Positions 1 to 34,324 of a stretch of 34,324 nucleotides of DNA are shown here, in pieces. The number at the start of each line of letters is the position of its first letter. Within the stretch, counting starts at the first letter, position 1. The position numbers and the translations under genes were made by a program. Origin of the DNA: Gammaproteobacteria bacterium (GTDB taxonomy: Bacteria; Pseudomonadota; Gammaproteobacteria; GRL18); contig JALUZF010000083.1 of NCBI GenBank assembly GCA_027012135.1, forward strand, positions 1-34,324. Direction: 5' to 3'. The notes below the pieces were generated by a model. The model was not told the DNA's origin. It searched no databases and saw only the letters and a list, made by a program, of their open reading frames with translations.

Positions 1-155
1 TGGATAAAATAGGACTAAATTATAAACCGTCAGTGAAACACTGCTTTAAAAGAAACAACAGTTTTTTAAGAGCTTATTAGAAAACTGGCTCTTCTAAAGC
101 AAAACAAGATTACTTTCTTGTTAATTTAAAGTTAACTAATTTTAAGGAAATGAAA

Positions 156-1376
156 ATGAAAAAACTAATTGCTGCTGCTGTAGCTGCTGCCGTTATCGCA
201 CCTGCCAGTGTTATGGCTGCTGGACCGACTCTGTATGGTAAAATCCATAGTGCGGTTGAAATGCACGATAATAATGGTTCTAACGTTTTAGGCGGTACTG
301 TTGCAAATAATGGCGTTAAATATGATGAGTGGTCTTTAAACTCTCGTGCTTCCCGTATTGGTGTTAAGGGTTCTGAAGATTTAGGTAACGGCATGAAAGT
401 CGGCTACTTAATTGAGTGGGGCGTTAACATGACTGGTAATAACGGCAACACTGACCTGTCAGAACGTAACCGTGCCGTAACATTATCCGGTGACTGGGGT
501 ACTATGTTATGGGGTAAATGGGATACTCCAATGAAGACTCTGGGTCGTAAAGTCGATATTTTTGGTGACCGTATTGGTGATAATCGTAACCTGAATACAT
601 TCACCACACTGGATGCACGTGCTGAAAACGTGGTTGCCTATGTAACTCCAAATATGAATGGTTTTACTGCAACTGTTGCCTATAGTTTTGATGCGGTATC
701 TTCTGAACGTGATGATAATGGTGTTCAGACAGGCGGTCAAAATTCTGATAGTAATGCATGGTCATTTAACGCCATCTATAACAACGGTCCTTTAATGGCC
801 GGTGTGGCTTATGTTGACTATAGTGAAGGTACTTTTAGTGTTCCAAGCACTCAAGTTCAACCAATTAATTATCCCACAGCAGCAGCTAATGGCTGTTGGA
901 ATAGTACTACAGTAAATAACTGTGAAAATGAGTCTGCATGGCGTGCTGCGGGTTCCTATAAGATTGGTGATTTCAAAATATTAGCTTCTTATACAGATAT
1001 TTCTAATGCTAATGGACTTGATGGCGCAGATACAAATATCTGGACTTTAGGTGGTACTTATACTATGGGTAACAATGTCATTAAAGTTCAGTATGGTGTT
1101 CGTGATGAATTAGACGACTGGAAAGATGCAACTGGTGCTAAGCAAATTAATAGCGGTGATGAAACCGGTGCAGATATGTGGTCAGTTGGTTTAGATCATA
1201 AATTCTCCAAGCGTACTACAGTATATGCTATGTACTCTACTATGAGTAATGATGACAGATCTAACGGTACTTCCTGGAGTGTAAACAGTGCAGAAGGTCA
1301 AGCTGGCTCAAATGGTGCTGGAACCAGCTTCGAAGATGCTGATTCTTTCGCTGTTGGTATTATCCACAAGTTCTAA
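156..1376 (+). CDS. Outer-membrane general porin (Gram-negative porin family)
   Basis: Trimeric beta-barrel porin that lets small hydrophilic solutes through the outer membrane. The N-terminus (MKKLIAAAVAAAVIAPASVMA) is a clear Sec signal peptide, and the mature part opens with the typical GPTLYGKIHSAVE first strand. Alternating aromatic and polar strands run throughout, with Asn/Asp/Gly-rich loops, and the chain ends in the expected C-terminal aromatic (GIIHKF). One cysteine pair (CWN...NNC, about residues 247-257) could close a loop. I chose the second ATG at 156 because AAGGA at 144-148 is spaced 7 nt from it but only 1 nt from the ATG at 150. It stands alone and is followed by a strong terminator. 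The substrate cannot be read from the sequence. Confidence 0.92.
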   Translation: MKKLIAAAVAAAVIAPASVMAAGPTLYGKIHSAVEMHDNNGSNVLGGTVANNGVKYDEWSLNSRASRIGVKGSEDLGNGMKVGYLIEWGVNMTGNNGNTDLSERNRAVTLSGDWGTMLWGKWDTPMKTLGRKVDIFGDRIGDNRNLNTFTTLDARAENVVAYVTPNMNGFTATVAYSFDAVSSERDDNGVQTGGQNSDSNAWSFNAIYNNGPLMAGVAYVDYSEGTFSVPSTQVQPINYPTAAANGCWNSTTVNNCENESAWRAAGSYKIGDFKILASYTDISNANGLDGADTNIWTLGGTYTMGNNVIKVQYGVRDELDDWKDATGAKQINSGDETGADMWSVGLDHKFSKRTTVYAMYSTMSNDDRSNGTSWSVNSAEGQAGSNGAGTSFEDADSFAVGIIHKF

Positions 1377-1440
1377 TTTAAAAGCTGGTATTAGCAGTTC
1401 TTAAAAAGAACAGACGAATATCAGAATTTAATTAAAACTA

Positions 1441-1475
1441 AAAAAGGGCAATTACTCCGGTAATTGCCCTTTTTT
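1441..1475 (+). terminator. Rho-independent terminator of the porin gene
   Basis: A perfect 15-bp stem (1441-1455 with 1460-1474), a TCCG loop and a run of six T at 1470-1475. The GGGCAATTAC arm sits next to an A-run on the other side, so it may also stop transcription arriving from the minus strand. Confidence 0.93.
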
Positions 1476-1551
1476 AATTCGAATCCCAATCTGAGACACC
1501 CAGTGTGCCGAGCTAAATAGGTAGGATTTTAAGACACCTATCGTTTAGATA

Positions 1552-1725
1552 CTATCCCTTACTTTTTGAAACTCTTTTTTTGCTTAACCAGTCTGATGTT
1601 TTAGCCATCTCTTCCAGAGCTTCAAAACGTTCTTTAGGTGTAAGTTTAAGTGATTGTTTTAACATTAAAATTCGACATCCATCCCAGGTTCCATATTTCC
1701 AGTTGGCCTTGATTTTAGTGCTCAT
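1552..1725 (-). CDS. 57-aa protein overlapping a nucleotidyltransferase gene (putative partner)
   Basis: Small ORF beginning MSTKIKANWKYGTWDG and ending in a Lys-rich tail (SKKRVSKSKG). Its ATG (1723-1725) lies inside the last codons of the upstream nucleotidyltransferase gene, an 11-bp overlap that implies translational coupling. The segment LKLTPKERFEALEEMAKTSDWL looks like an amphipathic helical region. I recall similar WKYGTW...LTP.ERFEALEE small proteins next to nucleotidyltransferases, but no function has been assigned that I can name with certainty. It could be an antitoxin or a substrate-binding subunit. The coupling and the clean reading frame support it as a real gene; the function is inference. 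Confidence 0.68.
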   Translation of the reverse strand: MSTKIKANWKYGTWDGCRILMLKQSLKLTPKERFEALEEMAKTSDWLSKKRVSKSKG

Positions 1726-2227
1726 TTTTGTTTTCTTCCAGAATATATTTTAAGTGTTGTATGTCGTCGATATCTTTATTTCGAGAAACTTTTTGCTTCA
1801 TCTTGATTAATGAAGGGAGTGAAATAACATGAACACTTAAGTCAGTTTCCAGCTCAACCATTTCTGAACAGTTGTATTCAGCATCAAAGTTAAATGGTTC
1901 CGTAATAAAAATATCAAGAGTCGTCTCTGGATGTAAGTCACTGATAAGTGATAAAACCGTCATATTTTTATGTCTGATCCACTGCTCCCGAATTTTAGGG
2001 TTAATTACCTCAGATATTGTGACGGGTACTGCTGGTACATAACCAATATTTTTCAGAGCGGTCAGAGCATTTTTTATATTTTCAGGTATTAATTGAATCA
2101 CAAGATCCAGATCATGTGTCATTCGTTGGTATCCGTGGATATTAACTGCAACGCCTCCAACAATCAGATATCGGATCTTATTGTCATTAAGTGTTTTTAA
2201 AATTTTTTTCAGACTGGATATTTTCAT
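1715..2227 (-). CDS. Nucleotidyltransferase-fold protein (DUF6036/AbiEii-like)
   Basis: 170-aa protein of the minimal polymerase-beta-type nucleotidyltransferase fold. The motif IRYLIVGGVAVNIHG (residues 18-32) is followed by THDLDLVI with the paired Asp residues D39 and D41 expected to bind metal. LDIFI at about 112-116 may carry the third carboxylate. The end of the protein (SLIKMKQKVSRNKDIDDIQHLKYILEE) matches the C-terminal helix typical of this group. Members are often found in toxin-antitoxin or abortive-infection pairs, or as orphan genes in accessory DNA. Here it is the first gene of a two-gene unit with the overlapping 57-aa ORF. No good Shine-Dalgarno is seen before ATG 2227. The target of nucleotidylation is unknown. 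Confidence 0.82.
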   Translation of the reverse strand: MKISSLKKILKTLNDNKIRYLIVGGVAVNIHGYQRMTHDLDLVIQLIPENIKNALTALKNIGYVPAVPVTISEVINPKIREQWIRHKNMTVLSLISDLHPETTLDIFITEPFNFDAEYNCSEMVELETDLSVHVISLPSLIKMKQKVSRNKDIDDIQHLKYILEENKNEH

Positions 2228-2384
2228 TTTTAAATATCATAGACTTAGGGTGGGTATTAAGCAAGTTATCTTAATTAAATGAGTGTAGATTATTGTACGT
2301 AAATAAGATAGACTTATTTAAGAAACAGCGAACCTCAGGGTGAGAGCATACTTTTAATGATTTTTATTTAGACGCAAATACCGT

Positions 2385-2490
2385 ATCCATTGGCCGTACT
2401 CCTTGCTGAAGACGCCGTGAATCCATCCGTGGAGGCTTTTCGGCAGCATCCATGCTGCCGAAACTTCATCAGGAAGCACAGCCAATGGAT
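2385..2490. repeat. 106-bp palindromic repeat (MITE-like)
   Basis: The outer ends form an imperfect inverted repeat of about 26 bp: ATCCATTGGCCGTACTCC at 2385 against the complement of the segment ending GCCAATGGAT at 2490. The centre has a perfect 11-bp stem (2439-2449 with 2452-2462, TTCGGCAGCAT) separated by only CC. Between them lies a short TCCA...TGGA hairpin (about 2422-2433). It has no coding capacity and sits in a 385-bp gap between divergent accessory genes. The nested palindromes look like a miniature mobile repeat. The rest of the gap (2228-2384 and 2491-2612) holds nothing I recognise. Confidence 0.75.
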
Positions 2491-2612
2491 ATTCAGAAGT
2501 TATAAAATTCAAGTTGAACATATTTTAACCAAAGTATGTCCGGCTCTGCAGCAAACCTAACCTGTGCTAACATTTTAGCGACAATTAATACCAAAAAGGG
2601 TATCATAATATA

Positions 2613-3419
2613 ATGAGTTATAAGGATATAACTTCAAAAAGTATTCTCAAAGCGATTGTGCTGGATATGGCACAGTATCTGCTTGATATGCCGCTGGACA
2701 GTGCAGAGCTACTGGAAACAGAGACGCAACGGGTGGAGGACAGGCGGGCTGATCTGGTTGTTAAGGCCCGGCAAAATAAAAAGGAATTTATCCTCCATCT
2801 GGAAGTCCAAAATAATAACCAGAGCAATATGCCATTGCGAATGTTGCGTTATTATACAGATATTGCTCTGAACTGGCCGGGTTATGAGGTGATACAATAT
2901 CTGGTTTATATTGGTAAAGCGCCATTAGCCATGCCTTCAGGTATTGACAGACAGAACCATTTTTACCAGTATCATACTATTGATATGAGACAGTTGGATG
3001 GTTCTCAGTTTTTAAAGCAGAAGGATCCGAGAGCTGTAGTTCTGGCAATTTTATGTGATTTTAAAGGTTGGGGTAAACGCAGTCTGGTTCGGGAAATACT
3101 GCGCCGAATAGCTGAATTGACCCAACAAAATGAATCACACTATCGTGAATGTGTATTGATGCTGGAAATTTTGTCACAAAACCGTGATTTAACACAGATG
3201 GTAAAAGAGGAAGAGTCAATGATATCAGATTTTAAACTGGAGGAATTGCCGTCATATGAAATTGGTTTAGAAAAAGGTATAGAAAAAGGTATAGAAAAAG
3301 GCATAGAAAAAAAACAGATAGAAATAATACTTAAAGCTCATGCGGCCGGCCTGAATACCGCAATAATTAGCCAGATAACTGGTTTATCTGAGCAGGAAAT
3401 AAAAAAAATTTGTCAATAA
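2613..3419 (+). CDS. Rpn-family PD-(D/E)XK nuclease / putative transposase-like protein
   Basis: 268-aa protein resembling the Rpn (recombination-promoting nuclease) group. The predicted catalytic core is D47 (RRADLVV), then E64-x-Q66 in FILHLEVQNN, a form of the PD-(D/E)XK motif in which Gln replaces the last Lys, as is common in Rpn proteins. It continues with the family-typical segment PLRMLRYYTDIAL (about 73-85). The C-terminal part has four repeats of G(L/I)EK, then a helix-turn-helix-like end (ISQITGLSEQEIKKICQ). Rpn proteins cut DNA and promote RecA-independent recombination; some act in phage defence. It is a lone gene beside a palindromic repeat, in accessory DNA. The start at 2613 is the first ATG; AAAGGG at 2595-2600 is a distant ribosome site. 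Confidence 0.82.
   Translation: MSYKDITSKSILKAIVLDMAQYLLDMPLDSAELLETETQRVEDRRADLVVKARQNKKEFILHLEVQNNNQSNMPLRMLRYYTDIALNWPGYEVIQYLVYIGKAPLAMPSGIDRQNHFYQYHTIDMRQLDGSQFLKQKDPRAVVLAILCDFKGWGKRSLVREILRRIAELTQQNESHYRECVLMLEILSQNRDLTQMVKEEESMISDFKLEELPSYEIGLEKGIEKGIEKGIEKKQIEIILKAHAAGLNTAIISQITGLSEQEIKKICQ
3264..3311 (+). repeat. Four tandem 12-bp repeats inside the Rpn-like gene
   Basis: Units start at 3264, 3276, 3288 and 3300 with consensus GGTATAGAAAAA; the first has TTT and the last has C in place of T. They encode GLEK-GIEK-GIEK-GIEK, a charged linker before the C-terminal helix. The unit length is a multiple of three, so gain or loss by slippage would keep the frame. Confidence 0.95.
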
Positions 3420-3471
3420 TTTGGATGATTTGCAAGAGTGATTTGAGTGTGTTTATCATCCTAAATAAAGA

Positions 3472-3514
3472 AACCCTTTTTACTTTCTGTTAATAACAGA
3501 AAGTAAAAAGGGTT
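3472..3514. terminator. 21-bp-arm palindrome between convergent genes (likely bidirectional terminator)
   Basis: The arms 3472-3492 and 3494-3514 are perfectly complementary (AACCCTTTTTACTTTCTGTTA on the left), leaving a TTAATAA-like loop. It lies between the Rpn-like gene (+) and the ComEA-like gene (-). The T-run sits inside the stem, so a read from either side gives A/U pairs near the base. It works plausibly as a shared terminator, but its length and perfection also suit a mobile palindrome. Confidence 0.6.
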
Positions 3515-3565
3515 GCATCCCTGCAGTGATAACACTCCTGAAAAATTTGGAAAAAATCTAAAGGG

Positions 3566-3835
3566 TTAAAATAGTATATCCTCTTTATTCTTTTCTAATG
3601 TTTTAGCTCCAATACCCTTTACCTCCTGCAGGGTTTCAAGGTCTGTGAATTTCCCGTTGGTCTCACGCCAGGCGACAATGGCCTGAGCCTTACTCAAACC
3701 AATGCCTTTAAGACTGTCTGCAATGGTCTGTGCATCTGCTGTATTGATATTAACTGTTTGAGCTGACACAGCAGATGAAAAGGCTAAGGTAAAGATTAAA
3801 GCCATCAGATTAAATCCATATATTATTTTTTTCAT
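3566..3835 (-). CDS. ComEA-like helix-hairpin-helix DNA-binding protein
   Basis: 89-aa secreted protein. Residues 1-25 form a signal peptide (MKKIIYGF...SSAVSA), followed by VNINTADAQTIADSLKGIG and VKGIGAKTLEKN, the two hairpins of the (HhH)2 motif. ComEA-type proteins bind incoming DNA in the periplasm during natural transformation. The short one-domain form with a signal peptide is common in gammaproteobacteria. I chose ATG 3835 because it gives the signal peptide and has AAGGA 7 nt upstream; the reading frame continues upstream but encodes nothing family-like. A prepilin peptidase at the far end of the window fits, but does not prove, a transformation system. Confidence 0.88.
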   Translation of the reverse strand: MKKIIYGFNLMALIFTLAFSSAVSAQTVNINTADAQTIADSLKGIGLSKAQAIVAWRETNGKFTDLETLQEVKGIGAKTLEKNKEDILF

Positions 3836-3972
3836 TGTCTTATCCTTAAATAAATGAGTTTTGATTAACATGTACAGGTTGTTAATTAACCTGTTGAGAA
3901 AATTATAATGATAAAAAAATAAAGTTTTGTAAGAAGAACAATTCAGCATTTGTCAGAATTTGAATTAATTGA

Positions 3973-3992
3973 GTGTAGGTTCAAACCTACAC
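3973..3992. promoter_or_regulatory. Palindrome in the comEA-mlaF divergent region (possible operator)
   Basis: GTGTAGGT and ACCTACAC form an 8-bp perfect inverted repeat around TCAA, extendable to 9 bp. It lies in the 317-bp gap (3836-4152) between the divergent comEA-like and mlaF genes, 9 bp upstream of a TATAAT at 4002-4007. Position and symmetry suit a regulator site; no regulator can be named. The rest of the gap is AT-rich with no gene. Confidence 0.35.
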
Positions 3993-4063
3993 AGTAATTT
4001 GTATAATACCCTCATCGAAAACTGTAATAAAAACTTATCATATAGCGAATTTAAGCTGGTTTA

Positions 4064-4072
4064 TGCTATACT
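4064..4072 (+). promoter_or_regulatory. Candidate extended -10 promoter for the mla operon
   Basis: TGC followed by TATACT forms an extended -10 element about 80 bp before the mlaF start. No good -35 is visible, so this is a pattern call only. TATAAT at 4002-4007 is a second candidate. Confidence 0.3.
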
Positions 4073-4152
4073 ATTTCGCTGTTTATCCTGTACAGCAAGC
4101 ACACTTAACAGGCCATATGACTTAGCCATAAAATTACGGATTCTATATTTAT

Positions 4153-4959
4153 ATGCCGGACAACGAAGACAATCTGGTCAAAATTCGCGGACTGCATTTC
4201 GCTCGTGGTTCTTCCAAAATTTTTACGGGCGTGGATATTGATATTCCCAGAGGGAAAATTACCGCCATTATGGGGCCCAGTGGTACCGGTAAAACAACCT
4301 TATTGAAACTGATTGGTGGGCAGATCAAGCCCCAGCAGGGGACTATTCATTTTCATGGTGAAAACATTCCTTCCATGAGAACCCGCAAGTTATACGAAGT
4401 CAGAAAAAAAATGGGCATGCTGTTTCAAAGTGGTGCCTTGCTGACGGATATGAGTGTTTATGACAATATTGCTTTTCCCCTGAGAGAACATACCCAGTTG
4501 CCGGAAGTCATGATCCGCGATCTGGTTATTATGAAATTACAGGCCGTTGGTCTGCGTGGTGCCCGTCATTTAATGCCCAGCGAGTTATCCGGTGGTATGG
4601 CAAGACGGGCCGCACTGGCACGGGCCATAGCCCTGGATCCGGAAATGATCCTTTATGATGAACCGTTTACCGGGCAGGATCCTATCTCTATGGGGGTTCT
4701 GGTACAGCTTATTCGCTCCATGAATGAAGCTCTGGGTCTGACCAGTGTTATTGTCTCTCATGATATTGAGGAAACCATGGCTATTGCAGATAAGGTTTAT
4801 ATTATTTCCCAGGGTAAAGTGGTTGGTCATGGCAGTCCTGATGAGATAGATAAATCCGATTCTCCCTGGATTAATCAGTTTGTACATGGTGAGGCAGACG
4901 GTCCGGTGCCGTTTCATTACCAGGCGGTACCGTACAAAGAAGATTTACTGGCTCAGTAA
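4153..4959 (+). CDS. mlaF: MlaF, ATPase of the Mla phospholipid transporter
   Basis: 268-aa ABC ATPase that powers phospholipid movement between the outer and inner membranes to keep outer-leaflet lipid asymmetry. Walker A GPSGTGKT is at residues 41-48, the signature LSGGM at 145-149, Walker B MILYDE at 165-170, and the switch His at 203 (VSHDIEE). The GVDIDIPRGKITAIMGPSG entry and the MFQSGALLTDMSVYDNIAFPL segment are typical of MlaF. It heads the run mlaF-mlaE-mlaD-mlaB, with mlaE following after 67 bp. ATG 4153 matches the family start; the ribosome site is weak. Confidence 0.96.
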   Translation: MPDNEDNLVKIRGLHFARGSSKIFTGVDIDIPRGKITAIMGPSGTGKTTLLKLIGGQIKPQQGTIHFHGENIPSMRTRKLYEVRKKMGMLFQSGALLTDMSVYDNIAFPLREHTQLPEVMIRDLVIMKLQAVGLRGARHLMPSELSGGMARRAALARAIALDPEMILYDEPFTGQDPISMGVLVQLIRSMNEALGLTSVIVSHDIEETMAIADKVYIISQGKVVGHGSPDEIDKSDSPWINQFVHGEADGPVPFHYQAVPYKEDLLAQ

Positions 4960-5026
4960 TATGCTTATTAACTCCTGTACTGTCATTTTTGACTGTTTAT
5001 TTAATATGGAAAGCTGAATAATCGAT

Positions 5027-5803
5027 ATGTTTGACTGGTTTGCAAAAATTGGCAGAAGTGCCATTGATTTTTTTGCCCGTTTTGGCAGGGAAATGATACT
5101 GTTTATTCAGACGGTTATCGGGTTTGCCACCCTGATCCCGCGTCCCGGTCTGATCATTGCGCAAATGTATTCCGTGGGTGTGCGCTCCATGCTGATTATC
5201 CTGGTATCCGGCTTCTTCGTAGGTATGGTGCTGGGTCTGCAGGGTTATAATACCCTGGTTGATTTTGGAGCAGAAGAATCTCTGGGTGTGGTCGTTGCTC
5301 TATCACTGGTAAGGGAACTCGGGCCGGTAGTTACCGCTTTATTGTATGCCGGACGTGCCGGCTCGGCCCTGACGGCAGAAATTGGTTTAATGAAGGCGAC
5401 TGAACAATTATCCGGTCTGGAAATGATGGCGGTTAACCCGGTTAACCGGATCCTGGCACCTCGCCTGCTGGCGGGTATTATCAGTATGCCTTTACTGGCT
5501 GCTATGTTCAGTGCCGTTGGGGTGTTTGGCGGCTACCTGGTGGGTGTGGATATGCTGGGTGTGGACAGCGGTGCCTACTGGTCGCAGATGCAGGCGAAGG
5601 TAGACTATAACGATGATATTGTTAACGGTGTTATTAAAAGCTTTGCCTTTGGCATTGTAACCACCTGGATCGCTGTTTATGAAGGGTATTCCTGTATTCC
5701 AACCTCTGAAGGCGTCAGTCGGGCAACTACCCGAACGGTGGTTTATTCTGCCCTGACTGTACTGGGTCTGGACTTCCTGTTAACCGCTTTAATGTTAGAT
5801 TGA
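5027..5803 (+). CDS. mlaE: MlaE, permease of the Mla phospholipid transporter
   Basis: 258-aa inner-membrane permease of the MlaFEDB complex. It begins with an amphipathic helix (FDWFAKIGRSAIDFFARFG), followed by about five hydrophobic segments. The conserved stretch LVRELGPVVTALLYAGRAGSALTAEIGLMKATEQ carries the coupling region that contacts MlaF. GGAAAG upstream is a fair ribosome site. The stop codon overlaps the first possible ATG of mlaD, which points to coupled translation. Confidence 0.96.
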   Translation: MFDWFAKIGRSAIDFFARFGREMILFIQTVIGFATLIPRPGLIIAQMYSVGVRSMLIILVSGFFVGMVLGLQGYNTLVDFGAEESLGVVVALSLVRELGPVVTALLYAGRAGSALTAEIGLMKATEQLSGLEMMAVNPVNRILAPRLLAGIISMPLLAAMFSAVGVFGGYLVGVDMLGVDSGAYWSQMQAKVDYNDDIVNGVIKSFAFGIVTTWIAVYEGYSCIPTSEGVSRATTRTVVYSALTVLGLDFLLTALMLD

Positions 5804-5817
5804 ATGGATTAGAAGAT

Positions 5818-6297
5818 ATGTCGACGACAAGAGCATTAGAAATTTCAGTAGGTATTTTTGTGGCTGCGGGTATTGCTGCCTTGCTGGTATTGGCTGTTAA
5901 TGTCAGTAATGTCAGTACTTTCCATTCCGGCAGTCAGTATACGGTAAAAGCCAGTTTTGATAATATCAGCGGTCTTAAAGAACGTTCTGCAGTGACTATC
6001 GCCGGTGTGACGGTGGGCAGAGTGAAACAGATAGATGTGGATCCGGTTACTTTTGAAGCCGTTGTACAGATGAATATTGACGGTAAATATAATGAAATTC
6101 CCGTAGATTCATCTGCGGGCATCTATACAGCCGGTCTGCTGGGTGAAAAATATGTGGGTATTGAACCCGGCGGGGCACCCGATTTTCTGAAAGAAAACAG
6201 TGAAATTCGTTTGACACAGTCATCCATTGTTCTGGAAAAACTGATCAGTCAGTTTCTGTTCAACCAGTCTAACTCAGATGATAAAAAAGAAAAGTAA
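5818..6297 (+). CDS. mlaD: MlaD, MCE-domain lipid-binding subunit
   Basis: 159-aa membrane-anchored MCE protein that forms a hexameric ring on the periplasmic side of MlaFE and carries phospholipid. A single TM segment lies at about residues 10-30 (VGIFVAAGIAALLVLAV). The MCE domain follows with YTVKASFDNISGLKERSAVTIAGVTVGRV and later IYTAGLLGEKYVGIEPG. The C-terminal helix (SSIVLEKLISQFLF) is the part that lines the ring pore. I prefer ATG 5818, which has GGA 9 nt upstream; the in-frame ATG at 5800 overlaps the mlaE stop and lacks a ribosome site. It is directly followed by mlaB, where mlaC would normally stand. Confidence 0.94.
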   Translation: MSTTRALEISVGIFVAAGIAALLVLAVNVSNVSTFHSGSQYTVKASFDNISGLKERSAVTIAGVTVGRVKQIDVDPVTFEAVVQMNIDGKYNEIPVDSSAGIYTAGLLGEKYVGIEPGGAPDFLKENSEIRLTQSSIVLEKLISQFLFNQSNSDDKKEK

Positions 6298-6302
6298 GCC
6301 CT

Positions 6303-6626
6303 ATGAGCACAAAATCCATAGCACGGCTTGAAAAAACAGCACCGGGTCATTATCAATTAAGCGGTGATCTGAGTTTTCAGAGTGTGCCTGAATTATGGCA
6401 GAAAAATAAAACCGTTTTATTTACGGATGATAATTCAGATCTGGATATTAACCTGGCAGATCTGGAACGTTCTGACAGTTCCGGTCTGGCCATTCTGGTG
6501 GAATGGTTCAGAGAAGCAGAACAGCAGAACAGGAAGATAAATTTTATTAATATTCCACAGCAAATGTATGATATTGCCAGAGTCAGTGGTCTTGATGAGG
6601 TATTGCCTCTTACGGTACGAAAATAA
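6303..6626 (+). CDS. mlaB: MlaB, STAS-domain subunit
   Basis: 107-aa cytoplasmic STAS protein that binds MlaF and is needed for stable, active MlaFEDB. The body YQLSGDLSFQSVPELWQ is the first STAS strand-helix unit, and SDSSGLAILVEW (57-68) is the loop that aligns with D-T-A-G of Escherichia coli MlaB, so S59 stands at the functional Thr position. It starts 5 bp after the mlaD stop. The low similarity usual for STAS proteins means the call rests largely on position. Confidence 0.88.
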   Translation: MSTKSIARLEKTAPGHYQLSGDLSFQSVPELWQKNKTVLFTDDNSDLDINLADLERSDSSGLAILVEWFREAEQQNRKINFINIPQQMYDIARVSGLDEVLPLTVRK

Positions 6627-6697
6627 TTGTGTGCATTTAATTAGCAGCAAATACTGCCCTGATATACCATGTATAAATAAGGCAAACAGGAAATATA

Positions 6698-6952
6698 ATG
6701 ACAACAGATGAAGTAAAAGCGCTTATCGAAAAGGCTATGAACACCCAGGAAGTTAAAGTAACCGGTGATGGCAGTATGTTTGATGTTCTGGTGGTTTCAA
6801 AGCAGTTTGAAGGCCTGACACCGGTAAAAAAACAACAACTGGTATATGCAACAGTCAATCCCCAGATCACCAGCGGTGATATACATGCCTTAACCATTAA
6901 GGCCTACACACCTGCGGAATGGTTAACCGCCAGTAAACTGCAAATTGGCTGA
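6698..6952 (+). CDS. ibaG: IbaG, BolA-family protein
   Basis: 84-aa BolA-like protein. FEGLTPVKKQQLVYATVNPQI and the end IHALTIKAYTPAEW match IbaG rather than BolA. The family binds monothiol glutaredoxins through a shared Fe-S cluster; IbaG is linked to acid stress and envelope balance. The His in DIHALTIK is the candidate cluster ligand. The ribosome site AGGAAA is well placed. Its position between mlaB and murA is the usual one in gammaproteobacteria. Confidence 0.93.
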   Translation: MTTDEVKALIEKAMNTQEVKVTGDGSMFDVLVVSKQFEGLTPVKKQQLVYATVNPQITSGDIHALTIKAYTPAEWLTASKLQIG

Positions 6953-7119
6953 CCTCTACCAGATAAATCTGTTATCCGCATTTACATTCCATCCTCTATT
7001 TTTAATGTACAAGGTTAAATCCCTCAGTGTATTGGTTCCTGAGCTAATAAAGAGTAAAATAGGCTGTTTTATTAAATACCAAAAATCCAGAAAGATTTTT
7101 AAAGAGATAGTATTACTGA

Positions 7120-8379
<1,260 letters not shown>

Positions 8380-8439
8380 TGTCCATCCGGAAATTGTCTT
8401 CCTGGCAACTTGCCGGAATGCAAAATAAAGAGAAAACGT

Positions 8440-9075
8440 ATGAGTAATACCCTGACAATTGCCCTGTCCAAAGGACGCATCTTTAAAGAGACATTGCCCC
8501 TGCTTGCTCATGCGGACATCCATCCTGTTGATGACCCTGATAAAAGCCGTAAGCTTATTCTGGATACTAATCATGATGATATAAAACTGGTGATTATCCG
8601 TGCTACGGACGTACCGACTTATGTACAATACGGTGCGGCTGATGTGGGTGTAGCAGGTAAAGATGTATTAATGGAGCATGGCGGTGAAGGCCTGTATGAG
8701 CCATTAGACCTGAAAATAGCCAAATGCCGTTTAATGACTGCTGGTCCGGTTGAAGACAGGCCGGTTAACGGGCGTTTAAGGGTTGCTACCAAGTTTGTCA
8801 ACACTGCCAGGCGTTTTTATGCAGAACAGGGCATTCAGGTTGAAGTCATTAAGCTCTACGGTTCCATGGAACTGGCACCACTGGTTGGACTGGCGGATCG
8901 CATTGTAGACGTAGTGGATACCGGTAATACTCTCAAAGCCAATGGCTTAACACCCATGGAACATATTGCTGATATCAGTTCCCGCCTGGTAGTCAATAAG
9001 GCATCCATGAAAATGAAGCATCAGCGGATCAAATCCCTGATTGACCGCTTTTCAGAAGCGGTTAATAACAACTGA
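8440..9075 (+). CDS. hisG: HisG, ATP phosphoribosyltransferase (short form)
   Basis: 211-aa enzyme that joins ATP and PRPP in the first step of histidine synthesis. It begins [22 protein letters not shown], and the PRPP loop is seen in [15 protein letters not shown]. It lacks the C-terminal regulatory domain of the long form, so it should need HisZ, which is not in this window. A TTG at 8410 would extend the frame, but ATG 8440 has AAAGAGA upstream and aligns with the family. hisD follows by 48 bp. Confidence 0.95.
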
Positions 9076-9123
9076 TTTATTTAGGATAGTTCTCCAAAGC
9101 TCACCATATTATCGGAGTGAAAC

Positions 9124-10425
9124 ATGCTTGATATTAACCGTCTTGATACCGGTTCCAGTAATTTCTGGCCGCAATTAAAAGAATTGCTGGCCTGGGACAA
9201 TGTATCTGATGATTCTGTTCAGTCCACCGTAAAGCAAATCTTAACTGATGTGCGTCGTAACGGCGATCAGGCAGTCATTGAATATACTAACAGGTTTGAT
9301 CGCATGAGTGCAGAGGATATGTCTGTGCTGACGATATCCAGAGAACGTTTACAACAGGCTCTGGATGGTCTGCCTGATGATCAGCGACAGGCGCTGGAAG
9401 AATCGGCAGAGCGGGTTCGCCGTTACCATGCCAGGCAGAAAATGGAATCCTGGACTTATACTGAGGATGACGGCACTTTGCTGGGTCAACAGGTTACGCC
9501 TCTGGACAGAGTGGGTTTATACGTGCCCGGCGGCCAGGCTGCATATCCCTCCTCGGTATTAATGAATGCCATTCCGGCTAAAGTGGCCGGTGTCAAAGAA
9601 CTGATTATGGTGGTACCTACTCCAGACGGACAGACTAATGAACTGGTGTTTGCAGCGGCGGCTATTACTGGTGTGGATAAGGTTTTTGCCATTGGCGGTG
9701 CCCAGGCAGTGGCCGCTCTGGCTTACGGCACAGAAAGTATTCCCCAGGTAGATAAAATTGTCGGCCCCGGTAATATTTACGTCGCGACAGCCAAGGGCAT
9801 GGTGTTTGGCACAGTGGGTATTGATATGATTGCCGGACCTTCAGAAATTCTGGTGATCTGTGACGGTAAAACCGATCCTGACTGGATTGCCATGGATCTG
9901 TTTTCCCAGGCCGAACATGATGAAGATGCCCAGCCCATACTGATCTCCGATAATGCCGATTTTCTGGATAAAGTACAGGCTTCAATAGAACGACTGCTGA
10001 CAGAGATGGAACGTGAAGCCATTATCCGGGTGTCCCTGAATGAAAGGGCGGCCCTGATCCAGGTTAAAGATATCGATGAAGCCATCGATGTATGCAATTA
10101 TATTGCCCCTGAACACCTTGAACTGTCAGTCGATGATCCGCAGGTGCTGCTGCCAAAAATCCGTCATGCTGGTGCCATTTTTATGGGGCGTTATACAGCC
10201 GAAGCGCTGGGGGATTACTGTGCCGGCCCTAACCATGTACTGCCGACCTCCAGAACCGCTCGTTTCAGTTCAGCCCTTGGGGTATATGATTTTCAGAAAC
10301 GTTCCAGTCTGATCATGTGCTCTGAAGACGGTGCTTCAGAGCTGGGTAAAATTGCATCTGTTATGGCTCGGGGTGAAGGCCTCACGGCTCATGCCCGCAG
10401 TGCCGAGTACCGGATTAAGAAATAA
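9124..10425 (+). CDS. hisD: HisD, histidinol dehydrogenase
   Basis: 433-aa zinc enzyme that oxidises histidinol to histidine with two NAD+ in the last two steps of the pathway. Zinc ligands Q262 and H265 are in [13 protein letters not shown]364 in [10 protein letters not shown] and H423 in LTAHARS. The catalytic pair E330-H331 lies in [10 protein letters not shown]. The NAD site starts at [15 protein letters not shown] (129-143). A good ribosome site (GGAG) precedes ATG 9124. hisC begins 2 bp after the stop, so the two are co-translated. Confidence 0.97.
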
Positions 10426-10427
10426 AA

Positions 10428-11531
10428 ATGTCTGATCGGGTAAAGCAATTAGTCAGAGACGAAATTCAGGCTTTATCGGCCTATCACGTGCCTGAACCGG
10501 GCAATATGATAAAACTCGATGCCATGGAAAATCCTTATCTCTGGCCACAGGAGATGCAGTCGCAATGGCTGGAAGGTCTGAAAAATATTGCTGTCAACCG
10601 TTATCCTGATCCATCAGCTGCCAGCCTGACACGTCGACTTGAACAGGTTATGGATGTGCCTTCAGGCATGCGTTCCATTCTGGGTAATGGCTCCGATGAG
10701 CTGATTCAGATCATCTGTATGGCGCTGGCAAAGCCCGGTGCCGTGGTACTGGCTCCAGAGCCGACCTTTGTTATGTATGACATGATTGCGCGTTTTACCA
10801 ATATGCGTTATCAGTCCGTACCGCTGGACAGCACCTTTCAACTGGATATGCCGGCCATGCTCCAGGCCATTGAAGAATATAATCCGGCAGTCATTTTCCT
10901 GGCTTATCCCAATAATCCTACAGGTAATTTATTTACCGAACAGGATGTCCGTACTATTATTGAAAAATCCAGTGGACTGGTCGTGGTGGATGAAGCCTAT
11001 CACGCCTTTGCCGGACACAGCTTTATGCCCATGTTAAAGGAATACGATAACCTGGTCGTTATGCGTACGGTATCCAAAATGGGCCTGGCCGGCCTGCGCC
11101 TGGGCATACTCAGCGGTTCGGCAGACTGGCTCAATGAATTCGATAAGATCCGCCTGCCCTATAATATTAATGTCCTGACCCAGTACAGCGCCGAATTCGC
11201 TCTGCAGCACAGCGACATTTTAAAACAGCAAACCGATCAAATCTGCCAGGACAGAGAAACAATGCAACAGGCAATGGCTGAAATAGAAGCTATTAAACAA
11301 TACCCCAGCAATGCCAACTTCATCCTGTTCAAAGTTCTAGCCGGAGACTCAGCCCAGCTCTTCGAGTCCCTGAAACAGGACAGAGTCCTGATTAAACGCT
11401 TCCCGGACACCTCGGGTCCGCTGGCAGGGTGCCTAAGGGTAACTATCGGTAAGCCGGAAGAAAATGAGGCGTTTTTAAAAGCTTTAAAGAAAGCGCTGAG
11501 AAAGAGCGTAGCGCTGAGCGTTGAGCGCTGA
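10428..11531 (+). CDS. hisC: HisC, histidinol-phosphate aminotransferase
   Basis: 367-aa PLP-dependent class I/II aminotransferase that turns imidazole-acetol phosphate into histidinol phosphate. Key parts are NPYLWP (35-40), GNGSDELIQ (87-95), AYPNNPTGN (159-167), the VVDEAYHAF Asp that pairs with the PLP ring nitrogen, and K217 in RTVSKMGLAGLRLG as the Schiff-base Lys. Enzymatic sequence ends at about LKALKK. The last 13 or so residues (ALRKSVALSVER) and the stop are encoded by a repeat element that starts here, so the tail is probably an acquired extension. It closes a murA-hisG-hisD-hisC run. Confidence 0.96.
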   Translation: MSDRVKQLVRDEIQALSAYHVPEPGNMIKLDAMENPYLWPQEMQSQWLEGLKNIAVNRYPDPSAASLTRRLEQVMDVPSGMRSILGNGSDELIQIICMALAKPGAVVLAPEPTFVMYDMIARFTNMRYQSVPLDSTFQLDMPAMLQAIEEYNPAVIFLAYPNNPTGNLFTEQDVRTIIEKSSGLVVVDEAYHAFAGHSFMPMLKEYDNLVVMRTVSKMGLAGLRLGILSGSADWLNEFDKIRLPYNINVLTQYSAEFALQHSDILKQQTDQICQDRETMQQAMAEIEAIKQYPSNANFILFKVLAGDSAQLFESLKQDRVLIKRFPDTSGPLAGCLRVTIGKPEENEAFLKALKKALRKSVALSVER

Positions 11532-11675
11532 GAAAGAGCCAGAGCAATATCATTTATCTTAAAATTTGTACCAAATATTTTGATATTTTGCTTGACTGAC
11601 GAAAAAGAGCTTTTAAACTTTTCGCTGAACGCTACGCTCTTTCTCAACGCTCAACGCTCAACGCTCAGCGCTGCT
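11489..11675. repeat. Inverted-end repeat element, copy 1 (between hisC and degS)
   Basis: The arms 11498-11520 and 11623-11645 are complementary at 21 of 23 positions. Further out the ends carry tandem 7-mers (GAGCGTT on the left; CAACGCT three times on the right, 11645-11665). The core shares long stretches with copy 2 at identical spacing: AGAAAGAGCCAGAGCA at 11531 and TTTTGCTTGACTGA ending at 11599 lie exactly as far apart as at 23941 and 24009. The element contains the stop codons of both convergent neighbours, hisC and degS. It codes for no protein of its own. As an RNA it would form a long hairpin in both directions, so it may end transcription for both genes. Outer limits are approximate. 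Confidence 0.85.
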
Positions 11676-12866
11676 CTTCCCCCCCGACATCTGCGGCCGC
11701 TCCTGCGCTACAATCCTGAACTGCATCGACTGGTTTCCGCGAATTCCCTGTAATACCGCAATATCCCCCGGATTAAGGTGAGTGATTAACCGCAGGGCGT
11801 CTTTGGCGGAGGTAATTTTTATACCATTTATATGGGTGATCATATCACCTACCTGGATACCTGCTTTCTGACCAGGGCCGTTTTTCAATACGCCAATGAT
11901 CAGCAGGCCATGATCCACCATGCTGTTGAGTTGTTGTGCCAGCATGGGTGATATTTCTCTGGCTTCAATACCAATCCAGCCCCGGCGAACTTCACCGTAA
12001 CGGATCAACTGCTGCATAACCTCCTGTGCCAGAGTAGCAGGAATGGCAAAACCGATACCCTGAGAACCTCCGTTGTTGCTGATATTAATGGTATTGACAC
12101 CAATCATTTCACCACGGGTATTAACCAGGGCTCCACCGGAATTGCCGGGATTAATGGCTGCATCGGTCTGGATAAAATTGTCAAAGCTGTTGGCTCTGAA
12201 CTGGGAACGGTTCAGGGCACTGATGATCCCGGAAGTAACTGTATTACCCAGGCCGAAAGGATTGCCAATAGCCAGGACAATATCACCTACCTGCAATTTA
12301 GATGAATCCCCGAAATGTATGGTAGGCAGATCCGAAGCGGTCACTTTTAATAGTGCCAGATCGGTTTCCAGGTCACGTCCCACCAGCCGGGCGCGTAAAT
12401 AACGGCCATCCTGCAGTAAAACCTCGATATCTTCAGCACCGGAAATGACATGGTTATTGGTTAATATGTGACCGGAAGGTGAGACGATAACACCTGAACC
12501 CAGATTGGTTTCTTCTTTATAACGTGGTGGCGGGCGTCGGTTTTCAAGCAGGGCTCTTAATGCCGAATTGTTATACAGAGATTCTTTTTGCTTAATCAGT
12601 TTACGGGTAAATATATTAACCACAGCCGGTGCCGCTCTGTGTACTGCCGGTGCAAAACTGACAATGCCATCTGGATATCGATTATTATCTACTGGGGCTG
12701 GTATTGACCTGTCTGGCTGTGGTAATTTAACCGTTTCTGATTTTGATGGCTGTCCTGAATCAGTCAGAAAATAATTATAGCTAATGGCAAATAAAAAACC
12801 TGCCAGTGCCGAGAGCAGGTAAAACAGGCTGGATGAGTAATTTTTAGTTGTTTTTTTACCGGTCAT
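11658..12866 (-). CDS. degS: DegS/AlgW-like periplasmic serine protease with one PDZ domain
   Basis: 402-aa HtrA-family protease anchored in the inner membrane by one TM helix (about residues 12-33). The catalytic triad is H139 (LTNNHVI), D169 (ETDLALLKV) and S243 (NPGNSGGAL). A single PDZ domain covers about 285-375 (RRGWIGIEAREI ... LRLITHLNPGD). This layout fits the DegS/AlgW site-1 protease that cuts the anti-sigma factor RseA/MucA when misfolded porins appear, and its place beside hisC and the bc1 genes matches algW in Pseudomonas. A Pro/Ser/Lys-rich linker (35-65) is of no known role. The last residues (GKSSAER) come from the repeat element, so the natural C-terminus was changed. DegP-type proteins with two PDZ domains are excluded. 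Confidence 0.9.
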   Translation of the reverse strand: MTGKKTTKNYSSSLFYLLSALAGFLFAISYNYFLTDSGQPSKSETVKLPQPDRSIPAPVDNNRYPDGIVSFAPAVHRAAPAVVNIFTRKLIKQKESLYNNSALRALLENRRPPPRYKEETNLGSGVIVSPSGHILTNNHVISGAEDIEVLLQDGRYLRARLVGRDLETDLALLKVTASDLPTIHFGDSSKLQVGDIVLAIGNPFGLGNTVTSGIISALNRSQFRANSFDNFIQTDAAINPGNSGGALVNTRGEMIGVNTINISNNGGSQGIGFAIPATLAQEVMQQLIRYGEVRRGWIGIEAREISPMLAQQLNSMVDHGLLIIGVLKNGPGQKAGIQVGDMITHINGIKITSAKDALRLITHLNPGDIAVLQGIRGNQSMQFRIVAQERPQMSGGKSSAER

Positions 12867-13006
12867 GGGGCTTATTTTACCTTAATATCCTTGTGTAGGC
12901 CTGTTTTGCTGATTAAAGAGCTGAATAATACAATAAAGCTTCCAGGGCCGTCTGCATGTCAGACTGCTCAGGAATTGTATTTTATATGGATAAGTGTTAA
13001 TAATTT

Positions 13007-13750
13007 ATGGTTAAAAGTAAAGAACTGGTTGCTTATTGTAATGAACTTCTTGAAACTGAACGTTTTTCTGATTATTGTCCCAATGGGCTGCAAATCCAGG
13101 GAAACAATTCAATTCAGCGTATTGTCAGTGGGGTTACTGCCAGCCAGGAACTGATTGATGAAGCCGTTAAACTGGAGGCTGACTGTCTGCTGGTGCATCA
13201 TGGCTTTTTCTGGAAAGGTGAAGCTCCGGTTCTGACTGGTATTAAATACCGGCGTATTAAATCTCTGCTCTGTCATGATATTAATCTGCTGGCCTATCAT
13301 CTGCCTCTGGATGCCCATAAAACCCTGGGCAATAATGTTCTGCTGGCACAGAAACTGGGTATAAAAACGGAATTTTTCTTCGGTAATAATGACATAGCAC
13401 TACTGGGTACTATTGAGCGCCAGAGTGGCGAAACCTTTGTACGTCACCTGTCTCAGGTACTGGATCGCCAGGCACAGCATATTCCTTCAGAAAGAATGCT
13501 GGAAAAAGTAGCCCTGTGCAGCGGGGCGGCACAGTCCTGGATTGAGCAGGCGGTTGCAGTGGAGGCTGATGCCTTTATCAGTGGTGAAATTTCTGAAAAT
13601 ACCTGGCACCTGGCTCGGGAAAACAATATTCATTACTTTGCTGCCGGGCATCATGCCACCGAGCGCTACGGAGTACAGGCACTGGGAGAACATCTTGCGG
13701 AGCAATTTGATCTGGAACATATATTTGTAGACAAATATAATCCGGTTTAG
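13007..13750 (+). CDS. Nif3-family (YbgI-like) dinuclear metal protein
   Basis: 247-aa protein of the Nif3/YbgI family, once labelled GTP cyclohydrolase I type 2. Metal-binding residues are visible in LLVHHGFFWKG (H64, H65), in LAYHLPLDAHKTLGNN and near the end in AAGHHATERYGV. PNGLQIQG and SGEISENTWHLARE are typical. The family forms hexameric rings with two metal ions per subunit; its cellular reaction is not settled. It sits between degS (divergent) and petA, the usual place in Pseudomonas-like gene orders. The ribosome site before ATG 13007 is poor. Confidence 0.92.
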   Translation: MVKSKELVAYCNELLETERFSDYCPNGLQIQGNNSIQRIVSGVTASQELIDEAVKLEADCLLVHHGFFWKGEAPVLTGIKYRRIKSLLCHDINLLAYHLPLDAHKTLGNNVLLAQKLGIKTEFFFGNNDIALLGTIERQSGETFVRHLSQVLDRQAQHIPSERMLEKVALCSGAAQSWIEQAVAVEADAFISGEISENTWHLARENNIHYFAAGHHATERYGVQALGEHLAEQFDLEHIFVDKYNPV

Positions 13751-13795
13751 CGGTTAACTGTAAAAATTTCTCAAGCAATTTTTGGATCTGGAATT

Positions 13796-13816
13796 TGCTT
13801 AAAAAAAGCAGTTTTT
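13796..13816 (+). terminator. Weak terminator after the Nif3-family gene
   Basis: TGCTT and AAGCA pair around five A, followed by G and five T (13812-13816). The stem is only 5 bp, so it is at best a weak stop. Confidence 0.35.
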
Positions 13817-14021
13817 CAGCTATTGCAGAATGCAACAGTCCAGGTAAAATCAAGGCTATTTGGAAATTTCAATTAAAATTTATATTCTTGAATATTTTGG
13901 TATTTTATCGACACGTTTATGATAATTATCAGGTTAATTAGTAAATAATGAAATTGTACTTGATATTATGTTCATCTTTTAAGAAAATGTTGCAAATTTT
14001 TTTGGTATCGAATTAAGAAAT

Positions 14022-14045
14022 CCTTACTAATTATTAAGGTTTTTT
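14022..14045 (+). promoter_or_regulatory. AT-rich hairpin with T-run upstream of petA
   Basis: CCTTACTAA and TTATTAAGG are complementary at 8 of 9 positions and are followed by six T, about 70 bp before petA. It lies in the 364-bp gap 13751-14114, which is very AT-rich and holds no gene. It could be an attenuator or a weak terminator ahead of the bc1 operon. No clear -35/-10 pair was found in the gap. Confidence 0.3.
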
Positions 14046-14114
14046 ACAAAATTATTTATAAAAAACTGAAGTTGTTTCGGGTGGGAAAATTTCTTAAATT
14101 TGGGAGTTAAGTTA

Positions 14115-14723
14115 ATGAGTACAGACGCTGTAAATAATAGCAAACGTCGCTTTCTGGTTGCCTCCACTACGGTGGTAGGTGCCATTGGTGCCGGTTTTGT
14201 AGCTGTACCCTTCATCAAATCCTGGAAACCCAGCGCTAAGGCTTTAGCGGCTGGTGCTCCAGTGCAGGTTGACATCAGCAAAATTGAAGAAGGGCAAATG
14301 ATCGTAGTAGAGTGGCGAGGTAAGCCGGTTTACGTTTTAAACAGAACAGACGAGAATATCAAGGTACTGGAAACAGATACTGAGAAACTTGCTGATCCGG
14401 ATTCCGAAATGTCTACCCAGCCGGACTATTGTAAGAACCCAACCCGTTCTTATGACAGTCACCGTAAAGTTATGGTTATGGAAGGGGTATGTACTCACCT
14501 GGGTTGTGCACCGAAATATGTGCCTGATTTAAATAACCCATTTGCAGGTTCGCTGGGACATGACTGGAAAGGCGGCTATTTCTGCCCCTGCCATGGTTCT
14601 ATTTATGACCTTGCCGGCCGGGTTCGCAAATCCATGCCGGCTCCAAAGAACCTGCCAATCATGCCATATTATTTCAAGAGCGATACAGTGATCCTGATAG
14701 GTCAAGACGGGAGTAATGCATAA
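14115..14723 (+). CDS. petA: PetA, Rieske iron-sulfur subunit of the bc1 complex
   Basis: 202-aa Rieske protein that takes electrons from quinol at the Qo site and passes them to cytochrome c1. Cluster ligands are C126 and H128 in VCTHLGC and C157 and H160 in FCPCHGS; C131 and C159 form the disulfide. Residues 10-33 hold a KRRFL segment and a hydrophobic helix that acts as an uncleaved Tat-type anchor. I chose ATG 14115 with GGGAG 8 nt upstream; a TTG at 14100 is in frame but lacks a site. The stop overlaps the petB ATG by one base. Confidence 0.97.
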   Translation: MSTDAVNNSKRRFLVASTTVVGAIGAGFVAVPFIKSWKPSAKALAAGAPVQVDISKIEEGQMIVVEWRGKPVYVLNRTDENIKVLETDTEKLADPDSEMSTQPDYCKNPTRSYDSHRKVMVMEGVCTHLGCAPKYVPDLNNPFAGSLGHDWKGGYFCPCHGSIYDLAGRVRKSMPAPKNLPIMPYYFKSDTVILIGQDGSNA

Positions 14724-15964
14724 TGGGACAAAGAGTCAATGATTTAATGGGATGGGTTGATGCCCGTTTCCCTCTGACAAAGATGTGGGAAGAGCATCTG
14801 TCAAAATACTATGCACCTAAAAACTTTAACTTCTGGTACTTTTTCGGCTCACTGGCCATTATGGTACTGGTTATCCAGGTGCTTTCCGGGATTTTCCTGG
14901 CCATGTTCTACAAGCCGGATACGGCACTGGCGTTCCAGTCGGTAGAAATGAATATTATGCGTGATGTGGAATGGGGCTGGTTAATCCGCTATTTCCATTC
15001 AACGGGTGCATCGGCATTCTTTATTGTTGTTTATCTGCACATGTTCCGTGGCCTGATTTACGGTTCTTATAAAAAGCCTCGTGAACTGGTATGGATCTTT
15101 GGTGTACTGATTTTCCTGGCTCTGATGGCTGAAGGCTTTATGGGCTATCTGTTACCCTGGGGTCAGATGTCTTTCTGGGGTGCACAGGTAATTATTAACC
15201 TGGTCAGTGCTATCCCCTTTGTCGGTGAAGATCTGGGTATCTGGGTTCGTGGTGACTTTGTTATTGGTGATGCAACCCTGAACCGTTTCTTCTCCTTACA
15301 TATTATTGCCATTCCGCTGATTCTGATTGGCCTGATTGTGGCGCATATTATTGCCCTGCACGAAGTGGGTTCCAATAATCCTGATGGTGTTGAAATCAAG
15401 AAAAATAAAGATGAAAACGGTATCCCCAAAGATGGCATTCCTTTCCATCCTTATTATTCTGTAAAAGATATTGTTGGTGTTGTGGTATTCCTGATGTTCT
15501 TTGCCGGAGTGATATTCTTTATTCCGGAAATGTTCGGCTATTTCCTGGAACATGCTAACTTTGAGCCTGCTAATCCACTGAAGACACCTGAACATATTGC
15601 ACCGGTCTGGTACTTCACCCCGTATTACTCGATACTGCGTGCGGTTCCAAGTATTGCCGGTTCGGCTTTCCCTGGTGTAATTGCCATGGGCGCAGCAATT
15701 GTCGTGTTGTTCTTCCTGCCATGGCTGGATCGTAACCCTGTTAAATCCATCCGTTATCGTGCTGACTGGTACAAGATTCTGGTGGCAATATTTGTGGTTG
15801 CATTTATTGTTCTGGGTTATTTAGGTACAAAAGCACCTACTGATATGCGTACCCTGGTGGCGCAAATCTGTACCATTTACTATTTTGCCTTCTTCCTGTT
15901 GATGCCTTTCTACACGAAGATGGAAAAGAATAAACCAGTTCCAGAAAGGGTGACAATGAAATGA
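14723..15964 (+). CDS. petB: PetB, cytochrome b of the bc1 complex
   Basis: 413-aa membrane cytochrome b with about eight TM helices, holding the Qo and Qi quinone sites. Haem ligands are H92 and H106 (13 residues between) and H193 and H208 (14 between). The Qo loop motif is PVWY at 294-297 instead of PEWY, a variant known in beta- and gammaproteobacteria. It starts in overlap with petA, and its TGA overlaps the ATG of petC (ATGA), so the three subunits are made together. The end is a charged tail (MEKNKPVPERVTMK). Confidence 0.97.
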   Translation: MGQRVNDLMGWVDARFPLTKMWEEHLSKYYAPKNFNFWYFFGSLAIMVLVIQVLSGIFLAMFYKPDTALAFQSVEMNIMRDVEWGWLIRYFHSTGASAFFIVVYLHMFRGLIYGSYKKPRELVWIFGVLIFLALMAEGFMGYLLPWGQMSFWGAQVIINLVSAIPFVGEDLGIWVRGDFVIGDATLNRFFSLHIIAIPLILIGLIVAHIIALHEVGSNNPDGVEIKKNKDENGIPKDGIPFHPYYSVKDIVGVVVFLMFFAGVIFFIPEMFGYFLEHANFEPANPLKTPEHIAPVWYFTPYYSILRAVPSIAGSAFPGVIAMGAAIVVLFFLPWLDRNPVKSIRYRADWYKILVAIFVVAFIVLGYLGTKAPTDMRTLVAQICTIYYFAFFLLMPFYTKMEKNKPVPERVTMK

Positions 15965-16692
15965 AAAAGACAATCCTGATTCTGCTAACTTTAGTAGCAA
16001 TGACAAGTACTGGGCTGGTATTAGCCAGTGGCGGAGAGCATCTGGAAAAAGCCAGCATCAATGTTGACGATAAAGCTTCACTGCAACGTGGTGTAAAGGT
16101 CTTTACAGACTATTGCCTGAGCTGCCACTCTGCCAAATATGTTCGTTTTAACCGGGTAGCCACTGACCTGGGCATGACCGAAGAACAGGTGATGGGTAAC
16201 CTTAATCATCTGGGCACCAAGTTCGGCAGTACCATGACTGCGGTTATGACACCGGAATACGCCAAACAGGCTTTTGGTGCGGTGCCACCGGATTTATCTC
16301 TGGTAGCTCGTTCCCGTGGTGTTGACTGGTTATACAGTTACCTGAAAGGTTTCTATACCGACCCTTCTAAAACCACTGGTCATAATAATACTGTCTTCAA
16401 AGATGTAGGTATGCCTAATATCTTCTGGAAGCAGGAAGGTGTTAAAAAGCCGATTATTGAAGACCATGATGGTGAAAAAGTGGTTGCTGGTGCAGAACTG
16501 GTTGAGCAGGGTACTATGACACCTGAAGAGTTTGATGCCATGATTAATGATCTGGTGGCCTATATGTCTTATATGGGTGAACCTAATCAGAGTTATCGTA
16601 AATCTCTGGGTGTTTATGTACTGATCTTCCTGGCTGTATTATTCGGATTTGCCTATGCAATGAAGAAAGATTACTGGAAAGATGTTCACTAA
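15961..16692 (+). CDS. petC: PetC, cytochrome c1 of the bc1 complex
   Basis: 243-aa periplasmic c-type cytochrome anchored at its C-terminus. It has a signal peptide (1-22, MKKTILILLTLVAMTSTGLVLA), a single haem site CLSCH (C52, C55, H56) and a likely axial M151 in DVGMPNIFW. The TM anchor is at about 217-235 (YVLIFLAVLFGFAYAM), followed by a Lys-rich cytoplasmic end. It passes electrons from the Rieske protein to soluble or membrane cytochromes. It ends the petABC operon and is followed by two hairpins. Confidence 0.97.
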   Translation: MKKTILILLTLVAMTSTGLVLASGGEHLEKASINVDDKASLQRGVKVFTDYCLSCHSAKYVRFNRVATDLGMTEEQVMGNLNHLGTKFGSTMTAVMTPEYAKQAFGAVPPDLSLVARSRGVDWLYSYLKGFYTDPSKTTGHNNTVFKDVGMPNIFWKQEGVKKPIIEDHDGEKVVAGAELVEQGTMTPEEFDAMINDLVAYMSYMGEPNQSYRKSLGVYVLIFLAVLFGFAYAMKKDYWKDVH

Positions 16693-16708
16693 CAATGATT
16701 TACAATAG

Positions 16709-16750
16709 ACCCACTTGAATTTGGGCTTTCCTGCCCCAATTCAAATGGGT
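16709..16750 (+). terminator. Hairpin after petC
   Basis: The arms 16709-16725 and 16734-16750 (ACCCACTTGAATTTGGG and its near-complement) form a stem of about 17 bp with two mismatches. There is no T-run directly after it, so it may stabilise the mRNA end rather than terminate. Confidence 0.55.
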
Positions 16751-16766
16751 TGAAGTCACTATAATT

Positions 16767-16790
16767 AGGAGGCTGTATTGCCTCCTTTTT
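16767..16790 (+). terminator. Rho-independent terminator between petC and sspA
   Basis: AGGAGGC pairs with GCCTCCT around a 6-nt loop, followed by T at 16786-16790. It ends the bc1 transcript 27 bp before the sspA start. Its AGGAGG arm could look like a ribosome site, but it has no suitable start codon nearby. Confidence 0.8.
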
Positions 16791-16817
16791 GCGTTTATGA
16801 ATTCCGATGGAGGAACT

Positions 16818-17450
16818 ATGACTCAACTTACAAATAGAAGATCAATTATGACCCTTTTTTCTGATGGAAATGATCTTCTGAGTCATCGAGTAAGAATGGT
16901 ATTGGCAGAAAAAGGCATTAATCATGAAATTGTTAATGTTGATCCTGACAATCTTCCGGAAGATCTGCTTGATCTGAACCCTTATAATACTGCTCCGACT
17001 CTGGTGGATCGTGATCTGGTGTTATACGATGCTCAGTTGATAATGGAATACCTGGATGAGCGTTTTCCACATCCCCCTTTAATGCCGGTTGATCCGGTTA
17101 ACCGTGCCAAGTTAAAGATGCTGTTGATCCGCATCAAAAAAGACTGGGATCCGTTGGTAGAAAAACTGATTGGTAAAACCGATAAGCAGGGTGTTAAACA
17201 ACGTAAGGAATTACGTGAAAGTTTAACCACTATTTCCCCGGTATTTGAACAGAAACCGTTTTTTATGTCCGATGAATTTACCCTGGTGGACTGTGCCATT
17301 GCGCCTATTTTATGGCGTTTAAACGAAATGTGCATTGAACTGCCAGATGAAGCCAATGCGGTTAAGCAGTATGCCCAGCAGATATTTGAAAGGGAATCTT
17401 TTCAACAGAGCCTGTCAGAAGTTGAAGAAGATATGGAAGCGATTTCCTGA
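16818..17450 (+). CDS. sspA: SspA, stringent starvation protein A
   Basis: 210-aa GST-fold protein that binds RNA polymerase and changes transcription in stationary phase and acid stress. The N-terminal thioredoxin-like part reads RRSIMTLFSDGNDLLSHRVRMVLAEKG, and the surface patch HPPLMP follows YLDERFPH (about residues 77-89). The residues usual for GST catalysis are absent, as in SspA. ATG 16818 is chosen because GGAGGA precedes it and it aligns exactly with the Escherichia coli start; an in-frame ATG at 16797 lies right behind the terminator. sspB follows after 49 bp. Confidence 0.96.
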   Translation: MTQLTNRRSIMTLFSDGNDLLSHRVRMVLAEKGINHEIVNVDPDNLPEDLLDLNPYNTAPTLVDRDLVLYDAQLIMEYLDERFPHPPLMPVDPVNRAKLKMLLIRIKKDWDPLVEKLIGKTDKQGVKQRKELRESLTTISPVFEQKPFFMSDEFTLVDCAIAPILWRLNEMCIELPDEANAVKQYAQQIFERESFQQSLSEVEEDMEAIS

Positions 17451-17499
17451 ACTTTAAACGATACTTTAGAGCCCCTTCAGGAGTTAAAGAGAAAACAGA

Positions 17500-17898
17500 A
17501 TGACACCTAGCCGTCCCTATTTATTACGAGCCATTTATGACTGGCTAATTGATAATGATCAGACTCCCTATCTGCTGGTTGATGCCAGTGCAGAAGGGGT
17601 TATTGTGCCGCTTGAACATGTTCAGGATGGCAAAATTATTCTTAATATCAGCCTGACGGCGACCCGGGATCTGGAACTAACCAACGATGGTGTGAGTTTT
17701 AATGCCCGCTTTGGCGGCAAACCCATGCATGTTAATGTTCCGGTTATGGCGGCACTGGCACTGTATTCCAAGGAAAATGGTCGTGGTATGATGTTTCCTG
17801 AAGAGGGTATAGATGATGGCCCTGATACACCGACTCCTACAGACGGTAAACCTCAGAAAGATGATAGTTCCAAACCGCATCTGACATTGGTGAAGTGA
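17500..17898 (+). CDS. sspB: SspB, ClpXP adaptor for ssrA-tagged proteins
   Basis: 132-aa adaptor that brings ssrA-tagged proteins to ClpXP. The folded part (residues 1-100) starts RPYLLRAIYDWLIDND and holds VIVPLEHVQDGKIILNISLTATRDLEL and the ARFGGKPMHVNVPV tag-binding strand. A flexible Asp/Pro/Lys-rich linker follows, and HLTLVK at the end is the ClpX-binding tail. It is the second gene of the sspAB pair, as is usual. Confidence 0.96.
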   Translation: MTPSRPYLLRAIYDWLIDNDQTPYLLVDASAEGVIVPLEHVQDGKIILNISLTATRDLELTNDGVSFNARFGGKPMHVNVPVMAALALYSKENGRGMMFPEEGIDDGPDTPTPTDGKPQKDDSSKPHLTLVK

Positions 17899-17918
17899 TT
17901 CCCCCTGCCCTGGGATTA

Positions 17919-17939
17919 GCGCGGGTATCCTGCCCGCGC
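17919..17939. terminator. GC-rich hairpin between convergent sspB and the FAD oxidase gene
   Basis: GCGCGGG and CCCGCGC form a 7-bp GC stem around TATCCTG. There is no T-run on either side. Its place between convergent genes suggests a shared stop site. Confidence 0.45.
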
Positions 17940-17962
17940 AAGTATTTCAAACTTAGGTTAAG

Positions 17963-19348
17963 CTAATCCGGAAAACATTTTCCCGGATTTAAAATATTAT
18001 CCGGATCAAATACCTGCTTTATAGCCTGCATATAAGCCAGACTTATCTTGTCCAGTTCCTTGCCTACATAGTTTTTTTTAACCAGCCCGATACCATGCTC
18101 TCCGGATAGTGTGCCATCCAGTTTTAAAACCAGAGCAAAAACTTCGTCCAGACATTCCAGTACGGTATCCTGCATGCTTTTGTTATCGGGATCCGTTAAC
18201 AGATTCACATGGATATTGCCGTTTCCGGCATGACCAAAATTAACAATGGGAATACTGTACTTTTTTGATAGCTGTTCCAGTCCGGCAATAAGCTGCGGTA
18301 TATGGGAAACCGGGACCACCACATCTTCATTAATCTTTTTAGGGGCAATTTTTCTCAGTGCTGGTGACAGGGCTTTACGGGTTTCCCATAAAGCGTGAAT
18401 CTCATCCTGTGAAGTAGCCTGTTTAATTTCCAGGCAGGCATTATTACGGGCTGTATTGATTATGGCGGACAGGTCATCATCAACGGAGCTATGACGACCG
18501 TCCAGTTCAACCATTAACATGGCGCCGGCATTAACCGGTAAAGGAATGGAAGCATAATCACGGATCATGTCAATGGCCTGCTTATCAATAAATTCCAGGG
18601 CACAGGGAATAATAGGCTGTGCCATAATAGCGGCAACCGCTTCAGCAGCACCCTGCATGGAGTTGTAGATGATCTGCAGTGTGCGTCGGGTTTCAGGTAA
18701 TGGTGTTAATTTTAAAACAGCCTCAGTGATGATCCCCAGAGTGCCTTCAGAGCCAATCATTAAGCGAGTTAAGTCGTAACCGACCACGCCTTTAGTGGTT
18801 TTAACACCGGTGTGCAGAGTATCTCCTTTGCCTGTGATCAGAGTCAATCCAAGCGTATTGTCCCGGGTTGTGCCGTATTTTACCGCTCGGGGGCCGGCCG
18901 AATTATAGGCCAGGTTGCCGCCCAGTGTGCAGATAGCACTGCTGGTGGGATCGGGCGGCCAGAAAAAACCATGTTCAGCGGCTGCCTGTTGAATAGCTTC
19001 ATTGATCACACCGGGCTGGGCAATTAATAAACGGTTGTCCGGATCCACCTGAATGATCCGGTTCATATGTTCAAATGAGAGGATGACTCCGCCATGAGCA
19101 GGAACGGTTGCACCAGTAGTGCCGGTGCCGGTTCCGCGGCTGATAATTGGGATCTGAAAGTCCCGGCAGAGTTTTACCAGTTGTTGTATCTGCTGATGAT
19201 CGCGGGCAAAAACTACTGCATCAGGCAGGGCATGAAGGCGGCTGTTATCATAGCCGTAAGCCCAGCACTGTGAGGCTTCCACCCTATAGTCTTCCGGTGA
19301 AAAACTGTGTCTAAGGGCCTGTATGAATTGCAGCTTGCTTGCACTCAC
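17963..19348 (-). CDS. FAD-linked 2-hydroxyacid oxidase/dehydrogenase (GlcD/D-lactate dehydrogenase-like)
   Basis: 461-aa flavoprotein of the GlcD/D-2-hydroxyacid dehydrogenase family. The FAD domain covers about residues 40-220, with PIISRGTGTGTTGATVP and LGGNLAYNSAGPRAVKYGTTRDN as the pyrophosphate-binding loops and MIGSEGTLGIITE after them. The C-terminal domain has the metal and substrate residues in FGHAGNGNIHVN and SGEHGIGLVK, and ends NPGKCFPD. Likely substrates are D-lactate, glycolate or D-2-hydroxyglutarate; the sequence does not decide. The GTG start lies 11 bp after the dolP stop, so it is probably read with dolP. There are no GlcE/GlcF partners nearby, which favours a single-subunit enzyme. 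Confidence 0.9.
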   Translation of the reverse strand: MSASKLQFIQALRHSFSPEDYRVEASQCWAYGYDNSRLHALPDAVVFARDHQQIQQLVKLCRDFQIPIISRGTGTGTTGATVPAHGGVILSFEHMNRIIQVDPDNRLLIAQPGVINEAIQQAAAEHGFFWPPDPTSSAICTLGGNLAYNSAGPRAVKYGTTRDNTLGLTLITGKGDTLHTGVKTTKGVVGYDLTRLMIGSEGTLGIITEAVLKLTPLPETRRTLQIIYNSMQGAAEAVAAIMAQPIIPCALEFIDKQAIDMIRDYASIPLPVNAGAMLMVELDGRHSSVDDDLSAIINTARNNACLEIKQATSQDEIHALWETRKALSPALRKIAPKKINEDVVVPVSHIPQLIAGLEQLSKKYSIPIVNFGHAGNGNIHVNLLTDPDNKSMQDTVLECLDEVFALVLKLDGTLSGEHGIGLVKKNYVGKELDKISLAYMQAIKQVFDPDNILNPGKCFPD

Positions 19349-19359
19349 AGGGGAACAGG

Positions 19360-19971
19360 TCAGATACGTTTGTCATTGGGATTGGGGTATTCAAACAGTT
19401 TGACAACTTTTTTGACGCCATCAGTGGTCCGGGCTATTTCAGTGACCTTATCCGCCTGTTCACGGGTCAGCAGACCCATCAGGAATACTACACCGTTTTC
19501 AGTGACTACCTTGACCTGGGCTCCATCGAGTTCCTGTATATTGGCAAGGATGGAGGTTTTAATCTTACTGGTAATATAGGTGTCATTGGTGCGGGAGGAC
19601 ATGGTGGTTGGAATACCGACTACAGCTTCATTAAATACATGACGTACATTTTTAATCTGGTGAGCAATATCAGTCAGTTTCTGAAGTTGACTAGAGTTAA
19701 GCACCTCGCCGGTAATTAAAACCTGACGGTTATAACTGGTGACATTGACATGGGTATGTTCACTGAGATCCTTGTCCTCGTAAAACAGATGGGCAAACTT
19801 GGTCTTAATATTCTGATCTTCAACATAATCACCGGTTGTGCGTTTGTCCAGGGCTACGGATGTACCGGCTACGGCACCACCTACAACAGCAGCAGTACAG
19901 CCTGACAACAGCCAGCTGCTGCCAAATAAAAATACTGATAATAAAATAATGGTTGTTGAAAAAGGTTTCAT
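19360..19971 (-). CDS. dolP: DolP (YraP), BON-domain outer-membrane lipoprotein
   Basis: 203-aa lipoprotein with signal peptide and lipobox LSGC (C25). There are two BON domains: about residues 45-115 (GDYVEDQNIKTKFAHLFYED ... VLITGEVLNSSQ) and 120-195 (NDTYITSKIKTSILAN ... VFLMGLLTREQADKVTEIARTTDGVKKVVKLFEY). DolP keeps the outer membrane intact and binds anionic phospholipid. ATG 19971 has AAGGA 7 nt upstream; a TTG at 20004 is in frame but less likely. It follows diaA in the lpoA-yraN-diaA-dolP order known from Escherichia coli. Confidence 0.94.
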   Translation of the reverse strand: MKPFSTTIILLSVFLFGSSWLLSGCTAAVVGGAVAGTSVALDKRTTGDYVEDQNIKTKFAHLFYEDKDLSEHTHVNVTSYNRQVLITGEVLNSSQLQKLTDIAHQIKNVRHVFNEAVVGIPTTMSSRTNDTYITSKIKTSILANIQELDGAQVKVVTENGVVFLMGLLTREQADKVTEIARTTDGVKKVVKLFEYPNPNDKRI

Positions 19972-20032
19972 ATTGCTATCCTTGAAAATGTGTTTAGGCG
20001 CCAAAGTTGTGCATAAAAGTTATGTACAAAAG

Positions 20033-20623
<591 letters not shown>

Positions 20624-20641
20624 TTATGTCCTTCAAAAGTT

Positions 20642-21031
20642 TTAGCTGAATTCAATGGCATTTCTAATCCATTCAATATTTTCTTCTGCATAATGATGCT
20701 TACCAGCAGATATTGCGACGGCATCAATACGGCAGGGCAAGCTGCTAAATTCGGGATGCTTTAACAGGAAATATTGCACGGTTTTAAGAATTTTCTGCTG
20801 TTTGCTATAAGTTATAGTTTCCAGTGGATGACCATAATCCGTTTGTTTGCGGTATCTGACTTCAATAAAAACCAGGTAGTCATTATCCCTCATGATGAGA
20901 TCAATTTCACCACATCGGGAAAAAAAATTACTGTCAACGGATACCAGTCCCTGTTTTTGCAGGTAACGACTGGCAATGTCCTCGGCCGCCTGGCCTTTCT
21001 TATTTCTGTCCCTGATAAAACTCAGCATCAT
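20642..21031 (-). CDS. yraN: YraN, UPF0102 nuclease-fold protein
   Basis: 129-aa protein of UPF0102. The core GEIDLIMRDNDYLVFIEVRYR shows the E-x-D ... E-V-[KR] residues of a Holliday-junction resolvase-like PD-(D/E)XK fold. The start region RNKKGQAAEDIASRYLQKQG is typical. The function is not established; the fold suggests DNA or RNA cleavage. Two ATG codons in tandem (21031 and 21028) leave the exact start open by one residue. It lies between lpoA and diaA. Confidence 0.94.
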   Translation of the reverse strand: MMLSFIRDRNKKGQAAEDIASRYLQKQGLVSVDSNFFSRCGEIDLIMRDNDYLVFIEVRYRKQTDYGHPLETITYSKQQKILKTVQYFLLKHPEFSSLPCRIDAVAISAGKHHYAEENIEWIRNAIEFS

Positions 21032-21074
21032 TCCGTTTAGCTATGGTTATAGTTATAGGTTATTTTTTAATATA

Positions 21075-22976
21075 TTATTCTGCATTAAGCAGCATAACAT
21101 TGCCCTGCTCAAAGGTGGCCCATGGCATACTGCGGATAATATGACCGCTGTTATTAATCGTCAGCTGGCCGGTATCACCGGGATAGGATTCAGCAGGGTT
21201 CGTTTGAAGATATTTAACCATGGGGGCTATCTGATAACTGTCTGCGCCCATGGCAAACAGACGCTTATACAATGTGTTAGGATAATTGCTGCTCTGCAGG
21301 CTGACGGCATTCTGTCTGACACCCAGTAAGAAGGGCATATCAGAAAACAGCACGCCATCCATATCAATGTTCTGTTTAGGTCTGTGGTAACTACTGACGA
21401 TATGGGCTGTGGAATAAACCGGAATGGTTTCGCCATGATGATATATTATCTGCAACGGGATCTGTTTGGCCTGTCTGGGAAAAGCTGCCATAAACAGCAT
21501 GTCAATGTCCTGCCGGCGCCGGGGCGTAAACTCTACTTTCCGGCCAATAGTACGGCTGACCTGTTTCTTGCGGGCTTCACTCTGGTCAATATTGAGCAGG
21601 CTTTTAATGGTGGCGGAAAAATCATAGGCCTGAGGATCATAGGCTGCTGAATCCACCACAATACCGCCGGAATTTTCCCATTGCTGTTTAAATGCAGACT
21701 GCATCCGTTTACCCCAGTGACTGTCAGGAGCAATAATGGCTGCGTAGTAGTGGCCATCCAGTCGGCCTTTTCTGGCCACCTGACGGGCTTCTGATTCAGG
21801 TGACAGACCAAACTGATAAAGGTTCCTAACCCCTTGCAGGTTAGTCTCAGAAGTATTTTCCAGACTGTTCAGTGCCAGAGTCGGGATGTTTAGTTCAGGG
21901 GCTTCAGCCAGCACTTCCAGGTTGCTTTTGGCCAGTGGGCCGATAATAAAGTCAGCACCGTTATTAATTGCTTCCTGGTAGGTCAGCCAGATATGGTCGG
22001 TACTGGTATCATAAAACTGTATTTGCAGGCTATGGTTTAAGGGGGACTGATAGTGAGAAGCCAGAATACCGTCCCGGATAGCCTGGGCCGGCCTGGCCAG
22101 CTTACCCTGTAAGGGCAGTAAAACCGCAATTTGCTGAATATTAAGCAGTGAGTTTTGCCGGGTCTGCAAAATATGCTGGATAAATGTCCTGTCAGCCGGA
22201 TGTCCGGAATAATTCTGCAGCCAGAAGTTAATACCATGATTCAGAGTGTCAGGATCACGGGAGTCATGAAAAATACGAGCCAGTTCCAGCCAGCCGTTAA
22301 AAATCCGTTCATTATCGCTTAACTTGTCAGAGGTTTCGATTTGATAACTGACCAGGCTGTTGGCATAGCTCCAGGTCAGGTTCAGATTGTCCAGTTTCTG
22401 TTGTTGTGAATTCAGGTACTGCTGACGAATAATCAGCTCTTTAATGGCATCGGTTTTCTGTCCCAGTTGAAACAGAGCCATGGCTTTGAGTTTGTGCAGG
22501 GTCTGCAGCTGCTCTGGCCGGGTAAAATTAACGGTATTTAATAATTCCAGGGTTCTTCTGGCCTGGTATTCTTTCAGGCTGACGGCAGCCTGGGTTAACA
22601 GGTAGATATTGTTCTGCTCGGTGGTTAGTACCGCTTTTTCCAGCTGAGACATAATTTTGGCTGTCAGCTGCAGAGTATAATCAAGCTGTTGTTCTGTTAA
22701 TTCTGTCGCTGTCAGCACCTGGCTGCAGACCAGCAGGGCATTGGAAAGCTGAGCGTTTTTCTGCGCGGCTGGAGCAGTCATGGAGTTTTCAAAAAGCCGT
22801 TCAGCATGGCTCAGCTTTTGGGGAATACTCATTTGAGCAATAGTGCGGCTGTCCAGTGGCTGAGCCTGAGCTGGATGCCACCTCGGCTTCTTAACAGGAT
22901 GGCTGCCGCCACAGCCGCTCAGGCCAAGAATAATTATCACAACGGCGAAGGAAATAAATTGGTATAATCTGGACAT
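21075..22976 (-). CDS. lpoA: LpoA, outer-membrane lipoprotein activator of PBP1a
   Basis: 633-aa lipoprotein that reaches from the outer membrane to PBP1a and stimulates peptidoglycan synthesis. The lipobox is LSGC with C22. The N-terminal part (about 50-280) is rich in TPR-like helices. The C-terminal part (about 285-630) has a periplasmic-binding-protein fold starting QQIAVLLPLQGKLARPAQAIRDGILASHY, with GADFIIGPLAKSNLEVLAE and GVLFSDMPFLLG. It is the first gene of the minus-strand group lpoA-yraN-diaA-dolP-FAD oxidase and is divergent from rsmI. Confidence 0.94.
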   Translation of the reverse strand: MSRLYQFISFAVVIIILGLSGCGGSHPVKKPRWHPAQAQPLDSRTIAQMSIPQKLSHAERLFENSMTAPAAQKNAQLSNALLVCSQVLTATELTEQQLDYTLQLTAKIMSQLEKAVLTTEQNNIYLLTQAAVSLKEYQARRTLELLNTVNFTRPEQLQTLHKLKAMALFQLGQKTDAIKELIIRQQYLNSQQQKLDNLNLTWSYANSLVSYQIETSDKLSDNERIFNGWLELARIFHDSRDPDTLNHGINFWLQNYSGHPADRTFIQHILQTRQNSLLNIQQIAVLLPLQGKLARPAQAIRDGILASHYQSPLNHSLQIQFYDTSTDHIWLTYQEAINNGADFIIGPLAKSNLEVLAEAPELNIPTLALNSLENTSETNLQGVRNLYQFGLSPESEARQVARKGRLDGHYYAAIIAPDSHWGKRMQSAFKQQWENSGGIVVDSAAYDPQAYDFSATIKSLLNIDQSEARKKQVSRTIGRKVEFTPRRRQDIDMLFMAAFPRQAKQIPLQIIYHHGETIPVYSTAHIVSSYHRPKQNIDMDGVLFSDMPFLLGVRQNAVSLQSSNYPNTLYKRLFAMGADSYQIAPMVKYLQTNPAESYPGDTGQLTINNSGHIIRSMPWATFEQGNVMLLNAE

Positions 22977-23009
22977 TGATGGCTAATTGATAGTTAACAG
23001 GTTAATTTA

Positions 23010-23081
23010 ATGACAGAAACAGACTCTTATCTGGTTGATGACTCTTATTTCGTTAAGGACTCTCGTTTTGCTGATAAATAA
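23010..23081 (+). CDS. Possible 23-aa upstream peptide made of three hexapeptide repeats
   Basis: ATG 23010 with AGG 8 nt upstream opens a short frame that ends at TAA 23079-23081, overlapping the probable rsmI start. It encodes the repeats DSYLVD, DSYFVK and DSRFAD after MTET. It could be a translated leader or a chance frame within a tandem repeat. There is no homology I recognise. Confidence 0.3.
   Translation: MTETDSYLVDDSYFVKDSRFADK
23022..23075 (+). repeat. Three imperfect 18-bp tandem repeats before rsmI
   Basis: Units begin at 23022, 23040 and 23058, each starting GACTCT. The first two share GACTCTTAT, and units 1 and 3 both end TGAT. They cover the region in which rsmI translation starts, so repeat number would change the N-terminus or leader. 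Confidence 0.75.
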
Positions 23082-23934
23082 TACTGAGAGCCGGAAATAT
23101 TCGGGTCGATTATATATTGTTGCCACACCGATTGGAAACCTCCAGGACTTCTCACCCAGAGCAATTTCGACCCTGCAGCAGGTTGACCTGATCGCTGCTG
23201 AAGATACCCGCCACAGCGGTTATCTGTTAAAACAGCACGATATTAACACGCATTGTATAGCATTGCATGAACATAATGAACGCCAGTCCGCTGAAAAGGT
23301 GATCCAGTCTGTAAAAGCGGGTAAAAACATTGCCCTGATCTCCGATGCCGGTACTCCGCTGGTGAGTGATCCGGGCTATCACCTGGTAAAACTGGCCCAT
23401 GAAGCAGGCATTCAGGTCACCCCAGTGCCCGGCCCTTCGGCGATGATTACCGCTCTGTCTGCGGCGGGCCTGCCGACCGACCGGTTCTGTTTCGAGGGTT
23501 TTGTTCCCTCTAAAAGCGGTGCCAGAAAAAGCTTTTACCAGAATTATCAGAATGAAACCCGAACTATGGTGTTTTATGAAACCCCGCATCGTATAGTGGA
23601 TTCCCTTGCGGATCTATGTGAGGCCTTAAGCCCCGATCGAGTGGTAGTACTGGCCAGAGAGCTAACCAAAACCTTTGAAACCATACGCAATGACAGCGCA
23701 GAAAACCTGCTGACCTGGGTTAAAGCCGACCCCAACCAGCAAAAAGGTGAAATCGTCCTGGTAGTCCAGGGCTGCAGCAAACCCCAGATAACAGAAATCA
23801 GCCCGGAAACCGAACGAATTCTGCGTTTACTGATGGCAGAGCTGTCGTTGAAGCAGGCGGTGAAGTTGACGGTGGAGATTACGGGGGAGAGGAAGAAAGG
23901 GGTTTATAGAGCAGCGTTGAGCGTTCAGCGCTGA
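23068..23934 (+). CDS. rsmI: RsmI, 16S rRNA 2'-O-methyltransferase (C1402)
   Basis: 288-aa SAM-dependent methyltransferase that 2'-O-methylates C1402 in the ribosomal decoding centre. Family landmarks are LYIVATPIGNLQDFSPRA, IAAEDTRHSGYLLK, ISDAGTPLVSDPGYHLV, VPGPSAMITALSAAGLPTDRFCFEGF and FYETPHRI. The start is uncertain: TTG 23068 has AAGGA 8 nt upstream and gives a normal length; ATG 23038 and TTG 23035 are also in frame. Its last residues (RAALSVQR) and stop lie in the second copy of the repeat element, and ALSV(E/Q)R is shared with the tail of HisC. In many relatives the division gene cluster follows it; here it does not. Confidence 0.94.
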   Translation: MLINNTESRKYSGRLYIVATPIGNLQDFSPRAISTLQQVDLIAAEDTRHSGYLLKQHDINTHCIALHEHNERQSAEKVIQSVKAGKNIALISDAGTPLVSDPGYHLVKLAHEAGIQVTPVPGPSAMITALSAAGLPTDRFCFEGFVPSKSGARKSFYQNYQNETRTMVFYETPHRIVDSLADLCEALSPDRVVVLARELTKTFETIRNDSAENLLTWVKADPNQQKGEIVLVVQGCSKPQITEISPETERILRLLMAELSLKQAVKLTVEITGERKKGVYRAALSVQR

Positions 23935-24053
23935 GCGTTCAGAAAGAGCCAGAGCAAAAGGATTTATCCTCAAGTAAATGCAAAATATTTTAATGTTTTG
24001 CTTGACTGAAGAAAGATGGGGATTATACTTTTACGCTCAACGCTGGCTCTTCT
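23908..24053. repeat. Inverted-end repeat element, copy 2 (between rsmI and dciA)
   Basis: The left end AGAGCAGCGTTGAGCGTT is nearly repeated in inverse at the right end (complement of the segment ending at about 24052, with one base inserted). The core matches copy 1: AGAAAGAGCCAGAGCA at 23941 and TTTTGCTTGACTGA ending at 24009 have the same distance as in copy 1, and AAATATTTTxATxTTTTGC is shared. The central part is AT-rich and more diverged. The stops of rsmI (23932-23934) and dciA (24037-24039) both fall inside. It codes for nothing itself. Confidence 0.85.
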
Positions 24054-24474
24054 CCCCTACATGCCTGGATAACCGCATCAACGTCTCCCTCAACCCCTCA
24101 TCTTCAATATGTTCCGCCGAATCAGCTATTACATTGGCTGCATTTTGTGAATAAATCAGCGTATTTTTTTTGTTTTTTGTGTTAACATTAGAAAACGCTA
24201 CTTTAATATTTATTTTCTTTAACTGATTGAATTGAGGATCGTTTTGTAAAGCCCGCTTTAATCTGGGGGTGTAAAAACGCAGTTTACTGGCCCAGGCCGG
24301 GCTGTTACAGGCCAGTTTTAGTTGTTGTTTGTTTTTAAAAGCAACCACTGAAACCTGTTCAGCAAACTCTTCAGGTAGATAGCTCTGTAAGCGACGAGTT
24401 AAGTAATCCAGGTAGCGGCTGTGTTGCAGTAGACGATCAATGCTGGCATCAGGTTGTTGCAGAATTTTTTTCAT
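24037..24474 (-). CDS. dciA: DciA, replicative helicase loader (DUF721)
   Basis: 145-aa protein of the DUF721/DciA family, which helps load the DnaB helicase in bacteria without DnaC. The KH-like N-terminal domain covers about residues 12-100 (LQHSRYLDYLTRRLQSYLPEEFAEQVSVVAF ... LACNSPAWASKLRFYTPRLKRAL); the SPAWASKLRF segment is the most typical part. ATG 24472-24474 (MKKILQQP) is chosen; the frame stays open further upstream, but that part is hydrophobic and unlike the family. The final residues GEKSQR come from the repeat element. It is divergent from the M23 peptidase gene and, unlike its usual context, has no lpxC beside it. Confidence 0.88.
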   Translation of the reverse strand: MKKILQQPDASIDRLLQHSRYLDYLTRRLQSYLPEEFAEQVSVVAFKNKQQLKLACNSPAWASKLRFYTPRLKRALQNDPQFNQLKKINIKVAFSNVNTKNKKNTLIYSQNAANVIADSAEHIEDEGLRETLMRLSRHVGEKSQR

Positions 24475-24619
24475 ATGGCTGGAATTTATTAAGATAAGAA
24501 CCCATTGAAAATAAAACGGGATTGTAACATGGAAAGAATCCCCAAAATGCACTTTAATAATAGAAACATATAAAAATGTAAATAAATTAGAGTATGGCTG
24601 TAAGCTGGTGTAAAAATAT

Positions 24620-25594
24620 ATGAATATTATACTAATAAGAAAAAAAACCGGGGCAGCGCTGGATGTTAATATCTCGCGTTCGTTTGTTATCATTGTTTCC
24701 CTTATTATGCTGAGTATTCCAGTACTGAGTTATTATCTTGGTGTTATTTCTAATGATAAACCGCCAACTCTGGCTGATTTAAATAAACCGGAATTTATTG
24801 ATCCGGTGCGTAGCAAGCTGAATAACATTATCGGCAGTGTCTACAAGGAAGAACTGCAGAAACAACAGGAAGAACTGGATGCTCTGAAACAGCATAATCA
24901 GGAAAATATTAATGCCCTAACCAATACTCTGGCTAATTTACAGGCGCATATTATTCGCCTGGATACTCTGGGTACTCGTTTAACTGATGTCGCTAAACTG
25001 GATAAAAAGGCTTTTAATTTTGATTTTGAACCTGCTGTGGGTGGTCCGGTAGAACCGGGTGAAGTTATTCAGGATATCCGTTACCGGGATTTTGTTAAAC
25101 GACTGGACAAGATATCAAAGGATATTGATAACCGTAGCAGGCAACTGGATATACTGGAAAAAATTCTGATATCAGAACATTTTCAGAGTGTTACTACACC
25201 CACAGGTAAACCGGTAACCGAGGGCCGTATATCCTCTTATTATGGTATAAGAAAAGACCCGTTTACGGGTAAAAAGAAAATGCACAAAGGTATGGATGTA
25301 GCTTCAAAACTCGGTGCGCCGGTTATCGCAACCGCAGACGGTATTGTGACAAAAGTGGAAAAGAAACCTGGTTATGGAAAAATGCTGGAAATCGACCACG
25401 GGTACGGTATTTCTACCCGTTACGGGCATAACAAAAGTGTGTCAGTTAAAGTGGGTGATATAGTCAAACAGGGACAGGTAATTGCCTCTATGGGTTCAAC
25501 GGGACGCTCTACGGGGCCCCATGTTCACTACGAGGTTTTGCGTAATGGTAAGCAGGTAAACCCCCGTAAATATATTGTAACAGCAAAACGTTAA
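24620..25594 (+). CDS. M23-family peptidoglycan peptidase/LytM protein, membrane-anchored
   Basis: 324-aa protein with one TM helix (about 20-42), a coiled-coil region (about 72-185, e.g. VYKEELQKQQEELDALKQHNQ) and a C-terminal M23 domain (about 205-318). The zinc residues of active enzymes are present: H222 and D226 (HKGMD) and H301 and H303 (PHVHYEV). It is therefore a likely active endopeptidase rather than a degenerate activator like EnvC. It lies before secA, as in Pseudomonas. No ribosome site is clear before ATG 24620, but the MNIILIRKK start is family-like. Confidence 0.92.
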   Translation: MNIILIRKKTGAALDVNISRSFVIIVSLIMLSIPVLSYYLGVISNDKPPTLADLNKPEFIDPVRSKLNNIIGSVYKEELQKQQEELDALKQHNQENINALTNTLANLQAHIIRLDTLGTRLTDVAKLDKKAFNFDFEPAVGGPVEPGEVIQDIRYRDFVKRLDKISKDIDNRSRQLDILEKILISEHFQSVTTPTGKPVTEGRISSYYGIRKDPFTGKKKMHKGMDVASKLGAPVIATADGIVTKVEKKPGYGKMLEIDHGYGISTRYGHNKSVSVKVGDIVKQGQVIASMGSTGRSTGPHVHYEVLRNGKQVNPRKYIVTAKR

Positions 25595-25603
25595 CGGCTC
25601 ACT

Positions 25604-25650
25604 CAAACAATATTTTCATTTCTTATGAACAGACTGGAAAATATTGTTTG
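25604..25650. promoter_or_regulatory. Perfect 14-bp stem-loop upstream of secA
   Basis: 25604-25617 (CAAACAATATTTTC) pairs perfectly with 25637-25650 across a 19-nt loop. No T-run follows. It lies in the 266-bp gap 25595-25860 before secA. It may end the M23 transcript or control secA mRNA. The rest of the gap holds no convincing promoter. Confidence 0.5.
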
Positions 25651-25860
25651 GGAAAGAACAAAAATACCCCTTCTATTTACAGAATATTATCCCCATATGT
25701 AACTCATTAGTACCGGTTTGTGGTATGCTTGTCCGATCTAAAAAATTTATATTTAGACTTTTTCTTCAGGTTTTTATTTCAGAGAATGGCACCAAAGCAT
25801 TTTTTTGAGGTCAAATTTGAAGTTAAGGTCTGATACTACAACATTTAAACAAAAAGAATT

Positions 25861-28593
25861 ATGGTCGCAAAAATATTCAGAAAACTTTTCGGTAGCCGCA
25901 ATGACCGGGAAATAAAACGTTATTCTAAAATCGTTGATAAAATCAATGCACTGGAAGAGGGAATACAGAGTCTCAGTGATGAACAGCTGCAGGCTAAGAC
26001 GGATGAATTTCGTCAGCAGCTCAAAGATGGTAAAGCACTGGACGATCTACTGCCCGAAGCCTTTGCTGTAGTACGCGAAGCCAGTCGCCGGGTAATGGGT
26101 ATGCGGCATTTTGATGTTCAGCTTATCGGCGGTATGGTATTGCATGAAGGTCGAATTGCCGAAATGCGTACCGGTGAAGGTAAAACCCTGATGGCCACCC
26201 TGGCAGTATATCTTAATGCCTTAAGCGGTGACGGTGTGCATGTGGTCACGGTTAATGATTACCTGGCAGAACGTGACTCCAAATGGATGGGTAAACTGTA
26301 CAATTTTCTGGGCATGTCAGTAGGCGTTATCCTGTCCGGTCAGGATAATGAACAGAAACGCGAGGCCTATGCCTGTGATATTACCTACGGCACCAATAAT
26401 GAATTCGGCTTTGATTATCTGCGCGATAATATGGCTTTTTCCATTGATGAAAAAGTACAGCGTAAACTCAATTTTGCCATTGTCGATGAAGTAGACTCTA
26501 TTTTAATTGATGAAGCCAGAACTCCGTTAATTATTTCCGGCCCGGCTGAAGACAATTCCGAAGTCTATCAGCGTGTGAACAAGCTGATCCCCAAACTGGA
26601 AAAACAGGAAGTGGTTGAATCCCTGGACGAACAGGAAGAACCGCCGGGGGATTATAGTGTTAATGAAAAAGACAAGCAGGTATTGCTGTCCAATGCCGGT
26701 CATCAGAAAGTTGAAGAACTGCTGGTGGAAGAAGGCCTGCTGAACGAAAATGAAAGTCTGTATGACCCGGCTAATATTATGCTCATGCATCATGTTAACG
26801 CAGCCCTGCGGGCACACAGTCTGTTTACCAAAAACGTGGACTATATTGTCAGCAATGGCGAAGTGGTTATTGTGGATGAGTTTACCGGCCGTACCATGCC
26901 TGGTCGACGCTGGTCTGACGGTCTGCATCAGGCAGTGGAAGCCAAGGAAGGAGTCCCTGTTCAGGTTGAGAACCAGACTCTGGCATCCATTACCTTCCAG
27001 AATCTGTTCCGTTTATACAATAAGCTGTCCGGTATGACCGGTACGGCTGATACTGAAGCCTTTGAATTCCATGAGATTTATGGTCTGGAAGTTATTGTGA
27101 TTCCGACCAATAAACCCATGCAGCGTATTGATCATGGCGATCTGGTCTATCTGACCCAGGATGAAAAGTTTGATGCCATTATTGAAGATATTAAGGATTG
27201 TCAGTCCCGGGGCCAGCCGGTTCTGGTGGGTACAGCTTCTATTGAAGTATCTGAATTATTATCCAATGCCCTGAATAAGGCAGGCATTCAGCACGAGGTG
27301 CTCAATGCCAAGCAGCATGCCCGTGAAGCCGATATTATTGCTCAGGCCGGTGCGCCGGGGGCGGTTACCATTGCCACCAATATGGCCGGTCGTGGTACCG
27401 ATATTGTGCTGGGTGGTAATGTTGAGGCAGAAATCGCCAAGCTGGATGATCCCGATGAGGCGACTATCGCTAAAATGCGTGAAGAGTGGCAGAAACGCCA
27501 TGAGCAGGTACTGGCCAGCGGCGGTCTGCATATTATTGGTACTGAACGGCATGAATCGCGCCGTATTGATAACCAGTTAAGAGGTCGTTCCGGCCGTCAG
27601 GGGGATGCGGGTTCGTCACGTTTCTATCTGTCGCTGGATGACTCGCTGATGCGTATTTTTGCCTCCGATAAAATGGCCGGCTTAATGCGTAAACTGGGTA
27701 TGGAAAAAGGTGAAGCTATTGAACATAAATGGGTCAGTCGTTCCATTGAAAATGCCCAGCGTAAAGTGGAAGGCCATAACTTTGATATTCGTAAGCAATT
27801 GCTGGAATACGATGATGTCGCCAATGACCAGCGTAAGGTAATTTACGAGCAGCGTAATGAGTTAATGGCCACAGAAGATGTGTCTGATCTGATTGTGGAA
27901 ATCCGCAGGGATGTAATTAACCAGTTTATTGATCAGTATATACCACCGGAGAGTATTGAAGAACAATGGGATATTCCCGGCCTGGAAGAAGGTCTTAAAA
28001 ACGAATTTGCTCTGGAATTGCCTATAGCCCAATGGCTGGCAGAAGACGATAACCTGCATGAAGAACCTTTAAGAGAGAAAATTCTGGATGCTCTGGTTAA
28101 GGAATTTAACCAGAAAGAAGAACTGATTGGTTCGGATATGATGCGCCGGGTTGAAAAGGGCGTTATGCTGGAAGTACTTGATACCCTCTGGAAAGAACAT
28201 CTGGCGGCTATGGATTATCTGCGTAAGGGTATTGGTCTGCGTGGTTATGCTCAGAAAAATCCCAAGCAGGAATACAAACGGGAATCCTTTGAACTGTTTA
28301 CCGATCTGCTGGATCGGATCAAACACGATGTTATTGTGCGTTTAAGCATTATCCAGATCCGTGAAGAACCAGATATTGCCGAATTTGAACATCACGAACA
28401 GCCTGAAATGCAGTTCCAGCACGATGAATTTAATACTCTGGAAGGCGAAGAAGAAGTTGCCCAGGAAGTAGCTGAAGAAAAGCCGGCAAGAGCTCAGCCT
28501 TTTGTCCGAGAAGGCCAGAAAATCGGCCGTAACCAGCCCTGTCCCTGTGGTTCCGGTAAAAAGTATAAGCAGTGCTGCGGTAAGGTCAGTTAG
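25861..28593 (+). CDS. secA: SecA, preprotein translocase ATPase
   Basis: 910-aa motor that drives preproteins through SecYEG. Walker A is RTGEGKT (GEGKT at 105-109) and Walker B is [15 protein letters not shown] (DEVD 209-212). [14 protein letters not shown] and [15 protein letters not shown] are the second-motor motifs. The C-terminus has the zinc/SecB-binding motif [13 protein letters not shown] (C894, C896, C905, C906), preceded by an acidic linker of about 50 residues. The start [17 protein letters not shown] agrees with the family. It precedes argJ by 89 bp. Confidence 0.98.
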
Positions 28594-28607
28594 TATCCAT
28601 CTATTTA

Positions 28608-28648
28608 TCCCCTCTCCCATTGGGAGAGGGTTAGGGTGAGGGGGTAAA
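28608..28648. repeat. Palindromic intergenic repeat between secA and argJ
   Basis: CCCTCTCCCA (28610-28619) and TGGGAGAGGG (28621-28630) pair perfectly, followed by TTAGGGTGAGGGGG. This CTCTCCC...TTAGGGTGAGGG pattern is a widely dispersed intergenic repeat in proteobacteria. It may also work as a stop site for secA. Confidence 0.75.
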
Positions 28649-28682
28649 TAAAGCACAAGCCGCATCAAAAAAGGTTCCAGTC

Positions 28683-29900
28683 ATGTCTATCACCATCAAT
28701 CTACCCAAAATGCACCCCGTCCCCGGTTTTAAACTCGGTACCACCAGTGCCGGCATTAAAGTCCCGGGTCGAAAAGATCTGGTTGTTATGCAGTTAGCTG
28801 ACAATGCATCGGTTGCAGGCGTATTTACCCAAAATGCTTTTTGTGCCGCTCCTGTCCATATCTGCAAAGCGCATTTACAGACCGGCACAACACGTTATTT
28901 TGTAACCAATACCGGTAATGCCAATGCCGGTACCGGCGAACAGGGTATGCAGGATGCTATGGCTACCTGTACCCGGTTGGCAGAGCTGACCGATACTGAG
29001 CCTTCATCCATACTACCTTTTTCAACCGGTGTTATAGGTGAAAGCCTTCCGACAGATAAAATTTTAAATGCTTTACCCGCCGCCCTGGACATTCTGTCAG
29101 AAGACGGCTGGGTCGATGCTGCCCAGGGTATTTTAACCACTGATACCTGCACCAAAGGCGCCTCCCGGCAAATAGAACTGCAGGGCAAAACCATTACCAT
29201 TACCGGCATTTCCAAAGGCTCCGGCATGATCCGGCCTGATATGGCCACCATGCTGGCTTATGTGGCAACCGATGCCCCGGTGACTCCTGATGTTCTGCAA
29301 AGTATGCTGAAACAGGCAGCGGATCATTCCTTTAACCGGATCACGGTGGATGGTGATACCTCAACTAATGACTCCTGTATGCTGGTAGCCACAGGCAAAG
29401 CTGAAATAGCGGTTATTGATGGACAGGATAGTCTGGAATATAAGCAGCTGCAAAATGCTGTGACCGAGGTTATGGAACAGCTGGCACGTGCCATTGTTCT
29501 GGATGGTGAAGGGGCCACCAAGCTGATTAATATTCATATTCAGAGTGCAGCAGATGCACAGGAATGTGATGCAGTCGCCTATACAATTGCTCATTCTCCA
29601 TTAGTTAAAACCGCTTTTTTTGCCAGTGATCCCAACTGGGGACGAATTCTGGCTGCGGTAGGCCGCTCCGGAATTAAAAACCTGGATATTAATTCTCTGG
29701 AAATTTTTCTTGATGATGTCTGCCTGGTACGTAACGGTGGACGGGCAGAAGATTACACTGAAGCACGCGGACAGGCGGTTATGGATCAGGATGAAATTAC
29801 CGTTCGGGTTGATTTAAAACGCGGTGCTGCTGAGACCACTATATGGACCTGTGATCTGTCCTATGATTATGTGAAAATTAATGCCGAGTACCGCACCTGA
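28683..29900 (+). CDS. argJ: ArgJ, bifunctional ornithine/amino-acid N-acetyltransferase
   Basis: 405-aa enzyme that moves the acetyl group from N-acetylornithine to glutamate (cyclic arginine pathway) and in the bifunctional form also uses acetyl-CoA. The protein cuts itself before T189 in GMIRPDMATMLAYVATDA, giving two chains; T189 is the nucleophile. GNANAGTG (78-85), STGVIGE (114-120) and FFASDPNWGRILAAVGRSG are conserved. It follows secA and precedes a mutT-like gene by about 17 bp, as in Pseudomonas. Confidence 0.97.
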   Translation: MSITINLPKMHPVPGFKLGTTSAGIKVPGRKDLVVMQLADNASVAGVFTQNAFCAAPVHICKAHLQTGTTRYFVTNTGNANAGTGEQGMQDAMATCTRLAELTDTEPSSILPFSTGVIGESLPTDKILNALPAALDILSEDGWVDAAQGILTTDTCTKGASRQIELQGKTITITGISKGSGMIRPDMATMLAYVATDAPVTPDVLQSMLKQAADHSFNRITVDGDTSTNDSCMLVATGKAEIAVIDGQDSLEYKQLQNAVTEVMEQLARAIVLDGEGATKLINIHIQSAADAQECDAVAYTIAHSPLVKTAFFASDPNWGRILAAVGRSGIKNLDINSLEIFLDDVCLVRNGGRAEDYTEARGQAVMDQDEITVRVDLKRGAAETTIWTCDLSYDYVKINAEYRT

Positions 29901-29917
29901 TAATGCCAGGCTCGAAT

Positions 29918-30910
29918 ATGACAGATGTTCATCAGAAACAGCAACGGCTGCATGTTGCTGTTGCGGCTCTCGTAAAAGACCATAAGGTGCTGATCTCAAA
30001 ACGACCTGAGCATGTGCATCAGGGCGGTTTATGGGAATTTCCCGGCGGCAAGGTTGAGCCTGGAGAAACCATTGAAGCGGCATTAAAGCGGGAAATACAG
30101 GAAGAACTGGGTATTAATATTCTTTCCAGCCGGCCTTTAATTAAATTATCGCACCACTATAAAGACAAAAGTGTTTTACTGGATACTTATCGGGTTGAGC
30201 GGTTTGAAACTTCTGGTGGTTATAAGTATCCGGACAATACTGTATCCACCGGGGCAGAAGGCCAGCTGATACAGTGGGTGCCCATTAGTCAGCTCAGGCA
30301 ATACGCTTTTCCGGCCGCCAATGCAGCTATAATAAATGCCCTGCAATTACCCCCTGTTTATGCTATTAGTGCTGATTTTCAGACACCGACCATGGCGGTT
30401 TCTGCCATAAAGGTACTGCTGGATAAGTATCAGCTGGTACAGATACGTTTAAAATCTCTGTCTGGTAAAGTCCTGGAAGAAACCGTTAAACAGATGATGG
30501 AAAAAGAAAGAAATAAGGTTCGGATCCTGTTTAATTCATCGATGCAGTTACCGGATTATCTGCATCAGCAATCCGCCGGTTTGCATTTGACCAGCAGACA
30601 CTTATTTAATGATGCATTGATTGCACAGTATAAAAAAACTTACCCGGAAAAGCTGATTTCTGCTTCCTGTCATAACCAGGACGAAATAGAGTGGGCCAAT
30701 GCTCTAAAACTGGATTTTATTACGCTGTCACCGGTGCAGAAAACCCGCTCCCATCCCGAACAACCGCCTCTGGGCTGGGAACCGTTCGGGCTATTAACTG
30801 AACTGGCCACTATGCCGGTGTATGCCCTGGGCGGCGTACAGATAGAAGATGTAGCACAGGCCGGGCTTTATGGAGCACAGGGTGTTGCAGGAATACGAAA
30901 TTTTGGATAA
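29918..30910 (+). CDS. Nudix hydrolase (MutT-like) fused to a ThiE-like domain
   Basis: 330-aa two-domain protein. The N-terminal Nudix domain (about 8-130) carries the complete box from G44 to I66 (GKVEPGETIEAALKREIQEE core) and should remove oxidised dGTP as MutT does. The C-terminal half (about 140-330) resembles thiamine-phosphate synthase: TSRHLF, ISASCHNQDEIEWANALKLDFITLSPV and ALGGV-QIEDVAQAGLYGAQGVAGIRNF. This fusion is common beside argJ in gammaproteobacteria, and the ThiE part is often thought to be inactive in thiamine synthesis. ATG 29918 has AGG 7 nt upstream; ATG 29903 is in frame, directly after the argJ stop. Confidence 0.92.
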   Translation: MTDVHQKQQRLHVAVAALVKDHKVLISKRPEHVHQGGLWEFPGGKVEPGETIEAALKREIQEELGINILSSRPLIKLSHHYKDKSVLLDTYRVERFETSGGYKYPDNTVSTGAEGQLIQWVPISQLRQYAFPAANAAIINALQLPPVYAISADFQTPTMAVSAIKVLLDKYQLVQIRLKSLSGKVLEETVKQMMEKERNKVRILFNSSMQLPDYLHQQSAGLHLTSRHLFNDALIAQYKKTYPEKLISASCHNQDEIEWANALKLDFITLSPVQKTRSHPEQPPLGWEPFGLLTELATMPVYALGGVQIEDVAQAGLYGAQGVAGIRNFG

Positions 30911-30936
30911 TCAGGTAAAGAAAGCGGGTAAAATAA

Positions 30937-31461
30937 ATGAATAAATCATTTTTTAATAATAAATATGTCCGTCTGCTTGCGCTGAGCGTGGTTATTTTTA
31001 TTGCCATTTCATTTATTCAGGATTTTGCCGATTTCCTGGATGAAAACTCGGATAAAACCGTAAAGCTGGGCAGTAACCCGCTCTGTAATCCCATGACTTC
31101 GGTGTGCAGTGCTTCCATTGTCAGCAATGGCGAGTTTCAGCGTCTGAGCCTGTCTATTACTGTATTAAATGCGGAACAACATGAATACCTGCTGAGCGTT
31201 AAGGCCAGCGGTTTTGATTTTGAAGGTATAGAATCTCTGGCCGTGTTATTACAGGAACAGACTAATACAGGAGCTAATACAGATATCCAAACAGTTTTAT
31301 TATCTCCGGACAGGAATGATAAGCTGCCTGTACCGGAACACTGGGTGGCTACAGCCAGAATTACAGCAAAAAACAGAAAAAGTAGTAGCTGGATAGCCAC
31401 TATTCGTCTTAAATCCACCCAGAAAGAATATCGGGCAGAATTTATGTTTAACACAAACTAA
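30937..31461 (+). CDS. Hypothetical single-pass membrane or exported protein
   Basis: 174-aa protein I do not recognise. Residues 9-27 (KYVRLLALSVVIFIAISFI) form one hydrophobic helix. The rest looks periplasmic, with two cysteines in NPLCNPMTSVCSAS (about 50-57) that could form a disulfide, then a beta-rich part (FQRLSLSITVLNAEQHEYLLSVKASG ... WIATIRLKSTQKEYRAEFMFN). The layout resembles small periplasmic proteins with an Ig-like fold, but this is inference. It starts 26 bp after the Nudix-ThiE gene and is convergent with yacG. The ribosome site is moderate (purine-rich AAAGAAAGCGGG, 30917-30928). Confidence 0.82.
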   Translation: MNKSFFNNKYVRLLALSVVIFIAISFIQDFADFLDENSDKTVKLGSNPLCNPMTSVCSASIVSNGEFQRLSLSITVLNAEQHEYLLSVKASGFDFEGIESLAVLLQEQTNTGANTDIQTVLLSPDRNDKLPVPEHWVATARITAKNRKSSSWIATIRLKSTQKEYRAEFMFNTN

Positions 31462-31500
31462 CTAATATTTTACAGGACGTTCTATCTCCTGGGGAGGGAT

Positions 31501-31704
31501 TTAATGAAAATTAATATCATCATTTGATAAATCTTCATGATTCTTAATCGCAGCCGGTTCTCCCTTAATCCTGTGCTCCTCACTGGCCCAGGCTCCCAGA
31601 TCAATCAATTTACAACGCTCACAGCAAAAAGGACTCCAGGGTTTAGACTGATAGTAATCATGCTCCCTGGAACAGGTAGGACACTTTATCAATAATTCTT
31701 TCAT
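31501..31704 (-). CDS. yacG: YacG, DNA gyrase inhibitor (zinc protein)
   Basis: 67-aa zinc protein. The Cys4 site is CPTC (C8, C11) and FCCERC (C27, C31), followed by the family tag KLIDLGAWASEEHRI. YacG binds the GyrB C-terminus and inhibits gyrase. ATG 31704 has GGTGGA close upstream; a GTG at 31713 is in frame but unneeded. It is the last gene of pilD-coaE-zapD-yacG. Confidence 0.95.
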   Translation of the reverse strand: MKELLIKCPTCSREHDYYQSKPWSPFCCERCKLIDLGAWASEEHRIKGEPAAIKNHEDLSNDDINFH

Positions 31705-31747
31705 GCTTTCCACCTAAAACCTTGCCCCTAAACCTCTAACCTGCTCT

Positions 31748-32524
31748 TCACAAAGCACAACAGGATAACTGAAAATCAATATCTTCCGTATAGGGAACAG
31801 GCCGTTCATTATTAACAGGTGTCATAAAACGCACACTGAAACGATGTTTACCCCCACTGATTTCAGCATAATAATCAACTTCTGCAGGAACCAGAACCCG
31901 AATTAACTGAAACGGGATACTGGTATCCAGGGACTGCTGAAAGAAACCCTGTTTAGCCGTTGCCGGACTCTGGATACTGCTTTCTCTTAACAGGCTAAGG
32001 ATCAGGTTTATGGATAAGCGATAATAATCCAGCTGCATTAACCAGGATTCCAGAATTTCAATGCGATGTTCGGCAGGCTGCTTTAGCCAGAAATGATAAA
32101 TCGGCAGATCAAAATCGCAGGTGCCGCCTGGAATAGTATCACGCTGACGGATCAGTTTAAGTAATTCGTTGTTAGTCAGTTTGTCCTGGGCATTGCTTTT
32201 TTTGCTTCTGAGTGTATTGAGGTATTTTTCAATTTGTTTCAGTGTGTCTTCCAGGATGGTCGGATCAACTCCCGGACTGGAACTGATAGCCAGTAAGGCG
32301 GAAGCCAGACGTTCCAGCTCCTTGATAAGCTCCATGCGCAAATCAATACGACTCATAATGCTTAAAATATCAAGAATATGGCTGATGGTCGCCCTGCTGT
32401 CCCAGACAGTATAGCCGCGCATGGAATAACGGGCCTGTTGAAACAGAAACTCCAGACGCAGGAGAGTTCGGATCCGTTCATTAAGAGGTAACTCGTAAAT
32501 GGTTGAATCTGTCACGTTATTCAA
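31748..32524 (-). CDS. zapD: ZapD, FtsZ-bundling cell-division protein
   Basis: 258-aa cytoplasmic protein that cross-links FtsZ filaments at the Z ring. YELPLNERIRTLLRLEFLFQQ, LLKLIRQRDTIPGGTCDFDLPIYHFWL and the end SVRFM ... DIDFQLSCC match ZapD. The start is not ATG: TTG 32524 has AGGA about 4 nt upstream and aligns near the Escherichia coli start; GTG 32515 is next, and TTG 32608 would add an unconserved Asp/Asn-rich stretch. The 192-bp gap to coaE holds no other gene. Confidence 0.93.
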   Translation of the reverse strand: MNNVTDSTIYELPLNERIRTLLRLEFLFQQARYSMRGYTVWDSRATISHILDILSIMSRIDLRMELIKELERLASALLAISSSPGVDPTILEDTLKQIEKYLNTLRSKKSNAQDKLTNNELLKLIRQRDTIPGGTCDFDLPIYHFWLKQPAEHRIEILESWLMQLDYYRLSINLILSLLRESSIQSPATAKQGFFQQSLDTSIPFQLIRVLVPAEVDYYAEISGGKHRFSVRFMTPVNNERPVPYTEDIDFQLSCCAL

Positions 32525-32683
32525 TATTTCCTGTCTGGAAGGCTCATCATTGCTATTGTTATCGCTGTTGTCAAAAACAGCAATGACTAATAAACTCCTA
32601 TTGTCCAATATCTAGGACAGGCTTGCAACTGTTTCACTATTGGTGGCCTATAGTCAAAGCGTTTTTCTGTGACTTGTTTCATG

Positions 32684-32725
32684 CTGGTTAATGGCTTATT
32701 TCTACTGGTTAATGATTTATTGCCT
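32684..32725. repeat. Two imperfect 21-bp direct repeats at the coaE end
   Basis: Units 32684-32704 and 32705-32725 both begin CTGGTTAATG and share several further bases. They overlap the coaE stop and lie before zapD. This could be a local duplication. Confidence 0.6.
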
Positions 32726-33394
32726 GCCTGCTAATTTTTGATAAAACTGCAAGAGTTCGTTAACTCTGGACTTTAACTGCTGAGGTGTTCCAGAGTTATC
32801 AATAATATCATCTGCCTGTTTCAGACGGGTATTGCGGTCAATCTGACTGTCTATGATCTGCTGGATTAACTTTTTAGAACAATGGTCTCTTTTTATGCTG
32901 CGTTGTAACTGCATATCTTCGGGAATATCCACTACCAGAATACGATCAAAATATTGACTTCGTTCCGTTTGATAAGCTGTTTCAAAGAACAGGGGGATGG
33001 CGGTAATAACAATATGGATATTGTCCTGTTTGCGGTAAGACTCTAGTTGCTCAAAAATTGACTGATAGACCAGGGGATGAAGTAGAGCTTCGAGCTGCTT
33101 TTTATGTACAGGAGAATTAAATACCTTTTTTCGCAGTATAGCCCGGTTAAGTTCACCGGTATCAGGTTCAAACAGCTCATCACCAAACAGTTCCTTAACT
33201 TTCAACAATGCCTGGGAAGGAGAGTGATAAATAGAACCCTGTAATAAATGGCGGGCGATCTGATCCGAATCGATCAGTTCTAAGCCCTGATCTTTGCCCA
33301 GTTGGTAGAAAATATCGGCCACTGCGCTTTTGCCGCTGCCAATGCCACCGGTCAGGGCAATGCTTAATACTCCTGGATTTAAGGTTCCAGACAT
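32717..33394 (-). CDS. coaE: CoaE, dephospho-CoA kinase
   Basis: 225-aa kinase that phosphorylates dephospho-CoA in the last step of CoA synthesis. The P-loop is GGIGSGKS (16-23), IDSDQIARHLL holds the substrate Asp, and LHPLVYQSI and IPLFFETAYQ are family segments. It begins 3 bp after the pilD stop and is read with it. A short N-terminal extension (MSGTLNPGV) is unconserved. Confidence 0.97.
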   Translation of the reverse strand: MSGTLNPGVLSIALTGGIGSGKSAVADIFYQLGKDQGLELIDSDQIARHLLQGSIYHSPSQALLKVKELFGDELFEPDTGELNRAILRKKVFNSPVHKKQLEALLHPLVYQSIFEQLESYRKQDNIHIVITAIPLFFETAYQTERSQYFDRILVVDIPEDMQLQRSIKRDHCSKKLIQQIIDSQIDRNTRLKQADDIIDNSGTPQQLKSRVNELLQFYQKLAGRQ

Positions 33395-33397
33395 GTA

Positions 33398-34303
33398 TTA
33401 CAGACTCATATAAGTAAAATAAGCCTGTTTAATTTGATCACCCCAGAGCAGGGCAATAAAACCGGCTGCCGCCAGGTAAGGACCGAATGGAATGGGGATG
33501 TTTTTATCCCGTCCAAGAAGCAGAATTAGACTGATCCCTACAATAGAGCCAACCAGGGCAGAAAGGAGCAGTATCATCGGCAGAGCCTGCCAGCCCAGCC
33601 AGGCGCCGAGTAAGGCCAGTAATTTGAAATCACCAAAACCCATGCCTTCTTTACCGGTAACCAGTTTAAATAATTGATATACTGTCCATAAAACCATGTA
33701 ACCAGCTATAGCGCCAATCACACTATCTGTCAGACTGATGGGCGATATCCCGGTTAAACTTAATAAAATGCCCAGCCATAAAAAGGGCAGGGTAATATTA
33801 TCCGGTAATAACTGAGTATCAAAATCAATAACGGTCAGGACAATTAATGCCCAGGTCAGAATGATCGCTGCAAGGGTAAACCACTGTACGCCGAAAGTCC
33901 AGGCAAGCAGTACAGAAAGCAATGCCGTAGTTAGTTCGATTAGCGGATAACGAATGGATATGGCAGTACCACACTGGGAACACTTAGCTCTTAAAAACAA
34001 CCAGGAAATAACCGGAATATTTTCCAGTGCACTTATCTGATGCCCGCAGGATGGACAGCGGGAACGAGGAACAGAGAGGTTAAAAGGGGTTTTATCTTCT
34101 GCATTAGAATATTTTTTCTGAAGATCCTTATCTTCGAGTTCTTCAGCAAGAAAACCAAGGCAATCGGACTTCCATTCACGTTTAAGCATAATTGGCAGTC
34201 GATAGATCACTACGTTTAAGAAGCTGCCGACTGCCAGGCTAAAGAAAAAAACAATAATAAAAAAAAATAATGGGTTATCGGATAAATGTTGAATAATACT
34301 CAT
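33398..34303 (-). CDS. pilD: PilD, prepilin peptidase / N-methyltransferase
   Basis: 301-aa inner-membrane aspartic protease that cuts and N-methylates type IV prepilins and type II secretion pseudopilins. The zinc-binding cytoplasmic loop has C83, C86, C108 and C111 (CPSCGH ... CSQCGT). Catalytic Asp residues are D160 (TVIDFDTQLLPD) and D225 (GMGFGDFKLLALLGAWLGW). About eight TM helices are seen. ATG 34303 (MSIIQHLSDNPLFFF) aligns with Pseudomonas PilD; ATG 34321 is in frame at the window edge. pilB and pilC are expected upstream, outside the window. Confidence 0.96.
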   Translation of the reverse strand: MSIIQHLSDNPLFFFIIVFFFSLAVGSFLNVVIYRLPIMLKREWKSDCLGFLAEELEDKDLQKKYSNAEDKTPFNLSVPRSRCPSCGHQISALENIPVISWLFLRAKCSQCGTAISIRYPLIELTTALLSVLLAWTFGVQWFTLAAIILTWALIVLTVIDFDTQLLPDNITLPFLWLGILLSLTGISPISLTDSVIGAIAGYMVLWTVYQLFKLVTGKEGMGFGDFKLLALLGAWLGWQALPMILLLSALVGSIVGISLILLLGRDKNIPIPFGPYLAAAGFIALLWGDQIKQAYFTYMSL

Positions 34304-34324
34304 AGTTTTATTAAACAACATTAC

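Follow-up and report, generated by a model that had tools for sequence, protein, structure and literature searches.

A short repeat marks all three seams of a probable relocation of the essential dcw gene block in a marine gammaproteobacterium

Few gene neighbourhoods in bacteria are as strongly conserved as the dcw cluster. In the genome of a marine bacterium (G000), a block running from rnpB through mraZ to lpxC, which includes this cluster, lies between galU and a hypothetical gene, and its ancestral position between rsmI and dciA is occupied by a single copy of a short repeat. All three seams of this arrangement fall inside copies of the repeat, which thus most likely served as the cut-and-join point for the move.

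Results

One repeat copy fills the gap between rsmI and dciA

The window that we analysed is the entire contig C83 of G000 (34,324 nucleotides). Its convergent rsmI (stop at 23934, + strand) and dciA (stop at 24037, − strand) genes are separated by 102 bp between stops. A single copy of the repeat occupies this gap throughout and reaches into both gene ends, supplying the last ~9 codons (~27 bp) of rsmI and the last few codons (~15 bp) of dciA. The relevant features of the window are as follows.

11510..11677, +: second full-length element copy, between convergent hisC and degS-like genes
21075..22976, −: lppC/lpoA-like gene, conserved left flank (dolP-gmhA-yraN-lppC-rsmI)
23077..23934, +: rsmI (16S rRNA 2'-O-methyltransferase), ancestral left neighbour of rnpB-mraZ
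23908..24053, +: repeat element (J1 copy) filling the rsmI-dciA gap; copies stand at the same positions in relatives, after rsmI (G004/G001) and between lpxC and dciA (G001-G004)
23908..23942, +: left end of the element, AGAGCAGCGTTGAGCG plus degenerate heptads (TGAGCGT/TTCAGCG), overlapping the rsmI 3' end
24002..24029, +: sigma-70-like promoter motif TTGACT-16-TATACT within the element core
24034..24051, +: right end of the element, CGCTCAACGCTGGCTCTT, an inverted repeat of the left end that overlaps the dciA 3' end; an outer stem pairs both ends (fold z = -4.6)
24037..24474, −: dciA (DUF721), ancestral right neighbour of lpxC
24620..25594, +: M23 peptidase gene, conserved right flank
25861..28593, +: secA, conserved right flank

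No mraZ, ftsZ or lpxC is present within the window. A sequence-only reading of this DNA had described a dcw cluster absent from its usual slot, with rsmI and dciA about 100 bp apart and the gap made up entirely of repeat element, and each of these points is borne out. That reading missed rnpB, which belongs to the displaced block (the ancestral order being rsmI-rnpB-mraZ). The rsmI-dciA copy is probably the scar at the former position of the dcw block, a donor site left empty when the block moved within the chromosome.

In the congener G002, the site equivalent to the hisC/degS-like copy is broken by IS-like sequence. A different dispersed repeat of ~215 bp (window 2335-2560) occurs at several places in G000 and G002 with 79-92% identity (L202, L209, L212, L218, L245 and L250).

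The dcw cluster lies intact beside galU

Elsewhere in G000, mraZ was located on contig C219 and lpxC on contig C296. C219 carries galU-rnpB-mraZ-rsmH-...-ftsI-murE and the start of murF, with rnpB (RNase P RNA) identified by Rfam, and C296 carries murF-mraY-murD-ftsW-murG-murC-murB-ddl-ftsQ-ftsA-ftsZ-lpxC-hypothetical-sco-pcuAC. The two contigs overlap exactly over 127 bp in murF, which shows that the cluster is intact. Loss of the cluster was rejected. The displaced block from rnpB to lpxC spans ~20.7 kb and runs in the same direction as galU.

A search of G000 with an 801-bp galU/hypothetical reference from G002 matched C219 as far as base 328 and C296 from base 331 onwards and returned no uninterrupted second copy of galU-hypothetical; the block lies precisely between these two genes. 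One location each was found in G000 for mraZ, lpxC, dciA and rsmI, and neither the old lpxC-dciA junction nor the galU-hypothetical junction is on any G000 contig.

The gene order of the window is derived

Relatives preserve all three adjacencies that are missing from G000. rnpB directly follows rsmI in 11 relatives, eight of which show the order rsmI-rnpB-mraZ (G001, G005, G011, G013, G014, G015, G024 and G031), lpxC neighbours dciA in all of the other genomes in which dciA was located (27/27), and galU-hypothetical-sco-pcuAC is present in six relatives from two genera (G002, G003, G008, G009, G013 and G014). The outgroup order is rsmI-rnpB-mraZ...lpxC-dciA, with galU-hypothetical-sco at a separate place. 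rsmI adjoins dciA in no relative examined, whether the element is present or absent. These adjacencies establish that the order in the window is derived, and the uniform lpxC-dciA adjacency led us to reject an ancestral origin of the rsmI-dciA order. Judged from gene order, a single move of the block from rnpB to lpxC would account for the three old adjacencies lost and the three reciprocal adjacencies gained.

G002 shows an arrangement of its own. On its contig C194 (L150:14300-17802), rnpB-mraZ adjoins suhB with heptad remnants between them, and lpxC still adjoins dciA; this is a second break between rsmI and rnpB, apparently independent of the move in G000. suhB usually faces secF (G000, G004, G005, G013 and G014). 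A transposase-like reading frame also lies directly upstream of lpxC in G002 (L151:9460-9926), at the place where ftsZ ends in the other genomes.

Congeners carry the repeat at each end of the donor site and at the target

We refer to the positions after rsmI, after lpxC and after galU as sites A, B and C. G004 and G001, which keep lpxC-dciA, carry the element at site A and again, equally oriented, at site B (rsmI-el(+) and lpxC-el(+)-dciA), and G002 and G003 likewise have a copy between lpxC and dciA. Exact identity between the A and B copies extends over 44 bp in G004 and over 28 bp in G001. At site C, G003 has galU-el(+) and G002 has a short form of ~30 bp. Among relatives, the repeat is thus found at both donor ends (A and B in G001/G004) and at the target (C in G003/G002), a distribution which indicates that the element occupied all three sites before the move.

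All three seams lie inside the element

Alignment to relatives assigned a parentage to each seam. J1, in the window, is A on its left and B on its right, following A as far as 24024 and B from 23898/24033 on. J2, on C219, is C on its left and A on its right, following C as far as 13122-13124 and A from 13114 on, inside AGAGCAGCGCTGAACGC. J3, on C296, is B on its left and C on its right, following B up to 14528-14531 and C from 14524, inside AGAGCAGCGCTGCTC, and has a small C-rich insertion. Every seam is inside the element, and the flanking sequence is kept on all six sides. We infer recombination from these seams, and with it the participating enzymes and an intermediate that would have been either an excised circle or a transient second copy. 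The earlier proposal that recombination between element copies could have moved the cluster is supported. Neither of the two observations named as refuting it was made: rsmI stands beside dciA in none of the relatives examined, and the relocated block, now beside galU, has element sequence at both ends.

At J2 and J3, the switch between parents is confined to about 11 bp, within element remnants of 17-18 bp; the element is longer at the orthologous positions in congeners that keep lpxC-dciA. The A or B copy of G004 and the short C copy of G002 share only 11 bp of exact identity. The J2 and J3 remnants are shorter than a clean crossover of long identical arrays predicts, suggesting that short-homology joining or a later loss of heptads is needed. 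The core of the J1 copy is 80.7% identical to A and 84.1% identical to B of G004; assignment of this copy to A or B by core identity was dropped, as an unrelated G002 copy scores higher (87.5%).

G000 is a 3.9-Mb draft of 325 contigs with 4.59% contamination and signs of strain mixture, and one genome per species was compared. Contigs C296 and C145 share a 617-bp overlap (L073:15896-16513 and L260:1-617) with 96% identity and identical ends, which represents strain variation within the assembled genome. An assembly in which contigs were misjoined through the repeat, the true order being ancestral, might be suspected from the draft state with its strain variation, from the position of J1 inside a ~145-bp repeat with 55 sites in the fetched sequence of G000 and G000-derived loci, and from contigs of relatives that end in the element (G004 at site A; C121, C185 and C352 of G002). 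The three non-ancestral seams are nevertheless mutually reciprocal, the closest other G000 copy to the J1 element is only 87% identical, the ancestral lpxC-dciA and galU-hypothetical junctions are both missing from all contigs, and the 17-18 bp of element at J2 and J3 are too short for typical assembly repeat collapse. Such lengths are below the word lengths that assemblers usually use. With three mutually consistent seams, two of which lack a long repeat, an artefact is unlikely.

It is also very unlikely that an insertion sequence moved the block, by IS-mediated or composite transposition, with the small repeat as a bystander. MITEs are known as IS targets (PMC10969869), and G002 has IS-like insertions in some element copies and upstream of lpxC, but an IS or transposase reading frame is seen at none of the three G000 seams, all six flanks are unbroken as far as the element and the donor site keeps a full element, which is unexpected after cut-and-paste of the block.

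The element resembles a MITE

BLAST (E<=1e-3) found 69 element matches in G000 and 70 in G002. The matches in G000, with 55 sites in the fetched part, show that the repeat is not due to chance. The element is short (~145 bp, below 500 bp), multicopy and non-coding, with one of 45 scored sites inside an ORF, and it has terminal inverted repeats (AGAGCAGCGTTGAGCG / CGCTCAACGCTGGCTCT), features in which it resembles MITEs. The inverted ends, AGAGCAGCG(T/C)TGA, are built of degenerate 7-bp units that expand to arrays of up to 17 copies and enclose a core of ~90 bp. A sigma-70-like motif, TTGAC-(15-16)-TANANT, is present in 15/23 core copies, and a strong RNA hairpin is predicted (z = -4.6). In a target-site check, rsmI of G005, where the element is absent, already carries AGAGCAGCGTT as coding sequence, and no close empty site was found.

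Element sites with close flanking reading frames in G000 (n=34) comprise 13 convergent, 21 co-directional and 0 divergent pairs, against 43 convergent, 173 co-directional and 33 divergent neighbouring gene pairs in the same loci; the element thus favours gene 3' ends. The heptad unit varies, with (TCGACTA)5 after rsmI in G005 (L155:9960-10005), TTAAGTG-type units at both G003 sites (L153:7197-7355 and L154:2660-2765) and TGAACGC heptads in G002/G004. Such differences between species and sites suggest turnover or conversion among arrays.

In a partial comparison of G000 and G002 (135 kb matched), interior breaks occur both at elements and away from them (for example, at window 31459 and C219:11218); several G002 breaks involve IS-like insertions, and no measured enrichment of breaks at elements is claimed.

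Discussion

We consider it probable that the rnpB-lpxC block relocated through recombination between the A, B and C copies of the element. The ancestor would have carried a copy at each of the three sites, all oriented alike with respect to the gene upstream. Recombination between the direct copies A and B would have freed the ~20.7-kb rnpB-mraZ...lpxC block, or resolved a duplication of it, leaving one A/B hybrid element between rsmI and dciA. The freed or duplicated block would then have paired with copy C and been inserted, in the observed orientation, between galU and its former follower, and short-homology joining or later loss of heptads may explain the short remnants at J2 and J3. A temporary second copy would be the safer route because dcw genes are essential; the data are compatible with either route. 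Successive inversions between element copies, whose ends are palindromic, could in principle have transferred the block to galU without any free intermediate, since inverted ends let any two copies pair in either orientation and the separate G002 break that places rnpB beside suhB is compatible with inversion, but an orientation-preserving move needs about three inversions that re-use the same sites, making this course, less economical than A x B plus C, very unlikely.

Several known repeat systems offer parallels to the G000 element and its proposed role. QMITE2 of Coxiella flanks icm/dot, mainly at gene 3' ends, and Acinetobacter MITEs flank integrons; such MITEs are described as hotspots for homologous recombination, and the flanked gene block is thought to have moved (PMC10969869). 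The G000 element is similarly a short non-coding repeat with inverted ends that flanks a probably moved block. In G000, however, the essential dcw cluster forms the cargo, the seams show no IS, and relatives allow a comparison of the donor, target and derived sites alike. BrickBuilt, a MITE of Porphyromonas gingivalis, contains a tandem-repeat array (PMC4596501) and, according to a review, a sigma-70-like promoter (PMC10969869). The G000 element shares this MITE-like architecture of tandem array and sigma-70-like motif, on which the likeness is based, but it has another host and a 7-bp unit, and its heptads form the inverted ends. Neisseria Correia elements, compared by architecture only, are also short repeats with inverted ends and internal sigma-70-like promoters; they lie upstream of genes, whereas the G000 element lies at gene 3' ends. 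Finally, the TAACTGA heptamer repeats of marine Beggiatoaceae are intergenic and tandem, and a role in genome rearrangement has been considered for them (PMC4679880). The G000 element likewise contains intergenic tandem heptamers in marine Gammaproteobacteria, but its heptamer is a different one that varies by copy and species, and a ~90-bp core lies between inverted heptad arrays.

Repeat-mediated rearrangement is already known, and the G000 case is a clean essential-gene example of it, from a draft assembly. Within a limited open-access literature, titles and abstracts yielded no described relocation of dcw by repeats. The whole move can be resolved almost to the base, sister species having preserved its donor, target and derived sites, and it provides a testable case of a free circle versus a temporary duplication. 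A more speculative idea, which we put forward tentatively, is that this family of elements actively rearranges genomes in the genus: its heptad-ended copies, lying at gene 3' ends, would break gene order at operon borders time and again and allow even essential clusters to move as intact cassettes. If so, the G002 break at site A would represent a second such event. The G000 case itself shows how short repeats located at the 3' ends of genes could allow an essential block to relocate with its operon unbroken.
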